This document shows, piece by piece, positions 1 to 64,000 of a DNA stretch of 64,000 nt. This DNA comes from Verrucomicrobiota bacterium (GTDB taxonomy: Bacteria; Verrucomicrobiota; Verrucomicrobiia; Verrucomicrobiales; DEV007). The position numbers and the translations under genes are program-made. The stretch is taken from NCBI GenBank assembly GCA_018970725.1, contig JAGWVU010000026.1, positions 1-64,000 on the forward strand. The letters run 5' to 3'. Within the stretch, counting starts at the first letter, position 1. Every line of letters starts with the position of its first letter. The notes under the pieces were generated by a model. It had not been told where the DNA came from and made no database searches. It saw nothing but the letters and a program-made list of their open reading frames with translations.

Positions 1-117
1 CATCCTTCCAGCGGTCAGGGGCGGAGAAGGGATCGCGGATGCTGAGGTTTCGTGGCGGAGAGCGGACGAATCCGTGTCGTCGGGGCCCGGCGGATCAGGT
101 TCCGAAACGCCGACGCC

Positions 118-2550
118 TCAGCGCGAACGATCGGCGGGAGTGGGTCCGGACGGCGCTTGATAGACGGGTGTTTTCAGCGAGGCGTCCCGGCTGATGAGTT
201 TTCCGGCGCGCACGTCTTCTTCCCGGAGGGTGGCCATGACGATCCGGCCGTTGAGGCGCTCCTGATCGTAGACGATTTGGATGCGGCCGTCGGGCGACTG
301 GATGCCGTCGGGATAGCTGCAAGGCCGCTCGTCGAGCAAGAGGCCGCCCTGCCAGGTCTCGCCCTCGTCGTCGGAGAGATAGGCGGTGAGGTGGGTGCGG
401 CCGGTTTTTTCCTTCAATCGTCCGTGCTTCACGAGCAGGACCTTGCCGCTCTGGAGTTTCATCATGAAGAGGCGTGAAGCGGGATGCACCAGCTTCGATG
501 GCTCCGGCGTGGACCAGGTGCGGGCGCCGTCCGTGGACCGGGACTCGCACAAGCCGTAGTTGGTCCGGAGGAGGCAGCGCAGCTCGCCGGACGTTTTCTC
601 GATGAAGTGCGGCTCGTCCCAATCCCAGGCCTCCGGCGGTGCGGTCACCCCGCCGCGGCGCTCCCACGTGGTTCCCTGGTCCTTCGAGACGAAGCAGTTG
701 CTCATGCGCAGGGGATCGAGTTCGCGGAAGAGGTCGCTCTCCTTCATGTCGCCCATGAGGATGCCGATGCACTTGCGCGGAAAGAGCGTGGCGGAGAGCA
801 GCCAGCCACCATCGCGCAGGATGACCGGTTTGTTGACGTATTCGCCATCGGCGAGCCGTCGTGGGATGCCCCAGGTGAGCTTGTCGGCATCGGGGTTCTC
901 GCAGACCGCGGCCCAGATGCCGGAGCGGCCGTCGAAGATGCCGAGTGAATACGGGAAGAACCACCACAAGCGTCCCTGTGGATCGGTCCACAGGTAGGTG
1001 CCGTTGACCGAGCGGGGAAATCCATTCGGTGTGGGCGGCTCCTTGAGCAGATAACGCGGCCCGGTCCATGTCCGGCCCTCGTCGTCGCTCGAGGCGAGCA
1101 TCGAATACCCTCCGGGCCCGTCCTCGCCAGCGCCCCAGCAGACCCAGAGCCGACCCCGGAGCGTTCTCGCGATGCCCGGATACGCCACATGCTGCCTTCC
1201 TTCGAGCAACTTGGGATCGTTGAACTCACGAACGCGTGGCGGGACAAGCATCAAAGGCAGGTCTTCGCGGACTTTCGCCACCTTTGCTTCCGGCGCCTTC
1301 TGGAGAGCCGCTACGCCCCGGCTCATGCCTTGCGCCCGGCTCTTCACGAGGTTCTTCAGCGCCGCGTCCTTGCTGACGAGCTTGCCGGCCTGGACGTCTT
1401 CCTCGCGGAAGCGGGCAAAAAGGATCTCGGCTGCGCCGGTGCGCTCGCGATCATAGTGGACGTAGATGTCGCCGTTTGGAGCCTGCGCGATGTCGGGGTA
1501 GGAGACGTCGTTGCGTTCGTCGAGTAGCAGCTTGCCGGACCAGCTTTTGCCTTCGTCGCTGGTGAGGAAGGCGGTGAGTTCCTTACGCTTGGCTGTGGCT
1601 TTCGTGATTTCCCGACCGTGGCGGATGATCAGCAGGTGGCCGGATTGGAGGCGGCGGATGACGGCCTTGCTGTTCACATGCGGAAAGGCGGTGGACTGCG
1701 GCTGCCAGGTCTTGCCGCCGTCGGTCGAGAAGCTCTGGAAGGTCGCCTTCATGCCGCGCGAGAGCATCCAGAGGCGACCGTCGTTCAATTCGGCCACGGT
1801 GTGCTCGTTGAAGCAACTGTCCTGATAAATAATGCCTCCGCGGTAGCGCCAGTGCCCGCCTTCGTCATCGGAGACGAAGACGTTCGCGCCGCGCACGGCG
1901 TCGAGTTCGTGGTAGCAATCGGCAAAGGGCTTGTCGATGTGCCAGCGTTCCCAGAGCGACACAGGCAAGATCCACTCGCCGTTCTGGCGCACGATGGGTT
2001 TGTTCAGCGAAGCACCGAAGCCGATGTAAACCGGCTGCGTCCACAGGGGCTTCTCCGCATCGGGATCATCGCAGCGAACATACCAGTTGCTGCAACTGCC
2101 GTCGAACATGCCGCAGGACTGATGGAAGAACAACCAGAGCCGCCCCTTGGGATCGCACCAGAAGGAGCCGAGCCGCGTGCCCATCTTCAAACCGTGGGCC
2201 TGTGGATCGATCACGAACACCGGATCACGCCACGACTTGCCCTGGTCATCGCTGTAGCTTGCCAGGAGATAGGCGTTCGGCCCGTCCTGCCCGCCCGCCC
2301 AGCAGGTCCAGAGCCGGCCTTTGGACGTGGACTCCATGCTCGCCGCCATGGCGAAGGGCAGATACTTCTGCCCATAGGCGGGCATCGGATTGAAGATGAG
2401 CTGCGGCGGGACGTGGATGCTGTTAAGCAGCTCCTGGGTCACTTTGACGGCAGGCTTCGGTGGATCGGCCGCCCGCGTGGTGGCCGGAACCGGGCCGAGC
2501 GCGGTCATGAGCAGAAGGGCGGTCCGGAAGGCGGAGCGACAGGGTTTCAT
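118..2550 (-). CDS. Exported sialidase-like BNR-repeat protein, two tandem propeller halves
   Basis: Predicted 810-aa exported protein of the exo-alpha-sialidase (BNR/Asp-box) type, probably cleaving or binding sialic-acid-like sugars on glycans. A signal peptide covers about residues 1-27 (basic start, LLLMTALG core, cleavage near TTRAA). Eight Asp-box-like motifs (S-x-D-x-G-x-T/S-W) are visible, for example SDDQGKSW, STDGGKTW and TSDEGKSW in the first half and SSDDEGRTW, VSKDQGTTW and LSDDEGETW in the second. The two halves (about 50-400 and 445-800) are homologous; both end in a block of the form LLLDER...SYPD...REEDV.AGKL.S.DA. This doubles the usual sialidase length. The ATG at 2550 was chosen because the signal peptide starts there; the frame stays open 19 codons further upstream. 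Divergent from an araC-type gene that may control it. Substrate is not shown by the sequence. Confidence 0.85.
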   Translation of the reverse strand: MKPCRSAFRTALLLMTALGPVPATTRAADPPKPAVKVTQELLNSIHVPPQLIFNPMPAYGQKYLPFAMAASMESTSKGRLWTCWAGGQDGPNAYLLASYSDDQGKSWRDPVFVIDPQAHGLKMGTRLGSFWCDPKGRLWLFFHQSCGMFDGSCSNWYVRCDDPDAEKPLWTQPVYIGFGASLNKPIVRQNGEWILPVSLWERWHIDKPFADCYHELDAVRGANVFVSDDEGGHWRYRGGIIYQDSCFNEHTVAELNDGRLWMLSRGMKATFQSFSTDGGKTWQPQSTAFPHVNSKAVIRRLQSGHLLIIRHGREITKATAKRKELTAFLTSDEGKSWSGKLLLDERNDVSYPDIAQAPNGDIYVHYDRERTGAAEILFARFREEDVQAGKLVSKDAALKNLVKSRAQGMSRGVAALQKAPEAKVAKVREDLPLMLVPPRVREFNDPKLLEGRQHVAYPGIARTLRGRLWVCWGAGEDGPGGYSMLASSDDEGRTWTGPRYLLKEPPTPNGFPRSVNGTYLWTDPQGRLWWFFPYSLGIFDGRSGIWAAVCENPDADKLTWGIPRRLADGEYVNKPVILRDGGWLLSATLFPRKCIGILMGDMKESDLFRELDPLRMSNCFVSKDQGTTWERRGGVTAPPEAWDWDEPHFIEKTSGELRCLLRTNYGLCESRSTDGARTWSTPEPSKLVHPASRLFMMKLQSGKVLLVKHGRLKEKTGRTHLTAYLSDDEGETWQGGLLLDERPCSYPDGIQSPDGRIQIVYDQERLNGRIVMATLREEDVRAGKLISRDASLKTPVYQAPSGPTPADRSR

Positions 2551-2556
2551 GGGGGA

Positions 2557-2583
2557 ATCATACCATTGGCGATTTCCTATAAT
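2557..2583. promoter_or_regulatory. Divergent promoter region between sialidase and AraC genes
   Basis: The 60-base gap between the divergent starts holds two -10-like hexamers. On the plus strand TATAAT lies at 2578-2583, 27 bases before the AraC start. On the minus strand TATGAT lies at 2562-2557, only six bases before the sialidase ATG, so that transcript would begin at or very near the start codon. No good -35 box accompanies either one. These are sequence matches only. Confidence 0.35.
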
Positions 2584-2610
2584 TGCAGAAAAGTTTTTCG
2601 ACATCATGCT

Positions 2611-3546
2611 ATGAACGATTTTGCAATGAGCGACAAACCGCCTGCCGGCTGCCCGATCATCACTTCGGCCGACTCACTCGGGCGTGACGACGTCGTTTTG
2701 TCCGGAGCGCAACTCTCCTGCGTCGGGCTGGATTACGTGTCGACCAACACGCGGTTCACGGCGCATCCGTTGGGCTGGCACAGTCATCGCGGGGCCGAAC
2801 TCATCTTCATGTTGAGGGGAGCCAGCGGATATTCGTTTGCGCAGGGGCCCGAGCTTTCTTTGACGGGCGGGCACTTTCTCATCATTCCCCCCGGGATGGC
2901 GCACCGCGGGAGCAAAAACATCCGCGAGCCTTCGACGGTGTGCGCCATGATCCTCGATTCCCGGGACGGGAGCCCAAAGGAGGGAATCTTCACCGACCGG
3001 GAGACAGCGTGGTTGCAAGCGAGCCTCTCCACGGACTTCCCCCGGATCCGTCCGATGACTCCGGCGATGCGCCAGACCGCGAAGTGGCTCCATGAAGGCC
3101 TGACGCGGCAGGATCGCGTCGCCGGGGAGGATCCCACGCTGTTCGCCAATTTGCGTCTTCAGGTCAGTTCGCTCCTCCTGCATGCAGCCCAGCAGATCCG
3201 TCAACAGGCGCGCCTTCCGCCCCCCGGTGTGGTCGAGCGGGCCAAGGGCCTCATGGTCGCGCGGTTGGCCGAGCCGATGACGATCGACGAAGTGGCGGAT
3301 CGGCTGGCGTGCGGGCGGACGCGCCTTTTTCATGCTTTCAAGCGGGAGACTGGCATGACTCCGGTGGATTGGCTGCAACGGCAGCGGGTGGCCACGGCGC
3401 TGGAACTGTTGCAGAGGACGGACCGCACCCTCACCGACATCGCCAACGCGGTCGGTCTTTCCTCCTCGGCCTATCTCTGCCACATCGTCAAGCGATATAC
3501 CGGCCGTCCTCCCGGGGCGCACCGCAGGATGGTGGGCGGAGGGTGA
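2611..3546 (+). CDS. AraC-family transcriptional regulator with cupin sensor domain
   Basis: 311-aa regulator. The N-terminal half is an AraC-type cupin sensor; its typical pieces are WHSHRGAELIFMLRG and GHFLIIPPGMAHRG at about 55-100. The C-terminal 100 residues carry the two helix-turn-helix units of the AraC/XylS class: MTIDEVADRLACGRTRLFHAF, then the conserved second helix in TLTDIANAVGLSSSAYLCHI, followed by KRYTGRPPGAHRR. The ATG at 2611 was taken because the sensor domain starts soon after it; the frame upstream is only antisense of the sialidase gene. Its divergent position suggests control of the sialidase in response to a sugar (inference). Confidence 0.92.
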   Translation: MNDFAMSDKPPAGCPIITSADSLGRDDVVLSGAQLSCVGLDYVSTNTRFTAHPLGWHSHRGAELIFMLRGASGYSFAQGPELSLTGGHFLIIPPGMAHRGSKNIREPSTVCAMILDSRDGSPKEGIFTDRETAWLQASLSTDFPRIRPMTPAMRQTAKWLHEGLTRQDRVAGEDPTLFANLRLQVSSLLLHAAQQIRQQARLPPPGVVERAKGLMVARLAEPMTIDEVADRLACGRTRLFHAFKRETGMTPVDWLQRQRVATALELLQRTDRTLTDIANAVGLSSSAYLCHIVKRYTGRPPGAHRRMVGGG

Positions 3547-3552
3547 GACAAG

Positions 3553-3580
3553 GGTGAGGACGGAGGCGCGGCGCCTCACC
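3553..3580. terminator. Hairpin between convergent AraC and lipA genes
   Basis: A 7-base inverted repeat (GGTGAGG at 3553-3559, CCTCACC at 3574-3580) sits in the 41-base convergent gap. It could act for both strands, but neither side has a T run, so it is only a possible terminator. Confidence 0.35.
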
Positions 3581-3587
3581 GGTCACC

Positions 3588-4487
3588 TCATTCCGGGCTG
3601 GAATCCAACTCCGGCCGGAAGTCGGCGGCATGGTAGGAACTGCGGACGAGAGGACCGGAAGCGACATGGCGGAAACCCTTGCTTTGGGCCACGGTCTTGT
3701 ACTGCGCGAACTTGTCGGGATGGATGTAAGCGACGACCGGGAGGTGGTTTTGGGAGGGGCGGAGGTATTGTCCCAGGGTGAGGACGGTGACTTGGTGGGC
3801 GCGCAGGTCGTCCATGGCTTGGAAGAGTTCCTCTTCGGTCTCGCCGAGTCCGAGCATGAGGCCGCTTTTGGTGGCCACGGAAGGGACCATTTCCTTGGCC
3901 TTGGCGAGGACTTCGAGAGATCGGTGGTAGCGGGCCCGGGAACGCACCAGTGGAGTGAGACGTTCGACGGTTTCGAGGTTGTGGTTGAAGATGTGAGGGC
4001 GCGCCTCCATCACCGTGTGGAGGGCTTCGTCTTTTCCGTTGAAGTCGGGCACGAGAACCTCGATGACGATGCCGGGGTTGGCCTCGCGCACGGCTTCGAT
4101 GGTGCGGGCGAAGTGTCCGGCGCCGCCATCCGGTTCGTCGTCCCGGGCCACGGCGGTGATGACCACGTGGTTGAGGCGGAGCCGTTTGGTGGCTTCGGCA
4201 ACGCGCCCGGGTTCATCCGCCTCCAAGGGAAACGGTTTGGCGGTCTTGACCGCGCAGAAGCCGCAGGCGCGGGTGCAGCGGTCTCCCGCGATCATGAAGG
4301 TGGCGGTGCCTTGTCCCCAACATTCCCAGCGGTTGGGGCACTGTGCCTCCTCGCACACGGTATGGAGGCGGAGGTCCGAGACGAGTGCCTTGGTGGACCA
4401 GAAAACCGGGTTGTTGGGGAGACGGACCTTGATCCATTCCGGTTTGCGCTCCTGATGGAGTTGGGGATCGATCGTGGGCTTAGGCAT
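3588..4487 (-). CDS. lipA: Lipoyl synthase
   Basis: 299-aa radical SAM enzyme that inserts two sulfur atoms into protein-bound octanoyl groups to make the lipoyl cofactor of 2-oxoacid dehydrogenases and the glycine cleavage system. The auxiliary cluster cysteines appear as C45, C50 and C56 (CEEAQCPNRWEC) and the radical SAM triad as C71, C75 and C78 (CTRACGFC). The C-terminal RSSYHA motif, whose serine ligates the auxiliary cluster, is present. Length is normal. The ATG at 4487 lies inside the end of recR (8-base overlap), so the two are likely co-transcribed. No lipB is in the window. Confidence 0.97.
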   Translation of the reverse strand: MPKPTIDPQLHQERKPEWIKVRLPNNPVFWSTKALVSDLRLHTVCEEAQCPNRWECWGQGTATFMIAGDRCTRACGFCAVKTAKPFPLEADEPGRVAEATKRLRLNHVVITAVARDDEPDGGAGHFARTIEAVREANPGIVIEVLVPDFNGKDEALHTVMEARPHIFNHNLETVERLTPLVRSRARYHRSLEVLAKAKEMVPSVATKSGLMLGLGETEEELFQAMDDLRAHQVTVLTLGQYLRPSQNHLPVVAYIHPDKFAQYKTVAQSKGFRHVASGPLVRSSYHAADFRPELDSSPE

Positions 4488-5094
4488 CGTGGGAAAGGTT
4501 GCGGCGGTGCTGGAAGGCCCGGTGCAGTGTCAGGGAGTCCGCGGTGTCCAGACCTCCCCCGACCGGCATTCCTTGGGCCAGACGGGTCAGACGCACATTC
4601 GACGAACGGAGAATTTCCGCCAGATAATTCGCCGTGGCTTCGCCCGCGACATCGGCCCCGGTGGCGAGGACCACTTCCTCGAATTCTCCGGTGCGGATCC
4701 GGTCCATCAATTCTCCGATCCGCAGATCCTCTGGTCCGACATTGTCCAACGGCGCGAGGCGTCCGCCGAGCGCGTGGTAATGACCGCGAAAGGCCCCGGT
4801 CCGTTCGATGGGGAGAATGTCGGTCGGTTGTTCAACGATGCAGAGGAGGCGGGGATCGCGATCCGGAGCCTGACAGATGGCGCAGCCTTCCCGGGTAGCG
4901 AAGAATCCGCAGGAAGCGCAGGGTTTGATTTCCTGTTCCACCTGGACCAAGACCTCGGAGAGGGCGGCGAGGGTGCCGACGGGTTGTTGCAAGAGCCACA
5001 ACGACATCCGCTCCGCACTGCGCGACCCGATGCCGGGGAGGCGTTTGAGGTGGAGGATGAGCGATTGAAGTGCGGTGGGGTATTCGAGATTCAC
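4480..5094 (-). CDS. recR: Recombination mediator protein RecR
   Basis: 204-aa RecR, which works with RecF/RecO to load RecA at single-strand gaps. Visible parts: helix-hairpin-helix PGIG at residues 20-23, a four-cysteine zinc motif (C59, C62, C71, C74) and the Toprim domain from about 82 (CIVEQPTDI...FRGHYHALGG). Length fits the family. The start codon is GTG at 5094. The next upstream gene, the degenerate cyclase, ends 16 bases away, and lipA overlaps its 3' end, so it sits in the middle of a tightly packed minus-strand run. Confidence 0.97.
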   Translation of the reverse strand: MNLEYPTALQSLILHLKRLPGIGSRSAERMSLWLLQQPVGTLAALSEVLVQVEQEIKPCASCGFFATREGCAICQAPDRDPRLLCIVEQPTDILPIERTGAFRGHYHALGGRLAPLDNVGPEDLRIGELMDRIRTGEFEEVVLATGADVAGEATANYLAEILRSSNVRLTRLAQGMPVGGGLDTADSLTLHRAFQHRRNLSHDA

Positions 5095-5110
5095 CTGAAT
5101 GAAGACCGGC

Positions 5111-6415
5111 TCAGAGGGATTGGAGGATTCGGGCGTGACCGTGACGGAGCAGGGGTTGCCCGGTGGCCAGTTCCTTTTGAGGGGAGTCCACGAGGCGGTC
5201 CTGCGCGCGCCCGATGAGATACTGCAGAGGACGGTCGAGCGGATGCGCGGAATGCAAACGGCTGAAAATGAGGAGAGCTTCTTCGGCGCGGCCTTCCCGG
5301 TAAAAAATCACGGCTTCCCAGAAATCCCGGATGCGCTGGTGATCTTCCTCGGTGAGGGCGTCCTGGCGGTCGACGAGTTCGTGGATTTCCGACATCACCT
5401 CCCGGCGGGTGTCGTAAACGAGTTCCATGGGCCGGGAGGCGAACACCTGGCGCACGGCGGCGTAGGTGTTTCCGCCGAGCAACACGAGGGAACCGTAGTC
5501 GCGGTTCGCCCCGGCGATGCGTCGGGTGGAGTCGATCAGGTCGCCTGTGGCGCTGAGGCGCGCGGCGTTGTCGGATTCGTAGATTCCGACCGTCATGAGA
5601 CCGGTCTCGATGGCCATCCCGCACTCGAGACGGTGGAAGTAGCGGCTCTCGAGGAGTTGGTTGAGGTTGCCGAGGCGGAGACGCAAATCCAAGGCGGCCT
5701 GGCAGGCGGCGGTGGCGTGATCCTCCTCCGGGGAGAGGAGGCCGAAGTAAACCCGGACACATTCCGGGTTGGATTCGTCCAGATAGCCGCCGCGACCGGT
5801 GAGGAATTCCCCTGAATTGCGGAGGAACAGATTGGTGACTTCGAGAATCTGGGCTGGACTCATCTCCTCCCGGAGCTGGTCGAGATTGAAAATGCGGACG
5901 GTCACCGCGGTGACCTGGAGATTCTGGCCGTTGAGAAACGAAGGGGCGGGTCCTTCCAACAGGCGGGCGCAGGCGGTCTGCGAAATCCGTCCGCCGAGGA
6001 AGCGTTGCAGTCGGCGCTTGCGGCTGCCCGGCTCGGTCGCGGAGTAGGCCAGGCCAAGGGCGGTGGTCACGAGGATGGCGACCAGCGAGGAGAAGGGCTC
6101 GAAGAAAATCCCGGACATGGCGAGGGTCAACGAAAGCGCTACCAGAAGCAGGGAACCGCCGATGACCACGATCCCCTTGTGGACGGGTTGGGGGATATCG
6201 ACCACGGCCCAGGCGTTTGCCAGGGCGACGAAAATGAAGGCGAATCCGGGCAATCCGCGGTGGGCGGGCCCGATACCGCCGATCCAACCGGCGTTGGTGT
6301 AGCAGGTGGCCAGTTTCCGGGCAAAGTGGTGGAGCACGCCGAACTCAAAGAGCAGCGACGTGGTCAAAACGCCGATCGCGCCGATCACCAGGGCGATGAA
6401 AAGATACCTGCGCAT
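5111..6415 (-). CDS. Membrane protein with degenerate class III nucleotidyl cyclase domain
   Basis: 434 aa. About four hydrophobic segments lie at the N-terminus (roughly 2-22, 56-74, 82-102, 108-126), then a class III adenylate/guanylate cyclase fold at about 165-330 and a helical C-terminal region. The family resemblance is clear (GYLDES...VRVYFG, then TGDLIDSTRRIAGA, matching the usual IGD-x-V-N-x-A-x-R-L-x-A block), but key residues differ. The first metal Asp of F-A-D-I is Arg174, the second metal Asp is Glu218 and the adenine-selecting Lys is Glu214. It is therefore probably catalytically dead and acts as a binding or scaffold module (inference). It follows the AAA+ and kinase genes with a 15-base gap. 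Confidence 0.75.
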   Translation of the reverse strand: MRRYLFIALVIGAIGVLTTSLLFEFGVLHHFARKLATCYTNAGWIGGIGPAHRGLPGFAFIFVALANAWAVVDIPQPVHKGIVVIGGSLLLVALSLTLAMSGIFFEPFSSLVAILVTTALGLAYSATEPGSRKRRLQRFLGGRISQTACARLLEGPAPSFLNGQNLQVTAVTVRIFNLDQLREEMSPAQILEVTNLFLRNSGEFLTGRGGYLDESNPECVRVYFGLLSPEEDHATAACQAALDLRLRLGNLNQLLESRYFHRLECGMAIETGLMTVGIYESDNAARLSATGDLIDSTRRIAGANRDYGSLVLLGGNTYAAVRQVFASRPMELVYDTRREVMSEIHELVDRQDALTEEDHQRIRDFWEAVIFYREGRAEEALLIFSRLHSAHPLDRPLQYLIGRAQDRLVDSPQKELATGQPLLRHGHARILQSL

Positions 6416-6430
6416 CCGTGGAATGGGTCG

Positions 6431-8068
6431 CTAAGGGAGGGGGGTGGGGGCGTCGCTTCCGGGCTCGCATCCGGACGGGGCGGCGGCCCGTGCATAGGAT
6501 TGGGCAACGAGATCGCTGAGGTAAGGGGAAGGATTGAGCACGGCGGCGCGGGAGAGGAGGAACTCCGCCTGCCCCGTGTTTTTTTGGATCAGGCTGAGCC
6601 CGAACTGGTAATCCCGGAAGACCCGTTTGCAGACTTGCAGCGCGCTGGTGCAGTCGGCCCGGGCCTTGGTTGCCAAGGCTTCCACCGCGTCATCGGCAAA
6701 GAGGATTGCGAGGCCGTGCTTTTCCTGAAAGTCCTGCCGAAAAAGATCCACCTCCGCCGCGGCCTGTCGCTGAAAATCGCCCTGGCATTCGGCGAGGAGT
6801 CGTTGCAAGGCGTCGGCGGGATTTTTCACCAGGTCCGCATCGATCACCAACTCGGTCACCGAAGTCCCCGGCAGTTCGAACTTGAAGTCGCGCAGCAACC
6901 GTTCGCAGACGGTCATGAGACCACGCGCGCCGGTCTGTTCGACCTCGGCCTGGGCCGCGATTCCGCGCAAGCCGGAATCGGTGAACCGGGCGGTGATGCC
7001 GAAGGCGTCGAAGTCCCGCTCGTATTGGTGGATGAGGCTTCCCTCGGAATCCTTGAGGACCGAGAAAAGTTCCGCGGCCCGCAGCGGTTCGCAGACGACC
7101 CGGACCGGGAGCCGACCGATGAATTCCGCCTCGAACCCGAAGTCGAGGAAGTCCCGGGTGGTCGCGTCGCGGAAGAGTTCGTGGTCCAGGGTGAGCGAGC
7201 GGCGGTCCGCGCCAAAGCCCATGGTTCCCTGGCGAAGCCGGTCGCTGATGATGGTTTCGAGACCGGAAAACGCCCCGCTGGCGATGAAGAGGATGTTCCG
7301 GGTATTGATCGTTTGGGGAGGGGTGTTGAAGGGGCTCTTTGCAAAGGCCGCCTGCCAGTATGAGGAGAGATCCCCCGCAGGGCGCACCTGGACATCGGTT
7401 TCTTCCATCAGCTTGAGCAGCGTGGTTTGCACGCCGCGCCCGCTGACGTCACGCCCGATCATCGAGCCTCGCGTGGCCAGCTTGTCGATTTCATCGATGT
7501 AGACGATTCCATACTGCGCCAGCAAGAGGTCTCCCCGCGCCTTTTGCACCAGCTCGCGGATGAGATCGTCGACATCCGCTCCAACGTAACCGGTCTCGCT
7601 GAATTTCGTGGCGTCGGCTTTGACAAAGGGGACACCGATGAGATCGGCGATATGCTTGACGAGGTAGGTCTTGCCCACGCCGGTGGGACCGATGATGAGA
7701 ACGTTCTGCTTGGCAAGCTCAACCTGCCGGGCCAGAGCGGGATCTTCCTGCTCTAAACGTCTGATGGTCCGGGCGTGGTTGTAGTGGTCGCACACCGCGA
7801 TGGCGAGCGCCTTTTTCGCTTCGTCCTGTTTGATGACGAAGCGATCGAGATGCGCCTTGATGTCCCGGGGACGAAATTTGAAGTCGAACACCGCATCGAG
7901 GGGGGACGGTTCAGGAGCGGGTCTCTCTTCCCGGGGCATCCGCGCGAACTCTTCCTTGCTGGGGAACGAATTGGAGGAGGCTTGTTCGGCAAACTTCGCC
8001 TTCAAGAATTCGACCATTTTGCGGTTCAACTCCTCCAGCGAGTCGGGACGATCGTCACCCTTGTCCAT
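6431..8068 (-). CDS. ClpX-like AAA+ ATPase without zinc domain
   Basis: 545-aa AAA+ ATPase most like the protease unfoldase ClpX. Walker A GPTGVGKT is at 127-134, a ClpX-type pore loop GYVG at 160-163, Walker B IVYIDEID at 188-195 and a sensor-2 GARG at 380-383. A loop reading MGFGA (283-287) sits where ClpX has the IGF loop that docks ClpP. The ClpX N-terminal zinc-binding domain is missing, replaced by about 60 non-cysteine residues, and there is a C-terminal extension of about 130 residues that I do not recognise. The ATG at 8068 was chosen because upstream codons are antisense of the kinase. It is not the housekeeping ClpX; its client is unknown. The kinase gene ends 61 bases upstream. 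Confidence 0.8.
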   Translation of the reverse strand: MDKGDDRPDSLEELNRKMVEFLKAKFAEQASSNSFPSKEEFARMPREERPAPEPSPLDAVFDFKFRPRDIKAHLDRFVIKQDEAKKALAIAVCDHYNHARTIRRLEQEDPALARQVELAKQNVLIIGPTGVGKTYLVKHIADLIGVPFVKADATKFSETGYVGADVDDLIRELVQKARGDLLLAQYGIVYIDEIDKLATRGSMIGRDVSGRGVQTTLLKLMEETDVQVRPAGDLSSYWQAAFAKSPFNTPPQTINTRNILFIASGAFSGLETIISDRLRQGTMGFGADRRSLTLDHELFRDATTRDFLDFGFEAEFIGRLPVRVVCEPLRAAELFSVLKDSEGSLIHQYERDFDAFGITARFTDSGLRGIAAQAEVEQTGARGLMTVCERLLRDFKFELPGTSVTELVIDADLVKNPADALQRLLAECQGDFQRQAAAEVDLFRQDFQEKHGLAILFADDAVEALATKARADCTSALQVCKRVFRDYQFGLSLIQKNTGQAEFLLSRAAVLNPSPYLSDLVAQSYARAAAPSGCEPGSDAPTPLP

Positions 8069-8129
8069 GAGGATGGAGCATCGGCGAGGAGCAAGGATCC
8101 GACAAGTCCAACTCACTTCGGACCGAACG

Positions 8130-10406
8130 TCAGGGCGCGAGAGTGAGGGCTTCCCATCGGTCCGCGAAGCCCGGAAGCTCGTGAAGCTTTCGCGAGAGAT
8201 CCTTGGCGTAGGCTTGATCATCGCTGAGCCAGGCGAAAAAGGCGGCGCGCTCCAGCAGGTCGGGTCCGGCGCTGGTGAGGAAGGTTGCCTTCGCGATCTG
8301 GAGGATTCCGGCGGAGGAGATGGCGTCGAGGGCGATCGGAGTGGGGCCGAAGCCCAAGTCCACAAGAAGTTTGTCCGCGGTTGCGGAGACGATGCGGGCG
8401 GCGAAAGGAGGCCCGCTGGTGCGGAGGATCGAGCCGGAGTAGGCGGCCTCGCCGACCAGGGAAACGAAGTCGGAGACAAACTGTCCGGCGCGGGTGCAAG
8501 CCTCGCCGGCGAGGCGGGTTCGTTCGCGTCCCCAATCGGAGGTGGGCTTGGCCCCGGCCCAGGCTGCGGCTGCGGCGGCGAAGTCGCGGGACTTGGCGAA
8601 GCCCGCCGCCTTGGCGGAAGTCTCCCGGAGCAGGTCATTGTCCTTGGCCTTGGCCTGCTCGAGCCCCTTGATCTGCACCTGGACCAAGGCGGCTCCGAGC
8701 CGGGTGATCTGCCCTTGGGCGAATTGGCGGGCGGACTCGCTCCGCAGTTTGGCGAACAACCCGGTCCAGGCGTCGAGCGCCAGCTGGAGGGAAGCGGGGT
8801 CGTCCTTGGCCGGTTCCCCCGGTGGTTTGGCGAGGAGACGGGCGTCCGCGAGAGCGGATTGGCAGGCTCCTTGGTAGAGGCCTTTCCAAGCTTCCCCGGG
8901 TGGAAACTTCGCCTCGCGGTAGCGTTCGAGAAAAGTCGCCGCCGCCGGGTAATCCCCGGCGAACAGGGCGCGGAAACCGAGGGGAAGGGCGGCGAGGGAA
9001 TCATCGGCCGGGGCGGTTCCCTTTTCCACCGTCTCGAACCACGCGGCGAGGTCGGGGGCAGCCTTTTTTGCATGGGCGGTGGCCAAGGCGCTCAGGCGCT
9101 GGGACTCCGGGGCCTTTCCCTTGAGGGCTGCCTCGATGGACAGGTGGAAAGCGGCCCACGCCCGGAGATCGGCGCGGAGCTTGTCGTCCTGCTCCGCTTG
9201 GGCGAAGAGGTCCAAAGCCGCGGTGGTGTGGCCCTCCGCATACCGTTTGCGGGCGATTTCCACGGAGCGCAGACGGGCGGTTTCATCCGCGGACACGATC
9301 AGTTCGGTGCCGCCGCTCTGGAGGAGGGGGGGAGGATTTGAGCCGCTCTTGGCGGCGTCTCCCTTGGGCTTGAACATTTGCGCGGCCAACGCGAGAAGGA
9401 GCAGCCCGGCGAGCGCGCCGGAAGCGGCCTGGATCCAGACCGGGCGGTTTCCGGGGCGCCCCGGGGCCACGAAATTCGGGTCGGCGGCGGCCCGGGCCTC
9501 CTCGATCGCGCGGATCAGGTCCGGGTAGTTGCTGAAACGATCCTTGGGATCGAAGGCCATCATCCGGTTGACGAGGGCGATGGTGCGACCGCGGAGGCGG
9601 GGTGCGGCGGCGCGGAGGTTGGCCGGTTGGGACTTGATTTTCAGGATTTCCGCCGTCGAGACGGTGTCGACCGAGTGGGGCGGTTGACCGGCGAGCAGGT
9701 GGAAGAGGGTGGCACCCAGGCTGTAGATATCCCCGCGGAGATCATCCGGGAGCCCCTGCAATTTCTCCGGCGGGACGTAATGAGGCGTGGCCCAGACGTC
9801 CCCCATGACCTCCTCGGTGCCGAGGATCAGGGCCAAACCGAAATCGACCAGTTTGGCGGTCCCGCTCCGATCGAAGAGAATGTTCCCGGGTTTGATATCG
9901 CGGTGGATCAGGCCGATTTTGGCGGCGGCGGCAAGGCCGAGGGCGATCTCGTGGATAAGCCGGAGGGCGACGGCCTCGGGGAGCGGTCCGTTGGCCAGTT
10001 TGGCATCCAGATTTTCACTCTGGAGCAATTCCATGGCGATGTAGAAGTAACCTTGGTCCCGGCCGACGGAGAAAATCTGGACGACGTTGGCGTGGTTGAT
10101 CGAGGCGGTGAGGCGTGCCTCTTTTTCGAATTGATCGCTCAGCTCGGGTTGGTCGCCGAAATGGGAGTGGAGGACCTTGAGGGCGACTTCGCGTCCGAGA
10201 GTGCTGTCATGGGCCCGGAAGACCCGGCTCATCCCGCCCTCGCCAATTTCGGCGAGGATGGTAAACTTGCCGAAGTTGATCCGAACCCGGACCGGTTGGC
10301 CGCAGTGAGGGCAGGAGATTCTCTCAAACGGTCTTACGGCGCTGACATCGATGACTCCAGCGCATTCCGGACAGGTGTTCAACAACGGTGCGGAAGAATT
10401 GGGCAT
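8130..10406 (-). CDS. Membrane-anchored Ser/Thr protein kinase with zinc ribbon
   Basis: 758-aa Hanks-type kinase. An N-terminal zinc ribbon uses C12, C15, C32 and C35. The kinase domain spans about 46-310: glycine loop GEGGMSRV (55-62), ATP lysine K77, catalytic HRDIKPGN (168-175) and DFG (188-190), so all key residues are intact. One membrane segment lies at about 325-344, followed by a roughly 410-residue helical, alanine-rich region that would face the periplasm and may bind ligand or partner. It is the first gene of a minus-strand run with the ClpX-like ATPase and the pseudocyclase, which suggests a signalling unit (inference). Such kinases are common in Planctomycetes and Verrucomicrobia. 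Confidence 0.9.
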   Translation of the reverse strand: MPNSSAPLLNTCPECAGVIDVSAVRPFERISCPHCGQPVRVRINFGKFTILAEIGEGGMSRVFRAHDSTLGREVALKVLHSHFGDQPELSDQFEKEARLTASINHANVVQIFSVGRDQGYFYIAMELLQSENLDAKLANGPLPEAVALRLIHEIALGLAAAAKIGLIHRDIKPGNILFDRSGTAKLVDFGLALILGTEEVMGDVWATPHYVPPEKLQGLPDDLRGDIYSLGATLFHLLAGQPPHSVDTVSTAEILKIKSQPANLRAAAPRLRGRTIALVNRMMAFDPKDRFSNYPDLIRAIEEARAAADPNFVAPGRPGNRPVWIQAASGALAGLLLLALAAQMFKPKGDAAKSGSNPPPLLQSGGTELIVSADETARLRSVEIARKRYAEGHTTAALDLFAQAEQDDKLRADLRAWAAFHLSIEAALKGKAPESQRLSALATAHAKKAAPDLAAWFETVEKGTAPADDSLAALPLGFRALFAGDYPAAATFLERYREAKFPPGEAWKGLYQGACQSALADARLLAKPPGEPAKDDPASLQLALDAWTGLFAKLRSESARQFAQGQITRLGAALVQVQIKGLEQAKAKDNDLLRETSAKAAGFAKSRDFAAAAAAWAGAKPTSDWGRERTRLAGEACTRAGQFVSDFVSLVGEAAYSGSILRTSGPPFAARIVSATADKLLVDLGFGPTPIALDAISSAGILQIAKATFLTSAGPDLLERAAFFAWLSDDQAYAKDLSRKLHELPGFADRWEALTLAP

Positions 10407-10427
10407 GGATACCAGCGGACTCAGGGA

Positions 10428-11375
10428 ATGAACGGGAATTTAGACCGAGAAACAATCACGCTGCAAGTGGAACACGGTGAGAGTTCCGGGGAACGGTTGG
10501 ACCTCTTTCTGGTGGCCCGGCTGCCCGGCTTTTCCCGATCCCGTTTGCAGGCTCTGGCCAAGGAAGGGCGTGTCCTCGTGAACGGGCATCCGGCGGCACC
10601 AAAGCGGGCCGTGGTCGTGGGGGACCGGATTGAGATCCTGACCGGACCGCCCGATTCCGCGGCGCTGAGCGGTGAGGTGATGGCGCTGGAGATTCTCTTC
10701 GAGGATGAGCATCTTCTCGTTTTGAACAAGGCGGAGGGGCTTTGTGTTCATCCGGGGGCGGGAAATTCCACCGGAACCTTGGTGCAGGGGTTGCTCGAAC
10801 ATTGCGGCGGACGCCTCTCGGGCCTCGGAGATCCGGAGCGGCCCGGGATCGTTCATCGCCTCGACAAGGATACCAGCGGGTGCCTCGCGGTGGCGAAAAC
10901 CGATCCGGCCCACCTCGCCTTGGTGGAGGCTTTTGCTTCCCGTGAGACTCGCAAGGAGTATCTCTGTGTGGTCACGGGGACGGTGCGCGGGGACTCCGGC
11001 CGGATGGAGAACCGGATCGGACGCAATCCGGGAAACCGCCAGAAGATGGCGATCGTGCCCGGGCCGCAGGGGAAGGTTGCCTTGACGGATTGGGAGGTGT
11101 TGGCGCGGGAAGGTGGTGCGTCCCTGGTGAAGTGCCGGATCCATACCGGAAGGACGCACCAGATCCGGGTGCACATGGCCTACGGGTTGGGGCATGCGAT
11201 TCTCGGCGATCCGATCTACGGAAAGGGGACGCTGCAGCGGGACGGGGTGACCCGGCTGATGTTGCACGCGTGGCGGCTCGGACTGAATCACCCGGTGACC
11301 GGTGAACCGCTCGGCTTCGAGGCCCCGGTGCCTCCGGAATTCGGGCGCTTCGGCTGGAGCAAGGATTCAAGGTAG
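10428..11375 (+). CDS. RluD-family 23S rRNA pseudouridine synthase
   Basis: 315-aa RluA/RluD-type enzyme that isomerises uridines in 23S rRNA. An S4 RNA-binding domain comes first (ERLDLFLVARLPGFSRSRLQ...GRVLVNG, about 18-60); the catalytic motif HRLDKDTSG with its nucleophilic Asp is at about 142-150, and the C-terminal GRTHQIRVH block is present. Length matches RluD. The ATG at 10428 lies 21 bases from the divergent kinase start, so the two share a very short intergenic region. Its last 88 bases overlap the convergent squalene/phytoene synthase gene. Which uridine is modified (RluC or RluD type) cannot be read from the sequence. Confidence 0.92.
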   Translation: MNGNLDRETITLQVEHGESSGERLDLFLVARLPGFSRSRLQALAKEGRVLVNGHPAAPKRAVVVGDRIEILTGPPDSAALSGEVMALEILFEDEHLLVLNKAEGLCVHPGAGNSTGTLVQGLLEHCGGRLSGLGDPERPGIVHRLDKDTSGCLAVAKTDPAHLALVEAFASRETRKEYLCVVTGTVRGDSGRMENRIGRNPGNRQKMAIVPGPQGKVALTDWEVLAREGGASLVKCRIHTGRTHQIRVHMAYGLGHAILGDPIYGKGTLQRDGVTRLMLHAWRLGLNHPVTGEPLGFEAPVPPEFGRFGWSKDSR

Positions 11376-12313
11376 GGGGACAGCGGGCGTTGTAGCGCGA
11401 TGCGCCAGGCCGCCGCGCGAACGATGGCGGTGGCTTCCTTCCGGGCAATCTTGACGCGCCCCGGGGACGCTGCGGCGGCGCTCGACCGCAGCTCGCGGAT
11501 CGTGGCGGCGCCCAGCAGGGCGGGCAGGGCGGTGGCGAGGCGGAGGCGCCGGCTCCGGAGGGCCGTGGCGTAGCGAATTCCCTCGCGCAGACCGTGCCCG
11601 GCGCGGTCCAACCAATCCTCCGGGCGGTCCCCTGCCGGGAGATAGCCGCGCCCGTGGGGAAGATCCTCGGGAAGATCCCGGACGATGTTGATCCACTGCA
11701 GGGCCTGTCCGAAGCGGGTGCCCAAGGCCATCATGAGGGGCAGCGGGAGGTCGGCGAACGAGCGGTCCGACAGGGCGGCGATCCGGGTCCAGAAGCGTCC
11801 GACGGATCCGGCAACCTCATCCGCGTAGAGGATCAGGGCGTCGCGGGAGGGGAGGTGCCGCGGATCATCGGGGGTGGCGTCCCCGAAAAAATCGAGGTCG
11901 AGCAACTGCCCCCGGGTGATGGCATCGAGGACTTCGGCGAGGGCGGGGCGGACCGGGGAATGGGAGGCGCGGAGCGCGGTGAGGCAATCCGGGGCCCGGG
12001 CCACCAGCGTGCGTTCTCCCGGGTGCACGAGGTCGGGGAGGAGGAAAGCCAGGTCCGGGAGCGGGGCGTCGTGGAGGAACGCGGCGCGCAATTCCCGGAG
12101 GGCGCGGCGGCGATCGGCCAGGGGAGCCTGCGGGGCGTCCGCCACGGTATCCGAGAGACGGGCCAGGAGATAGCCCAATCCGCAGGCAGGTCGCATTGCC
12201 GGTGGCAGAAGACGGAGCGAGATGTAGAATGAGCGGGAGACATCGCGCAAGGTGGATCTGCCCAAATCCGATTGAAAACCGATAGCCTGCCCGGGAGTTG
12301 ACGAGAGATTCAC
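11288..12313 (-). CDS. Squalene/phytoene synthase family protein
   Basis: 341-aa head-to-head prenyl synthase, joining two farnesyl- or geranylgeranyl-diphosphate units for hopanoids or carotenoids. Both Asp-rich motifs are present: DTVAD at about 54-58 and RDLPED at about 219-224 within WINIVRDLPEDLPHGRGYLP, along with YADEVAGSVGRFW. This pattern looks closer to squalene synthase than to phytoene synthase, but product is uncertain. The start is GTG at 12313. The C-terminal tail of about 30 residues (proline/serine/glycine-rich) is encoded antisense to the RluD-type gene; the family normally ends before it, so the original stop may have been lost. hemW diverges from it. Confidence 0.85.
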   Translation of the reverse strand: MNLSSTPGQAIGFQSDLGRSTLRDVSRSFYISLRLLPPAMRPACGLGYLLARLSDTVADAPQAPLADRRRALRELRAAFLHDAPLPDLAFLLPDLVHPGERTLVARAPDCLTALRASHSPVRPALAEVLDAITRGQLLDLDFFGDATPDDPRHLPSRDALILYADEVAGSVGRFWTRIAALSDRSFADLPLPLMMALGTRFGQALQWINIVRDLPEDLPHGRGYLPAGDRPEDWLDRAGHGLREGIRYATALRSRRLRLATALPALLGAATIRELRSSAAAASPGRVKIARKEATAIVRAAAWRIALQRPLSPYLESLLQPKRPNSGGTGASKPSGSPVTG

Positions 12314-12330
12314 AACGAAAAGAACTGACC

Positions 12331-13440
12331 GTGAGTGGAACGAGGACGAGGGTCCGACATGTTTACGTCCATGTCCCGTTTTGTCACCGGATCTGTCCGT
12401 ATTGCGGTTTTTACAAGCATCAACCCGGCAAGACTTCCTACGAGACGTTCGCCGGAGCCTTGACGAACGAGTTGCGTTTTGCGCTCCGGGATTGCGAGGT
12501 GGTTCCGCGAACCCTCTATTTCGGTGGAGGAACTCCCTCCATTCTTCCGGGGAACGTTTGGCGCGGGTTGGTGGAAGGAATGGGCCGGGAAGTGGATTTG
12601 TCCGGTCTTGAGGAGTGGAATCTGGAGGCGAATCCGCGGACCTTCGACGAGGCCAAGGCGGCGGTCTGGGTGGAGACGGGGGTGACCCGCGTGAGCCTTG
12701 GCGTCCAAGCCTTCGATGAAGGGTCGCTCCAGGTGCTCGGCCGGGATCATGGGCCGGAGGACGTGGCCGAAGCGGTGAACGCCTTGCGCCGGGCCGGCAT
12801 CCGGGAAGTGAACATCGATCTCATGTTCTCCGTGCCCGGCCAACGGCTGGCGGATTGGGAGCGGTCCCTGCACGCGGCGCTGGATCTGGCACCCGATCAC
12901 CTTTCCACTTACAACCTCACTTACGAGGAGGACACGGAGTTCCTCCAGCGTTACGAATCGGGCGAGTGGACCGCCGACGCGGACCGGGACGCGGAGTTCT
13001 TCCTCCTCGCGGACCGGTTGTTGGGTGAGGCGGGTTGGGTCCATTACGAAGTCTCGAACTTCGCGCGGCCGGGGCATGAGAGCGTGCACAACCGGGCTTA
13101 CTGGGCCGGAGCGGATTATCTCGGGTTGGGACCGAGCGCGGTCTCCACCATCGGCGGGGCGCGCTGGCGCAATCTTCCTGACACGGTGCGCTGGGTGGGA
13201 CAAATCCAAGGGGTGGGGCACGCGCGGTTGGATGGGGAGAGCCTCAGTGAGATCCAGTTGGGCATGGAACGCATGGCGCTCCTCCTGAGGACGAGCGAGG
13301 GCGTCCCCCGGTCCTGGGTGGAGGAGGATCTCGCGGAAAACCTCATCGGCGAAGGGTTGGCGGAATGGCGCGACGCGAGCTTCGTTTTGACCACGGGGGG
13401 CATGATGGTCGCGGACGAGATCGCTGCGTATCTCTGTTGA
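12331..13440 (+). CDS. hemW: HemW-type radical SAM heme chaperone
   Basis: 369 aa from GTG 12331. HemW binds heme and delivers it to target proteins; it was long annotated as oxygen-independent coproporphyrinogen oxidase. The radical SAM motif appears as CHRICPYCGF after YVHVPF, then GGGTPS, and the HemW-typical NIDLMF..PGQ, YNLTYEEDTEF and LGLGPSAVS blocks. The C-terminal HemW domain follows. The start is uncertain: a TTG at 12298 is in the same frame but would overlap the divergent synthase start, and neither codon has a clear ribosome site. GTG 12331 leaves a 17-base gap between the divergent genes. Confidence 0.9.
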   Translation: MSGTRTRVRHVYVHVPFCHRICPYCGFYKHQPGKTSYETFAGALTNELRFALRDCEVVPRTLYFGGGTPSILPGNVWRGLVEGMGREVDLSGLEEWNLEANPRTFDEAKAAVWVETGVTRVSLGVQAFDEGSLQVLGRDHGPEDVAEAVNALRRAGIREVNIDLMFSVPGQRLADWERSLHAALDLAPDHLSTYNLTYEEDTEFLQRYESGEWTADADRDAEFFLLADRLLGEAGWVHYEVSNFARPGHESVHNRAYWAGADYLGLGPSAVSTIGGARWRNLPDTVRWVGQIQGVGHARLDGESLSEIQLGMERMALLLRTSEGVPRSWVEEDLAENLIGEGLAEWRDASFVLTTGGMMVADEIAAYLC

Positions 13441-13553
13441 TCCAGGGCAAGGCTCGGGGAAGGCGCGGAGAGTGGCGGGGTTGACAGGGGAAGGGCCCGG
13501 GTCGAGGTTACCGATGTCTCCGGAGAAGGGGTGGGGATGGGGCGCTCTGACTT

Positions 13554-14717
13554 ATGGCGGAACGTTTTCCCAGACGAGTGTTCATCAGCTACAGTCGGCG
13601 GGACCGGGACTGGTTGGACCGGGTTATGGCCCACCTGGCTCCCCTGCGGCATGAAAATCTGATCGAGGCATGGATCGATTCCGGAAAGATCGATTACGGC
13701 GACCGGTTCAACGAGGAGATTGCCCGTGCGATTGACACGAGCCGGGCCGCGCTCCTGCTGGTGAGTCCGAATTTCCAAAACTCGAGATTCATCGTGGATC
13801 ATGAATTGCCTCGTTTGTTGGGGCATGCGGATGCCGGGGACCTGAAGTTATATTGGCTGTTGGTGAGCGATTGCCTCCTCGCCGACAGTCTTGCCGGGGT
13901 CTACCAATGTGCCAATGATGCGGGTCAGGCGTTGGAGGCCCTCACCGCGGCGGAAGTCAACGGGGTTCTGGCGCGTCTCAGTCGGGATGTGGCGCATGCC
14001 GCTTGCGAATGGGCGCAAACAGGAGCGGAGGTGAGGGAGGAGAGTGAGGGCCTGGTCCCCGGCAAGTTCACCAATTCGCTGGCTATGCCTTTCGCGCCGG
14101 TGCCGGGGACCCGGGTGCTGTTCAGCAAGTGGCTCACCCGGGTTCAGGATTACGCCCTGTTTGCGGCGGAATGCTCCGCGGCGCGGTGGAAGTGGAAAAA
14201 GGCCGCGCTGAAGCAAGGGCGGGATCATCCCGTGGTGCGGGTGACATGGCAGGAGGCGGCCGCGTTTTGCGCGTGGTTATCCCAACGGGAGGGGGTGCGC
14301 TATCGTCTTCCCTGTGACGCCGAGTGGACCTTGGCCGTGGGCGGAGGGGACGGGACGGAACCCGCTTATCCATGGGGCAGCGAGTGGCCGCCGCCACCGG
14401 GCTCGGGCAATTATGCGGGGGACGAAGCCAAGGGAATGGGCGTCTTGCGCATCGGAGGGTATCGCGACGGGCATCCCTTCACCGCTCCTGTGGGAAGCTA
14501 TGCGCCGAATCGATTCGGCCTCTACGATCTGGGGGGCAATGTCTGGGAATGGTGTGCGGACGCCTGCGGCCCGGCGTCGAGTCGCCGCATGGTGAGGGGC
14601 GCTTCCTGGCGCGACAGCCAGCCCCGAGAATTGGCGGGCGCTGCCAGGGTCATGAGGAATCCCGCACGCGGGTATGACGACACCGGATTCCGTTGTGTGT
14701 TGGAATGGGCGGGCTGA
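13554..14717 (+). CDS. TIR domain-SUMF1 (FGE-like) fusion protein
   Basis: 387 aa. Residues 1-100 form a TIR domain: RVFISYSRRDRDWLDRV, then SRAALLLVSPNFQNS, then a DHELP motif holding the glutamate expected for NAD+ cleavage. Residues about 175-387 form a SUMF1/FGE-like domain: FTNSLAMPFAPVPGT, RYRLPCDAEW, YPWGSEWPPPPGSGNY, GLYDLGGNVWEWC, MVRGASW. The paired catalytic cysteines of true formylglycine-generating enzymes (usually just after RGGSW) are absent, so this is a binding fold rather than a sulfatase maturase. No signal peptide; likely cytoplasmic. A defence or signalling role is inference from TIR families; neighbours are housekeeping genes. Confidence 0.88.
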   Translation: MAERFPRRVFISYSRRDRDWLDRVMAHLAPLRHENLIEAWIDSGKIDYGDRFNEEIARAIDTSRAALLLVSPNFQNSRFIVDHELPRLLGHADAGDLKLYWLLVSDCLLADSLAGVYQCANDAGQALEALTAAEVNGVLARLSRDVAHAACEWAQTGAEVREESEGLVPGKFTNSLAMPFAPVPGTRVLFSKWLTRVQDYALFAAECSAARWKWKKAALKQGRDHPVVRVTWQEAAAFCAWLSQREGVRYRLPCDAEWTLAVGGGDGTEPAYPWGSEWPPPPGSGNYAGDEAKGMGVLRIGGYRDGHPFTAPVGSYAPNRFGLYDLGGNVWEWCADACGPASSRRMVRGASWRDSQPRELAGAARVMRNPARGYDDTGFRCVLEWAG

Positions 14718-14734
14718 GAGGGGTTGAGGGGCCA

Positions 14735-15154
14735 TCACTGACCGATCACGCTGACGGCGATTTCGCGGGTATGGGGAGCCTTGCGGTGTTCGAAGAGAAA
14801 AATTCCCTGCCAGGTGCCCAGCGCGAGATCGCCGTCAAGGATGGGAACGGTGAGGGAACAACCGGTGAGGACCATGCGGATGTGTGAGGGCATGTCGTCC
14901 GGTCCCTCACAAGTGTGCACGAACCATGGCGCGTTCTCTGGCACGAGGCGATCGAAGAATCCATGCAGATCCGTGCGGGCGGAGGGATCCGCGTTTTCCA
15001 TGATGATGAGGCTGGCGCTGGTATGACGGACGAAGATCGTGGCCTGACCGGTCTTCACGGCGCTGTCCCGCACAATGCGCTGGATCTGGCCGGTGACCTC
15101 GTAGGTGCGCTTGCCGGAGGTGGGGACGAGGAAACGGTCCGCGTGTGCCTTCAT
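14735..15154 (-). CDS. YjbQ family protein (UPF0047)
   Basis: 139-aa member of the YjbQ/UPF0047 family, a small trimeric fold with a conserved metal site, some members of which show weak thiamin-phosphate synthase activity. Recognised from TGQIQRIV, TIFVRHTSASL, the NADPSARTDL segment, the EGPDDMPSH.R motif and the C-terminal LGTWQGIFLFEHR. Length is exactly that of the family. Its start codon overlaps the stop of the serine hydrolase gene by four bases (ATGA), so it is translationally coupled as the last gene of a four-gene run. Its biological role is not established. Confidence 0.93.
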   Translation of the reverse strand: MKAHADRFLVPTSGKRTYEVTGQIQRIVRDSAVKTGQATIFVRHTSASLIIMENADPSARTDLHGFFDRLVPENAPWFVHTCEGPDDMPSHIRMVLTGCSLTVPILDGDLALGTWQGIFLFEHRKAPHTREIAVSVIGQ

Positions 15155-16275
15155 GGCGTGTCCGGGAAAAAGGCGCGGATCAGGGAGAGGGCTTTTTCGG
15201 TGGGGAAGACGCTGCGTTCCATCTGGTTCATGACGTAGGCAAAACCGATTCCGCGCGAGGGATCCGCCAGGGCGTGACTGCCGCCGGCGCCGGGATGACC
15301 GAAGGTTCCGGGCGGGAAAGAGGGGGATTGGCTCATGAAACCGGTCGTGAACCGGGTGGGGGAAAGCAGAACCTTGTCGAACGATTCGCTGCGGAGCATT
15401 CCGGCCCAGGCGACGACCTTTTCCGGAAGAAAACGGGATCCGTTCGCCCGGCCTCCGGAGGCGAGCACGGCGTAAAAACGGGCCAAGGCCCGGGCCGAGC
15501 CGATGCCGCCAAAGCCGGCGAGGGCGAGCCGGCGCACTTCGGGTTGATTGATCTCCGAAACGGCGTGGAGACTCCGCGGGGAGGTGAAGGCCCGGGCGCT
15601 CAAGCTATCCGGTTGGCTCAGGGCGCGATAAAAGTCGTCGGAGGTGGCGTTCGGGTGGACTCGGGGGGCGAGCATCTCGGCGACGCGATGATCTTCGGCC
15701 GGGGGAAGACCGATCCAGAAATCGAGCCCGAGCGGCTGCGCGATGCGGGTTTGCCAGAGCTGGCCGAGGGGAAAGCCGAGGCAGCGGCGGACCAGTTCGT
15801 CGGTCAGGAAGCCGAAGGTGCCCGGGTGATAACCGTGACCCTCGCCCGGGAGCCACCGTGGCGCTTGGGCGTTGAGCGCGGAGACCACGGTCGCATGGTC
15901 GCGGATGGAGGTGGCTTGGTCGAGGGCGGCAAGCCCGCACTGGTGGGAGAGGAGCGAGGCCAGGGGGAATCGGGCGAGCTTGCCCTGGGCCAGCTCCGGC
16001 CAGAGGTCCCCGATGGGGCTGTCCGGGGTCAGCCCGCGTTCGTGGAGGGCGAGAAGGGTGGTGAGCGCTGCCGGTCCTTTGGTGGCGGAGAAGACGGGAA
16101 CCAGGGTCCGCTCGTCCCAAGCCGTGGTGCGTGCCCGATCCCGGAATCCGCCGTGCAACGAGAGGACCTCGGAATCCCCGACCCAAAGGGAAACGGCGGC
16201 TCCGACCTCCCCGCGGAGATCGAAGTTGCTGGCGAAGGCGGCCCGGATGGCTTCCCGAGCGTCTTCCGTCAGCAT
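15151..16275 (-). CDS. Serine hydrolase of the class C beta-lactamase / EstB type
   Basis: 374 aa of the penicillin-binding-protein-like serine hydrolase fold (esterase, DD-peptidase or beta-lactamase-like). The nucleophile motif S-x-x-K is SATK (about 63-66), the second motif tyrosine lies in GYHPGTFGF (about 150), and an H-x-G motif equivalent appears as FGHPGAGGSHAL (about 320). No signal peptide is seen, so it is probably cytoplasmic, which argues against a true beta-lactamase and for an EstB-like esterase. It overlaps the TPR gene by seven bases upstream and yjbQ by four bases downstream. Confidence 0.87.
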   Translation of the reverse strand: MLTEDAREAIRAAFASNFDLRGEVGAAVSLWVGDSEVLSLHGGFRDRARTTAWDERTLVPVFSATKGPAALTTLLALHERGLTPDSPIGDLWPELAQGKLARFPLASLLSHQCGLAALDQATSIRDHATVVSALNAQAPRWLPGEGHGYHPGTFGFLTDELVRRCLGFPLGQLWQTRIAQPLGLDFWIGLPPAEDHRVAEMLAPRVHPNATSDDFYRALSQPDSLSARAFTSPRSLHAVSEINQPEVRRLALAGFGGIGSARALARFYAVLASGGRANGSRFLPEKVVAWAGMLRSESFDKVLLSPTRFTTGFMSQSPSFPPGTFGHPGAGGSHALADPSRGIGFAYVMNQMERSVFPTEKALSLIRAFFPDTP

Positions 16276-16751
16276 CGCAAGGTATTCCAGAGAGGCACCA
16301 GATCGGGATCGTTCTCCGCGATTCCGGCCAGCCGTTCGTCGAGTTCAAACGAGCGTTCGAGCAGGGCGCAGGCCTCGTCGAAGCTGCCGAGGTAAACGGA
16401 GTAACAACTCAGGTTGTAATGAAAAAGCGGTTCCTTCTGAAGGCAATCGGGGCCGCTGCGGAGGACTTCACAGGCCTCGCGGGTCCGCCCCAGTTCATGG
16501 AGGCAGAAAGCGGCGTGAATGAAGCCGCCGGATTTGGTCGGGAGAATTTCGCAGATCCGGAAGCTCACGATGAGCGCCTCATCCCATCGCTTCTGCTTCA
16601 TCAACAGACTCGCCATCACGTGGAGGGCGTCGGGCAGGTCCCGCTGCTCTCCCTTGAGCAGGGCCAGTTCGGACCATGCCTCATCCGGCATCCCAAGCTC
16701 GAGGTAGCCTTGGGCCCGTTCAAGACAGGGAATCCGATGCGATGGGTTCAT
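16269..16751 (-). CDS. TPR protein
   Basis: 160-aa soluble protein made of tetratricopeptide-like helical repeats (ERAQGYLELGMPDEAWSEL, ALHVMASLLMKQKRWDEAL, GFIHAAFCLHELGRTREA, FHYNLSCYSVYLGSFDEA). It probably mediates protein-protein contacts; no catalytic motif is visible. Its C-terminal pattern (YNL.CY...LG......AL...F.LD......E.D.DL) recurs in the TPR protein at 34504-35073, so the two are likely paralogues. It overlaps the start of the serine hydrolase gene and lies 24 bases after the parvulin gene. Confidence 0.8.
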   Translation of the reverse strand: MNPSHRIPCLERAQGYLELGMPDEAWSELALLKGEQRDLPDALHVMASLLMKQKRWDEALIVSFRICEILPTKSGGFIHAAFCLHELGRTREACEVLRSGPDCLQKEPLFHYNLSCYSVYLGSFDEACALLERSFELDERLAGIAENDPDLVPLWNTLRC

Positions 16752-16775
16752 GGTTTCGGGGCGGGGCGGCTCATC

Positions 16776-17654
16776 TCAGTGCTGGGTCGCCTCGAGCACC
16801 GGCGCTTGGATGTTCGACGCGGCCTTGAGGCGGCCGACGATTTCCTGAATGCTCGTGTCCCGCCAGTCCTGCAGGTATTGCCGGGCCAGTTCGTCGCGGA
16901 TTTCCGGGAAGGGAAGCGGAACCGGAGGTTTGCGGTCGACCACCTTGAAGACATGGAAGCCGAAGTGGCTCGAGACCACCGGGCTGATTTCGCCGATCTC
17001 CATGGAAAAGGTCACGATTTCCAGTTCCCGCAGCATCGTGCCCTGGCGGTAAAAACCGAGGTCCATCTGATGCTCCGGGCGGCAAAGCTCCTGCGCCTTG
17101 GCCTCGAAATCGGCTCCGCCCAGAAGGGCCCGCCGGGCCTCGCGCAGGGATTCAAAACATTGGACCGCGTCTTCCGCTCCCATCGGCTCCAGATAAAGAT
17201 GCCATGCCCGGATTTCTTCCGGACTCTGGAAGTGTTCGATGTGCGCCAACTGGAACTGCCGAAGCTCCTCGTCGGTGGGCTCCGGGTCGGGGCCGAGAAG
17301 GTGATCCAGAACCCGGGTCACCGCCAGGGTTTCGCTCACGCGCTGCCTGATCTTGTCTTCCTGCTGCGGAGTGTAGCCCGTGTTGCGGTAAAAATTCTCG
17401 TCGCTCCCGTGCTGGGCCTTGAGATCGGCCACCGCCTGATCCAACTCCTCCGCCGGATTCTCCCCGAGAACCCGGAGACACTCCTGCCGCAGCAGGGTCC
17501 GGTTGATCACATGATCGAGCGCCCTCTGCCGGAACTCCGGATCCCGGTCACAACAAACCACCTCCCCGCGGGATTCGTGATGTTGCTTGATCGCGTCGAA
17601 TTCCTCCTCGATCACGCGGTCCTCGACTTCTTCGCTGTTGATCACCAAAGGCAT
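16776..17654 (-). CDS. Parvulin-type peptidyl-prolyl isomerase
   Basis: 292 aa. The N-terminal part is helical and chaperone-like (INSEEVEDRVIEEEFDAI..., related to SurA/NifM N-terminal regions). The parvulin domain covers about 165-265 with the usual GFYRQGTM...F....GEISPVV.S.FGFHVFKV signature. No signal peptide, so a cytoplasmic, NifM-like folding helper is more likely than SurA. Start choice: ATG at 17654 (MPLVIN), which matches how relatives begin; ATG at 17666 and TTG at 17693 are in frame upstream. First gene of the run parvulin-TPR-hydrolase-YjbQ. Confidence 0.85.
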   Translation of the reverse strand: MPLVINSEEVEDRVIEEEFDAIKQHHESRGEVVCCDRDPEFRQRALDHVINRTLLRQECLRVLGENPAEELDQAVADLKAQHGSDENFYRNTGYTPQQEDKIRQRVSETLAVTRVLDHLLGPDPEPTDEELRQFQLAHIEHFQSPEEIRAWHLYLEPMGAEDAVQCFESLREARRALLGGADFEAKAQELCRPEHQMDLGFYRQGTMLRELEIVTFSMEIGEISPVVSSHFGFHVFKVVDRKPPVPLPFPEIRDELARQYLQDWRDTSIQEIVGRLKAASNIQAPVLEATQH

Positions 17655-17664
17655 GGGGGCTAAC

Positions 17665-17736
17665 ATCCTGAGCCTATAATCTCCATATGTCAAATTTGCG
17701 ACGCAGACTTGACATCATTGATGCATTTTTGATACT
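17665..17736. promoter_or_regulatory. Compact divergent promoter region, parvulin / small membrane protein
   Basis: Two consensus -35 hexamers point outward. On the plus strand TTGACA at 17709-17714 is followed after 16 bases by GATACT at 17731-17736 (four of six -10 matches), ten bases before the ATG at 17747. On the minus strand TTGACA at 17693-17688 is followed after 17 bases by the weak CAGGAT (17670-17665), ten bases before the ATG at 17654. A perfect plus-strand TATAAT also lies at 17675-17680 but has no -35 partner. Either outward promoter would give nearly leaderless transcripts. Confidence 0.5.
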
Positions 17737-17746
17737 CGATACCAAG

Positions 17747-17977
17747 ATGAAAATCCGGACCGCCTCTTTTCTTGCCGCCGCCATGCTCCTTTCCAGTCCG
17801 GTCGCCCAGGCCGGGTCGGTTGAAAAGAAGCCCTTGAACCTTCAGGAGATCACCCAACTCGCCGTTGAGGAGGAGCTGGACAAGGAAGTTCTGGCGGAGA
17901 CCGAAGCCGGTCTCAAGAGTGGATCGGGCCTCGTGATCCTGCTCATCATCGGCGTCGCGGTGCTGGTCGCCCTCTGA
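17747..17977 (+). CDS. Small exported/membrane protein of unknown function
   Basis: 76 aa with a clear signal peptide (MKIRTASFLAAAMLLSSPVAQA, cleavage after about residue 22), a short acidic middle (LNLQEITQLAVEEELDKEVLAE) and a C-terminal hydrophobic stretch (GLVILLIIGVAVLVAL) that could span the membrane. No family recognised. The ATG at 17747 starts the signal peptide; an upstream in-frame ATG at 17687 would place the promoter inside the gene. No ribosome-binding site precedes it. Monocistronic by context, with divergent and convergent neighbours. Confidence 0.75.
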   Translation: MKIRTASFLAAAMLLSSPVAQAGSVEKKPLNLQEITQLAVEEELDKEVLAETEAGLKSGSGLVILLIIGVAVLVAL

Positions 17978-17981
17978 TTTT

Positions 17982-17995
17982 CCGCCTGATGGCGG
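17982..17995 (+). terminator. Short hairpin after the small membrane protein gene
   Basis: CCGCC-TGAT-GGCGG lies five bases after the stop codon. The stem is only five pairs and the tail has no T run, so termination is doubtful. The rest of the gap to 18168 shows one more small hairpin (GCGGG-AAG-CCCGC, 18077-18089) and no gene. Confidence 0.3.
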
Positions 17996-18168
17996 GTTGG
18001 ATGGAATCGGTTTTTCGGCAACGCTTGTCGGTTGTGGCGCAGCGCGGTGGCGAGCGGGAGGAGGATCGTTTTGCAGGCGGGAAGCCCGCATGACCTCACA
18101 GCCGAGACGGTTTTGTCCCGGCCAGAGACGGTCATCCCGCTTGACGGTCGCCAGGCTGCGGCAGGAGG

Positions 18169-18615
18169 TCAGCGGAGTCCCTGGGGGCTCAGGAGGTAGC
18201 TCTTTTCCGGGACGACGCTAAAGCGTTGTTTCATCGCCTCCCGCCCCAGGAGCATGCGGAAGGTCATTTTCTCCCGGTTGGTCAGGTTTAGATCGATCGT
18301 CCACTCGTGGGTTCCCAAGAGGACCCGGGTGCGGATGAAGGGGCGCCGTTCCGCGTGGCCCCCGGAATCCTTGACCACCCGGAATTCGGTGACCGGTTCT
18401 TCCCGGGTGACTGCGATGGACGGGTCATCGGTGAACGGATGCAGGCGGAACCGGACGTAGGGAAGACCGCCCTTGTCCACGATTTGGTAGTCGTGGGTAT
18501 GCAGGGCGGAAGAGCGGGCACCGGTATCGATTTTGGCCTTGATGGCCGGAACTCCGAGATCTGGCAGGGAGAGCCACTCGCGCCAGCCGATCTGCGGGCG
18601 GGGAACGTGGGTCAT
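18169..18615 (-). CDS. Retropepsin-like protease (RimK-associated zinc-protease family)
   Basis: 148-aa protein of COG4067, often named ATP-dependent zinc protease but built on a retropepsin-like aspartic fold. The active-site motif is KAKIDTGARSSALH at about 23-36 (catalytic D-T-G-A). Other family marks are GWREWLSLPDL near the start and the LLGREAMKQRF segment near the end. Length is typical. Its ATG overlaps the stop of the DUF971 gene by four bases, placing it last in the heptose operon; its target is unknown. Confidence 0.87.
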   Translation of the reverse strand: MTHVPRPQIGWREWLSLPDLGVPAIKAKIDTGARSSALHTHDYQIVDKGGLPYVRFRLHPFTDDPSIAVTREEPVTEFRVVKDSGGHAERRPFIRTRVLLGTHEWTIDLNLTNREKMTFRMLLGREAMKQRFSVVPEKSYLLSPQGLR

Positions 18616-18920
18616 GCGGAGAGTGAACTGGCGATTTCCTTGAGGTAAGCGAACGTGTAAATGCCGGTCCGGTGACCGTCGCTGAAAGAGAATTGGACGC
18701 CATAGCCCCCGACCGGAGCCCAACCGGTTACGGTTACGCCCGGATAATCCCGGACCATCGAGCCGCCGATGGTCTTTCCGAGGAGATCACGCTCGCCCTG
18801 TTGCTCGGCACTTGGGGAGAGGGCCCGGAGTTTCTCCATGGGCAGATAATCCTCGGAGCCATCCTGCCAGCGGATGGCGACCTCCTGGCCGATGCATTGA
18901 ATGTCTTCCGGGCGGATCAT
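18612..18920 (-). CDS. DUF971 domain protein
   Basis: 102-aa stand-alone DUF971 protein, the fold found at the N-terminus of gamma-butyrobetaine hydroxylases and also as a small free protein near iron-sulfur and LPS genes. Typical features: AIRWQDGSEDYLPMEKLRAL, then VTGWAPVGGYGVQFSFSDGH and GIYTFAYL. The ATG at 18920 was chosen over the longer open frame since the fold starts there. It overlaps gmhA by four bases and the protease gene by four bases. Function unknown; no catalytic residues are expected. Confidence 0.88.
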   Translation of the reverse strand: MIRPEDIQCIGQEVAIRWQDGSEDYLPMEKLRALSPSAEQQGERDLLGKTIGGSMVRDYPGVTVTGWAPVGGYGVQFSFSDGHRTGIYTFAYLKEIASSLSA

Positions 18921-19498
18921 GGTGACGAGGGGGGGGCGGTCTGGTTCTCGATGGCTTCGCAAAGGGTATGCCCGATGAAAATGTGCGCTTCCTGAACCCG
19001 GGCCGCCTTTGGCGAGGGAACGATGAGCACATGTTGCGCCATTTGGGCCAATTTTCCGCCGGTGCCGCCGGAAAATCCGATCGTGGTCAATCCCATGCGG
19101 TTCGCGGTGTCGATGCCCCGGAGCACGTTTGCGCTGTTGCCTGAGGTGGAGAGTCCGATGATTACATCACCGGGGCGGCACAGTCCCTCGATCTGGCGGG
19201 AGAAGATGGCCTCGTAACCGTAGTCATTGGCGACCGCGGTGAGGATGGAGGAATCGGTGGTCAGGGCGATGGAGGGGAGGGCGGCGCGCTCCCTCTGGAA
19301 ACGCCCGACCAATTCGGCCGCGAGATGTTGGGAGTCGGCGGCGCTTCCCCCGTTGCCCATGAAGCAGATCTTGGCGCCGGACTGGATGGCTTGGGAGGCG
19401 ATGCGGGCGATCTCGAGGAAGGCGGCAGCCTGGGTTTCCAAGGCGCGCATGACATCGAGGTGTTCGGTGAGCCGGGTTGAAAAAAGATTGGGGTCCAT
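18917..19498 (-). CDS. gmhA: Sedoheptulose-7-phosphate isomerase
   Basis: 193-aa SIS-domain enzyme that converts D-sedoheptulose 7-phosphate to D-glycero-D-manno-heptose 7-phosphate, the first step to the heptose of LPS inner core. Diagnostic stretches are FMGNGGSAADSQHLAAEL (47-64), LTTDSSILTAVANDYGYE, the second sugar-phosphate loop GLSTSGNSANVL and VQEAHIFIGHTLCE, whose His and Glu are catalytic in the family. Length is normal. It follows rfaE1 with a nine-base gap. Confidence 0.95.
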   Translation of the reverse strand: MDPNLFSTRLTEHLDVMRALETQAAAFLEIARIASQAIQSGAKICFMGNGGSAADSQHLAAELVGRFQRERAALPSIALTTDSSILTAVANDYGYEAIFSRQIEGLCRPGDVIIGLSTSGNSANVLRGIDTANRMGLTTIGFSGGTGGKLAQMAQHVLIVPSPKAARVQEAHIFIGHTLCEAIENQTAPPSSP

Positions 19499-19507
19499 GG
19501 CGGGGGG

Positions 19508-20506
19508 TCAGGCGGGGATTGACTCCCGTAATTCGGTGGGGGTCAGGGTGGCGGTTCCGAGTTTTCCCACCACCACGCCGCTGGCCAGATTGGAAATCTG
19601 CACGGCTTCCAGAGCGGAACCTCCGGCCGCGAGGGTGAGGGTGAGCAGGGCCACGGCGGTATCACCCGCGCCGGAGACGTCAAAGACCTCCCGGTGCCTT
19701 GCCGGGACATGGCGGGGCGTGCCGGAACGGTCGAACAAAAGCATGCCGTGTTCCCCGAGGGTGATGAGGAGCATGGCCATGTCCCAGCGTTCCAGCAGAA
19801 GACGTCCCACTTCAAGGAGCGGGAGATCCTCCAGCGGATTTGGCGCCGGAGCCGGCTCGGGAAGACCGGCCATGCGGAAGGCCTCCAACCGGTTGGGCTT
19901 GAGCACGGTCACCTTGTCCCATGACAATTTGTTGTTCGGGTTGGGGTCCGCGGTGACCACGATGCCGTGCCGGTTGGCCAGGGAGACGATGCCCTCGATG
20001 ATCGGCTGGTGGAGCAGGCCCTTCCCGTAATCTTCCAGAATGATGGCATCGATCTCCTCCGCGCGGCTCTCCAGACGCTCCATCATCCCGTCGATCTGTG
20101 TCGCGGACAGGGACATGGGGGATTCCCGGTCGACCCGGCAAACCTGTTGATGCCGGGCGACGACCCGTGTTTTGACGATGGTTTCGGTCAGGCTGTCGCG
20201 GACGATGCCGTTGGTGTCGATCCCCTCCGCGGCGAGGAGTTGCACCAGATGGGCCCCGTAGTCATCCGTTCCGATGAGGCCCATGAGGGAGACATGCGGG
20301 GTGAAGGGGGTAAGGTTGCGGGCCACGTTGGCCGCGCCGCCCGGGTAAGCGCTCTCTCTTTGGACGTGCACCACGGGCACGGGAGCTTCCGGGGAGATCC
20401 GGCTGACGTTCCCCCAAATGAAACGGTCCAGCATGAGATCCCCGATCACCAACAGGCGCTTGGATCGGTAACTGGAGAGGAATGCATCGATGCGGTCGCG
20501 GGTCAT
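19508..20506 (-). CDS. rfaE1: D-glycero-beta-D-manno-heptose-7-phosphate kinase
   Basis: 332-aa PfkB-family sugar kinase equal to the N-terminal (kinase) half of HldE/RfaE; it makes heptose 1,7-bisphosphate. Visible motifs: VIGDLMLDRFIWGNVSRISPEAPVP (split here as VIGDLMLDRFIWG and SRISPEAPVPV), GGAANVARNL, and the PfkB signature DVSGAGDTAVALL with the catalytic Asp. The adenylyltransferase half of bifunctional HldE is absent, so that step must be elsewhere. It lies 30 bases after the NusG-like gene. Confidence 0.94.
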   Translation of the reverse strand: MTRDRIDAFLSSYRSKRLLVIGDLMLDRFIWGNVSRISPEAPVPVVHVQRESAYPGGAANVARNLTPFTPHVSLMGLIGTDDYGAHLVQLLAAEGIDTNGIVRDSLTETIVKTRVVARHQQVCRVDRESPMSLSATQIDGMMERLESRAEEIDAIILEDYGKGLLHQPIIEGIVSLANRHGIVVTADPNPNNKLSWDKVTVLKPNRLEAFRMAGLPEPAPAPNPLEDLPLLEVGRLLLERWDMAMLLITLGEHGMLLFDRSGTPRHVPARHREVFDVSGAGDTAVALLTLTLAAGGSALEAVQISNLASGVVVGKLGTATLTPTELRESIPA

Positions 20507-20536
20507 GGGCTATCGGGACAATACCTGCCCCTTCAC

Positions 20537-21097
20537 TCAACGCGAAACATCGGTTGTGGCCAGTCGAATGTTTTCCTTCTTGCTCAAGATGTCCAACGTG
20601 ACCGTGACCTCGCGGACTTCGCCGAGAAGATCGAGAAGGATGCGGACGCGATCGCGCGCGGGGAAGATCCGGGTGATCACGGTGCGGATGCCCCGCATGG
20701 GGCCCTCGACGACCTCGACTTCGTCACCGGGCTGGAATTGCTCCGTGACGGTGATCACTTTGCGGTCGTCCACGGCCTGCTGCCATTCGGCGATGATCTC
20801 GTCCGGAACGGAGGGGTAGGAGCCGGAACCGAAGCGGACCACCCGAAGGACGGCGTGGGCACCGTTGACCGCCCGCAGGCTGCCGAGGATTTTGAAACGG
20901 GCGAACAGGTAGCCGGGAAAGAGGGCCTCGACGAACCAGACCTTTCCGCGCGCGGTCTTCTTCTGAAAGCGGATCCGGGGACAAAAGACCTCGACGCCCT
21001 CGAGATGCGCGAGATTGGCCGAGGCGATGTGTTCGCACTTCGGCTTGGTTTGCACGCAATACCACTGACTGTCTTTGTTCGACTGGTTTTCGACCAT
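20537..21097 (-). CDS. NusG/RfaH-like transcription antitermination factor
   Basis: 186-aa NusG paralogue. The NGN domain occupies about 8-115 (WYCVQTKPKCEH, VEVFCPRIRF, ALFPGYLFARF, VNGAHAVLRVVRFG) and a KOW-containing C-terminal domain about 130-180 (FQPGDEVEVVEGPMRGIRTVI). RfaH-type proteins ride with RNA polymerase and suppress termination in long envelope-polysaccharide operons. As first gene of the heptose operon it probably regulates LPS or exopolysaccharide genes, here or elsewhere (inference). It is not the housekeeping NusG, which would sit near rplK and secE. Confidence 0.92.
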   Translation of the reverse strand: MVENQSNKDSQWYCVQTKPKCEHIASANLAHLEGVEVFCPRIRFQKKTARGKVWFVEALFPGYLFARFKILGSLRAVNGAHAVLRVVRFGSGSYPSVPDEIIAEWQQAVDDRKVITVTEQFQPGDEVEVVEGPMRGIRTVITRIFPARDRVRILLDLLGEVREVTVTLDILSKKENIRLATTDVSR

Positions 21098-21226
21098 GGG
21101 ACCTTGGGACGCGGGAGGCTTGCAATCTACGCCGTTTGGACGCTCCCGCCACTGATTCCCGTCCTCGGGGCGTTCATTTCTCCAGTGTCGTTCGCCCGGA
21201 TGCCGGGCTCGAACGTATCCCGGGCG

Positions 21227-22738
21227 ATGGTTCTACGGAATTTGGTGGTGGTGCTGGGAGATCAACTGGATGCCGATTCAGCCGCATTCGACGGCTTCGA
21301 CCCGCAGCGCGATGCGGTCTGGATGGCGGAGGTGAGTGCCGAGAGCACCAAGGTGTGGAGCGCGAAACCGAGGATCGCCCTGTTTTTGTCGGCGATGCGT
21401 CATTTCCGGGAATTCCTGCGGAGCCGGGGTTGGACGGTGTTGTATCAGGAGATGGTGGCGGGCACCTTGGGCGGCCATCTCCGTGAGGCGGTCGCGCGGC
21501 ATGCCCCGGAACGGGTGATCGCCTTGGAGCCGGGGGAATGGTCGGTCCGGTCGGAGTTGGCGGGGGTCGAGGGCATCGAGTGGCGGGAAGACCGGCATTT
21601 TTTGTGTGGGCGGGACGAGTTTGCGGCGCATGCAAAGGGTCGGAAGCAGTTGCGGATGGAGTTCTTTTACCGCGAGATGCGCCGCCGTCACGACGTCCTG
21701 ATGGAGAATGGCCAGCCCGTCGGGGGCGAATGGAATTTCGATCAGGAGAATCGCGGAAGTTTCGGCAAGGAGGGGCCGCCGCTCCATCTCCCGCCGCGCC
21801 GTTTCGAACCCGACGCCCTGACGCGCGAGGTCATTGCCCTGGTGAACGAGCGGTTCGCGGAGCATCCGGGAGATTTGACGCAATTCGACTGGCCGGTGAC
21901 CGCCGGGGAAGCCTTGGAAGCGTTGGATGACTTCATCGAACGTCGTTTGCCGCAGTTCGGGGAGTGGCAGGACGCGATGTGGACCGGGGAGCCGTGGCTT
22001 TTTCACGCGCGCCTCAGTGCGGCGATGAACCTGAAACTGCTCAACCCGCGCCGGGTCATTGCCCGTGCGGAGGAAGCCTGGCGTCAGGGGCGGGTTCCGC
22101 TGGCGGCGGCGGAAGGGTTCATCCGCCAGATCCTCGGTTGGCGGGAATACGTCCGGGGCATCTACTGGCAGTTCATGCCGGATTATCTGGAGCGCAATGC
22201 GCTGGGGGCGGATCAATCCCTGCCGCCGTTTTACTGGACCGGGGACACCTCGATGGTTTGCCTGCGGGAATCGATCGGACAGACCCTCCGGCTTGGTTAT
22301 GCACACCACATCCAGCGCCTCATGGTCACGGGGCTTTACGCCTTGCTGCTCGGGGTTCGGCCGCGGGAGGTTCATGAGTGGTATCTGGCGGTTTATGTGG
22401 ACGCCGTCGAATGGGTGGAGTTACCAAACACATTGGGTATGTCTCAATACGCGGACGGAGGCATCATGGCAAGCAAGCCTTATGCGGCCACCGGGAAATA
22501 CATCCAGCGGATGTCGAACTATTGCGCCGGATGCCGGTTCCGACCCGGCGAGTCGACCGGTCCCGATGCCTGCCCCTTCACTTCGCTTTACTGGGATTTC
22601 CTGCTGCGGCACGAGCCGGAATTGGCGCGGAATCCGCGCATGGTGATGCAGGTCCGCAATCTGGCGCGGCTCTCTCCCGACCAGCGCGCCGCCATTCAGG
22701 AGCGGGCCGGCCGGATCCGGGCGGGTGAGGTGGGGTGA
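21227..22738 (+). CDS. Cryptochrome/photolyase-family protein, FeS-BCP type
   Basis: 503 aa, matching the iron-sulfur bacterial cryptochrome/photolyase class (PhrB/CryB type), which repairs (6-4) photoproducts using FAD, a lumazine antenna and a 4Fe-4S cluster. It opens with LRNLVVVLGDQLD, carries the helical FAD domain (ILGWREYVRGIYW, HHIQRLMVTGLYALL, YADGGIMASKPYA) and the C-terminal cluster cysteines in NYCAGCRFRP and DACPFTSLYWDF. Start: ATG at 21227; ATG at 21200 is also in frame. The antisense NusG-like start lies 129 bases away; that gap shows no other feature. Confidence 0.93.
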   Translation: MVLRNLVVVLGDQLDADSAAFDGFDPQRDAVWMAEVSAESTKVWSAKPRIALFLSAMRHFREFLRSRGWTVLYQEMVAGTLGGHLREAVARHAPERVIALEPGEWSVRSELAGVEGIEWREDRHFLCGRDEFAAHAKGRKQLRMEFFYREMRRRHDVLMENGQPVGGEWNFDQENRGSFGKEGPPLHLPPRRFEPDALTREVIALVNERFAEHPGDLTQFDWPVTAGEALEALDDFIERRLPQFGEWQDAMWTGEPWLFHARLSAAMNLKLLNPRRVIARAEEAWRQGRVPLAAAEGFIRQILGWREYVRGIYWQFMPDYLERNALGADQSLPPFYWTGDTSMVCLRESIGQTLRLGYAHHIQRLMVTGLYALLLGVRPREVHEWYLAVYVDAVEWVELPNTLGMSQYADGGIMASKPYAATGKYIQRMSNYCAGCRFRPGESTGPDACPFTSLYWDFLLRHEPELARNPRMVMQVRNLARLSPDQRAAIQERAGRIRAGEVG

Positions 22739-22789
22739 GGCGGAAAGCTCTTGCCTTTCGGAGAGGATCACGCGCAGAATCCTCCTCCG

Positions 22790-24313
22790 ATGGATCGCAC
22801 CTTTCGCACCGGCTTCGCGCTCATTCTCTGTTCCTTGACAGTTGCCGCCGCCGGCCCTTCGCCTGCGGAGGTCAAGGCCGCCCTGGTGAAAGCGGTGGGT
22901 TTTTACCATGCCAAGGCTTCCATTCATGGAGGTTATGTCTACCGTTACAGCGGAGATTTCAGCTTGCGCGAGGCCGAGGGGATCCCCGGGCCGGACACCA
23001 TCTGGATCCAACCTCCGGGCACTCCGGCCATTGGCGCGGCGTTTCTGGATGTGTATGAAGTGACGCGAACCCCGGCCTGTCTCGCTGCGGCCGTCGACGC
23101 GGCCCACGCCCTGACCCGGACGCAAATGGCTTCCGGCGGATGGGATTATGCAGGGCATTTCGATGCTGGCAGCCGGGAGAAGCGATTCTACCGGCGGGAT
23201 CCGGCGGGAAATTTGTTGGAGCGTTCCGCCGCTCCGGGCGGGGAGGCCGGGTGGCATGTTTGGCGTCGGCGGGAGCACCACGAGACCAATTACACCACGT
23301 TGGACGATGACGTCACCCAGAGCGCGCTGCGCCTGCTGATGCGGGTGGATCAGGCGCTTGGTTTCGGGGACGCGGAGATTCACGAGGCCGTCCTGTATGG
23401 ATTGAAGGCGATTTGTCAGGCCCAATATCCCTGTGGGGCTTGGTCGGCCGCTTTTGAAACCTACCCGCGAACGCCGCCGGATCCCGCTCTTTACCCCGTG
23501 AAGCAGGCTTCCGCCCCGGACTCTTGGTCCAGAACGTGGACGAAGGATTTCACCGGCTGTTATGTCACCAATGACAATCTGCATGCGACCATGATCCGCA
23601 CCTTGTTGCTCGCCGGACAGATCTACAAGGACACCGTGAGTCTCGATGCCGCCCGGCGCGCGGGAGAGTTCCTGATCCGGGCGCAAATGCCGGAGCCGCA
23701 ACCCGGATGGGCCCAGCAGTATGATGAACGGATGCAGCCGGTTTGGAGCCGCGCGTTCGAACCTCCGGCCGTCAGCGGAAGGGAATCCCAGGCCATGATG
23801 TGGGCCCTGCTGACGGTTTGCGCGGCCACGGGCGACAAGAAATTCCTCGGACCGCTGCCGGCCGCCCTCGCTTACTTCCGGAAGTCGCTCTTGCCGGACG
23901 GTCGCTTGGCGCGGTTCTATGAGTTGGGGACGAACAAACCGCTCTATTTCAAGCGGGGCCCTGGCGGCAAAGGGCATGAACTGACCTATGAGGATGACAA
24001 CACCGCCTCGAATTACGGATGGAAGTGGGCTTCCGAATTGGATGCCATCGAGGCGACCGGGAAAAGACTTTCCGCCGGAGGGGTTGCTCCCGGACTTTAC
24101 ACGTTGCCGCCCGTGTCGCGCCCCACCGACGCGGAAGTGGAGCGGATCCTTGACGGCTTGGATGCGGACGGGGCGTGGGTGGAGCGTGAGGGAGAGCGGG
24201 GGATCATGCGCAACGCGGAAGGGAAAAAGACGCAACCGGCCCGAGGGGTGATCCACGGGGATGGCTTCGTGGCCAACGCAACCTCCCTTTGCATTTGGGT
24301 CCGGGGCCGATAA
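22790..24313 (+). CDS. Exported pectate lyase (PL10-like)
   Basis: 507-aa exported protein resembling polysaccharide lyase family 10 pectate lyases, which cleave polygalacturonate by beta-elimination. The signal peptide covers about residues 1-21 (FALILCSLTVAAAG). Family-like blocks include GGWDYAGHFD, HHETNYTTLDDDVTQSALRL, YPCGAWSAAFETYPR and QMPEPQPGWAQQYD near the catalytic region. The ATG at 22790 begins the signal peptide. It lies 51 bases after the photolyase gene and 23 bases before a DUF1080 gene, so the two carbohydrate genes are likely co-transcribed. Substrate is inferred from family. Confidence 0.82.
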   Translation: MDRTFRTGFALILCSLTVAAAGPSPAEVKAALVKAVGFYHAKASIHGGYVYRYSGDFSLREAEGIPGPDTIWIQPPGTPAIGAAFLDVYEVTRTPACLAAAVDAAHALTRTQMASGGWDYAGHFDAGSREKRFYRRDPAGNLLERSAAPGGEAGWHVWRRREHHETNYTTLDDDVTQSALRLLMRVDQALGFGDAEIHEAVLYGLKAICQAQYPCGAWSAAFETYPRTPPDPALYPVKQASAPDSWSRTWTKDFTGCYVTNDNLHATMIRTLLLAGQIYKDTVSLDAARRAGEFLIRAQMPEPQPGWAQQYDERMQPVWSRAFEPPAVSGRESQAMMWALLTVCAATGDKKFLGPLPAALAYFRKSLLPDGRLARFYELGTNKPLYFKRGPGGKGHELTYEDDNTASNYGWKWASELDAIEATGKRLSAGGVAPGLYTLPPVSRPTDAEVERILDGLDADGAWVEREGERGIMRNAEGKKTQPARGVIHGDGFVANATSLCIWVRGR

Positions 24314-24336
24314 GTTGCGCGGACCGGAATTCTCCG

Positions 24337-25125
24337 ATGCGTCTTTTTCCTTTCTATTCCAACCTTCTGGCCCTGTTTTTTGTTTCCGTGGCGGGAGCCG
24401 GAGATGGGTTCACCTCCCTGTTCAATGGAAAGGATTTGTCCGGTTGGGAAGGAGATCCGCGGCTTTGGAGTGTCCGTGAAGGAATCCTCACCGGAGTCTG
24501 CAGCGGGCCCGGGGACTTTGCGAGGAACACGTTCCTCATTTGGCGCGGGGGCGTGGTCAGGGATTTCGAATTGCGCGTGGTGATGCGGGTCAAGGGAGAC
24601 AATAACTCCGGGATTCAATACCGGAGCCGGCCCGCCCCGGACGCCGGGCCCTGGGCGATTTCCGGTTATCAATGTGATGTGCATCCGGCGGTGGAACATA
24701 CCGGCATGACCTACGAGGAGAAGGGGCGGGGGATTTTCGGGTTGAATGGGAAATCCATCGTGCTGGACCCGGAGGGCGGGCGCTGGTTGGTCGGTGAGCA
24801 TGAACCGGTCAGGGTCGATATCTCAGGATGGAACGAATATACCGTCATCGCGTCAGGCAATCGCCTGATCCACCGGGTGAACGGCCGGTTGACCTCCGAA
24901 CTCGTGGATTGTGAGGAGAAGGGTAGGGCCCTGGAGGGCTTGTTGGCGATCCAGCTGCATCATGGCAACCCGAACACCGTCGAGATCCGTGAGGTATCGC
25001 TCAAGGTCTTGCAGGGCGGGGAGGAAATGATTCCCTTTGACGCCTCCAAACTTCCGGCCGGAGCGCGCCGGATCGAGCGACCCGGAACCAAGAATCCTCA
25101 AGGCGTGGGGCCCGCCGCCCGTTGA
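24337..25125 (+). CDS. Exported DUF1080 (3-keto-disaccharide hydrolase) domain protein
   Basis: 262 aa: signal peptide (LLALFFVSVAGAG, residues about 8-21) followed by one DUF1080 domain, a concanavalin-like beta sandwich. Hallmarks: GFTSLFNGKDLSGWEG at the mature start, FELRVVMRV, NNSGIQYRS, GYQCDVH and the C-terminal LLAIQLHHGNP. Relatives hydrolyse 3-keto-glycosides or bind sugar; which applies here is not shown. Follows the pectate lyase. A 7-base inverted repeat (CCGCCCG 25115-25121, CGGGCGG 25138-25144) spans its stop codon but lacks a T tail. Confidence 0.88.
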   Translation: MRLFPFYSNLLALFFVSVAGAGDGFTSLFNGKDLSGWEGDPRLWSVREGILTGVCSGPGDFARNTFLIWRGGVVRDFELRVVMRVKGDNNSGIQYRSRPAPDAGPWAISGYQCDVHPAVEHTGMTYEEKGRGIFGLNGKSIVLDPEGGRWLVGEHEPVRVDISGWNEYTVIASGNRLIHRVNGRLTSELVDCEEKGRALEGLLAIQLHHGNPNTVEIREVSLKVLQGGEEMIPFDASKLPAGARRIERPGTKNPQGVGPAAR

Positions 25126-25224
25126 GTTCCTGCCCTCCGGGCGGAAGCGGTCGGCTGCGGCGTTGGCGATCCGGGATGGGTTGCGAGCGGGACGGGAATG
25201 GCGTAAGAGTGGGACAGAGAAGCG

Positions 25225-25434
25225 ATGGAGATGGGGAAACTGCTCGTGACGGTTGGTCTGGCGCTCGCCTTGGTTGGTGCGCTCCTCATGTCGGGCGTCG
25301 GTTTCGGTTGGGTGGGGCGCCTTCCGGGGGATATCCACGTGGAACGGGATGGATTCAGCTTTCATTTTCCCATCGTCACCTGTCTCCTGGTCAGTCTGAT
25401 CCTGACCGTGCTGCTGGCCCTGCTGCGCCGGTGA
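25225..25434 (+). CDS. DUF2905 small membrane protein
   Basis: 69 aa with two hydrophobic segments (about 5-27 and 48-66) separated by a short loop containing GRLPGDIHVERDGFSFHFP, which is the DUF2905 signature. Function unknown across the family. The start codon is ATG at 25225; a second ATG two codons later is possible. It stands alone between the DUF1080 gene and the convergent DUF1501 gene. Confidence 0.85.
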   Translation: MEMGKLLVTVGLALALVGALLMSGVGFGWVGRLPGDIHVERDGFSFHFPIVTCLLVSLILTVLLALLRR

Positions 25435-25470
25435 GCGGAACAGTGGCAGTGCAGGAAAGCCGGCGTGGCG

Positions 25471-26877
25471 TCAGGCGAGGATGCCCTTGACGATTTCCCC
25501 GTGGATATCCGTCAGGCGGTAGTCGCGGCCTTGGAAGCGGTAGGTGAGGCGGGTGTGTTCCAAGCCGAGGAGGTGCAGGGCGGTGGCGTTGAGATCATGA
25601 ACCGCCACCGGGTCCTTGATGATATTGTAGCTGAAATCGTCGGTCTCGCCATGCACATGACCTTTCCTGACGCCCGCGCCCGCCATCCACACGCTGAAGC
25701 AGCGGGGGTGATGGTCGCGTCCGTAGTTGTCCCGTGAGAGCACGCCTTGGGAATAGACGGTGCGGCCGAATTCTCCGCCCCAGATCACGAGGGTATCGTC
25801 GAGCAAGCCCCGCTCCTTCAATTCGCCGAGCAGGGCGGCGGTCGGTTGATCGGTATCGTGACACTGGCTCTTGATGCCACCGGGCAGGTTGTTGTGCTGG
25901 TCCCAGCCGCGGTGGTAGAGTTGGATGAAGCGGACCCCGCGTTCGGCGAGGCGGCGGGCGAGAATGCAGTTGGCGGCAAAGGTTCCCGGTTTCCTGGATT
26001 CGGGACCGTAGCGTTCATGGATGTGGGCCGGTTCGCGCGAGAGATCCGCCAGTTCCGGCACGGCCGCCTGCATCCGGAAGGCCATCTCGTATTGGTCGAT
26101 GCGCGCCTGGATCTCCGGGTCATGGGAATCGGCCAGTTTCAGCCGGTTCAGGGCAACCACATCGTCCAGCATGGCGCGGCGCCGGGAGGTGTTGATGCCC
26201 GGAGGGTTGGAGAGGAAGAGGACGGGATCCGCGCCGGAACTCATGCGCACCCCCTGATACTTGGAGGGCAGGAAACCGCTTCCCCACATCCGTTCATGGA
26301 GGGGCTGGGCGTTGGTGGGGCCGCTGGGGCGGGAGATGAGGGCGACAAAGGCTGGCAAATCCGAGTTTTCCGAACCGAGACCGTAGGAGACCCAGGAACC
26401 GAAGGACGGGCGTCCGCCGATCTGGTGACCCGTTTGGAGGAGGGTCATGGCGGGATCATGGTTGATGGCCTCCGTGTGCATCGAGCGGATCAGGCACAGG
26501 TCGTCGGCGAATCCGGCCGTGTGCGGAAGAAGCTCGCTGAGCCACATGCCGCTCTGGCCGCGGGGCTGGAATTTGAAGACGGACGGAGCAATGGGAAAGC
26601 GTTTTTGGCCCGCGGTCATCCCGGTGAGTCGTTGCCCGTTGCGGACCGAGTCCGGCAGATCCTGGTCGAACCGGGACTCAAGGCCGGGCTTGGGGTCAAA
26701 CAACTCGATTTGGGAAGGGGCGCCGGCTTGGGTGAGGTAGATGATGCGGCGGGCCCGGGGGGCGAAATGCGTCGTCGCGGCAGAGAGAAGACCGGGGTCC
26801 GCCAACGAGGCGAAGGCGAGGGTTTTCAGCCAGTCGCGCCGGCCGAACGGGGCGGTGGAGGGGACCGTGTTCATCAT
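25471..26877 (-). CDS. DUF1501 protein, pair 1
   Basis: 468 aa. DUF1501 belongs to the alkaline-phosphatase/sulfatase-like superfamily and is almost always paired with a DUF1549/DUF1553 protein in Planctomycetes and Verrucomicrobia; the role is unproven. An N-terminal Tat-like signal contains GRRDWLKTLAFASL. Other features: [59 protein letters not shown] and a C-terminal [18 protein letters not shown]. It is the last gene of a four-gene run, 13 bases after its DUF1549 partner, and closely resembles the DUF1501 protein at 29771-31225. Confidence 0.93.
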   Translation of the reverse strand: MMNTVPSTAPFGRRDWLKTLAFASLADPGLLSAATTHFAPRARRIIYLTQAGAPSQIELFDPKPGLESRFDQDLPDSVRNGQRLTGMTAGQKRFPIAPSVFKFQPRGQSGMWLSELLPHTAGFADDLCLIRSMHTEAINHDPAMTLLQTGHQIGGRPSFGSWVSYGLGSENSDLPAFVALISRPSGPTNAQPLHERMWGSGFLPSKYQGVRMSSGADPVLFLSNPPGINTSRRRAMLDDVVALNRLKLADSHDPEIQARIDQYEMAFRMQAAVPELADLSREPAHIHERYGPESRKPGTFAANCILARRLAERGVRFIQLYHRGWDQHNNLPGGIKSQCHDTDQPTAALLGELKERGLLDDTLVIWGGEFGRTVYSQGVLSRDNYGRDHHPRCFSVWMAGAGVRKGHVHGETDDFSYNIIKDPVAVHDLNATALHLLGLEHTRLTYRFQGRDYRLTDIHGEIVKGILA

Positions 26878-26890
26878 CTTGCTCTTGGGG

Positions 26891-29758
26891 TCACTCGCGG
26901 GAGATGGTTTCGTCGAGATTCAGCAGGGTGCTGGCGAGGAGGGTGTAGGCGGCGACTTCGGCCGGGGACGCGGGGGCAACGGTTTTCTTCTCCCCGACCG
27001 AAAGAAATTCGGTGGCGGAGGCGGGATCGCGGCCGAAGTCGGACAGAGCACGTTGCAGGGCCGCCAGCAGAACGGCCTTCTCCGCTGGTGCGGGTGGCCT
27101 CGCCAAGACGAGGCGGCAACCGTGGGCGACCCGGCTTTCGGGCGTCGCCCCGCCTTCTCCGATCATGCGCAAGGCGAGGAACCGGGCGGACTCGACATAG
27201 GTGGGATCATTCATGAGGTTGAGAGCCTGAAGCGGCGTGTTCGACCGGGTGCGGCGCATGGCGCAGACTTCGCGGAAGGGGGCATCGAACAACAACATGC
27301 CGGGGTGGGGCACGCTGCGCTTCCAATAGGTGTAAAGACTGCGGCGGTGGAGATCTTCACCGGTGCCCTGCTGGTAGGTGGCCTTGGGGTTGTCCCGTTG
27401 CGCCACGACTTGTTCGTAGAGACCGGGTGGATGATAGGGTTTGACGGCCGGACCGCCCATCTTGCCGACCAACAGACCGCTGGCAGCCAGGGCTTGGTCC
27501 CGGATCACCTCGGCGGGCAGGCGGTGCCTCGAGGCGCGGGCCAGCCAGACGTTGGCGGGATCGGCCTCCCGCGCCGCCGCATCGTCCGGGCAACGGGACG
27601 ATTGGCGGTAGGTCTCACTCATCACCAGAAGCTTCAGGAGTCCCTTCACATCCCAACCGGATTCCCGGAAGGTCACGGCCAGCCAGTCAAGCAGTTCAGG
27701 ATGGCTGGGCAAATCCCCCTGGGAGCCAAAATCCTCGCTGCTGCGGACCAAGCCAGCGCCGAAAAGCTGCTGCCAGAACCGGTTCACGGTGACGCGGGCG
27801 GTGAGAGGGTTCTCCGGGGCCACGAGCCAGCGGGCCAAACCCAACCGGTTTCCCGGGACATCCGCCGCTGGTTTCGGCAGGACGGCCGGGGTGGCCGGGG
27901 CGACCCGCTCCCCCGGTTTGTCATAGGCGCCGCGCAGCAGGACAAAGGTCGGTCGCGGGTCCTTCTGCTCCTCCATTACGAGGGTGGTGGGAATTTCCCC
28001 CTCCGCCGCAGCGATCTCCCTGCGCAAGGCGACCGCCTCGTCCGAGAGACGCCGGTATTCCGGCAATTGGGAGAGGCGGAATCCGGTCAGCAACTTCTGA
28101 TCCTGGGGCGAGCGGGAAGCCGCCGGGGTTTTGGCGACGGCCACGAGGGAGTCCGGGACCAAAAGCTCCCGCGGCGCAGTGGTGACAAAGACGCGCCACC
28201 GCGTGCTGCCGCCGGCGTTTTCGACGCCGAGGGTGAGCGTGAGTTCCCCTCCCGCGAGCTCCCCTTCGAGCTCGAACAGTGCCTGAACCGGTTTCCCCGG
28301 GCTGATCGAGAGCGGCGAGCGGGTGCGGCGATCGTTGTCGAGCAGGTTGAGGAATGCGGGCTCGAGCGCGCGCGCCCGGGCGTGGGGAATCCGCAGCTCG
28401 CTCCACTGAAAGCTGGCGGAGGCATCGGCGGTGGCGCACTCGATGCGGAGTCCGGTGAGTTTCGCGGTCGGCAGGCGAAGGGTGAGGGCAAGGTCATTGG
28501 GGCGCGTCTCCTGGGGGCCGACGACCACCGCATCGCCCTCGATCCGCGGCGGTTGATCACCCCCGGTCGCCTTGACGGGCGGGAGGATTTGCCAATCGAT
28601 CGAGGTTTGGGCGAGGCGCTGGGCCCAGGGTTCCAAGTCTTCGGACGTAAAGCGCTTCTGATGTTCCTCGACGTCCTTCAGCCGGCCGTTGAGCGAGTTG
28701 ATGCGCGCTTCGAGTTCCGGCGAGGGGAGTTTGAGGAACGGAGGCGCGTTGGTGCGGACGGGATTGCCATAGATGCCGACGCCCCGCTCCGGCACGTTGT
28801 GGAAGAAAGCCTTCATGGCGTAGAAATCCCGTTGGGTGAAGGGATCAAACTTGTGGTCGTGACAACGGCAGCAGTTGAACGTTTGGCCGAGCCAGACCGC
28901 CGCCGTCGTCTCCACCCGGTCCGCCGTGTATTCAGCCAAAAATTCCTCGGCGATGATTCCCCCCTCCTCGTTGAACATGTGGTTGCGGTGAAAGCCGGTG
29001 GCGATGCGCTGGTCGAGCGTTGCGCCCGGTAGGAGGTCGCCGGCGAGTTGTTCAATGGTGAAGCGGTCGAAGGGGAGGTTCGCGTTGAAAGCCCGCACCA
29101 CCCAGTCCCGCCAGGGCCAGAGTTCCCGGTCCCGATCCACTTGATAACCGTTGGTGTCCGCATAGCGGGCCGCGTCCAACCAGGCGACGGCCATGTGCTC
29201 GCCAAAGGCCGGCTTGGCGAGGAAGTGGTCCACCATGGCCTCGTAAGAGTCCGGAGGGGCAAAGCGTTGTTGTTCCTCCAGGGTGGGTGGCAAGCCGGTG
29301 AGGTCGAGGGCGACGCGCCGCACCAGGGTGGTCTGGTCCGCCCGTGGGGCCGGGTGCAACCCGCGGGCGGGCAACGCGGCTCGGATGAAATCGTCGATTC
29401 CCGTGGACGGCGTCGCTTTGACCGGAGGCACGAAGGACCAATGGGATTCATAGCGGGAGCCTTCCTCGATCCAACGGCGCAAGATCTGTTGTTGGGAGGC
29501 GGAGAGTGCCTTGTGGGCCTTGGGCGGAGGCATCACCTCATCCGGATCGGTGGTGAGAATCCGCCGGATGAATTCCTCCCGATCCCAATCCCCGGGCTGG
29601 TCGAGCCGCAAACCGGCCTTGCGGTTGGCCGCGTCCGGGCCGTGACAGGCGAAACAATGATCACTCAAAACCGGACGCACCTCGCGGTTGTAACCGACCG
29701 GTGCGGCGGAGAGTGTGAGGAGCGGTAGGCAAAGGATAAGGGTCAGGGCGGGTTTCAC
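26891..29758 (-). CDS. Cytochrome-c-like PSCyt1/DUF1549/DUF1553 protein, pair 1
   Basis: 955-aa exported protein: signal peptide (LILCLPLLTLSAAP), PSCyt1 heme-binding segment with CFACHGPD (about 35-42), DUF1549 (about 130-330, including a second CxxCH in CCRCHDHKFDPF), a beta-rich middle part and DUF1553 in the last 270 residues (GLARWLVAPENPLTARVTVNRFWQ, NTPLQALNLMNDPT). The start codon is GTG at 29758. Members of this family are thought to be periplasmic or surface redox or glycan-related proteins, but no activity is established. Paired with the DUF1501 gene that follows. Confidence 0.92.
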   Translation of the reverse strand: MKPALTLILCLPLLTLSAAPVGYNREVRPVLSDHCFACHGPDAANRKAGLRLDQPGDWDREEFIRRILTTDPDEVMPPPKAHKALSASQQQILRRWIEEGSRYESHWSFVPPVKATPSTGIDDFIRAALPARGLHPAPRADQTTLVRRVALDLTGLPPTLEEQQRFAPPDSYEAMVDHFLAKPAFGEHMAVAWLDAARYADTNGYQVDRDRELWPWRDWVVRAFNANLPFDRFTIEQLAGDLLPGATLDQRIATGFHRNHMFNEEGGIIAEEFLAEYTADRVETTAAVWLGQTFNCCRCHDHKFDPFTQRDFYAMKAFFHNVPERGVGIYGNPVRTNAPPFLKLPSPELEARINSLNGRLKDVEEHQKRFTSEDLEPWAQRLAQTSIDWQILPPVKATGGDQPPRIEGDAVVVGPQETRPNDLALTLRLPTAKLTGLRIECATADASASFQWSELRIPHARARALEPAFLNLLDNDRRTRSPLSISPGKPVQALFELEGELAGGELTLTLGVENAGGSTRWRVFVTTAPRELLVPDSLVAVAKTPAASRSPQDQKLLTGFRLSQLPEYRRLSDEAVALRREIAAAEGEIPTTLVMEEQKDPRPTFVLLRGAYDKPGERVAPATPAVLPKPAADVPGNRLGLARWLVAPENPLTARVTVNRFWQQLFGAGLVRSSEDFGSQGDLPSHPELLDWLAVTFRESGWDVKGLLKLLVMSETYRQSSRCPDDAAAREADPANVWLARASRHRLPAEVIRDQALAASGLLVGKMGGPAVKPYHPPGLYEQVVAQRDNPKATYQQGTGEDLHRRSLYTYWKRSVPHPGMLLFDAPFREVCAMRRTRSNTPLQALNLMNDPTYVESARFLALRMIGEGGATPESRVAHGCRLVLARPPAPAEKAVLLAALQRALSDFGRDPASATEFLSVGEKKTVAPASPAEVAAYTLLASTLLNLDETISRE

Positions 29759-29770
29759 GGAATGGGGGGC

Positions 29771-31225
29771 TCAAGCGAGGATTTTTCCGACCCGTTCGCC
29801 ATGGATATCGGTGAGGCGGTAGTCACGACCTTGGAACCGATAGGTGAGCTTCTTGTGATCGACGCCGAGAAGATGGAGAATGGTGGCGTTGAGGTCGTGG
29901 ACGTGGACCGGATCGCTCACGATGTTGTAGCCGTAGTCGTCGGTCTCGCCAAGGGTGAATCCCTTCCTGACCCCGGCCCCGGCGAGGAAAACGGTGAAGC
30001 AGCGAGGGTGATGATCCCGGCCGTAGTTGGTCTCGGTCAGGGCGCCTTGGGAGTAAATGGTGCGCCCGAATTCACCGCCCCAAACGATGAGTGTGTCTTC
30101 GAGGAGACCGCGTTGTTTGAGATCGAGGATCAGGGCGGCGGTGGCTTGGTCGGTGTCCTTGCATTGGCCCTTGAGGGCGGTGGGGAGACCACCGTGGTGA
30201 TCCCAGCCCATGTGGAAGAGTTGGATGCAACGGACATCCCGCTCCGCAAGACGGCGGGCGAGGAGGCAGTTGGCGGCGTAGCTCCCGGGGCGCTTCACGT
30301 CCGGACCGTAGAGGTCGAGGATATGCGCGGGTTCCTTGGAGACATCGATCAGGTCCGGAACGCTCGCCTGCATCCGGAAAGCCATCTCGTATTGGGCGAT
30401 CCGTGAGTCGATCTCCGGGTCGGCATAGGTCTCGTGATCCCTCCGGTTGAGGGCGGCCAGTTCATCGAGCATGGACCTCCGGACCCCGCGATTCATCCCC
30501 GCCGGATCGGAGAGATAGAGGACGGGATCACCGGAATTGCGGAACTTCACGCCCTGATGCTGGGTCGGGATGAAGCCGGCGGACCAGAGGCGGTCGTAAA
30601 GCGGCTGGTCGTTGGGGCGACCGGAGCCGAACGAGGTGAGAACCACGTAGGCCGGGAGGTTGCGGTTTTGAGTTCCCAGCCCATAACTGAGCCAGGACCC
30701 GATGCTCGGCCGACCAGCGAGCTGGTGCCCGGTTTGGCAGAAGGTGATGGCGGGGTCATGGTTGATCGCCTCCGTGTGCATGCTCCGGATGAAGCACAGC
30801 TCATCCGCGATTTTGGCAAGGTTCGGCAGCACCTCGCTCATCCAGGCTCCGCTCTGGCCGTGCCGGGCGAACTTGAAAAGGCTGGGCGCGATCGGGAAAT
30901 TCTTCTGACCGGAGGTCATCGTGGTCAACCGCTGGCCCTTGCGGATCGACTCCGGCAGATCCTTGCCCCGCTCTTTCTCCATCCGGGGTTTGGGATCAAA
31001 GAGATCCATCTGGGACGGGGCCCCGGATTGAAACAGGTAGATGATCCGCTTGGCCTTGGCCGGGTGGTGGGGAAAGCCAGGCAATCCCGGAGAGGCCTCC
31101 TCCGCCCGGGCCAGGGAGGCGAGGGCGGTGGCTCCGAGGACGCTCCCGCCCCGACGGAGAAACAAGCGGCGATTGAGAAAATCCTGGATGGCGGAGGGCT
31201 CCGGGGATTCGGTGATTCGGTTCAT
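29771..31225 (-). CDS. DUF1501 protein, pair 2
   Basis: 484 aa, close paralogue of the pair 1 protein: an arginine-containing N-terminal signal ([21 protein letters not shown], given in pieces NRRLFLRRG and [10 protein letters not shown]), then [47 protein letters not shown]-type segment (here [15 protein letters not shown]), [15 protein letters not shown] and the same C-terminal [18 protein letters not shown]. Twelve bases separate it from each neighbouring DUF1549 gene, so all four genes form one operon. Confidence 0.93.
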
Positions 31226-31237
31226 GCGGGCAGGCGA

Positions 31238-34200
31238 TCAGTCGCGGGTGATGACCCGGTCGAGGTTGAGGAGAACGTTCGCCGTCACGGTGTAAGCGGC
31301 AAGTTCCTCCGGCGGCAGCGCCGGATCAGGTTTGGAGGATCCATGGGCCACCAACTCCCGGGCCGCACCGGGGTTGGCGCGGTAATGGGCGAGCCTGGCC
31401 TCGAGCCCTTGCCGGAGGATCGTGAGCACGGCCGGATCCGGACGGCGTCCGGAGGCCAGACGATACCCGGTGGCGAGGCGGTCCCCGGCGCTGGAGCCTC
31501 CCTCCCGCAGCATTCGTTCCGCCAAAGCCCGGGCCGCCTCGACGAAAGTGACTTCGTTGAGCAGGGCGAGGGCTTGGAGAGGGGTGTTGGTCCGCGAGCG
31601 CCTCGGCGTGCAAACTTCGCGGGCCGGGGCATCGAAGAGCAGCATCGTGGGAGGCGCGGCGGTCCGCTTCCAAACCGTGTAAAGCGTGCGCCGGTAGAGA
31701 TCCGCCCCGGACCCGGCCTTGTAGTTCCGGAGGTCCCCGTAACGGGACGTTTCGTCCCAGACGCCCTCGGGCATGTAGGGCCGTACGCTGGGACCACCCG
31801 TCACCGGTGCCAACAATCCACTGATGGCCAGAGCCTGGTCACGAAGCAGTTCCCCCCGGAGCCGGAACCGCGGGCCGCGCGCCAGAAGGCGGTTTTCCGG
31901 ATCGCGCCGGTGCAGTTCGGGCGTGCCGGTGGAAGCCTGCCGGTAGGCGCGGCTCATGAGGAGGAACTTGAGCATCGCCTTCATGTCCCAGGCGGAGGCT
32001 GGTTTCCCGCCGACCGCGGGCAGAACGGTGGGTGAGGTGAACTCGACGGCCAGCCAGTCCAACAGTTCCGGGTGCATCGGCCATTCGGCTTGGGAACCGA
32101 AGTTTTCCGAGGTCTTGACGATCCCGGTACCAAAGAGCCGCTCCCAAACCCGGTTGACCCAGACACGGGCGGTCAGCGGGTGCTCACCGGAGACCATCCA
32201 ACGGGCCAGACCGAGCCGGTTGAGGGGCGCCCCGGCAGGCAAAGGAGGCAGGATCGCGGGCAGGGCCCGAACCACCGCCGGCCCCGGCCGGTCATATTCG
32301 CCACGGCCCAGCACAAAGGCCGGGCGCGGCGCGGACAGTTCCTGCATCACCATGGTGGACGGGAGGCTGGACTCCAAGCCGGCCCGGGCCGTGCGTAAGG
32401 AATCCAACGCGGCTTGGGCGCGGCGCACCGGATGGTCCGCGGAAGCGCGGAAGTGCTTTTCCAGCGCCTGCCGGTCCGCGGGGGACAAACTTTCCGGGGC
32501 GGCGGTGAGAAGCTGGACGACGGCAGGAGGAAGGCCCGGTCCGCCGTCGAGGGAAACCTGCCCGGCCGGTTGTCCGGTGATGGAGAGACGGAAGCGTCCG
32601 ATGTTGTGATCCCCGAAGCCGGACGCATGGCGGAGCCGGACGGTCAACCGGTCCCCCGGCTGGATGGGCACGTTGGCTGCGGGAAGGAACATGGCCCGGC
32701 GCGGGAGACGCTTGTCCGCTGCGTTGCCTTCGATGGCCCAACCCCGGCCCTTGGCGGAGGGATCGATGACCGAGGCCACCGGCCAGCCTGCCTGTTCAAA
32801 GGAGGCAGAAGCCTTGGTCAGGGGGATCGGCGTCGCTCCCGCCTCGCCCCGGGCGGCCGGATGAAGGGCGACCTCTACCCCGGTCAGCACGAAATTGCCA
32901 TTGACTGCGCGCCCCAGGCTTTGATTGGGTAGGGAAGGGTCCGGAAAGACCTCGAGGAGCAGGCCCCCGAAGGAATTCCCGGTCAGGGGAGCGACGACTT
33001 CGTAGGTGTCGTTGGGAGCATTGCGTCCGCCCGCCAGCCAGGAGCCATCCGGTTGCCGGGTCAGCGATGCGCCCCCCGAGCTTCTCGCGGTCCCGTCGGT
33101 CAACGGAGCCCAAGCGGACGGACCGGCCTTTGCCGAAGCGAGATCTGTCCGGGTGGAGGAGAGCCATCCGCTGAAGGCCGCGGGCATTTCGTCCCCGGCC
33201 TTGGCGAGTTTGGCCGTTGCTTCGGCGATGGCCGCGTCCAGTTCGGCGAGCCGGGCGACCTGGGCCTCCGAGGGGACGCGCATCAAGGGAGGGGTATTGA
33301 CCTCCTGCTTGCCCTCCGGACCGAGGACTCCGCTCTCCTGCACGGAATTGAAGAAGGCGAACAACTGGTAAAACTCCTTCTGGCTGATCGGATCATACTT
33401 GTGATCATGGCAACGGGCACAGTTCAGCGTCAGGGCCATCCAGGTCATCCCGGTGGTTTCCACGCGATCGATCACGGTCTCGACAAACCACTCCGCCTCG
33501 ATCCGCCCGCCCTCGCCGTTGAGCCGGTGGTTGCGGTTGAATCCGGTGGCGATCACCTGATCGCGCCCGGGGCTCGGAAGAAGATCGCCCGCCAGTTGTT
33601 CGATCGTGAACTGGTCGAAAGGCAGGTTCCGGTTGTAAGCGTGGATCAACCAATCGCGCCACAACCACATCTGACGGCTGCTGTCGGTCTGGAATCCGTT
33701 GCTGTCCGCGTAACGGGCGAGGTCGAGCCATTCCATGGCCATTCGTTCCCCGAAGTGGGGGGAGGCCAACAGCCGGTCCACCACCCGCTCGTAGGCTCCC
33801 TGCTCCGTATCCCTTTCGTAGGCGTCCTGCTCGGCCAAGGTCGGAGGCAGACCAGTCAGGTCCAGGGAAACGCGCCGGAGCAAGGTGGCCCGGTCCGCTT
33901 CCGGTTGCATCCCGAGCCCTTCCTGACCCAGCCGCTGGAGCAGAAAGGCATCGACCGGATGGTCGTCCGGGCTCGAACGGGGAACGGCGGGACGCACCGC
34001 CGGCAGGAAGGCCCAATGGCCCTGATATTCCGCGCCCTGCTCGATCCAAAGTTGCAACTTGCGCTTCTGCTCTGCGGAGAGGGTCTTGCCGCTCTCCGGG
34101 GGCGGCATGGCGTCGCTGTCCGAGGGGGCGAGCCGGACCCGCTCCATGACTTCGCTTCGACCGGGATGGCCGGGAGCGATCGGGATGGCACCGGATTTGG

Positions 34201-34402
34201 CCGGCTGAAGCGCCGCCGCGGCCAGATCCAACCGAAGACCCGCCTTGCGATTTTTCTCGTCCGGCCCGTGGCACTGGAAACAGGCGTCCGAAAGGATAGG
34301 CCGGATATCCCGGTTGAACAACAGCATCTCCGCGCCGGAGACCCAGGCGGGGAGGGCGATCAGGGAGGCGAGGACTGGACCGGGAAGCAGCGGGCGGGGC
34401 AT
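31238..34402 (-). CDS. Cytochrome-c-like PSCyt1/DUF1549/DUF1553 protein, pair 2
   Basis: 1054 aa, first gene of the four-gene run. Signal peptide (VLASLIALPAWVSGAE), PSCyt1 motif CFQCHGPDEKNRKAGLRLD (about 37-55), DUF1549 with FGERMAMEWLDLARYADSNG and CARCHDHKYDPI, a long lectin-like middle region (about 420-700) and DUF1553 with GLARWMVSGEHPLTARVWVN and NTPLQALALLNEVTF. It is about 100 residues longer than its pair 1 homologue, mainly in the middle. The 101-base gap from its start to the TPR gene at 34504 shows no clear promoter. Confidence 0.92.
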   Translation of the reverse strand: MPRPLLPGPVLASLIALPAWVSGAEMLLFNRDIRPILSDACFQCHGPDEKNRKAGLRLDLAAAALQPAKSGAIPIAPGHPGRSEVMERVRLAPSDSDAMPPPESGKTLSAEQKRKLQLWIEQGAEYQGHWAFLPAVRPAVPRSSPDDHPVDAFLLQRLGQEGLGMQPEADRATLLRRVSLDLTGLPPTLAEQDAYERDTEQGAYERVVDRLLASPHFGERMAMEWLDLARYADSNGFQTDSSRQMWLWRDWLIHAYNRNLPFDQFTIEQLAGDLLPSPGRDQVIATGFNRNHRLNGEGGRIEAEWFVETVIDRVETTGMTWMALTLNCARCHDHKYDPISQKEFYQLFAFFNSVQESGVLGPEGKQEVNTPPLMRVPSEAQVARLAELDAAIAEATAKLAKAGDEMPAAFSGWLSSTRTDLASAKAGPSAWAPLTDGTARSSGGASLTRQPDGSWLAGGRNAPNDTYEVVAPLTGNSFGGLLLEVFPDPSLPNQSLGRAVNGNFVLTGVEVALHPAARGEAGATPIPLTKASASFEQAGWPVASVIDPSAKGRGWAIEGNAADKRLPRRAMFLPAANVPIQPGDRLTVRLRHASGFGDHNIGRFRLSITGQPAGQVSLDGGPGLPPAVVQLLTAAPESLSPADRQALEKHFRASADHPVRRAQAALDSLRTARAGLESSLPSTMVMQELSAPRPAFVLGRGEYDRPGPAVVRALPAILPPLPAGAPLNRLGLARWMVSGEHPLTARVWVNRVWERLFGTGIVKTSENFGSQAEWPMHPELLDWLAVEFTSPTVLPAVGGKPASAWDMKAMLKFLLMSRAYRQASTGTPELHRRDPENRLLARGPRFRLRGELLRDQALAISGLLAPVTGGPSVRPYMPEGVWDETSRYGDLRNYKAGSGADLYRRTLYTVWKRTAAPPTMLLFDAPAREVCTPRRSRTNTPLQALALLNEVTFVEAARALAERMLREGGSSAGDRLATGYRLASGRRPDPAVLTILRQGLEARLAHYRANPGAARELVAHGSSKPDPALPPEELAAYTVTANVLLNLDRVITRD

Positions 34403-34503
34403 CAGGGAAAACGCTGCAGATTCTCACGGGAGAACGGCTACCATTCTTTCAACCGGGCAATGAGGCCGGGACTGCCCGCGGCAAACTGAAATCCCCCGCC
34501 GGG

Positions 34504-35073
34504 TCAGCGGCGCAAACGGCCGGAGTCCCGCCAAGCCGCGAGATCCTCGTCGTATTCAGCCATCCGGCGGTAGGAAGCGTCCAAGCGGAACGCCTTCTGG
34601 AGTGCGGCCCCGGCCCGGCCGACCCGTCCGAGGCAACTCTCGTAACAAGCGAGATTGTACCACCAGATGGCCGAGGTATCGCCAAACTCGGCCCCGTGAC
34701 GGAGGAAGGTGTAGGCGGCTTCCACCGATTCCGCATGCCGGATCGCGAAGGCTCCCATCACGTAGAATTCGGGCGCGGGAGGACGGGCGGCCAGATTGTC
34801 CCTGGCCAAGGCGGCGGCCTCCGTCCAGTGGGCCAGTCCCTGGAGGATCGAAAGGCGTAAGACGTTGATGTCGCGATGGTTCCGCAGGTGATCGGGCAGA
34901 TGGTCGAGGCAGGCCATCGCTTCGTCGTGCAAACCGAGGAAATGATAGGCTCCGGCCCGCTCCACCTGTTCCGAGGGACTGATCCGCGACGTGGCGGCCG
35001 AACAGATGCCCCCCTGCTGGACGACCGACGAATCGCCGGACTCGGGATATCCTGTGGAGACGATGCGGCTCAT
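34504..35073 (-). CDS. TPR-like protein
   Basis: 189-aa helical-repeat protein (AGAYHFLGLHDEAMACL, INVLRLSILQGLAHWTEAA, AYTFLRHGAEFGDT, WWYNLACYESCLGRVGRA). Start ATG at 35073, which overlaps the stop of the 74-aa gene as ATGA. The C-terminal half resembles the TPR protein at 16269-16751 (YNLACYESCLG against YNLSCYSVYLG). Probably a protein-interaction module of unknown partner. Confidence 0.72.
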   Translation of the reverse strand: MSRIVSTGYPESGDSSVVQQGGICSAATSRISPSEQVERAGAYHFLGLHDEAMACLDHLPDHLRNHRDINVLRLSILQGLAHWTEAAALARDNLAARPPAPEFYVMGAFAIRHAESVEAAYTFLRHGAEFGDTSAIWWYNLACYESCLGRVGRAGAALQKAFRLDASYRRMAEYDEDLAAWRDSGRLRR

Positions 35074-35294
35074 GAGGAGGAGACTCGGAATTGCAACCAT
35101 TCGGTGACAGCCTCGTGTTCCCACCCATCCGGATTCAACTCGGCGGCGGCGATGTCCCGGAGCAGGAGCGTTACCAGATCAGTGAGGTTTGGGACCCCGA
35201 GATCCCCCGCGATGCGCTGGAGGGCGGCGGTTTCATCCCCGGTCAAACCAAAGGCGGAATCGGGAGGCGGATCGGACACCACTGAAGAGAACAT
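35070..35294 (-). CDS. Small hypothetical protein coupled to the TPR gene
   Basis: 74-aa soluble protein, no family recognised. It contains a helix-rich centre (LTGDETAALQRIAGDLG, NLTDLVTLLLRDIAAAEL) and ends WLQFRVSSS. The ATG at 35294 and four-base overlap with the TPR gene suggest translation as a pair. No cysteine or metal motif. Upstream, 35295-35484 is a 190-base gap with a 12-base tandem repeat and likely promoter sequence for the plus-strand gene. Confidence 0.55.
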   Translation of the reverse strand: MFSSVVSDPPPDSAFGLTGDETAALQRIAGDLGVPNLTDLVTLLLRDIAAAELNPDGWEHEAVTEWLQFRVSSS

Positions 35295-35404
35295 CGGAGC
35301 AACGGGCTAGCGGTGAAATATCAACAAGTCTTAAATACTAAGGCCTGCGGTAAATTCAAGCGCCACGTTGCAGGAATTTTTCGGCCCGGGAAGAATCCTG
35401 CTCT

Positions 35405-35428
35405 GCGGAAGGGCCCGCGGAAGGGCCC
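35405..35428 (+). repeat. 12-base tandem repeat, two copies
   Basis: GCGGAAGGGCCC occurs twice in direct tandem at 35405-35416 and 35417-35428 within the intergenic region. Each copy contains GGGCCC. Probably a local duplication; no function is implied. Confidence 0.7.
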
Positions 35429-35484
35429 GGTTTGTCCGCTTTTGACTTGGATTGTCACGTCGGACGCATTAGGATCGTCCGATT

Positions 35485-36222
35485 ATGTCCATGCGTGTTT
35501 GCCTAGCCGGTTGTTTCCTCTTGCCCTTCTCCTTTGCCGGGGCCGCGGATCTTCCCAAGATCCCGTCCAAGCCGATCGCGCAGAAGAAGGATTTGCTTTT
35601 CTCCGATGATTTCGAGTCGGCCGCCCGTCCGGCGCAATGGCACAAGGTGGTCGAAACCTTCGCATTCGAGTCCGGCGCGTTGAAGGGGACGCAAACCCGC
35701 GAGGTCACCATTCCCGCCACCGGGGACAAGCCGGAGATCAAGGCTCATGCCGCCGTCCACGGGCTGGAAGTTCCGACCCGCGACAGCATCGTTGAGTGCC
35801 GGATCAAGTTCGACGGGGCGACCATGATCGATGTCGAATTCGACGACCGGAAATATACCGGGGCGCACTACGGCCATATCTGCCGGGCGCAGGTCCGGCT
35901 CAACGGGGTGACGATCATCGACGAGCGGGATGGCAACATGCGCAACGACATCCGGGCCATGGCCAGCGGTCCGGAGAAGAACAAATTGCTGGAGGGGCGC
36001 CAGGTGACCTATCCGGTGAAGCTGCAGCCCGGGAAATGGTATCTCCTCGGGGTCGAAACCGCCGGGGATGAGATGCGGGTGACGATCGACGGCAAGCGGG
36101 TCGCCTATTTGCAGTCCTCCGGGATCGGGCACGAAACGAAGTCCAAGATCGAACTCGGCGTGGCCGGGAAGCACGGATGGTTTGACGATGTCAAGGTCTG
36201 GAGCGCGGTGCCATCCCGGTGA
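35485..36222 (+). CDS. Exported protein, concanavalin-like beta-sandwich, unknown function
   Basis: 245 aa: signal peptide (VCLAGCFLLPFSFAGAA) then a domain reminiscent of DUF1080 and other lectin-like folds (LLFSDDFESAARPAQWHKV, ECRIKFDGATMIDVEFDD, GKWYLLGVETAGDEMRVTIDG, GVAGKHGWFDDVKVW). No catalytic motif is identified. ATG at 35485 with an AGGAT element nine bases before it; ATG at 35491 is an alternative. Monocistronic by context. A hairpin (GAGCGG/CCGCTC) begins right at its stop. Confidence 0.75.
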   Translation: MSMRVCLAGCFLLPFSFAGAADLPKIPSKPIAQKKDLLFSDDFESAARPAQWHKVVETFAFESGALKGTQTREVTIPATGDKPEIKAHAAVHGLEVPTRDSIVECRIKFDGATMIDVEFDDRKYTGAHYGHICRAQVRLNGVTIIDERDGNMRNDIRAMASGPEKNKLLEGRQVTYPVKLQPGKWYLLGVETAGDEMRVTIDGKRVAYLQSSGIGHETKSKIELGVAGKHGWFDDVKVWSAVPSR

Positions 36223-36242
36223 GCGGGGCGGTTCCGCCGCTC
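36221..36242 (+). terminator. Hairpin at stop codon of exported beta-sandwich gene
   Basis: GAGCGG at 36221-36226 pairs with CCGCTC at 36237-36242; the loop can pair further. No T tail follows, so this is a weak terminator candidate. Confidence 0.35.
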
Positions 36243-36310
36243 CCCTAGGCTGCAGAAGCCCGAGGTTGGTCCTTGCGGACTCCTCCCGGTTGCGCTAAGG
36301 ACCTGATGTT

Positions 36311-36802
36311 GTGGCGCTCTTGAGGTCCATCCTCCGCATTCTGCTTCTGACGGCCGGGCTCTTGGGCGGGCTGCCCGCTCCCGTCTGCGCCGCGGAGGTG
36401 GCGGACCGCTTCGCGCCGCTTCCCTTCCACGTGGCTCCCTTGCCGACCGGCTTTGGCGATGACCACGACACCTTGTTCCCCGGTTGGCTGGCGATTCCAG
36501 ACCTTCTGCTCATGGTTTCGCCCACGGCTCCGGCTCCAGTGGAGATTTCCCTCCCGGAGGACTTGGAGACCTCCGCCTGGCTGGGGTATGGTGAGGCCTT
36601 CGGTTCCATGGCCGGGGATTTTCTCGTCACCGATTCCGGGGGGTTGATTTCTCTGGTGAAAGGCTTGGGACGTTTAAAATTTTGGTCGGATCGCCGTGCC
36701 GAAACCTCCCTCCTCGCGGATTTGGGCCCGGATCCGGACCATTGGAAAATCAAGGTCAAGGCGGGACCGGTTCCGAGCCTGATCCTCCGCACCAGTTGGT
36801 GA
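36311..36802 (+). CDS. Exported protein of unknown function
   Basis: 163 aa with a signal peptide (LRILLLTAGLLGGLPAPVCA, cleavage near residue 27). No family recognised. The mature part is short, proline- and glycine-rich (FAPLPFHVAPLPTGFGDDH, IPDLLLMVSPTAPAPVEI) and ends in a beta-like segment DPDHWKIKVKAGPVPSLIL. The start is GTG at 36311; no ATG is available in frame before the signal peptide. It lies 76 bases before the permease gene on the same strand. Confidence 0.55.
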   Translation: MALLRSILRILLLTAGLLGGLPAPVCAAEVADRFAPLPFHVAPLPTGFGDDHDTLFPGWLAIPDLLLMVSPTAPAPVEISLPEDLETSAWLGYGEAFGSMAGDFLVTDSGGLISLVKGLGRLKFWSDRRAETSLLADLGPDPDHWKIKVKAGPVPSLILRTSW

Positions 36803-36878
36803 GGGAAGAGTCCGGGAAATGTGGCCCGGGTGTGAGCCGCCTTGCAATTGGGCGCGGGATCGGTCAACTTGGGCCGCG

Positions 36879-37844
36879 ATGCTCCTGGCGATCGAACCCA
36901 CCCAGATTCATGATTCGCTCTACGCGTTCCTCAGCATTCTGCTGGAGGGGGCGTTTTTCATCTTCATCGGAACCGTCATCTCGGGATTCATCGATGCCTA
37001 CCTCCCGCCGACGTTGCTCGACCGGCTTTTGCCGAAAAACAAGGCGCTGGCGGTGGTGGTGGGGGGGCTCCTCGGCGCGGTCTTCCCGGTGTGTGAATGC
37101 GCCATCGTGCCGGTGATCCGGCGGCTGGTGGCCAAGGGTTTGCCGCTCTCGGTGGCGATCACCTACATGCTCGCCGCGCCGATCATCAACCCTGTGACGA
37201 TGGTGAGCACCTTCGCGGCTTTTTCGGAGCGCGGCGATGCCGGGGTGCTTGTGGCCTCATCGCGCGCTCTCCTCGCCTATGGGATCACCGTTCTGGTCGG
37301 ATTGGTGATGGTGAGGGTGGCCTTGGCCGCGGTCCTCCGGCCCCAGATTCAAGCCGCCATCAGCCGCGCCGGCGCGGCGCGGGACCACGATCACGATCAC
37401 GATCACGATCACGGGGGGGCGACCGCTGGAGGCAAGCTGGTCCACGCACTTCAGGTGGCGCAGCGGGATTTCACCGACGTGGCGATGTATTTCACGGTCG
37501 GGGTCGCTCTGACCGCTTTCTTGAACAATGTGATTCCGCGCGACTGGATCGCTCCGCTGGCGGGGAACGATGTGACGGCCATCCCGACGCTGATGGTGGC
37601 GGCCTTCATCCTTTCGCTCTGCAGCACGTCCGATGCCTTTGTCGCCGCCTCGCTGGATGAATTTTCCTACGCGGCCAAACTCGCCTTTCTCATTTTCGGT
37701 CCGATGGTCGACTTGAAACTGATTTTCCTCTACTCAAGCATCTTCAAGCCGAGGTTTGTTTTGATCTTGGCCTGCGTCTTGTTTATCCTCACTGGAGTGG
37801 TCTGCCACCAGTGGGGGGTGTTTGATCACGCCGCTGCCCGATGA
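36879..37844 (+). CDS. Predicted permease (DUF318/YcgR/ArsP type), histidine-rich loop
   Basis: 321-aa membrane protein of the two-part permease family (YraQ/YcgR/ArsP-like). About eight membrane segments in two blocks, with the conserved VFPVCECAIVPVIRRL and AAPIINPVTMVSTF in the first and LSLCSTSDAFVAASL in the second. The loop between blocks holds an alternating DHDHDHDHDH run (about residues 168-177), a likely metal-binding site. Start ATG at 36879; the open frame extends 20 codons upstream without homology. It overlaps the TIGR03943 gene by four bases. Substrate unknown; the Bacillus counterparts are zinc-regulated. Confidence 0.87.
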   Translation: MLLAIEPTQIHDSLYAFLSILLEGAFFIFIGTVISGFIDAYLPPTLLDRLLPKNKALAVVVGGLLGAVFPVCECAIVPVIRRLVAKGLPLSVAITYMLAAPIINPVTMVSTFAAFSERGDAGVLVASSRALLAYGITVLVGLVMVRVALAAVLRPQIQAAISRAGAARDHDHDHDHDHGGATAGGKLVHALQVAQRDFTDVAMYFTVGVALTAFLNNVIPRDWIAPLAGNDVTAIPTLMVAAFILSLCSTSDAFVAASLDEFSYAAKLAFLIFGPMVDLKLIFLYSSIFKPRFVLILACVLFILTGVVCHQWGVFDHAAAR

Positions 37845-38800
37845 ACGCGACTGCAAGGAATTGGACATTTTCCCGGACGGAGGTCTGCCGGTTGATGGGG
37901 ATTGCGGCCATGCTCGTCTGGGCCGTGGTCTTGCTCTCCTTCTATGTGAGTGGACGCGTTGAGAGCTACATCCGCCCCGAATATTTGCGGACCTGCACCC
38001 TGCTTGCCGGTCTCGGGTTGCTCGCACTGTCGCTCTTCAACCTGCGCCATCTCCGGTCTTCCGTCTCCTGTGGCCACGATCATCATCATGACCAAGATCA
38101 TGGCGGCTGTGACCACCATCACGACCATGATCATGCCCATTGCGATCACGATCATGGCCTCGATGTCCACGATCATGAGGACACGTCGATCTCCGGGAAT
38201 GGCGCGCTCTTGGCCATCATGGTGGTGCCCGTTCTCGTCTCGGTTTTCTATTCCCAGGATCGGTTTCTCTCCGCCGCGACCATACGCAACAAGGGGTTCG
38301 TTCAGGACACCAACGCGGTGGCGGCCCGGGTTGAGAAGGAGATCAACGCGGCGGCACCCGGGACGGTGTCCAAGAGCGGGGAGGACGGGATCCTCGAATA
38401 CACCTTGGCAGATCTCGAGAAGGTGGTGCAGCGCAGCCCCGAGGGGAATCTCATGCTCACCGTGGACCAGCTCTTCTACACCGCGGGTGACGCTGAATTG
38501 CAGCGCGTGCTCAAAGGGCAAGCGGTCGAGGCGGTCGGCCAAGTCATTCCGGATCCGGATTCCGGCCGGAAGAACCGGTTGCGGCTCTTCATCCTGATGG
38601 TCAGCTGTTGCGCCGCGGATGCCCAGCCCGTTTCCATTGCCGTCGAGTTCCCCGGCAAGCCGCCGGAGCACAAGGAGATGCAATGGGTCAAGGTGAGCGG
38701 TACCATGGTCTACAACGTTGAGAACGGGCAAAAACAAGCGGTCCTCAAGGCCGCCAAAATGGAGCCGACCAAGGAGCCGGCCAACGATCTGCTGTATTAG
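37841..38800 (+). CDS. TIGR03943-family permease partner (YcgQ-like), histidine-rich
   Basis: 319 aa. N-terminal membrane segments (about 17-36, 45-68), then an extreme His/Asp-rich stretch at about 78-110 (HDHHHDQDHGGCDHHHDHDH and similar), another membrane segment (about 122-142) and a soluble C-terminal domain with LFILMVSCCAADAQPVSI. This is the usual partner of the DUF318 permease; start and stop overlap by four bases. The His-rich run suggests binding of zinc or another transition metal (inference). A hairpin at 38800-38819 (GTCCCG/CGGGAC) follows the stop without a T tail. Confidence 0.88.
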   Translation: MNATARNWTFSRTEVCRLMGIAAMLVWAVVLLSFYVSGRVESYIRPEYLRTCTLLAGLGLLALSLFNLRHLRSSVSCGHDHHHDQDHGGCDHHHDHDHAHCDHDHGLDVHDHEDTSISGNGALLAIMVVPVLVSVFYSQDRFLSAATIRNKGFVQDTNAVAARVEKEINAAAPGTVSKSGEDGILEYTLADLEKVVQRSPEGNLMLTVDQLFYTAGDAELQRVLKGQAVEAVGQVIPDPDSGRKNRLRLFILMVSCCAADAQPVSIAVEFPGKPPEHKEMQWVKVSGTMVYNVENGQKQAVLKAAKMEPTKEPANDLLY

Positions 38801-38909
38801 TCCCGCCACGCCCCGGGACACTCGGGCACGGAAGCCTCCTCTCAGGACGCGGGCGTCTTGCAAGAATCGCCGGGCCCCGCACGTGAGCCGGAAGGCACCC
38901 CGGGATCTC

Positions 38910-40979
38910 ATGGCGCGAATCGCTTTTTTTTTCGTGACCCTGTCTCTTGCCGCTCATGGCGCGGAGACGTGGTGGTCGTTGCAGCCGCCTGCCAGCCTCC
39001 CCGGCGCAACCATCGACAGCCTGCTGGACGCGGAGCTCGCCAGGAACCATCTCCAGCCCAACGCTCCGGCGGACCGGGCCACCCTTCTCCGGAGATTGCA
39101 CTTCGATCTGACCGGCCTGCCGCCCTCGGATGGGTCCGTCCCGGAGAACCTCGAGGAGTTGGTGGACTCCCTGCTGCGGAGTCCCGGTTTTGGCGAGCGT
39201 TGGGGGCGCCACTGGTTGGATCTGGCGCGCTATGCGGACAGCAATGGACGGGACCGCAACGTGATCAACTACCATGCCTGGCGCTACCGGGATTACGTCA
39301 TCGCCAGCTGCAATGCGGACAAACCCTACGACCTGTTCATTCAGGAGCAGATCGCGGGGGACCTGATGCCGGTGCAGGATGCAGCGCGGCGGGATGAGAG
39401 ACTCACCGCCACGGCCTTCCTCGCGCTCGGAGCAAAGGCCTTCGAGGAGTCCAAACAGGATCTGTTTCACATGGATGTGGTCGATGAACAGATCGAGGTC
39501 ATCGGGCGCGCGGTCCTCGGGCTGACGATCGCCTGCGCCCGTTGCCACGACCACAAATTCGATCCAATTCCGACGGCGGATTATTATGCCATCGCGGGTA
39601 TCCTCCGCAGCACGGAACCGCTCTACGGGCATGGGCCGCGCGGCATCAGGGCCACGGCTTTCCACCACACCGAATATCACCCGCTCGGCGGGGAGGAGGG
39701 GCGCAGGCTGGCCCCGGCGGCGTTGGACTATTTCACCCGGCTCGATGCCGAAATTCTGAAGATGCACGAGGCCCGGAGCGCGCGGTATGGGCTCCAAAAA
39801 CGCCTTCCCGAAGCCAGGCGGCTCGTGGAAACCTCCACCGGGGAAGCCAAACGCAAGGCGGAAGCCGATTTGAAGGCCAAGGAGGACGCGATTGCCGGGT
39901 GGCAGGTGAAAGTCAAAGAATTGGAGGAAGCCGTGGAATCGCTCAAGGACGCCGCGCCGCCCCAGCCGCCGTGGACGATGGGGGCGCGGGATCGGGACGT
40001 CATCGCGGACTGCCGGATCCATGTTCGCGGGGAGGTCACGACGCTAGGGGACCGGGTGCCGCGCGGGTTTTTGCGCGTCATTGCGATTCCGGAAATCAAG
40101 CCGCCCCCGGCGTCCCGGAGCGGGCGTCTGGAGCTGGCGCAGTGGCTGACGCATCGGCGCAACCCGCTGGTGGCGCGCGTGTTGGTCAACCGGGTGTGGC
40201 AGGAACTTTTTGGGCGCGGACTGGTGAGCACTCCGGACGACTTCGGCGTCAACGGGGCTCCGCCGAGCCATCCCGGTTTGCTCGATCATCTGGCGGTCCG
40301 TTTCATGGACCAAGGATGGAGCGTGAAGACGCTCATCAAGGAAATTGTCCTCAGCCGGGCCTACCAGCGCTCTTCCGAGGCTTCACCGGATGCGCTTCGG
40401 GTCGACCCCGACAATGTTTGGCTCTGGCGGATGACGCCGAAGGTGGTCGAGGTGGAAGTGCTGCGCGATGCCATTCTCCGGCTCGGCGACCAGTTGGAAC
40501 CCGGGCCCCCGGAGACGCAGTTCCTCGATCGTTTTCATCCCCAGAAAGACGCCGAGCTTTTCACCTTCAAGCCCTTCCTCATACCGGCGGATCTCGTGAG
40601 CCGTCACCGCAGCGTCTATTTGCCGGTGGTCCGGGGGACGCTCCCGGAAATCTTCGGGGTATTCGACTTCGCGCCGCCCGAGCGCAGCATCGCGAGACGG
40701 GAGGAGAGCATCGTCCCGGCGCAAGCGCTCTTCCTCTTGAACAATCCCTGGGTGCTCGACCAAGCCCGGCACGCCGCCCTCGGTCTTCTGGCCGATCCCA
40801 CCCTGTCCAATGACCGGGAACGCCTCCACCGCCTTTACGAACGGGCTTTTTTCCGGCCCCCCACCGCCGCCGAGGAATCCCGTGCCCTCGATCACCTCGG
40901 GGAGGGCGACACCGGGAGCGCATGGACCACCCTCTGCCAAACCGTCATCGCGTCCGCCGAGTTCCGGATCGTCCGATAA
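38910..40979 (+). CDS. DUF1549/DUF1553 protein without PSCyt1, pair 3
   Basis: 689-aa exported protein: signal peptide (IAFFFVTLSLAAHGAE), DUF1549 starting almost at once (ADRATLLRRLHFDLTGLPP, WGRHWLDLARYADSNGRD, CARCHDHKFDPI with CxxCH), a charged helical stretch predicted to be coiled coil (about 277-350; LKAKEDAIAGWQVKVKELEE) and DUF1553 (LELAQWLTHRRNPLVARVL, IVPAQALFLLNNPWVL). Unlike pairs 1 and 2 it has no N-terminal PSCyt1 heme segment and no lectin-like middle region. Followed 15 bases later by its DUF1501 partner. Confidence 0.92.
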   Translation: MARIAFFFVTLSLAAHGAETWWSLQPPASLPGATIDSLLDAELARNHLQPNAPADRATLLRRLHFDLTGLPPSDGSVPENLEELVDSLLRSPGFGERWGRHWLDLARYADSNGRDRNVINYHAWRYRDYVIASCNADKPYDLFIQEQIAGDLMPVQDAARRDERLTATAFLALGAKAFEESKQDLFHMDVVDEQIEVIGRAVLGLTIACARCHDHKFDPIPTADYYAIAGILRSTEPLYGHGPRGIRATAFHHTEYHPLGGEEGRRLAPAALDYFTRLDAEILKMHEARSARYGLQKRLPEARRLVETSTGEAKRKAEADLKAKEDAIAGWQVKVKELEEAVESLKDAAPPQPPWTMGARDRDVIADCRIHVRGEVTTLGDRVPRGFLRVIAIPEIKPPPASRSGRLELAQWLTHRRNPLVARVLVNRVWQELFGRGLVSTPDDFGVNGAPPSHPGLLDHLAVRFMDQGWSVKTLIKEIVLSRAYQRSSEASPDALRVDPDNVWLWRMTPKVVEVEVLRDAILRLGDQLEPGPPETQFLDRFHPQKDAELFTFKPFLIPADLVSRHRSVYLPVVRGTLPEIFGVFDFAPPERSIARREESIVPAQALFLLNNPWVLDQARHAALGLLADPTLSNDRERLHRLYERAFFRPPTAAEESRALDHLGEGDTGSAWTTLCQTVIASAEFRIVR

Positions 40980-40994
40980 GCCCTGATCTCCCTC

Positions 40995-42323
40995 ATGATC
41001 AATCGTCGCCAAGTCTTGCAGCAAGCCTCCGCCGGTTTCGGCTACCTTGCCTTTGCCGGTCTCAGTTCCGCTCAAGGGCGGCCCGGTCCGCATTTTCCCG
41101 CCCGGGCCAGGCGCGTCATCTTCCTCTGCATGCGAGGCGGTCCCTCGCACATGGAGACATTCGACCCCAAGCCGGAACTGACCCGGCGCCATGGCGAACC
41201 CGGGCGGAACAAGGGCACCAAGCTGCTCGGCTCGCGGTGGAAGTTCGCGCGGCACGGGCAAAGCGGGATTGACATCGTGGAGCTCTTTCCGGAACTCGCG
41301 AAGCATGCGGACAAGCTCTGCGTGCTGCGCGGCATGCACACGGACAACGAAAATCATCCACAGGCGCTGGAACAGCTCCATACCGGCAGTTTTCAGTTCG
41401 TGCGTCCATCGGTGGGGTCCTGGACCGTGCATGGATTGGGCACGGAGAACGCCGACCTGCCCGGATTCATCAGCATCAATCCGCTCACGGCGCTCGGCGG
41501 CCTGCGCTACTACTCCAGCGCGTTTCTCCCGGCTGCCACCTCGGCCACCTTGCTCGGCAATGCCAACCAGCCGGAGGCCCGGCTGCAACTCGGCAACATC
41601 GCCAACCCGCGGCTCGACCCGGCCGCGCAACGGCAACAGATCGATCTCCTCCAAGCGATGAACCGGGAGTTTCTCGCGCAAAACGCCGATCCCCGCGTGG
41701 AGGGCATCATCGCTTCCTACGAACTCGCCTTCCGCATGCAGGGGGAACTCCCCCGGGTCATGGATCTGACCCACGAGAGTCAGCCTACGCTGCAACTTTA
41801 CGGCGCGGACAAGGCGCCGACCGAGACGTTCGGCCGCCAGTGCCTGCTCGCCCGGCGTTTTGCCGAGGCAGGCGTGCGTTTCATCGAGATCAGCCACCTC
41901 GAGTGGGACCTGCACGGCTCCCTGCAAAGCGGGATGACGCGCAACTGCGCCCAGATCGACCGGCCGATCGCCGGGCTGTTGCAGGATCTCGAACAACGCG
42001 GTCTGTTGGAGGATACGCTGGTGCTTTGGGGCGGCGAGTTCGGGCGCACGCCGGACGATGCCACCCAAGACGGGCGTGGTCACAATCGAAAAGGTTATTC
42101 CATGTGGATGGCGGGAGGCGGTGTGAAGGGGGGGCTGATCCACGGCGCCACCGATGAACTCGGCATCGAGGCGGTCGAGGGCAGGGTCCACATCCATGAC
42201 CTCCACGCCACCATGCTGCATCTCCTCGGGCTCGATCACGAACGCCTCACCTTCCGTCATGGCGGACGCGATCACCGCCTTACCGACGTCAAGGGAAAGG
42301 TGGTCCATCGAATCCTCGCCTGA
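40995..42323 (+). CDS. DUF1501 protein, pair 3
   Basis: 442 aa. Signal with NRRQVLQQASAGFGYLAFAG (twin-arginine-like), then [70 protein letters not shown] and the C-terminal LTFRHGGRDHRLTDVKGK. The DUF1501 residues match those of pairs 1 and 2, but the GRTP motif and surrounding sequence place it in a different subgroup. Last gene of a plus-strand two-gene unit. Confidence 0.93.
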   Translation: MINRRQVLQQASAGFGYLAFAGLSSAQGRPGPHFPARARRVIFLCMRGGPSHMETFDPKPELTRRHGEPGRNKGTKLLGSRWKFARHGQSGIDIVELFPELAKHADKLCVLRGMHTDNENHPQALEQLHTGSFQFVRPSVGSWTVHGLGTENADLPGFISINPLTALGGLRYYSSAFLPAATSATLLGNANQPEARLQLGNIANPRLDPAAQRQQIDLLQAMNREFLAQNADPRVEGIIASYELAFRMQGELPRVMDLTHESQPTLQLYGADKAPTETFGRQCLLARRFAEAGVRFIEISHLEWDLHGSLQSGMTRNCAQIDRPIAGLLQDLEQRGLLEDTLVLWGGEFGRTPDDATQDGRGHNRKGYSMWMAGGGVKGGLIHGATDELGIEAVEGRVHIHDLHATMLHLLGLDHERLTFRHGGRDHRLTDVKGKVVHRILA

Positions 42324-42770
42324 AGACAGGGAGGTCAATGGCAGGTCGCCATTCGCAGGAAAGAGGCGGCTCGCCAGCTTGGGCAAATCCGAGGCCTGGA
42401 GGTTCACCAGGGCGCCCGGGATAACCTTCTTGAGCGTCTCGGTCTCTTCCCCGAGCCCCAGGGCGGTGATCGAACTTGCCTGACGGCGCACTTGTTGCAG
42501 GGAGCGGCGGGTTCCGTCCGGATCATCGGGCTTCCTATCGCCGAGCACCCAGAGATGCCGTTGGCGGTGCGGAGCTTGTGCAATGGTCCTGGCCGCCAGA
42601 TTGAGACCGGCCGTCATGTTCGTGCTTCCGTCCGGCCCCGCGCGGAACTTGCACAGCCCATCGATCACCCTCGTGAGATCCGGCTGGGTCCAATGCTGCA
42701 GCACCGTGGCTTCATTGGCGAAGAGAAGGATGGTCAACGGAATCTCCAATCGCAAACACCGCGGTTTCAT
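42324..42770 (-). pseudogene. Remnant of a von Willebrand factor A domain gene
   Basis: Translation of the minus strand from 42770 gives a vWA-like stretch: IPLTILLFANEATVL (strand 2), GPDGSTNMTAGLNLAA (the conserved G-x-T-N-x-x-x-G-L block), RHLWVLGDRKPDDPDG, SSITALGLGEETETL and LPKLASRLF at the usual domain end (about 42360). The N-terminal third with the D-x-S-x-S metal site is missing; upstream DNA in all phases shows none. There is no stop near the domain end: the frame runs on antisense through the DUF1501 gene. I read it as a truncated, decayed gene. The remainder of the 618-base gap (42771-42941) shows a run of seven G and a hairpin, no gene. Confidence 0.6.
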
Positions 42771-42862
42771 CGATGATTTTGAATTCCTCTTCAGGGGGGG
42801 AAACCGCCGTTTGGGTCCTTTCCCCCTTTTCCTTACGAATTTTTTGGAAAAGGTTACAGATC

Positions 42863-42888
42863 GGGGCGCACAAAAAAGACGCCGCCCC
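42863..42888 (-). terminator. Hairpin downstream of the NtrC-like gene
   Basis: GGGGCG (42863-42868) pairs with CGCCCC (42883-42888), extended by ATC/GAT with a bulge. On the minus strand a run of six T lies inside the loop rather than after the stem, so the role is unclear. Confidence 0.3.
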
Positions 42889-42941
42889 TGATGCGGGACG
42901 GTGCGCGGTGGACGGCGGGGGCAGGTGGCGGCGGGGCCGGC

Positions 42942-44444
42942 TCAGAAGAGGCCGTAGCGCTCGAGGCGCTTGCGCAGGGTGCCGCGGGTGATGCCGAGGA
43001 GCTTGGCGGCGCGCACCTGGTTGTTTCCGGTGCGGCGCATGGCATGCAGGGTCATCTCACGCTCCAACCAAGGCAGGAGTTCCAATTCCTCGTTGGCGGC
43101 GGCGGCGTTGAGGAGAATCTCCACGGCCTGTTGCAGCTCGGGGGTGGAGGCGGCCAGATTGGTGGCCTGGTCCGCCTCAGAGACCGGAGCGCGGTCACCG
43201 GAGACTTCGGAGTCATCGAGGGATTCAGCCTCCATCTCCGCGTCGATGTCGCGCTGGGTCTGGTAAGGGGTGCGGCCGATGGGGAAATCCTTGGGGAGGA
43301 GAATCTTGCTGGTGGCGAGGACGCAGGCGCGCTGCACGGTGTTTTCGAGTTCCCGCACGTTGCCGGGCCAATCATGGTCCATCAGCAGCTGCATCGCCTC
43401 GGCGGTGATCCGGATCCGTTCGGTGCGGCGTTGCTCGGCCATGCGTTGGAGGAAGAAATCCACCAGCAAGGGAATGTCTTCGCGCCGTTGCCGCAACGGG
43501 GGGATATGGATGCGGACAACGTTGAGCCGGTAGAACAAATCCTCGCGGAAACGGTGTTCCGCGACCTCGCGCTCCAGTTCCCGGTTCGTGGCCGCAATGA
43601 TCCGGGCGTCGCTTTTGAGGGTCTGATTGCCGCCGACCCGGGAGAATTCGCCCTCCTGGAGAACGCGCAAAATCTTGCTCTGGATGTTGAGGGGCATGTC
43701 GCCGATCTCGTCCAGAAACAGCGTGCCGCCGTCGCATTGTTCAAAACGGCCGATCCGTTGGGTGGTGGCTCCGGTGAAGGAGCCTTTTTCATGGCCGAAC
43801 AATTCGCTTTCCAGGAGATCCGCGGGGATGGCGGCGCAGTTGATGGCCACATAAGGCCGGGCCGAGCGGAGGCTGAACTTGTGGATGGAACTGGCGACGA
43901 TCTCCTTGCCGCATCCGCTCTCCCCGGTGATGAGCACGGGGGCGTCGGCCCGGCTGACGCGCCCGATCATTTTGAAGACCTCCTGCATCGCGGCGGATTT
44001 GCCGATGATGGTTTCCCGGTAATCCTCCGCGCGCAGTTCGCCTTGGTGGGTTTGCCGGGCGGCGGCGCGAACGGCTTCCTGGGTGCGCAACGCGGCTTCG
44101 ACCACGGGGCGCAACTCGAAGTTGAGGGCTTCCTTGCGAAGGAAGTCGTAGGCGCCCAGCTTCATCGCCTCGATGACGGCGCTGGTGGGTGGGAACCCGG
44201 TGGTCAGGAGCACGGTGGCGTTGGGATCGTGCTGACGGATCTTGCGGAGCAGGTCCAGCCCGTTGAGCGGGGCGATCCGCAATTCCACGATGACCAGGTC
44301 CGGCATCGCCTTCTGTGTGGCGGTCAGCGCGGCGTCGGAGCTGTTCACGGTGGCGATGCGGACTCCGCTGGCGGCCAGATGCCTCTGGCACCAGAGGAGG
44401 AAGTCCTCGTCCGCATCAACGATCAGGATGGATTGGTCGGTCAT
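42942..44444 (-). CDS. Sigma-54-dependent response-regulator-like activator, phosphoacceptor Asp replaced
   Basis: 500-aa NtrC-family protein. Receiver domain 1-120: acidic pocket D10 and D12 and Lys104 are present, but the phosphoacceptor Asp is Glu54 (VIVELRIAPLNG). AAA+ sigma-54 domain about 145-385: Walker A GESGCGKE, the sigma-54 contact loop as GSFTGA (usual GAFTGA), Walker B GGTLFLDEIGDMP, arginine finger region FREDLFYRLNV. A Fis-type helix-turn-helix ends the protein (NNQVRAAKLLGITRGTLRKRL). The Glu may mimic phosphorylation, giving a constitutively active regulator (inference). No histidine kinase is adjacent. It lies 88 bases after uppS. Confidence 0.93.
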   Translation of the reverse strand: MTDQSILIVDADEDFLLWCQRHLAASGVRIATVNSSDAALTATQKAMPDLVIVELRIAPLNGLDLLRKIRQHDPNATVLLTTGFPPTSAVIEAMKLGAYDFLRKEALNFELRPVVEAALRTQEAVRAAARQTHQGELRAEDYRETIIGKSAAMQEVFKMIGRVSRADAPVLITGESGCGKEIVASSIHKFSLRSARPYVAINCAAIPADLLESELFGHEKGSFTGATTQRIGRFEQCDGGTLFLDEIGDMPLNIQSKILRVLQEGEFSRVGGNQTLKSDARIIAATNRELEREVAEHRFREDLFYRLNVVRIHIPPLRQRREDIPLLVDFFLQRMAEQRRTERIRITAEAMQLLMDHDWPGNVRELENTVQRACVLATSKILLPKDFPIGRTPYQTQRDIDAEMEAESLDDSEVSGDRAPVSEADQATNLAASTPELQQAVEILLNAAAANEELELLPWLEREMTLHAMRRTGNNQVRAAKLLGITRGTLRKRLERYGLF

Positions 44445-44478
44445 TCAAGGGGCAAAGCAGAGGCAAGTCGGAACATTG

Positions 44479-44490
44479 CCCCGATCGGGG
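44479..44490. promoter_or_regulatory. Perfect palindrome upstream of NtrC-like gene
   Basis: CCCCGATCGGGG is a perfect 12-base palindrome centred 40 bases before the regulator ATG. Fis-type HTH proteins bind such inverted repeats, so an autoregulatory site is possible; the match could also be chance in G+C-rich DNA. Confidence 0.25.
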
Positions 44491-44532
44491 GAAAAATCGA
44501 GCGGCACGGTGGGGAAAATGCCGGGCACCGCT

Positions 44533-45246
44533 TCAAAGTCCGCCGTAGCGCCGCTTGCGGGAGGCGAATTCCTCCAGAGCGGCGTGGAGATCATCCTTTC
44601 TGAAGTCCGGCCAGAACTTGCGGGTGATGACCATCTCGGTGTAGCTCAGTTGCCAGAGAAGAAAGTTGGAGAGGCGCATCTCCCCGGATGTGCGGATCAT
44701 GAGATCCGGGTCGGGGTAATAGCGGGTGTAAAGGTGCTTGGAAAAGAGTTCCGGATCGAGCATGGCGATGTCGACATGCCCCTCTTGGATGTGGCGGAAG
44801 AGGCTCTTGACGCCATCGACGATTTCCTCACGGCCACCGTAGCTGAGGGCGAGGATGAGGGTCAATCCGGAACCGCCGGCGGTCGCTTCGATGGACGCGT
44901 GGAGTTGGCGCTGACAGGCTTCCGGCAGGTCGTGGAGTCGGCCGATGGCTTGAAGGCGCACGCCGTTGCGGACGAGGTCGGGGGTTTCTTGTTTGAGGAA
45001 AAATTCGAGCAGTGCCATCAGGGCGTGGATCTCGTTCTGAGGGCGGCGCCAGTTCTCCGCGCTGAACGCATAGAGCGTGAGGTAACGAACCCCGAGGCGG
45101 TTGCACTCCTCGACGATCCCGCGGATCGACTCCGCTCCAGCGCGGTGTCCCTCGGTGCGGGGGAGACCGCGCTCCCTGGCCCAACGCCCGTTGCCGTCCA
45201 TGATGACGGCAATGTGGCAAGGGAGTTTGGAGGCATCGCTGGCCAT
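44533..45246 (-). CDS. uppS: Isoprenyl (di-trans,poly-cis) diphosphate synthase
   Basis: 237-aa cis-prenyltransferase that extends farnesyl diphosphate with isopentenyl units to undecaprenyl diphosphate, the lipid carrier for peptidoglycan and O-antigen. Motifs: HIAVIMDGNGRWA with the catalytic Asp18, GHRAGAESIR, TLYAFSAENWRRP, ALSYGGREEIVDG and the C-terminal PDPDLMIRTSGEMRLSNFLL. ATG at 45246 was chosen; the open frame upstream overlaps the purA end without homology. Downstream of purA on the same strand. Confidence 0.96.
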   Translation of the reverse strand: MASDASKLPCHIAVIMDGNGRWARERGLPRTEGHRAGAESIRGIVEECNRLGVRYLTLYAFSAENWRRPQNEIHALMALLEFFLKQETPDLVRNGVRLQAIGRLHDLPEACQRQLHASIEATAGGSGLTLILALSYGGREEIVDGVKSLFRHIQEGHVDIAMLDPELFSKHLYTRYYPDPDLMIRTSGEMRLSNFLLWQLSYTEMVITRKFWPDFRKDDLHAALEEFASRKRRYGGL

Positions 45247-45301
45247 GAAGGGAGGTGGGCAAGGTTCCCGGATGGAACCGGAAGGAGGGACGCCTTGTTG
45301 G

Positions 45302-46639
45302 TCAGGCAATGGCCGGGAGTTCCCCGGGACGGACGCGGATCGAAGGATTTTCGAGGGTGTTCCACCGTGGGTCGCGCAGGAGGGTCTGGGTCCGGTCCGC
45401 TCCCACGCTCACGAGGCCCACGGGGACGTGGAGGAGGGATTCGAGGCGCTGGATGTAGCGCCGGGCGTTTTCCGGGAGTTCCTCCCAGGTGCGGCAGCCG
45501 CTGATGTCAGTCTTCCAACCCTGCAGCGTTTCGTAAACGGGAACGGCGCGTTCCATCTCCGCGATGGTGGCGGGGGGCAATTCGACTTGGCGACCGTCCA
45601 GATCGTAATGCGTGCAAATCCGGATCGGGTCGATTTGATCCAGGCCGTCCAGATTGGTTACGGCCAGGGAATCGACCCCATTGATCATGACCGCATGGCG
45701 CAGGAGAACCAGGTCCAGCCATCCGCAGCGGCGCTCCCGTCCGGTGGTGGCCCCGAACTCGCGGCCCATCCCGTGGAAATGATCTCCGAGAGCCTCGTTC
45801 TCCGTCGGGAAGGGACCGGTGCCGACACGGGTCGTGTAGGCTTTGGCGACCGCGATGACCCGGTCGATCCGGTTCGGCGGCACGCCGCTGCCCGTGCAGG
45901 CTCCCCCGGCGGTGGTGTTGGAAGAGGTCACGAAGGGGTAGGTCCCGTGGTCGATGTCGAGGAAGGTTCCCTGGGCCCCCTCGAAAAGGAGCGTCCGCCC
46001 TTCGGTGACGGCCTGGTGGAGGAACGCCATGGTGTTCGTGACGTGGGGCCGCAGTCTCCCAAGAGCGGCGAGGACGCTTTCCACCACCCCGGGATCGACC
46101 GGGGCCATTCCGGAGGCGGTGAGCCACTCGTTGGTCTCCGTAATGCGTTGGCGCAAGGCGGGAATGAAACGCTCCGTGTCCAAGGTGTCCGCCATTCGGA
46201 AGCCGTTGCGGTTGGCCTTGTCCGCGTAAGTCGGACCGATGCCGCGGCGGGTGGTGCCGATCTTCTGGTCGCCGCGGGATTGTTCGCGGAGACCGTCGAT
46301 TTCCCGGTGATAGGGGAGGGTCAGGTGGGCGCGGTCGCTGATGAGCAGTTGATCCGGTCGGACGGTGATGCCCTGACGTTCGAGGGTTTCGATTTCCGTG
46401 ACCAGTCCGATGGGGTCGAGGGCCACGCCGTTGCCGATGACGCAGGTTTTCCCGGGCCAGAGGATGCCGGAGGGCAGGAGGTGAAGGACATACTTGCGCC
46501 CGTCGCAGATCACGGTATGCCCGGCGTTGTTGCCGCCTTGGGCCCGGATCACGACGTCGGCCGAACTGGTCAGGAAATCGACGACCTTGCCTTTGCCCTC
46601 ATCGCCCCATTGGGCGCCAACGATAATGGTGTTCGACAT
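45302..46639 (-). CDS. purA: Adenylosuccinate synthetase
   Basis: 445-aa GTP-dependent ligase joining IMP and aspartate in AMP synthesis. N-terminal VGAQWGDEGKGKVVDFL (P-loop), GGNNAGHT, then GIGPTYADKANRNGFR, SSNTTAGGACTGSGVPP, the RCGWLDLVLLRHA segment and C-terminal LVSVGADRTQTLL cover the whole protein. Length is slightly above the usual 430. It follows a strong terminator for the upstream FHA gene, so it should have its own promoter; the 56-base gap to uppS suggests joint transcription. Confidence 0.97.
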   Translation of the reverse strand: MSNTIIVGAQWGDEGKGKVVDFLTSSADVVIRAQGGNNAGHTVICDGRKYVLHLLPSGILWPGKTCVIGNGVALDPIGLVTEIETLERQGITVRPDQLLISDRAHLTLPYHREIDGLREQSRGDQKIGTTRRGIGPTYADKANRNGFRMADTLDTERFIPALRQRITETNEWLTASGMAPVDPGVVESVLAALGRLRPHVTNTMAFLHQAVTEGRTLLFEGAQGTFLDIDHGTYPFVTSSNTTAGGACTGSGVPPNRIDRVIAVAKAYTTRVGTGPFPTENEALGDHFHGMGREFGATTGRERRCGWLDLVLLRHAVMINGVDSLAVTNLDGLDQIDPIRICTHYDLDGRQVELPPATIAEMERAVPVYETLQGWKTDISGCRTWEELPENARRYIQRLESLLHVPVGLVSVGADRTQTLLRDPRWNTLENPSIRVRPGELPAIA

Positions 46640-46695
46640 AAGGGAAGGGACGACGGGGAAGTTAGGGCAATGGTTGGGATGTCAGGCGGAAGGGC

Positions 46696-46726
46696 AAGAG
46701 AAAAGCCCGTGGGAATGCCAGCGGGC
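46696..46726 (-). terminator. Rho-independent terminator after the FHA gene
   Basis: On the minus strand GCCCG (46726-46722) pairs with CGGGC (46709-46705), with further pairing TGG/CCA inside, and is followed directly by TTTTCTCTT. Good intrinsic terminator separating the carA-FHA unit from purA. Confidence 0.75.
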
Positions 46727-46789
46727 GGAAGTGAAGGTGCCCCCTTACGGAGGAGGAATCAACTGCAATCTGGAAAAGGCTCGACCGGG

Positions 46790-47296
46790 TTACTCCGCCT
46801 GAAGCAGGGTGAAGACCGCCCCGACGAGGCCGAGGGAGACGAGAATGGAGAGAACCGCGAGCAGCGCGGCGATCGGAGCCGCCGGATCCTTCTTTTTCCG
46901 GTTCTTCGGGACGGAAGAGACGGAGACGAAATTCGAAGGGCGTCCTTTGGCGGGGAGGTCGGGCAACTCGAAAGCCCGTCGGGAAATTCCCGAGGGAGGG
47001 GCCGCCTCGACCGTGTAGAAGCTGGCGCCAACTTCACCGAAGGCGATCTGGGCGTAGGGCGGAAGAACTGCTTCCGTGACGGGCGCGCCGTTGATGAAGG
47101 TGCCGTTGGTCGAGCCCAGATCAGAGAGGGTGTAGGTGCCGTCCGGGTTGAGCATCATCTGGCAATGCGCGCTGGAGAGCGAAGGATGCGGGATCACGAT
47201 GCTGTTGCCCTCGGTCCGGCCGATGGTGATCAGCGGTTCGTCGAATTCGTAGGCGACTTCTTCCCCGTCGGGGACTTGGACAATCAGCTTGGGCAT
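46790..47296 (-). CDS. FHA domain membrane protein
   Basis: 168 aa. An FHA domain at about 5-95 (ITIGRTEGNSIVIPHPSLSSAH, then LSDLGSTNGTFING) recognises phosphothreonine peptides; the conserved G-R, S-x-x-H and N-G residues are all there. A basic linker (PKNRKKKD) leads to one C-terminal membrane segment (about 143-164). The domain lies before the anchor, so it probably faces the cytoplasm. The Ser/Thr kinase at 8130-10406 is a candidate partner (inference). Lies 52 bases after carA on the same strand. Confidence 0.9.
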   Translation of the reverse strand: MPKLIVQVPDGEEVAYEFDEPLITIGRTEGNSIVIPHPSLSSAHCQMMLNPDGTYTLSDLGSTNGTFINGAPVTEAVLPPYAQIAFGEVGASFYTVEAAPPSGISRRAFELPDLPAKGRPSNFVSVSSVPKNRKKKDPAAPIAALLAVLSILVSLGLVGAVFTLLQAE

Positions 47297-47348
47297 AGCA
47301 GGGGAACTCTATCGGGAGTCTGCGGGGAGGGCAAGCCCGGAATCCGCC

Positions 47349-48530
47349 TCAGCGGGTCGTTTCGATCAACGCGGCGAATTCAGCGAAAAAATATTTGGCG
47401 TCGTTCGGGCCCGGAGCGGCCTCGGGATGGTATTGCACACTGAAAACAGGATGCTCGAGGTGGCGCATTCCCTCGACGGTTCCGTCGTTCAGATTGATGT
47501 GGGTCACCTCCACCTTGGTCTGCAGGGACGCCGGATCGACGGCGAAACCGTGATTTTGCGAGGTGATCGCCACCTTTCCGGACCGGAGGTCCTTAACGGG
47601 TTGATTGCCTCCGCGGTGCCCGAACTTCAGTTTGAACGTGTTCCCGCCGAAGGCATGGGCGAGGATCTGATGGCCGAGGCAGATGCCGAACAACGGCTTG
47701 CGGCCGATCAGTTTCCGGACTTCGTCATGGATCGAGCCCAGCGCCGCCGGGTCGCCGGGGCCGTTGGAAAGAAAGATTCCGTCGGGGTCACGCCCCAAAA
47801 CCTCATCGGCTGGGGTTCCCGCCGGGACCACCTCGACCGCGAAACCGTGTTGGCGGAGGGAGCGGAGGATGTTCCGCTTCACCCCGAAGTCGTAGGCCAC
47901 GATCTGGTGCCGCACCGGGGGCAAGGGGCGGACATACTCGCCGCGCTCCGCCGCGACGCGCCGCTCTTCCGGCTCGCTCGGATTGTCCAAGGTCCACTCA
48001 CCGCTCTCCCGGTCCAGCTCATCCCAGCGGTAGGCCCGTGGAGTAGTCACCTCCCGGACGAAATCGCTGCCGGACATGGGGGGCGACTGGCGTGCCAGGT
48101 CCACGGCGTCGTCCGCGCTGAGGGAAGGATCCGCGGTGAGGGCGGCGCGCATCGCCCCCGCCGTCCGCAGGTGACGGGTCAGCGCCCGGGTATCGACCCC
48201 TTGAATTCCGGGAATGCCCCATCGCGTGAGGTAATCGTGAAGTGGTTCCGCGGAACGCCAGTTGCTGGGCGACGCGCACAGTTCTTCCACGACGAACCCC
48301 CGCGCCTGCGGGCGATCGCTCTCCCCGTCCGAGGGGTTCACGCCGTAGTTGCCGATCAACGGATAGGTCATCGCAATGATCTGGCCGCGATACGAGGGAT
48401 CTGTGAGGATCTCCTGATACCCGGTCATCGAGGTGTTGAAGCAGGCCTCTCCGGTGGCCGTGACGGCAGCCCCGAATCCGGTCCCTTCGAACACCCTTCC
48501 GTCTTCCAGTGCGAGAAAGGCGCGAGTCAT
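47349..48530 (-). CDS. carA: Carbamoyl-phosphate synthase small subunit
   Basis: 393-aa glutaminase subunit feeding ammonia to CarB for arginine and pyrimidine synthesis. N-terminal CarA domain ([39 protein letters not shown]) and class I amidotransferase domain with the nucleophile in GICLGHQIL and the His/Glu pair in [13 protein letters not shown]. The ATG at 48530 was preferred to the TTG at 48566. carB is not in this window. An uninformative G+C-rich stretch followed by an AT-rich 60 bases separates it from the divergent NRPS gene. Confidence 0.97.
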
Positions 48531-48659
48531 CGACGCGACGTTCGGAGGGATGCGTTGGAGTTTCAAGCGATTCCTTGAGCAACCGGAGCCTCCGGAGAGG
48601 CCGGGCGTTCAGGGGTGGGGAAGTTTGCCTGCTTCAATGGGCGCAGAAAAATGGGCTGA

Positions 48660-48724
48660 TGTTTTATGATATGTTGATTGAAACTTTAAAATTATAGATT
48701 ACCCATACCGACTTTTATTATAGA
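48660..48724 (+). promoter_or_regulatory. AT-rich upstream region of the NRPS operon
   Basis: About 65 bases before the NRPS start are strikingly AT-rich for this genome (TTTTATGATATG, CTTTAAAATTATAG, CTTTTATTATAG). TATTAT at 48716-48721 matches the -10 consensus at five of six positions, though no clear -35 lies at the proper distance. Likely a promoter, possibly with an AT-rich activator or H-NS-like binding region. A GTG at 48725 is in frame with the NRPS but would lie at the transcript start, supporting ATG 48779. Confidence 0.45.
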
Positions 48725-48778
48725 GTGGGCGCCGATTCATCGCTCGCCGTGCTTCAGGTAGCTTGGGATCATTTGGTG

Positions 48779-51700
48779 ATGACGTCGGAATCCATGAAAT
48801 TGCCGCTCTCTTTCGGGCAGGGGCAGCTCTGGTTCCTGGAGCAGTTGGCTCCGGGCAGGTCGGATTATCATTCAACCGATGCGGTGCGGATTCGCGGGGA
48901 GCTGGATCCCGGGCGATTGGAGTGCGCGCTCGGGGCGCTGGTGGAGCGGCACGATTCCCTGCGGACGCGCTTCATGGTGATCGAGGGTCAGCCGTTCCAG
49001 ACGATCGAGAGCCGGGTGAAAGTGGAACTGCTCCGTTGGGTGGCCGGAGGGGAATCGGCGGAGGAGAGGGAGTCGGCGGCCAGAGACAGGATCTCGAGCT
49101 TTTCCCGGGAGCCGATCGATTTGGCCCGGGCTCCGTTGTGGCGGGTGCAACTGATAGAGATCGGGCCCAGCGAATATTGGATGGTTCTGGTGATCCATCA
49201 CATTCTATTCGACGGATGGTCGTGCGGACTCTTTTGGGAGGGGCTGATGGAAGCCTATCGATCGCATGGGGGCGATCGGGATGGGATCGATACCGGGTCT
49301 GATTTGCAGCTTGCAGATTTCATCCGTTGGGAGCGGGATCATTTGCAAGGGGCGGTCTTGGACGACCTGTTGTCTTATTGGAAGGAAAAGTTGGGCGGAA
49401 CGCTTCCGGTAATGGAGCTGCCCATGGATTTCGCGCGGCCCGCCGAGGCGAGTCATCGTGGAGGCAAGAGATCTTTGGCCTTGCCGGCGCGTTTGGCGAC
49501 GCGTCTTCGCGAATTGGCCCGTGAAGCGCAAACCACGCTCTTCATTACCCTCCTCGCCGCCTATAAAGTCTTTTTATATCGCTACACAAACCAAGAGGAT
49601 TTGGTGGTAGGAACGCCCTTTGCCACCCGGTCTTGGCCGGGGCATGAGACGATTTTCGGGTTTTTGGTGAATACCTTGGTGCTGCGGAGCCGGGTCCGGG
49701 AGGAAAGCAGTTTCCGCGATTTTCTCGCGGAGGTGCGGGCGACTGCAGTCGAGGCCTACGACCATGGCGAGCTGCCCTTCAACCTATTGGTGGAAGCGCT
49801 GCAACCCGAACGCACCGCCTCGGGCAATCCATTGTTCCAGACAATGTTCCAGATGAACGGGCGGCAGGAGATTTCCGGGGGGGGGGCGGGGATCTCGTTG
49901 GATCCGCTGGTGCTGGATGGGGAATTCTCCAATTTCGATCTCACGCTTGAAGTGTTGGAGACCGGAGGCGGCTTGATGCTGCGGATGGAATATGCCTCGG
50001 ATCTTTTTCTGCCGGCAACGATCGACCGGATGCTGCACAATTATCTCTTCCTGCTGGAGGAGATTGGCGCGGACCCGACGAGACCCATCGCAGAGTTGAG
50101 GTGTGTCTGTGCGGATGAGGCGAATACCTTGCTTGAGGTTTGGAGTCGGGAGGCGTCCGGTGGAAATTTTCGGGGCGCGATCGATCTGAGTCTTTCCCTG
50201 AGAACGTTGCCCGATGGAGTGCGCGCGGAAGTGGTGCAACATGGCGAACGTTTGTCGAAGCAAACTTTGCTTGCAGCATTGGAGAAATGCGTCGCGGGGT
50301 TGCGCGAATCCGGTGGAGTGAGCTCGGATGGCGGGCGGCGGCAGAGTTGGTCTCTGAGCGATTCCGCTTCGAGCTATTCGGTGGACGCGCCGGTCCATTG
50401 CCTGCACACCTACATTGAAGCGCAGGCGGCGCGCAATCCGGACCGGATTGCCGTTTCCCATCAGGACCGGGCCCTGACCTACGGCGAGCTGAATGCGGCG
50501 GCGAACCAACTCGCCCATGAACTGATCGGACGTGGAGTACGGCCTGACATGCCAGTGGGGATTTGCCTCAGGCGCTGTCCGGAGATGGTGGTTGCCTTGT
50601 TGGCGATTCTCAAAGCAGGTGGAGCCTATCTGCCGTTGGATCCAGGATATCCGCTGGAGCGGCTCAAGTTCAAGGTGGACGATGCCAACATCCGGGTGCT
50701 CGTCACCGACCTTGAGTTACACGAGAAATTGGCCCTGCCGGTATCTGTGGTGCTTTGTGTGGATCGTGACGGACCGGAATGGGCGGGATTGAGCCGGGAA
50801 AATCCGGTGGTGGATTTGGATCTTTCAAATCTCGCCTATTTTATTTACACTTCAGGCTCTTCCGGGAGACCCAAGGGTGTGATGATCGAGCACCGGGCGG
50901 TTTCTCATTTCGTTCAAGCCGCGATCCAACACTATGGGATCTCCTCTGAAGATTGCATGTTGCAGTTTGGTTCGATCAGCTTCGACCTGGCGGTGGAGGA
51001 AATCTTCACCTGCCTGGTTGCCGGCGGGCGATTGCAGTTGCGGGATGAGGACATGATGGGGTCGTCCTCGCTGTTCATGCGCCGGTGTCAGGAGTGGGGA
51101 GTGACGATTTTGGACCTTCCGACCGCCTATTGGCATCAGCTGGTGGCCGATCTGGAACAGGGCGACCTGCGGTTTCCGAAGGAAGTCCGACTCGTGATCA
51201 TCGGTGGAGAACGGGTCTTGCCGGGGGCGGTGCAGGCATGGCTGCGGAAGGTCGGGGGGCGCCCACGGCTCTTCAATTCTTACGGACCGACGGAAACCAC
51301 GGTGGTGGCGACCGGTTATTGGATCGATGATGACCTTCCGTCAAGAAGCCAGGTGCCGATCGGCAAGCCTTTGGCCAACACGGAAATCTATGTCTTGGAC
51401 GGTCGAAAAAGGTTGGTTCCGATCGGCGCGGAAGGCGAGTTGTATATTGGTGGGCAGAGCGTTTCCCGGGGGTATCTCAACCGTCCGGAATTGACGGCCG
51501 CTTGCTTCGTCGAAGATCCATTCCGAGCCGGTTCCGGACGAAAACTCTACAAGACCGGAGACCGGGTCCGCTTCCTGCAGGATGGCAGTCTGGAGTTTCT
51601 CGGACGCATCGATACCCAGGTGAAGATCCGGGGGTTCCGGATCGAGCCGGGGGAGATCGAGACGATGCTGCTGCGTTGCTCTGATGTCCGTGAGGCGGTG

Positions 51701-53032
51701 GTGTTGGCCTTGCCGGACTCATCCGGGGGGCATTTGCTGACCGCTTATGTGGTTCCGTCCAAGGAGCGCCCGGTCGCTCCCCGGGAGCTCACGGGATTCC
51801 TCAAAAAGAGTTTGCCCGGCTACATGGTGCCGGCGGCGCTGGTGTTGTTGGAGCGTCTGCCGTTGACACCCAACGGGAAGATCGACACCCGGGCCCTGCC
51901 TGCCCCTTTGCCCTCCGATATGACGGCTGAGAGTCAGGATGTGAGCCGGACCGGGCCCAACAATCCGCTGGAAGAGAAGTTGGCCCGGATCTGGGCCGAG
52001 GTCCTGGGACTGCCGAACGTGGGGATTGGCGACCGCTTTTTCGATCTCGGCGGCCATTCGTTGCAGGCGTTTCGCATGCTCACGATGATCCGCCAGCAGT
52101 TGGAGGTCGAGATCCAGCTTTCCGCCTTGTTCCAGGCACCGAGCGTGGCGGAAATGGCGGTTTTGTTGGCGCAGAAGGGAGTGGAGGTTCCTTGGTCCCC
52201 GTTGGTGCCTTTCCAGGGGCAAGGCACGCGACTGCCTTTTTTTGCGATTCATGGCGGGCACGGCGAAGTTTTGTTCTACAAGGGCCTCGCGGAGCATCTG
52301 GGGCCGGATCAGCCGTTTTATGCGCTGCGCGCCCGGGGAAATGATTTCCCGGATAATCCCCATCGGACGGTGGAGGAGATGGCCGCCGACTACATAAGGG
52401 CGATCCGTTCGATCCAGCCCGATGGGCCCTATCGGATTGGAGGGGCGAGTTTTGGCGGGATTGTCGCGTTTGAAATGGCGAAGCAGTTGCAGGAGTCGGG
52501 TCTTGCGGTGGAACGTTTGATTCTATTTGATACCGGTGGGTTCCGTGAATTCCTGACCCCTTTGCCTCTGGGCAGAAGAGTATTGAACCTACTCCGATAC
52601 TTGCCGAGATACGGACTCCGGGAAGTCTGGCACCGCCTGAAGATCCGGATCCTGCGCTTTTTCGTGAGTGAATCGGTGGTGGAATTCTATCGGGCCACGG
52701 GCACGCTGCCGAAGGAGTCCTCCGCCATCATTTTTACCTGGCAGGCGGTGTGGCAGGCGAATCTGGAGGCAGCGGACCGCTATGTGCCGACGGTCTATCC
52801 CGGTGAACTCACCCTGATCCGTGCGGTGGATGACGGAAATTATATGTGGTATCGTTACGACTCTGATTACGGATGGGGGGAATTATCCGAAGGTGGCGTG
52901 GTGGGTTATGATGTACCCGGGACGCACATTGGCATGTTTCAAGAACCGTATGTGAAGAGGCTTGCCGAAACCATGGAGGTTTTATTGAGTGGGGCGACGC
53001 AACAAAGGGTGGGAGGGGGCGCCGTGCGATGA
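48779..53032 (+). CDS. Single-module nonribosomal peptide synthetase (C-A-PCP-TE)
   Basis: 1417-aa NRPS. Condensation domain about 1-435 with the active HHILFDG motif (about 140-146). Adenylation domain about 535-1035: A3 YTSGSSGRPKG (about 689), A5 NSYGPTE (about 833), A7 YKTGDRVRF, A8 QVKIRGFRIEPGEIE, A10 NGKID. Carrier domain with GGHSLQAF, Ser about 1094. C-terminal type I thioesterase with GASFGG (Ser about 1224). Between C and A lies an extra degenerate A-domain start (about 450-520). All catalytic residues are intact, so it should load one amino acid, condense it with an acyl or aminoacyl donor and release the product. Start ATG 48779; GTG 48725 is an alternative. It overlaps the exporter gene by four bases. 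No MbtH, phosphopantetheinyl transferase or second module is present. Confidence 0.93.
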   Translation: MTSESMKLPLSFGQGQLWFLEQLAPGRSDYHSTDAVRIRGELDPGRLECALGALVERHDSLRTRFMVIEGQPFQTIESRVKVELLRWVAGGESAEERESAARDRISSFSREPIDLARAPLWRVQLIEIGPSEYWMVLVIHHILFDGWSCGLFWEGLMEAYRSHGGDRDGIDTGSDLQLADFIRWERDHLQGAVLDDLLSYWKEKLGGTLPVMELPMDFARPAEASHRGGKRSLALPARLATRLRELAREAQTTLFITLLAAYKVFLYRYTNQEDLVVGTPFATRSWPGHETIFGFLVNTLVLRSRVREESSFRDFLAEVRATAVEAYDHGELPFNLLVEALQPERTASGNPLFQTMFQMNGRQEISGGGAGISLDPLVLDGEFSNFDLTLEVLETGGGLMLRMEYASDLFLPATIDRMLHNYLFLLEEIGADPTRPIAELRCVCADEANTLLEVWSREASGGNFRGAIDLSLSLRTLPDGVRAEVVQHGERLSKQTLLAALEKCVAGLRESGGVSSDGGRRQSWSLSDSASSYSVDAPVHCLHTYIEAQAARNPDRIAVSHQDRALTYGELNAAANQLAHELIGRGVRPDMPVGICLRRCPEMVVALLAILKAGGAYLPLDPGYPLERLKFKVDDANIRVLVTDLELHEKLALPVSVVLCVDRDGPEWAGLSRENPVVDLDLSNLAYFIYTSGSSGRPKGVMIEHRAVSHFVQAAIQHYGISSEDCMLQFGSISFDLAVEEIFTCLVAGGRLQLRDEDMMGSSSLFMRRCQEWGVTILDLPTAYWHQLVADLEQGDLRFPKEVRLVIIGGERVLPGAVQAWLRKVGGRPRLFNSYGPTETTVVATGYWIDDDLPSRSQVPIGKPLANTEIYVLDGRKRLVPIGAEGELYIGGQSVSRGYLNRPELTAACFVEDPFRAGSGRKLYKTGDRVRFLQDGSLEFLGRIDTQVKIRGFRIEPGEIETMLLRCSDVREAVVLALPDSSGGHLLTAYVVPSKERPVAPRELTGFLKKSLPGYMVPAALVLLERLPLTPNGKIDTRALPAPLPSDMTAESQDVSRTGPNNPLEEKLARIWAEVLGLPNVGIGDRFFDLGGHSLQAFRMLTMIRQQLEVEIQLSALFQAPSVAEMAVLLAQKGVEVPWSPLVPFQGQGTRLPFFAIHGGHGEVLFYKGLAEHLGPDQPFYALRARGNDFPDNPHRTVEEMAADYIRAIRSIQPDGPYRIGGASFGGIVAFEMAKQLQESGLAVERLILFDTGGFREFLTPLPLGRRVLNLLRYLPRYGLREVWHRLKIRILRFFVSESVVEFYRATGTLPKESSAIIFTWQAVWQANLEAADRYVPTVYPGELTLIRAVDDGNYMWYRYDSDYGWGELSEGGVVGYDVPGTHIGMFQEPYVKRLAETMEVLLSGATQQRVGGGAVR

Positions 53033-54687
53033 AGGTTTTGCTTTTTGTCTTCCGCACTTCCCCCTTGGTCGTGAGCCTCGCGGCCGGAGCCGCGGTATTG
53101 AGCGGCTTGGCGAGCGGAGGTTTGATCGCCTTGGTGAACAGCGCGCTGAGTGGCGGGCCCGGGAGCGGAAGTGGCCTTGGGTGGAAGTTTCTCGCTCTGG
53201 TGGTTTTGAGTCTGGTCACGGCGGTCGCGGCGAATGTGACCGTCGCCTGGTTCTACCGGAAGGTGGTGTTGGAAATGCAGATGCGCCTCGCCCGTCGCAT
53301 CACCGAAACCCCATTGCGGAACCTTGAGGAAGTGGGAAGCGCACCGCTGCTCGGTGTGTTGACCGATGATGTGGCGAAGATCGGGGATGTGGCGACGGTG
53401 ATGGTGCCGTTGATTGCCAATTTGGCGACAACGGCCGCCTGTTTTGTTTATCTGCTCCGGCTCTCGCCCCCCGCCTTTGTCGGCACGGTGATTTTCCTGG
53501 TCTTGGGCGGATTGTCCTACAAGCTTCTGACGGGCCGGGAGCGGGTCCTGCTGGCAGAAGGGCGAAACCGGATGGACAGCGTCTACCGCTATTTTCATGA
53601 CCTCACGCATGGTTTGAAGGAATTGAAGCTGAGTCACGCGCGGTGTGAGAGGTTTCTCGGAGGGGTCTTGCGTCCGGCGGCCGCCGTCGTGCAGAGACAT
53701 TTGTTCCTTTGGGACGTGACGTTTGCCGCGATCAGCACCTGGGGAAGATTTCTCATTCTGGTGGTGGTGGGGTTGGTGCTTTTTGTCCTGCCGCGGTTTG
53801 TTTCGTTTTCACCCGGAGTCTTGAGTGGTTATGTTTTGGTGCTGCTCTATGTGCGCTCCTCGCTGTTATCCGCGCTCGACTCCCTGCCGCACCTTTCGGC
53901 GGCGGCGGTATCGCTTCGGAAAATCGAGTCGTTTGGCCTGGACGTCACGGCCGAGCCGGTGCCCGTCTCCGGAGAGGGTCATCTTCCGTCAGGCTGGAAC
54001 ACGCTCACGTTGTCCCGGGTGACCCATAGCTATTATCACGACCGCGAGGACTGCCAGTTCACCCTGGGGCCGATCGACTTGAAGCTGCGCCGTGGAGAGA
54101 TCGTCTTCGTGGTCGGGGGGAATGGCAGTGGGAAAACCACAATGTCCAAGGTGGTCATGGGCTTGTATCCTGCGGAGGGCGGGGTGATTGATCTGGATGG
54201 AACGGTGGTCCGGCCCGGTGATCTGTTGGAATACCGGCAGCTTTTCGGTGCGGTTTTCACGGATTTCCATCTCTTCGAGGACCTGCTCGGTTTGGAGGTC
54301 ACCAAGTTGGAGGAAGAGGCGGAGGCCTATCTCCGGAGGCTGGATTTGGATCACAAGGTAAGGATCGAGGGCGGTCGTCTCTCGACGACCCGTGCGCTCT
54401 CCAGAGGGCAACAACAACGATTGGCCCTCCTCGCCGCCTATCTCGAGGACCGGACCTTTTATATTTTCGACGAGTGGGCCGCCAATCAGGATCCGTCCTT
54501 CCGCGAGGTCTTCTACACCGAGTTGCTGCCGGAGTTGAGGGCGAAAGGCAAGGGAGTCCTGGTGATCAGCCATGATGACCAGTATTTCGGGGTTGCGGAC
54601 AGGATCCTCAAACTGGTCGATGGGAAGATCATCGCCGATGAGAAAGTGGTCCCGGCGGGGAAAACACGGCCCGGGAAGGCGGCGTAG
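53029..54687 (+). CDS. Cyclic-peptide-type ABC exporter (SyrD/PvdE family)
   Basis: 552-aa fused ABC exporter. Six membrane segments lie within 1-300 and the ATPase domain at about 325-540: Walker A GGNGSGKTT, signature LSRGQQQRLALL and Walker B FYIFDEWAANQDP; the DEWAA-QDP form is typical of exporters for nonribosomal peptides and pyoverdine precursors (SyrD/PvdE). The ATG overlaps the NRPS stop (ATGA), so production and export are coupled. The likely cargo is the NRPS product (inference). A strong terminator follows. Confidence 0.93.
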   Translation: MKVLLFVFRTSPLVVSLAAGAAVLSGLASGGLIALVNSALSGGPGSGSGLGWKFLALVVLSLVTAVAANVTVAWFYRKVVLEMQMRLARRITETPLRNLEEVGSAPLLGVLTDDVAKIGDVATVMVPLIANLATTAACFVYLLRLSPPAFVGTVIFLVLGGLSYKLLTGRERVLLAEGRNRMDSVYRYFHDLTHGLKELKLSHARCERFLGGVLRPAAAVVQRHLFLWDVTFAAISTWGRFLILVVVGLVLFVLPRFVSFSPGVLSGYVLVLLYVRSSLLSALDSLPHLSAAAVSLRKIESFGLDVTAEPVPVSGEGHLPSGWNTLTLSRVTHSYYHDREDCQFTLGPIDLKLRRGEIVFVVGGNGSGKTTMSKVVMGLYPAEGGVIDLDGTVVRPGDLLEYRQLFGAVFTDFHLFEDLLGLEVTKLEEEAEAYLRRLDLDHKVRIEGGRLSTTRALSRGQQQRLALLAAYLEDRTFYIFDEWAANQDPSFREVFYTELLPELRAKGKGVLVISHDDQYFGVADRILKLVDGKIIADEKVVPAGKTRPGKAA

Positions 54688-54699
54688 ATACCGCTCCCT

Positions 54700-54726
54700 C
54701 CGGGGCATCCCCGGCTTTCTCGTTTT
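54700..54726 (+). terminator. Rho-independent terminator of the NRPS-exporter operon
   Basis: CCGGGG (54700-54705), loop CAT, CCCCGG (54709-54714), then CTTTCTCGTTTT. Six G-C pairs and a T-rich tail 12 bases after the exporter stop make a convincing plus-strand terminator, before the convergent queD. Confidence 0.8.
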
Positions 54727-54731
54727 GCGTT

Positions 54732-55187
54732 TCAGCGGTCGCTATATTCCGCCCACGAACTGCTGGTTTCCCAGACCCGGATGCGGACGATCCTGACCGC
54801 GGCGCGGAGCGGGTAGCGCGGAGACGTTCGGGCCCGGTAGTCGTGGAGTTTTCGGGCGAAGGTATCGTGGATGACCCGGGCGAGGACTTCGGTGGTGGGA
54901 TCCACGTTCTCGAAGGGGATGATGCGCTCGCCGTAGGTTTGGCGGAGGGTGGCGAACATCGGGTCCGCGGTATTCACGCAGAGGGAGTGATCGAGGGCGT
55001 CGAGGTATTCACCGATCACTTCCTTGATGATCTTGAAGTCGCAGACCATGTCGTTGGCATCCAGTTCCTCCGCCTCCAGCTCGATCTCGACCTTGCGGGT
55101 GTGCCCGTGGGGGAAACGGCACTTGTCCGGATGTTTGGAAAGCTGGTGACCGCTTTCGATTTCGATGGTTTTGCAGATGCGATACAT
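54732..55187 (-). CDS. queD: 6-carboxytetrahydropterin synthase (QueD-like)
   Basis: 151-aa PTPS/QueD-type enzyme converting dihydroneopterin triphosphate to 6-carboxytetrahydropterin for queuosine. Zinc histidines appear as H14 (ESGHQL), H27 and H29 (FPHGHT), with catalytic Cys23 just before them; CDFKIIK and LDHSLC follow. Somewhat longer than the 120-aa QueD because of a basic C-terminal stretch. ATG at 55187. Last gene of queF-queE-queD, 26 bases after queE. Sequence alone does not exclude a PTPS-related role, but the neighbours support QueD. Confidence 0.9.
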   Translation of the reverse strand: MYRICKTIEIESGHQLSKHPDKCRFPHGHTRKVEIELEAEELDANDMVCDFKIIKEVIGEYLDALDHSLCVNTADPMFATLRQTYGERIIPFENVDPTTEVLARVIHDTFARKLHDYRARTSPRYPLRAAVRIVRIRVWETSSSWAEYSDR

Positions 55188-55213
55188 GCTGGGGGGCGAT
55201 GACGGGAACCGGG

Positions 55214-55912
55214 TCAGGTTCCCCTGGTGTTTCCAAAGAGATGAATGTGGACGCGGTCGCAATAGCGATAGCCGAATTGTTTGCAGAGTTCGGTCACGAG
55301 AGGGGCGCGGGCGAGAATCTCATGGCTCGTGATGCCTTCGGGCATGAGGAGGACGCGGTCTGGCGGAAATGGAGGAAGTTTGGCAAGCAGGGCCTGGATT
55401 TCCTCGAGATCGCCGGCAGAGGCGATGACGAATTTGAGCTGGACCTCATATTCATGGATCCACCGGGCGAGGACATCGGGTTGCAAGCGTCGGGACTCGT
55501 GGCGCTTGATCCAGGCTTCCCCGATGGTGCCGCGGGCCGGCGTGGAATGCCGGAGCTTGGGGCTGATGGAGGCCAGATCACAGGCGATTCCCCCGGGAGG
55601 AACGGTTCCGGCGGTTTCGAGGGTGATGTGCCAGGCACGGCGCTTCAGTTCGGCCGCGAAGTCGTGGATCCCCGAAGCCACCATGGGTTCCCCGCCGGTG
55701 AGCACGGCGTGCCGGGTGGAGCGGGGAAACGATCCGAGGCGGTCGAGGAGTTCCGTCGGGGCCAAACTGTCACCGGTCGGTTTCCATGAAGTGTAGGGAG
55801 TATCACACCAAGCGCACCGGAGATTGCAGCCGGAGAAGCGGAGAAACACGGAGGGAACGCCGGCCAGCGTGCCTTCGCCTTGGATGGAATGGAAAATTTC
55901 GGAGACGAACAT
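55214..55912 (-). CDS. queE: 7-carboxy-7-deazaguanine synthase
   Basis: 232-aa radical SAM enzyme making 7-carboxy-7-deazaguanine from 6-carboxytetrahydropterin. MFVSEIFHSIQGEGTLAGVPS is the typical opening, then the cluster motif CNLRCAWCDT (C29, C33, C36), LTGGEPM and ETAGT. Length is normal. ATG 55912 begins the conserved sequence; the frame upstream is antisense-free but lacks homology. QueC, the next enzyme, is not in this window. Confidence 0.95.
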   Translation of the reverse strand: MFVSEIFHSIQGEGTLAGVPSVFLRFSGCNLRCAWCDTPYTSWKPTGDSLAPTELLDRLGSFPRSTRHAVLTGGEPMVASGIHDFAAELKRRAWHITLETAGTVPPGGIACDLASISPKLRHSTPARGTIGEAWIKRHESRRLQPDVLARWIHEYEVQLKFVIASAGDLEEIQALLAKLPPFPPDRVLLMPEGITSHEILARAPLVTELCKQFGYRYCDRVHIHLFGNTRGT

Positions 55913-55935
55913 CTCGGCTGGATCGGGGCCGGGGG

Positions 55936-56331
55936 TTACGTCGGTTCCGGGAAAGAGGCTTCCACGGTCAGGCCAATGCCGCCACGTGCCGCGAATTCCC
56001 CCCGGACGTGGAGACGCCGCGGAGAGCAGACGGTCAGGAGATCCGCCGCGATGCGGTTGACGATGGCCTCGTTGAAGGCGCGGGTGTTGCGAAAAGAGGC
56101 GAGGTAAAATTTGAGGGACTTGGTTTCCACGCAGCGATCCGCGGGGATATATTCGATGAAGAGCCGGGCAAAATCCGGTTGTCCGGTCACGGGACAAAGC
56201 GAGGAGAATTCATGGCAATCGAGCTTGATCCAGTAGGCGCGCCCGGTGGGGCTGGGAAAGGTTTCGAGGATATCGGGTGACGGTGCGTCGGGAAAGCTGC
56301 TGGCGTGTCCGAGAAGCGTGAGTTGATCCAT
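55936..56331 (-). CDS. queF: NADPH-dependent 7-cyano-7-deazaguanine reductase
   Basis: 131-aa unimodular QueF reducing preQ0 to preQ1. The nucleophile Cys46 lies in SSLCPVTGQPDFA and the QueF motif is ETKSLKFYLASFRN (69-82). FIEYIPADRCVETKSLK links these. It is short for the family; ATG 56331 gives the expected N-terminus, though ATG 56346 and one at 56448 are in frame. First of three queuosine genes. A hairpin (CCTCCGC 56392-56398, GCGGAGG 56411-56417) lies in the 124-base gap after the sulfatase; no preQ1 riboswitch is recognisable. Confidence 0.93.
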   Translation of the reverse strand: MDQLTLLGHASSFPDAPSPDILETFPSPTGRAYWIKLDCHEFSSLCPVTGQPDFARLFIEYIPADRCVETKSLKFYLASFRNTRAFNEAIVNRIAADLLTVCSPRRLHVRGEFAARGGIGLTVEASFPEPT

Positions 56332-56455
56332 CGCCGGACGTTCCATGCGTTCTGGGGAAGGTGCAACCCCGGCTTGGGAACCTATTGAAGACCTCCGCGG
56401 ATCCGCGAAGGCGGAGGGCTGGGACAGAGGTCCTGCGGGTTCTGCCATCGGTCCC

Positions 56456-58006
56456 TCAATTTCCTCCGGGCCCGGCACCGGGCGGAGATTCGGCGTAATC
56501 CGCGCCGGTCAGACTGTGGAGCACGGATTCCTGCCAGATCTGGAGCCCGCGCCGCAGTTCCGCGACCCGGCCGGGTTCTTGATCAGCGAGATTTGTTTTC
56601 TCGGCGGGATCGGTCATGAGGTCGAAGAGTTCCACTTTTGGCGGGCCGGTTCTGGCGTCGTGAAGAATCAACTTGTGATCGCCATCGATGAACGAGCGAG
56701 GTCCGCGGAAATCAGCCGGGGTCATCACGGGAAACCGTAGGTTGGTGAAGTCCCGGGTTGCTTTGCCCTGCACTTTCTTGACGAGCGGTGTGGTGCCTTC
56801 CTGGAGGGCGGGCTCGAGGTAGGGCCGGTATGGCGTTTCCCTGAGGTGAACGAGGTCGAACTCCCAAAAAGCGAGGGGGGCGGGGCGTGGGACCGAGTCT
56901 CCGCGGAAGACAGGTGAGAGATCGATGCCATCCAGTGGCCGGTCGGGGAGGGGTTGCCCGGCAAGGGCGGCCAGAGTGGGCAGGAGATCGGTCGTGGAGG
57001 CGCGTGTCCGGACGACGATGGGCTGGGGAATGCGGGAAGGCCATTCGATCAAGCCGGGGACGAGGGTGCCGCCCTCGTAGAGTTCTCCCTTGGCTCCGCG
57101 GTGGGGGACGCCGAGGGCGGCATCGGGGGAAGTGCCGTTGTCGCCGCAATAGAACAGCAGGGTATTCTCGCGCAGACCGCTATCCTTGAGGAAGGCGCGC
57201 AGGCGACCGATGGCGCGATCCATCGCGGTGATTTCCGCGTATCGTTCGCGAAGAACAGCCCCTTGGGGCCTTTGCACGGGGTCGCCGGTTTCGGTCGAGG
57301 TGAGTCGAACCGGCTTGGAATAGCGGGAGGGAAGGTGGTCGTAGAGGGCCAGGTCCTGGGGCAAACCGGCGTAGGGTTCATGGGGAGAACCAAACCAGAT
57401 GAGCTGGAGGGAGGGTTTGCCGGCGTCGCGGGCCCGTTTCAGGGCTTCGATCGACTCCTGGACGAGGATGTCCGAGCTCTCGCCCTCGAACCGGGTTGGA
57501 GGGCCTCCGTTTCGGGACAGGGTCGGGTCCAGTTCGAAGAAGTTGTCATGGGAAAGCCATTCATCGAAGCCCATGGCACCGGGGCAGACCGGGGACTCCT
57601 TCTTGACCGGGCCGACGTGCCATTTGCCGAGATGGACGCAATGATAACCGGCCCGGCGGAGCAGATGGGCGACGGTGATTTCTTCCGGGCGGAAGGACCA
57701 TCCGGGGGCGAAGGTGCCCATGCGGTTGGGGTGACGGCCGGTGAGAAAGCTGGCCCGGGTGGGCGAGCAACTCGGGTGGGCCGCATAAAAGCGTTCGAAC
57801 CTGAGGCCGGTTGCGGCGATGTCGTCGAGAACCGGGGTTTTGACGTGGGGGTGTCCGTTGTAACCGGTCTCCTCCCAGCCGTGGTCGTCCGCCATCATGA
57901 GAATGATGTTCGGCAGGGGCGGGGGCACCGGAGTGGTGCAAGCGGGGCCCGCGAAGCCGAGCAGAAGGAAGGCCTGGATTCCGGGAAAGCGGAGCGGGTG
58001 GAGCAT
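56456..58006 (-). CDS. Exported type I sulfatase
   Basis: 516-aa arylsulfatase-family enzyme removing sulfate esters, probably from polysaccharides. A signal peptide spans about 1-24. Metal ligands D40 and D41 (MMADDHGWEETGYNG) and the formylglycine motif CSPTR (80-84, within CSPTRASFLTGR) are present, then LGKWHVG. It needs a maturase (FGE or anSME) that is not in this window. It follows nagA by 11 bases and probably belongs to the same operon, suggesting a sulfated amino-sugar substrate (inference). Confidence 0.93.
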   Translation of the reverse strand: MLHPLRFPGIQAFLLLGFAGPACTTPVPPPLPNIILMMADDHGWEETGYNGHPHVKTPVLDDIAATGLRFERFYAAHPSCSPTRASFLTGRHPNRMGTFAPGWSFRPEEITVAHLLRRAGYHCVHLGKWHVGPVKKESPVCPGAMGFDEWLSHDNFFELDPTLSRNGGPPTRFEGESSDILVQESIEALKRARDAGKPSLQLIWFGSPHEPYAGLPQDLALYDHLPSRYSKPVRLTSTETGDPVQRPQGAVLRERYAEITAMDRAIGRLRAFLKDSGLRENTLLFYCGDNGTSPDAALGVPHRGAKGELYEGGTLVPGLIEWPSRIPQPIVVRTRASTTDLLPTLAALAGQPLPDRPLDGIDLSPVFRGDSVPRPAPLAFWEFDLVHLRETPYRPYLEPALQEGTTPLVKKVQGKATRDFTNLRFPVMTPADFRGPRSFIDGDHKLILHDARTGPPKVELFDLMTDPAEKTNLADQEPGRVAELRRGLQIWQESVLHSLTGADYAESPPGAGPGGN

Positions 58007-58017
58007 GAGACGGGGGC

Positions 58018-59172
58018 TCAGGAGGGATCGGTGGACCAGCGGATTTCCCCGCCGACGATGGTGGTCACCGGGGCCAGGGTTCCGCTTTCAAGGATGGCGA
58101 GATCGGCGAAGTAGCCGGGCGTGATTTTGCCGAACCCCTCGAGCCCGAGCGAACGGGCCTGGTTCCAGGAGGTGGCGGCGATGATCTGGGCCAACGGGAG
58201 GCCGGTGACCTCATGGAAGATGGCGAGGCCACGATGGAAGCGGAGAGTGCTGCCGGCGAGATTTCCGGACTCGAGCCGGCAAATGCCATCGCGGACGATG
58301 ACTCGCTGGCCGCCCTCGATGCATTCCCCGTCCGGTCTTCCGGAAGCGGAGATGGAATCGGTGATGAGCAGGAGCCGATGCCCGGGGATCAGCTTGCCGA
58401 TGAGTCTGAGCATGTCGGGACAGAGATGGACTCCGTCGGAAATGACCTCGGTCAGGATGTCGTCATCCAGCAAACCGGCGCCGACGATGCCGATGGCGCG
58501 GTGGTGGAGCGGTGTCATCTGGTTGCCGAAGTGGGTGAGGTGGGTGAGTCCGGCCTGTTTGGCGGCCACGAACTGTTCGTAGGAGGCCGCGGTGTGGGCG
58601 AGGGAGGAGACGATTTCCCGGGTGCGCAAGCCACGGATGAAGTCGATGGCGCCCTCCAATTCCGCGGCCACGGAAACGAGGCGGACTGGCGCGATGGAGC
58701 GGAGGCGATCGATTTCCGTGATGTCCGGCAGGCGGACATGCCGGGGATTCTGGGCCCCCACGCAGTCCGGGTTGAGATAGGGGCCCTCCACGTGAACGCC
58801 GGGGACGCGGGCCTGATCCATTCGTTCGCGGTAGTCGGCGATGCCGCGGAAAGCGTGTTCGAGCGCATCGGGCGTCTCCGTCCAGGTGGTGGGGAGGAAT
58901 TGGGTGACCCCTTCCTGCAACTTGGCCCCGGCGAGGGCGCGGATGGCGTTGCCGGTGCCGTCCATGACGGAGATGCCGGAGGCCCCGTGGGTGTGGATAT
59001 CGATGAATCCGGGAACCACGAGCCGGCCGGCGGCATTGATTTCCCGTGGGGCGCGGGGGAGCTCGGACGCGGGGCCGATGCGGGCGATGCGGTCGCCCTG
59101 GATCCAAATCGAGGAGAGGGGAAGATCAAGATCCGGGGAAACGATCCGGGCGTCGCGGATGAGGAGGCTCAT
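58018..59172 (-). CDS. nagA: N-acetylglucosamine-6-phosphate deacetylase
   Basis: 384-aa amidohydrolase releasing acetate from GlcNAc-6-P in amino-sugar use and cell-wall recycling. Visible: GRLVVPGFIDIHTHGASG with the metal HxH, a glutamate in HVEGPYLNP, SLAHTAASYEQ, HFGNQMTPLHHR, ISDGVHLCPD and LLITDSISASG. Length matches the family. ATG at 59172. It lies 22 bases after the metallophosphoesterase gene and 11 bases before the sulfatase gene. nagB is not in the window. Confidence 0.95.
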   Translation of the reverse strand: MSLLIRDARIVSPDLDLPLSSIWIQGDRIARIGPASELPRAPREINAAGRLVVPGFIDIHTHGASGISVMDGTGNAIRALAGAKLQEGVTQFLPTTWTETPDALEHAFRGIADYRERMDQARVPGVHVEGPYLNPDCVGAQNPRHVRLPDITEIDRLRSIAPVRLVSVAAELEGAIDFIRGLRTREIVSSLAHTAASYEQFVAAKQAGLTHLTHFGNQMTPLHHRAIGIVGAGLLDDDILTEVISDGVHLCPDMLRLIGKLIPGHRLLLITDSISASGRPDGECIEGGQRVIVRDGICRLESGNLAGSTLRFHRGLAIFHEVTGLPLAQIIAATSWNQARSLGLEGFGKITPGYFADLAILESGTLAPVTTIVGGEIRWSTDPS

Positions 59173-59194
59173 GGGAGGGGCGGGAGCCGGAGGA

Positions 59195-60049
59195 TCAAGT
59201 GTTGATGAGGTCGAGGATGGTGATTTCCGGGCGGCAAAAGAGCCGCGCGTGGATGGCCACGGTGCCGAGGCCGCGTGAGACATAGAGGTTCGTCCGGGGG
59301 GAGATCCGGTAGAGCCCGCGGGTGTATTTGACCCCGTGGGGAACGGTGCGCAGGACGATGCCGCCGGGGGCGCAAATCTGTCCGCCATGGGTGTGACCGG
59401 AGACCTGCAAGGCGATTTTGTCCCGCCACTCCAGCGGGATGGCAGCGATGGGATCCGGTTCGTGATACGCCAGGAGGAGTCGCTCCTCCTGATGCAATCC
59501 TTTGAAGAGGCCTGGGTCGGGCAGACCGGTCCATGCGGAATCGAATCCGGCGAGAACGAGGGTTCCCGCCGGGTGCCGCAAGCGGACGAGCCGGTCCCGG
59601 AGCAGTTCGATGCCGTTGCGATCCAGCGAGGTGGTGACCGAACGCCGTCCGTGCGAGCAATCGTGGTTTCCCAAGACGGCTTTGACTCCCATGGGGGCGC
59701 GGAGTTTGCCGAGGATCGAAAGGATTTCCGGCGCCGCCTCGCCGACGGAAGTGATGTAGTCTCCGAGGAGAAGGATGAGGTCGGGCCGTTCCCGGTTGGC
59801 CAGCGCCACCGCGCTCTCGAAGAAAGCGCCTTCGAACAGAGGATCGTAGTGAAAATCCGTGAGCAGGGCGACCCGGAGCGCGGGCGGAGCGGAAGGGCCG
59901 AGTGCGATGGGCAGCCGATGCCGGACGATCTCGATCCAGTGACGTTCGAGGGTGGTGCCGTGGAGATAAGACGCTCCACTGGCGAGACCCGCGGTGGCGT
60001 AGGCCAGCGCTCGACGCCGGGAGGGGAACAGGGGGATTCCGGGCCGCAT
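59195..60049 (-). CDS. Metallophosphoesterase, exported or membrane-anchored
   Basis: 284-aa calcineurin-like phosphoesterase with all four motifs: LLTDFHYDP, LLLGDYI, GNHD and GHTHGGQ. N-terminal residues include RRRALAYATAGLASGAS, a Tat-like or anchoring hydrophobic segment. This YkuE/UDP-2,3-diacylglucosamine-hydrolase-like group acts on nucleotides or lipid-linked phosphates; the substrate here is unknown. ATG at 60049 begins the segment; the frame upstream is only antisense. It follows the vWA membrane protein gene by 50 bases. Confidence 0.9.
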   Translation of the reverse strand: MRPGIPLFPSRRRALAYATAGLASGASYLHGTTLERHWIEIVRHRLPIALGPSAPPALRVALLTDFHYDPLFEGAFFESAVALANRERPDLILLLGDYITSVGEAAPEILSILGKLRAPMGVKAVLGNHDCSHGRRSVTTSLDRNGIELLRDRLVRLRHPAGTLVLAGFDSAWTGLPDPGLFKGLHQEERLLLAYHEPDPIAAIPLEWRDKIALQVSGHTHGGQICAPGGIVLRTVPHGVKYTRGLYRISPRTNLYVSRGLGTVAIHARLFCRPEITILDLINT

Positions 60050-60099
60050 AGCGGAGGAAAGATACGCGATTCCGGCTGGTTCGTCCAATGCGACCGGTC

Positions 60100-62106
60100 T
60101 CAAGCTGCAGGGGAGCCGGAAAGTGCGGGCCGGGGATGGTTGGCCCACCACGTCTCCAAAAGAAGAAGCAAAAGGAGGATGGGGAGGAGCCATCGCCAAA
60201 GGCGCTGCTCTCCTTCTGATTCCGCGGCCTGGAGGCGAAGTGGGGGCGGACCCGCTCCGTCCGGTCCCCCTTGGGCCGGTGCGCCGACCGGAATGCCCAG
60301 GGCGGCGAGGCTTTCCACCGGGAACGTCTCCAACCGGCTCTCCCCCGGGGGCAGGTTGCAGGCCACCAAGCGCTCGGTGACGCCATCCCGGGTCGGAAAA
60401 AGCCCGGGAGCGGTGGCCCGGAACGGCGCACCCGATTTCCCGGGAAAGACATCGCCGACGAGGTAACGGTCCGGCTCACGGTGCCGGAAGCCGGCCTCCC
60501 CGAGCATCGCGTAGACCAGGGGCACGAACTTGGAGGAGAGCGGAAGCTGGGAGTCCGACGGCACCCAATTGAACGCGCTCAGAAAGATGCGGCCTTGCCC
60601 CAGCGGCCATTCAACGAGCGCGGGAGCTTGCGAATCGAACCTCGCGAGGATACGGGCCTTGGGCGGAAGCTTGATGAGCCGGTGCTTCCAAGTATGGATT
60701 TTGCTGAAGTCGCGCAGCCCGGGAATGGCGAACGGTCGGAAGACGGGGTGATCGAAGTCGATCTCTCCGAAGAGGGCATAGTCTTTGACGGGGGCCTCCG
60801 AGACGGCGAATCCACGGTCCAACCCGGTCAACCATGAACTGGAGATCGCGTCGGGCAGCAGGAGAACGGCGGTGCCGCCCTCCCCGATGAATTGCCGCAG
60901 AGACTGCAGGTTTTGCGCATCGGGGCGACCCGCCAGAACGACGACATCGACGTCCTTCCAATCGGATCCGGTGAGTTCGCCGACGGGGCGGGACCTGACC
61001 TCGGGGCGCAGGGTCTCCGTGGATGTGAGGGAACGGCTCAGGAAAAACAGGGGCGAGGTGGTGTCACCGGGCGCGGCGGGCGGACCTGTGTAGAGGATGC
61101 GGACCAACCGGGCCCGGCGTGGGGCGACAAAGGCGCGATTGTCGAAAGGCTCGGCATCTCCGGTCAGTTCGAGTTCGGTGGCTTCCGGGGAGGGGCGGGG
61201 AGGGGCGCTCAAGACGCGACTGGCTCCGGGAGGCAGCCGGATTTCGACCGCTGAGGCGGGCTGATCCTTCCAACGGACGGAGAGAACGGCGTCCCCGGGG
61301 GCGCCATGGGAGCGGGCCAGCCGGAGTCGGATGGATTCAAGGTTCCGTGGGCCTGGGGCGGGCTCGTCCTCCTCCGAAGCCGAGGCCACGACCTGAAGGG
61401 AAGCGTTGAGACGTCGTGGCCCGGGGTTGGTGGGCACGGGCACCCCGGTCAGGCGGAGGCCGGGTGGCCAGGCAAAGGTCCCCAAGCGCTCCCGGGCGGA
61501 GCTCTCCTGGAAATCACTGATCAAAAGGATCTCCTGGCTGGTGCTCCTGCCGCGGGACTCCGCTTGGACGAGGGCGACGGCAGCGGGCAGTGCCTGATCC
61601 AGAGAAGTTCCGGCCCAACCCGGCGCGAGGGAGGACAGCACGGTCGCGAACCCATTCCTTGCGTCCGGCGCGGAGGCGAAGGGGACAAGTACTTCCAAAT
61701 CCCGGTCGAAGGCGGCGAGGGCGATGCGGTCGCCGGGAGCGGTTTCGGAGGCGAGTCGTTGGACGGCGGCGAGGGCGTCGTCCCAAGCGCCCGTCTGGCG
61801 CATGGAGGCGCTGCGGTCGAGGAGGAAGAGACGGACGGTGAGCGGGGTGGCGGCGGGTGGGGACGGGCTCCGCCAGAGTGGTCTGCCGAAGAGAAGCGCC
61901 AAAAAGAGGAGGGCGGCGCAGCGCAGGGCGAGGAGGACCCAATGTTCAATGCGGCTGCTGCGGCGTTGTGGCGGGTCCTGCGGGTCGAGGAAGAGGGTGG
62001 AGCTGAACTCGATCCGGTCCCGGGCCGGACGCCGCCGGAGGTGGAGAACGATCGGGACGACGACCGCCAGGGAGCCCAAAAGGTAAAGCGGGAAGAGGAA
62101 GCTCAC
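60100..62106 (-). CDS. BatA/vWA-domain membrane protein
   Basis: 668-aa protein opening with the BatA N-terminal double membrane region (VSFLFPLYLLGSLAVVVPIV, given as SFLFPLYLLGSL and VPIVLHLRRR, then WVLLALRCAALLFLALLF), a vWA domain with metal site DRSAS (about 105-109), a glutamine-amidotransferase-like C-terminal half and a final membrane segment (LLPILLLLLLLE). Such proteins are common in Planctomycetes and Verrucomicrobia, often with MoxR and DUF58 genes, which are not seen here. GTG 62106 is the chosen start; it overlaps the znuB stop as GTGA. Confidence 0.87.
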   Translation of the reverse strand: MSFLFPLYLLGSLAVVVPIVLHLRRRPARDRIEFSSTLFLDPQDPPQRRSSRIEHWVLLALRCAALLFLALLFGRPLWRSPSPPAATPLTVRLFLLDRSASMRQTGAWDDALAAVQRLASETAPGDRIALAAFDRDLEVLVPFASAPDARNGFATVLSSLAPGWAGTSLDQALPAAVALVQAESRGRSTSQEILLISDFQESSARERLGTFAWPPGLRLTGVPVPTNPGPRRLNASLQVVASASEEDEPAPGPRNLESIRLRLARSHGAPGDAVLSVRWKDQPASAVEIRLPPGASRVLSAPPRPSPEATELELTGDAEPFDNRAFVAPRRARLVRILYTGPPAAPGDTTSPLFFLSRSLTSTETLRPEVRSRPVGELTGSDWKDVDVVVLAGRPDAQNLQSLRQFIGEGGTAVLLLPDAISSSWLTGLDRGFAVSEAPVKDYALFGEIDFDHPVFRPFAIPGLRDFSKIHTWKHRLIKLPPKARILARFDSQAPALVEWPLGQGRIFLSAFNWVPSDSQLPLSSKFVPLVYAMLGEAGFRHREPDRYLVGDVFPGKSGAPFRATAPGLFPTRDGVTERLVACNLPPGESRLETFPVESLAALGIPVGAPAQGGPDGAGPPPLRLQAAESEGEQRLWRWLLPILLLLLLLETWWANHPRPALSGSPAA

Positions 62107-62975
62107 GACCGGATCGGCAACGATGACGCCGCCCGGAGACTTTGCCACCACTTCCAGCCGAAAACCGCGAGGTAAGAGGCCGCGGAGAGCAGAATGATGG
62201 CCGGGCCTGCCGGGATTTCCACCGTGTAGCTCCAAGCGATGCCGAGCGTGGACTGGATCATGGCCAGAACGGTGGCGAGACACATGGCGTGCCAAAGTTT
62301 CCCGGTGGCATGGAGACCGGCGGCGGCGGGAAGGACGATAAGGGCGATGGCCAGCACAATGCCGGCGAGCTGGACCAACAAGACCACGCTGAGTGAGGTG
62401 AGGATGAGGAGCAGCATGTAGTAGAGCGGAACATTGACTCCCCGGAGGCGGGCGAACTCCTCATCGAAACAGACGGCCATGAGCGGGTTGTAAAAGAAGA
62501 GACAGAGGAGCACAACGACCAGTCCGAGGGCGCCCATGATCCAGAGATCGGCGGGTGCGATATATAAAATGCTTCCGACGAGAAAGCTCTCCAGATTGCC
62601 GTTGAAGCCGGGCGAGTAATAGAGGAAGAGCAGGCCAGCGCTCATTCCAACGGCCCAGACCACGCTGATGATGGTGTCCTCGCGCTCGCGAAGATACAGA
62701 CTGACATAACCAATGATGATGGCGGAGATCACGGCCGCCACGATGGCTCCCAAGACCGGCGCGCACCAGTCCCAGCCGAAATGGGCCCGGGCGAAGACGG
62801 CGAACCCGATTCCCGCGAGGACGCTATGGGCGATGGCCGCTGCGATGTAAGTGATGCGACGCGCCACCACATAGGTGCCGACCACGCCGAAATTGACACT
62901 GGCAATCAAGCTCGCCAGCGTCGCCAACTGGACGATGGAACCCGGGGTGAGGACTTCCTGGAGAAACGCGTTCAT
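62103..62975 (-). CDS. znuB: Zinc/manganese ABC transporter permease
   Basis: 290-aa ABC-3 family membrane permease with about eight hydrophobic segments, including the conserved AAAIAHSVLAGIG and AGIVLAIALIVLPAAAG regions. It forms the channel for the metal delivered by the ZnuA-like protein. Zinc versus manganese cannot be settled from sequence. It overlaps znuC by four bases and the vWA gene by four bases. Confidence 0.92.
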   Translation of the reverse strand: MNAFLQEVLTPGSIVQLATLASLIASVNFGVVGTYVVARRITYIAAAIAHSVLAGIGFAVFARAHFGWDWCAPVLGAIVAAVISAIIIGYVSLYLREREDTIISVVWAVGMSAGLLFLYYSPGFNGNLESFLVGSILYIAPADLWIMGALGLVVVLLCLFFYNPLMAVCFDEEFARLRGVNVPLYYMLLLILTSLSVVLLVQLAGIVLAIALIVLPAAAGLHATGKLWHAMCLATVLAMIQSTLGIAWSYTVEIPAGPAIILLSAASYLAVFGWKWWQSLRAASSLPIRS

Positions 62976-63736
62976 GCCGGGGGTGTTCCGGGACCGGAAA
63001 CCTCATGGTCACAGGGGGCGAAATGTTGTTCCCGCAATTCCGCGCTGTAGATTTGCCGCAAGGTCTCCCCGTCGAGATCCGAGACCCGGTGGCGGTGCAC
63101 CCGGCGGTTGACGCAGATCACTTGATCGGTCAGTCGTTCCACCAGTCCGAGATCGTGCGTCACCAGGACGATGGTGACCTTCTGTCTCAGCTCCTCGAGC
63201 AGTTCCACGAAACGCTCCTCCACGGTGAGATCGACGTTCGCAGTCGGTTCGTCAAGCAACAGGAGGCGCGGTTCGGTGCAGAGCGCCCGGGCAATGAGGA
63301 TGCGCTGTTTCTGCCCGCCGGAGAGGGCGGCGAAGGGGCGCTCCTCGAGACCGGACAGCCCGACCCGCCGGAAGGTCTCGCGGGCGGCTTCCCGGTCCGC
63401 CGCGGGGTAACGTCCCCACCAGGGAAGCCTGTCCAACCGTCCCATGAGGACCACCTCCATGCAGGTGATGGGGAACTTGGGATCGAAGTGAAGATGTTGC
63501 GGCACGTAGCCGATGAGCCGGCAACCGGTGTGCGGAGCATGATCGAAGACCTGGATGCTGCCGCTATCGGGCTTGAGCAACCCGAGGGCGAGTTTCAGCA
63601 GGGTGCTCTTGCCGCCGCCGTTGGGCCCGATCATGGCGACACACTCGCCTTCCGCAACCCGCAGACTCACATCCATGAGGACGGAAACCTCCCGGTAACG
63701 GAAACTGGCGTGGCGGAATTCGATCGCGGCAGCCAC
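62972..63736 (-). CDS. znuC: Zinc/manganese ABC transporter ATP-binding protein
   Basis: 254-aa ABC ATPase of the ZnuC/MntB type: Walker [10 protein letters not shown] (37-45), Q-loop YVPQHLHF, signature LSGGQKQR and Walker [13 protein letters not shown]. The C-terminal part is His-containing ([13 protein letters not shown]). The start is GTG at 63736, nine bases after the znuA-like stop. Energises metal import with znuB. Confidence 0.94.
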
Positions 63737-63745
63737 GGGATCGGT

Positions 63746-64000
63746 TCAACGGGAGGCTTTGACGGCGTCGCCCAACGCACGCAGGGTGGCGATGACATCC
63801 TGATCAAGATCATTGACAGGGTGGACCGTGGCACCGATGGCCCGGGCCATTTTTTCCGCGCTGGCCTGACTGAACTGGGGTTGCACCAGAATCAGCTTCA
63901 CGCCTTCCGCCTTGGCGCGGTTGATGAGTTCGGTGAGATGCTTGGCGGAAGGTTCGCGGCCCTTTGTCTCGATGGCCTCCTGTTGCATCCCGTAGGTGCG
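63746..64000 (-). CDS. znuA: Zinc ABC transporter substrate-binding protein, 3' end
   Basis: Only the C-terminal about 85 residues are in the window; the gene continues beyond its right edge. The visible part (YGMQQEAIETKGREPSAKH, then AEGVKLILVQPQFSQASAE and GATVHPVNDL) matches the ZnuA/TroA C-terminal lobe, which binds periplasmic zinc or manganese. First gene of the metal-import run znuA-znuC-znuB. The metal-binding histidines and any Zur box are outside the window. Confidence 0.85.
   Translation of the reverse strand, partial: RTYGMQQEAIETKGREPSAKHLTELINRAKAEGVKLILVQPQFSQASAEKMARAIGATVHPVNDLDQDVIATLRALGDAVKASR

What the first reader, a model, noticed from the sequence alone, without database searches (positions are those of the whole stretch)
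5111..10406. Kinase, ClpX-like ATPase and pseudocyclase as one regulatory operon
Three unusual proteins (membrane Ser/Thr kinase, ClpX paralogue with altered ends, catalytically dead cyclase with membrane anchor) are packed with gaps of 61 and 15 bases. The order kinase, unfoldase, cyclase-like receptor suggests a signalling-to-proteolysis or remodelling pathway that I do not recognise as described.
Basis: partly seen in the sequence, partly recalled or inferred. Interest (0 to 1): 0.6.

Follow-up and report, generated by a model that had tools for sequence, protein, structure and literature searches.

The report
Second ClpX with kinase, dead cyclase
A bacterium of the Verrucomicrobiota group carries a second, altered copy of the protein-unfolding machine ClpX, encoded beside a membrane kinase, a cyclase that appears to have lost its catalytic site, and the DNA-repair gene recR; the set recurs in many relatives, so it probably marks an unstudied, membrane-linked protein-degradation pathway.

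Summary
Confirmed: kinase, ClpX-like and cyclase-like genes lie 61 and 15 bases apart; recR and lipA continue the run. 'ClpX2' forms a clade apart from ordinary clpX. In 162 of 162 copies it keeps the core ATPase and pore residues and the ClpP-docking [IMLV]GF loop. It lacks the zinc finger (CxxC in 1 of 162) and RKH loop (0 of 162) and has a duplicated small domain. The kinase looks active. The cyclase-like protein has the class III fold, but metal Asp-1 and the catalytic Asn are each lost in 28 of 30 copies. Linkage is wide but modular: kinase beside ClpX2 in 24 of 40 loci, full cyclase-like gene in 23 of 41, all with recR in 11 of 35. Away from ClpX2 the cyclase-like gene still precedes recR, 12 of 12. 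So two modules, kinase-ClpX2 and pseudocyclase-recR, are often joined. Most likely a specialised ClpP-dependent unfoldase tuned by membrane partners; the signalling is inferred, not shown.

The parts
8130..10406 (-). KIN: membrane Ser/Thr kinase, 758 aa: Cys4 zinc ribbon, Pkinase domain, one membrane segment, about 410-aa C-terminal part
10302..10373 (-). Cys4 zinc ribbon (C12, C15, C32, C35): present in 41 of 43 distinct KIN copies, the other 2 being gaps
9531..10262 (-). Kinase domain; K77, D170, D188 intact
9372..9443 (-). Hydrophobic segment 322-345 of KIN (predicted membrane span)
6431..8068 (-). ClpX2: ClpX paralogue, 545 aa, without N-terminal zinc finger, with extra C-terminal domain
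7214..7222 (-). MGF: counterpart of the ClpP-docking IGF loop ([IMLV]GF in 162 of 162)
6815..7087 (-). First (ordinary) AAA+ small domain, residues 328-418
6485..6760 (-). Second, duplicated small domain, residues 437-528
5111..6415 (-). CYC: four-helix membrane domain, degenerate class III cyclase domain, C-terminal TPR-like helices, 434 aa
6038..6415 (-). Membrane domain of CYC (residues 1-126); the part kept in short relatives
5894..5896 (-). R174 of CYC at the position of metal-binding Asp-1 of class III cyclases
4480..5094 (-). recR, 16 nt after CYC
3588..4487 (-). lipA (lipoyl synthase), overlaps recR by 8 nt

Best explanation
The locus encodes a specialised second ClpX (ClpX2) together with membrane regulators. 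ClpX2 is an active ATP-driven unfoldase that docks on the cell's ClpP. It has dropped two parts by which ordinary ClpX takes clients (the zinc-binding domain and the RKH loop) and gained a second small domain, so it should handle a different, narrower set of substrates. The four-helix membrane protein with a dead cyclase domain and TPR-like tail acts as a membrane-bound, non-enzymatic adaptor or receptor. The transmembrane Ser/Thr kinase switches the system by phosphorylating ClpX2 or the adaptor. Shown here: domain make-up, conserved active-site and docking residues, loss of cyclase catalytic residues, the domain duplication, one clade for ClpX2, recurrent gene linkage. Inferred: ClpP partnership, changed substrate choice, adaptor role, phosphorylation, common transcript.
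For: Walker A K and T, pore-1 Y, Walker B D and E, and Arg finger in 162 of 162, sensor-2 R in 161 of 162 (1 gap), docking tripeptide [IMLV]GF in 162 of 162 distinct ClpX2; RKH in 0 of 162; CxxC in the N-terminal part in 1 of 162. Best structural neighbours of the model are ClpX chains: Z 32.9, 303 residues, 2.0 A. Second small domain: profile-profile probability 97.8%, E 1.3e-12; the same profile also matches the preceding small domain in many ORFs. The genome has one full-length ClpP (256 bits), beside canonical clpX. ClpX2 is one clade apart from 13 canonical ClpX (support 99). KIN directly upstream in 24 of 40 loci, with 1-nt gaps or overlaps of 4-8 nt in some. CYC: cyclase fold; Asp-1 and Asn each lost in 28 of 30 readable copies; short relatives keep only the membrane domain, next to ClpX2.
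Against: No expression, interaction or activity data. The [IMLV]GF loop could be kept for other reasons. Genes separate in many relatives: kinase not next to ClpX2 in 16 of 40 loci, no CYC at all next to it in 13 of 41; only 1 of 53 and 4 of 56 class- and phylum-level loci have them. CYC occurs with recR in genomes without ClpX2 (G037, G044, G050), so it need not serve ClpX2. Housekeeping neighbours (rluD, recR, lipA) suggest that part of the linkage is plain retained gene order. Consensus promoter and terminator scans gave nothing above shuffles.
Confidence: 0.45

Rival explanations
1. Retained gene order only: rluD, kinase, ClpX2, CYC, recR and lipA sit together by common descent and share at most a transcript, not a pathway.
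For: Flanks rluD, hemW-like, crtB-like, recR and lipA are kept in several genera as well. In distant lineages ClpX2 stands beside other genes such as a ubiE-like methyltransferase gene (my reading of the listed sequence). Linkage states change 7 (kinase), 8 (CYC) and 10 (recR) times on the tree.
Against: The pairs KIN-ClpX2 and CYC-recR survive relocation: g2 genomes keep KIN-ClpX2 in 3 of 4 loci while CYC-recR sits elsewhere as a pair. Gene overlaps occur.
Confidence: 0.3
2. ClpX2 is a ClpP-independent remodeller, for instance of membrane complexes or of RecR assemblies, with CYC as its membrane anchor.
For: Loss of zinc finger and RKH loop, added domain, membrane neighbour kept even where the cyclase domain is lost.
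Against: The ClpP-docking tripeptide is invariant in form in 162 of 162, which a ClpP-free machine would not need; ClpP is present in the genome.
Confidence: 0.2
3. CYC and recR form a functional pair of their own (membrane tethering or regulation of RecR), and ClpX2 with its kinase is a separate unit that only happens to lie upstream.
For: CYC precedes recR in 20 of 22 ClpX2-linked loci and 12 of 12 unlinked ones, including three genomes without ClpX2.
Against: In f4 g24 and Roseibacillus-type loci the short CYC relative stays with ClpX2 while recR is not next to it; G009 and G013 keep CYC with ClpX2 but not with recR.
Confidence: 0.3
4. CYC still makes a cyclic nucleotide, alone or as a heterodimer.
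For: Cyclase fold with model confidence 87; Asp-2 is Asp in 14 and Glu in 9 of 30 copies; Arg kept in 24 of 30.
Against: Asp-1 and Asn are lost in 28 of 30 each; no copy shows the full set.
Confidence: 0.03

Closest known systems
ClpX (ATP-dependent Clp protease ATP-binding subunit)
   Same: AAA+ core, pore-1 GYVG, Walker motifs, Arg finger, IGF-type loop; about 40% identity over residues 66-420 to canonical ClpX in these genomes; PDB ClpX best by sequence and structure
   Different: No zinc-binding domain, no RKH loop, second small domain, under the NCBIfam equivalog cut-offs
Myxococcus xanthus ClpX3 (PMC11423568, passages read)
   Same: An extra ClpX copy without the N-terminal domain and without RKH, isolated in the genome; loss of it reduces growth at 36 C
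   Different: 43.5% identical to E. coli ClpX; the passages I read mention no extra small domain and no kinase or cyclase neighbour; not compared by sequence here
Class III adenylate/guanylate cyclases: CyaB (3r5g), Cya2 (2w01), Rv1625c/Cya (7yzk)
   Same: Fold of the cytosolic domain; membrane domain followed by a helical linker, as in Rv1625c
   Different: Four predicted spans rather than six in Rv1625c (abstract start), metal Asp-1 and Asn lost, TPR-like tail
PknB-type bacterial Ser/Thr kinases
   Same: Kinase domain with intact catalytic residues and one membrane span
   Different: N-terminal Cys4 ribbon; C-terminal part has no Pfam family

Membership tests
ClpX | AAA+ ATPase core with Walker A/B, Arg finger, sensor 2 | tested here: met
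   162 of 162 (161 of 162 for sensor 2, 1 gap)
ClpX | ClpP-docking IGF-type loop | tested here: met
   [IMLV]GF in 162 of 162; MGF in the window, aligned to IGF of ClpX
ClpX | N-terminal Cys4 zinc-binding domain (PF06689) | tested here: not met
   one search finds PF06689 only in the canonical clpX (C14); CxxC in 1 of 162 ClpX2
ClpX | RKH pore loop | tested here: not met
   0 of 162
ClpX | NCBIfam equivalog cut-off | tested here: not met
   334 of 359 and 305.8 of 370.75 bits
ClpX | Degrades substrates with ClpP | not testable with these tools
   needs purified proteins
Class III nucleotidyl cyclase | Cyclase fold | tested here: met
Class III nucleotidyl cyclase | Two metal-binding Asp, transition-state Asn and Arg | tested here: not met
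   window R174, E218, D295, R298; Asp-1 kept in 2 of 30, Asn in 2 of 30
PknB-type Ser/Thr kinase | Catalytic Lys, HRD Asp, DFG Asp and a membrane span | tested here: met
   residues in 41 to 42 of 43, the rest gaps; span 322-345 in the window copy
PknB-type Ser/Thr kinase | PASTA repeats of the equivalog model NF033483 | tested here: not met
   227 of 450 bits, only model positions 7-273 of 563 matched

The most novel reading that the evidence does not exclude
A membrane-tethered second ClpXP system: an envelope-facing Ser/Thr kinase and a dead-cyclase receptor deliver selected substrates to ClpX2-ClpP and link that proteolysis to RecR-dependent DNA repair, as a lineage-specific stress circuit of Verrucomicrobiota.
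Probability: 0.12. Interest if true: 0.8.

Novelty: new variant of a known kind. Interest (0 to 1): 0.57.

Why it matters
Here a phylum keeps a second ClpX, found in 102 of 387 genomes drawn evenly, with the ClpP-docking loop untouched but substrate-entry parts missing and a domain doubled. It offers a natural experiment on what the ClpX zinc finger and RKH loop do, and a candidate for kinase-controlled proteolysis. The pseudocyclase-recR pair is a testable lead for a membrane-linked step in recombination repair. My searches listed no paper on this ClpX2 or on this gene set; the library lacks most subscription journals.

Tried and rejected
Rejected: (1) 'The three genes are the unit': kinase-ClpX2 and CYC-recR separate as pairs. 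(2) 'Active cyclase': rejected on residues. (3) 'ClpX2 is just clpX': canonical clpX with zinc finger lies beside clpP on C14 and the tree splits them. (4) HslU: its model scores 194 of 362 bits, against 306-334 bits for the ClpX models. (5) A dedicated second ClpP: only one full-length ClpP in the window genome; the second, weak hit was not followed.

Led nowhere: promoter/terminator scan (1 promoter-like and 9 terminator-like sites, at the shuffle level); upstream genes of recR in genomes where it is not behind a linked CYC (8 of 9 loci had no CYC match upstream, L263 had one); literature searches. The long-branch third ClpX copies make their own place in the tree unsure (warnings). The spread of ClpX2 beyond Verrucomicrobiota was tested only by one pattern-based scan (223 relatives, the best 80 shown; 79 of 80 assigned to Verrucomicrobiota and 1 unassigned; 143 not seen). 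No listed row covers the extra domain beyond about residue 431, which is no proof of a new fold.

Counts and dropped rows: one search pooled the relatives, named (L084-L163) and phylum loci; the named set partly repeats the same genomes, so rows with the same last 250 residues were merged. One search counts use the 46 relatives loci (45 genomes; G051 is split on two contigs); loci too near a contig end were left out of each denominator. The window's kinase state, misread as 0 because of a longer mechanical ORF, was set to 1 by hand. Phylum synteny used loci of 60 of the 102 genomes with a match. The tree left out four partial ClpX2 loci and dropped one of seven third copies. Two CYC rows with 15-17% identity (L066, L074) were left out of the CYC profile used from then on, so those loci count as short/divergent. 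The 12 unlinked CYC loci are the 11 matches of at least 170 bits that lie on another contig than ClpX2 or in a genome without it (the second half of a gene split between contigs in G030 left out), plus G011 (122 bits). G029 was not fetched. One of 31 CYC rows is a fragment readable at Asp-1 only (it shows R); I set it aside, hence 30.
Full report
What is there. On the minus strand five genes follow each other: a membrane Ser/Thr kinase (KIN, 10406-8130), a ClpX paralogue (ClpX2, 8068-6431), a cyclase-like membrane protein (CYC, 6415-5111), recR (5094-4480) and lipA (4487-3588), with gaps of 61, 15 and 16 nt and an 8-nt overlap. Upstream an rluD-type gene runs the other way (the name is my reading).

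ClpX2. The genome also has an ordinary clpX with zinc finger next to clpP and a third, remote copy. ClpX2 matches the ClpX equivalog models under their cut-offs and PDB ClpX chains best. Full or partial copies occur in 46 of 57 relatives (my count from the table; one of them a C-terminal fragment). In 162 distinct copies the Walker, pore-1 Tyr and Arg-finger residues and the docking tripeptide [IMLV]GF never fail; a CxxC is seen N-terminally in 1, RKH in 0. The C-terminal extension (437-528) is a second AAA+ small domain: profile-profile probability 97.8%, a similar order of helices and strands in the model (mean pLDDT 77, pTM 0.60), and its profile finds both copies in many ORFs. It fills fewer than 40 of 85 columns in 2 of 162 copies. 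On a tree with 13 canonical ClpX and 6 other copies, 102 ClpX2 form one clade (support 99, with long-branch warnings for the other copies). With that domain as query, 102 of 387 genomes of the phylum have a match; none of the g19 genomes listed there does.

Kinase. Cys4 ribbon, Lys, HRD and DFG residues are intact in 41 to 42 of 43 distinct copies, the rest being gaps. One hydrophobic span at 322-345. It is one of 11 Pkinase hits in the genome.

Cyclase-like protein. No Pfam family for the window copy; 7 of 22 aligned members match Guanylate_cyc. The profile finds Cya2, CyaB and CyaC structures, and the model (mean pLDDT 87) matches the same folds and the membrane cyclase Rv1625c. The position of metal Asp-1 is Arg in 23 of 30 and Asp in only 2; the catalytic Asn is Asn in 2 of 30. 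Neither the two copies with Asp-1 (L172, L177) nor the two with Asn has the full set. In loci titled Akkermansiaceae, Rubritalea, Roseibacillus and Persicirhabdus, and in f4 g24, a short relative keeps only the N-terminal membrane part, so the membrane part outlasts the cyclase part.

Linkage. In the relatives set: KIN directly upstream of ClpX2 in 24 of 40 loci, full CYC downstream in 23 of 41 (5 more short or divergent), recR near in 24 of 40; of 35 loci with all states known 11 have all three and 4 none. In the 56 class- and phylum-level loci: KIN 1 of 53, CYC 4 of 56, recR 4 of 55. L182, outside the order, shows KIN-ClpX2-CYC-recR-lipA in full, and L217, from a 0.92 Mb contig, ClpX2-recR-lipA. 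Where CYC lies away from ClpX2, or ClpX2 is missing, it is still followed by recR in 12 of 12 loci; beside ClpX2 in 20 of 22. g2 genomes keep KIN-ClpX2 in 3 of 4 loci while CYC-recR sits elsewhere.

How it likely works. The constant docking loop and the single full-length ClpP suggest that ClpX2 shares ClpP with ClpX. Loss of the zinc finger and RKH loop points to other substrates; the link of the RKH loop to ssrA recognition is taken from the discussion of PMC11423568 (passages read). CYC and KIN would then be membrane-bound control. All of this is inference. The alternative that gene order is merely retained remains strong, as does the reading of CYC-recR as a separate pair.

Known comparison. 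Myxococcus xanthus ClpX3 also lacks the N-terminal domain and RKH, and its loss reduces growth at 36 C (PMC11423568, passages). I did not compare its sequence. Searches of the open library (listings and starts of abstracts only, apart from PMC11423568) listed nothing on a verrucomicrobial ClpX with two small domains or on this gene set.

Verdict. A real, conserved, apparently undescribed variant of ClpX with membrane partners; the pathway is a hypothesis.

Noticed in passing
G000:C47:46994-48016 (locus L009): Third ClpX-type protein (576 aa, 34% identical to ClpX2) with a long own C-terminal part; remote extra copies also in G014, G015, G020, G024, G030, G042 and G053.
   Followed up: partly
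window 13554-14717 (+): 387-aa ORF that reads like a TIR domain at its start and a formylglycine-generating-enzyme domain at its end (my reading, no family search run); a 79% identical copy lies in the same place in G002.
   Followed up: no
   Followed up: no
window 4480-5094: RecR's Cys4 zinc-finger model scores under its cut-off (14.7 of 22 bits).
   Followed up: no
L087, L088, L093, L103, L116, L128, L136, L159: Short membrane proteins (174-303 codons between stops) between ClpX2 and recR that match only the membrane part of CYC.
   Followed up: partly

Follow-up and report, generated by a model that had tools for sequence, protein, structure and literature searches.

A lone C-A-PCP-TE module and its exporter as the probable remote end of a split FkbH assembly line in a verrucomicrobial genus

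An NRPS gene that encodes a single module, starting with a condensation (C) domain and ending in a thioesterase (TE), raises the question of what its C domain accepts and where the donor is made. Such a gene, followed by an exporter gene, lies at positions 48779-54726 of the window, the stretch of 64,000 nucleotides of a Verrucomicrobiota bacterium analysed here (GCA_018970725.1, contig JAGWVU010000026.1; hereafter genome G000). The initial annotation had these coordinates right and was also right in describing a compact NRPS with exporter and without known product, but took the locus to be self-contained, with an acyl chain or a free amine from outside as donor. Here we explore the locus, its relatives and the other NRPS genes of the genome in order to identify the probable donor. 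The reading we prefer, to which we assign a probability of about 0.6, is that the locus is the detached or remote terminal module of a split PKS-NRPS line that starts with an FkbH domain and is encoded on another contig.

The NRPS gene is a single open reading frame, in which Condensation (325 bits), AMP-binding (288), AMP-binding_C, PP-binding and Thioesterase (87) all score above the Pfam cut-offs (Table 1); an alternative GTG start lies at 48725. Catalytic motifs were found in all four domains, including, besides those listed in Table 1, the adenylation (A) cores with the A10 lysine and, in the TE, GASFGG with candidate Asp and His. Judged by domains and motifs, the protein is a complete C-A-PCP-TE termination module, as had been proposed. 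It scored 612 bits against a cut-off of 2300 for the MxcG equivalog and 400 against 2400 for that of EntF (NCBIfam), and so belongs to neither. The TE is the only one of NRPS type in the genome, a second thioesterase considered on contig C86 being an ordinary alpha/beta hydrolase by sequence. No Pfam match was obtained for the C-A linker; its interpretation as a duplicated C-domain end or a remnant of the beginning of an A domain was rejected, the column-shuffle score being reached by 9/200 and 7/200 shuffles. An AlphaFold model of a confidence too low to decide the matter (mean pLDDT 42) gave a strand-strand-helix that resembles the end of a C domain.

Table 1. Features of the NRPS-exporter locus, in positions of the window.
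Feature	Position	Strand	Details	Evidence
AT-rich upstream region	48640..48778	+	presumed promoter region	
NRPS gene	48779..53032	+	C-A-PCP-TE, 1417 aa	Pfam, ORF, orthologue starts near the same place
Condensation domain	48797..50131	+	HHILFDG at 49196	Pfam and motif
C-A linker	50099..50401	+	~100 aa, long, fast-evolving	26-41% identity among sisters
Adenylation domain	50417..51880	+	AMP-binding and C-terminal subdomain; code DLEDIGSVV	Pfam, alignment
PCP	51974..52159	+	GGHS, Ser at 52058-52060	Pfam and motif
Thioesterase	52238..52984	+	candidate triad codons Ser 52448, Asp 52529, His 52925	
ABC exporter	53029..54687	+	cyclic peptide export family TIGR01194, 552 aa	
GC hairpin	54700..54714	+	6 pairs, 3' of exporter stop, weak terminator candidate	

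NRPS and exporter genes form an operon, overlapping by 4 bases (ATGA, 53029-53032), and the exporter passes TIGR01194 of NCBIfam with 433 bits against a cut-off of 286, which bears out its earlier assignment to the SyrD/PvdE type. Of the promoter region that had been claimed for the locus, the AT-richness stands, since 48640-48730 has 34% GC and the two sister genomes (G001 and G002) have comparable upstream stretches, of 35-38% GC, but no sigma-70-like promoter was found in it. The strong terminator that had been claimed was not recovered: the hairpin behind the exporter has a poor T-tail, the next gene is convergent, and the 9 terminator-like sites of the region, against 10.3 in shuffles, are no better than chance. 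The pair has 59-60% GC, against 64-65% for neighbouring carA and purA, and the NRPS gene of G001 is likewise low (54% against 58% for its surroundings), which suggests that the pair was acquired.

A search for the pair in relatives, which the initial annotation had advised, found a lone C-A-PCP-TE gene with this exporter in 3/3 genomes of the genus and in 0/93 others (3/96 scanned overall). The two orthologues of the NRPS share 58% and 68% identity with the window protein and those of the exporter 72% and 82%; the NRPS of G002 is split by contig ends, the C domain ending one contig and the remainder another. Among the other 93 relatives no full-length match to the NRPS was found, and an exporter at E < 1e-60 occurred only in G011 (37%). 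The left flank (carA, purA, uppS) is common to the genus genomes and the right flank differs; to the right of the exporter the three genomes have three different neighbours, a rearrangement (G002 C113/L035 vs G000 C5/L042). Estimates of dN/dS, at a dS near saturation, are 0.09-0.20 for the C, A and TE domains and the exporter, values by which selection appears to keep the pair. G001 matches a public MAG contig, CAMCXS010000048.1 (L031), that is labelled Akkermansia muciniphila and falls in the genus of the window; this genus and the Akkermansia-sized genomes of the order belong to different families, and the label looks wrong.

Alignment gives the nine-residue A code as DLEDIGSVV in 3/3 genus genomes, and a literature search for exactly this code found nothing. 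Over the pocket region the closest solved A domain is ApnA A1, for which DVEDIGAIEK and DVEDIGAVEK are reported with Arg, and DVEDIGGVEK and DVEDIGGIEK with Arg and Lys (PMC5311044, Table 2). At positions 239 and 278 the three orthologues have the acidic residues E and D, matching these ApnA A1 genotypes (PMC5311044). Because the Arg and Arg/Lys genotypes share the code pattern, the window A domain is predicted to activate Arg or Lys.

The C domain was typed by ranking against solved C domains, not by a full subtype tree, and on this scale matches Txo2 (E 2e-73) and TycC (7e-70) far better than CDA C1 (4e-14). The TycC PCP-C didomain, the C domain of which we take to be LCL, is among its best matches, and the CDA starter C domain and EntF rank far lower. 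It is not closest to known starter C domains, therefore an acyl-starter role is not favoured. The ranking bears directly on the main rival to our reading, namely that the locus is an autonomous one-module synthetase whose C domain would use acyl-CoA, acyl-ACP or a free donor, so that an N-acyl-type Arg/Lys derivative would be exported. That no other biosynthetic gene adjoins the pair, and that AB3403 of Acinetobacter is a solved protein of equal domain order, agrees with such an enzyme; closeness to Txo and TycC and distance from the CDA starter and EntF do not, and together with the points raised below they make it unlikely.

Three C domains were found in the whole genome. One belongs to a line on contig C5 (L009 7688-17112, minus strand) with the order FkbH-ACP-KS-AT-ACP-AMT-C-A-PCP, which has no thioesterase and adjoins an Sfp-type PPTase. 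In G000 it consists of two genes, FkbH-ACP-KS-AT and ACP-AMT-C-A-PCP, joined by an ATGA overlap that led us to reject a frameshift; in G001 (3286 codons) and G002 (3162 codons; L038 249-9737) it is a single gene. The domains were confirmed by Pfam and NCBIfam, with the AT of G000 missed by Pfam and its AMT only partly recognised. A literature search on FkbH lines in Verrucomicrobia found no papers.

In 3/3 genomes the line of the genus stops 22-30 aa beyond its final PCP. In the other genera of this family, 11/11 lines, counting only those readable to the end, have a TE of their own, such that a TE-less line occurs in 3/3 genomes with the pair and in 0/11 lines where the pair is absent, a correlation that represents one evolutionary event. 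In a C-domain tree the genus lines nest among those of other genera, which bear a TE, and the loss of the TE is therefore derived; an autonomous synthetase would leave this loss unexplained. Further NRPS genes that might complete the assembly line, named at the outset as evidence against a self-contained locus, have thus been found in part, as a TE-less hybrid with an adjacent PPTase in all three genus genomes, and an outside donor to a self-contained locus is, given also the C-domain ranking, probably the wrong reading.

How such modules are arranged elsewhere was seen when 388 genomes of the phylum were scanned: the nearest exporters outside the genus are those of G104 (43%) and G205 (42%). 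Each is part of a related NRPS-PKS cluster of several genes, in a family of the class other than that of the window (G104:C23 and G205:C1; L089, L090, L093, L094). In both, a TE-less KS-AT-PCP-C-A-PCP protein is immediately followed by a C-A-PCP-TE protein and this in turn by the exporter, and two further C-A-PCP proteins lie upstream. In G011 the exporter lies behind an NRPS frame that ends in PCP-TE; for the more distant matches in G104:C24 and G223 no NRPS domain was found in the stretch fetched. As gene order in G104, G205 and G011 indicates, this exporter, where found with an NRPS, sits behind the terminating module. That homologous exporters follow the terminal modules of longer lines is a further point against an autonomous synthetase. 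The TE-less line in the genus, the lone pair only there and the precedent clusters together make a remote terminal module the most likely reading.

As a remote terminal module the locus would act at the end of the following series. The FkbH domain of the C5 line would load a glyceryl (or lactyl) unit on the ACP. In G001 this unit would be extended by malonate and beta-aminated; in G000 and G002 a non-elongating KS probably hands it on. The unit would then be coupled to one amino acid on the last PCP of the line, which has no release domain. From there the window C domain would take the chain in trans, A and PCP would add Arg (or Lys), the TE would release a linear or cyclic product and the ABC exporter would move it out of the cytoplasm.

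The locus is best explained as a remote terminal module that was already in place in the common ancestor of the genus, where the line lost its own TE. A relocation of that TE into the module was rejected, as the window TE joins other NRPS TEs in the TE tree; neither the TE nor the C domain of the window derives from the FkbH line in the respective trees, therefore the module has another origin than the final module of the line. Against the hand-off it counts that the evidence comes from only three genomes and one evolutionary event. Module and line lie on different contigs in all three assemblies, which for G000 and G001 would also suit an autonomous synthetase. In G002 the exporter is followed by a block homologous to L042:445-1434, 1341-3095 and 3108-4904, and in G000 and G001 this block and the FkbH line are 17-21 kb apart; by synteny only, module and line would be ~20 kb apart in G002, the contigs of which break between them. 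No docking domain was found before the window C domain, and the tails of the line differ among genomes.

The state of the line itself differs between species. In G000 and G002, not in G001, the His of HGTGT in the KS is replaced by Asn with the Cys kept, GHSxGE of the AT has become GCGxGE with an internal deletion, and the PLP-lysine of the AMT is changed to Asp or Glu, with deletions. In three AMT domains (L061, L067 and L074) the PLP-lysine motif was not readable with the pattern used. All frames are open, with dN/dS of 0.56 for AT and 0.34 for AMT and 0.16-0.21 for FkbH, KS, C and A. The simplest reading is that G000 and G002 skip ketide extension and amination and keep the rest of the line in use, though dead AT and AMT domains could also mean a line on its way out. 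The latter leads to a second alternative, in which module and line have nothing to do with each other: the line would have lost its TE through decay or because another hydrolase serves for release, and the window module would have some other partner or iterate on Arg/Lys. The degenerate AT and AMT of G000 and G002 and the many generic hydrolases of the genome, for instance that on C86, would fit it, but the line of G001 is intact and yet without TE, and FkbH, KS, C and A are constrained in G000/G002 with open frames; we hold it to be slightly less probable still than an autonomous synthetase.

Another conceivable upstream partner is a PKS-NRPS hybrid on contig C31 (4028-aa frame; L008/L007), as no TE follows its C-A-PCP. 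This frame has instead a C-terminal domain of ~400 aa that has no match in Pfam and weakly resembles part of PigE; it is probably a reductive release domain and a plausible means of release of its own. Moreover, genomes throughout the family that lack the pair have ~4000-aa frames of this sort; we regard termination of this hybrid by the window module as very improbable. The A code of the C31 hybrid is Gly-like, and similar frames are present in many genomes of the family.

Returning to the FkbH line as partner, a possible course of events, which we put forward tentatively, is that an ancestral line for glyceryl/beta-amino-acid units lost its TE in this genus, that release was given over to an independently acquired remote Arg/Lys module with its exporter, and that AT and AMT chemistry was later shed in two of the three species. 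If true, a natural re-engineering of an assembly line has been caught at two stages, and within one genus a terminal module was replaced and a line shut down domain by domain, which bears on enzyme evolution and on re-engineering. Genome mining locus by locus would see a self-contained minimal cluster in the window and a line without release on C5; when the loci are joined, the product predicted is no longer an acyl-Arg/Lys but a glyceryl (or beta-aminoacyl)-aminoacyl-Arg/Lys.

Among known systems, the exporter compares with the cyclic peptide exporters of SyrD/PvdE type, the family cut-off of which it passes. ApnA A1 of anabaenopeptin synthetase (PDB 4d4g) has the D-x-E-D-I-G pattern in common with the window A domain and differs from it in the last code positions, S-V-V in the window (PMC5311044). 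AB3403 (PDB 4zxh/4zxi) is the best full-length match to the PCP-TE part of the window NRPS (109 bits), whereas its C domain matches only moderately, at 131 bits where the best match reaches 251. As far as the final PCP, the FkbH lines of other genera of the family have the same domain order as the C5 line; they differ in bearing a TE and in occurring without the pair, and their A codes are mostly Val-like while those of the genus lines have diverged. The clusters of G104 and G205 share with the window the order of C-A-PCP-TE protein and exporter, but are contiguous where window module and line are separate; no FkbH domain was detected in them. Their A codes, in our reading Ala-like and Val-like, differ from the Arg/Lys-like code of the window, therefore they do not represent the same pathway.
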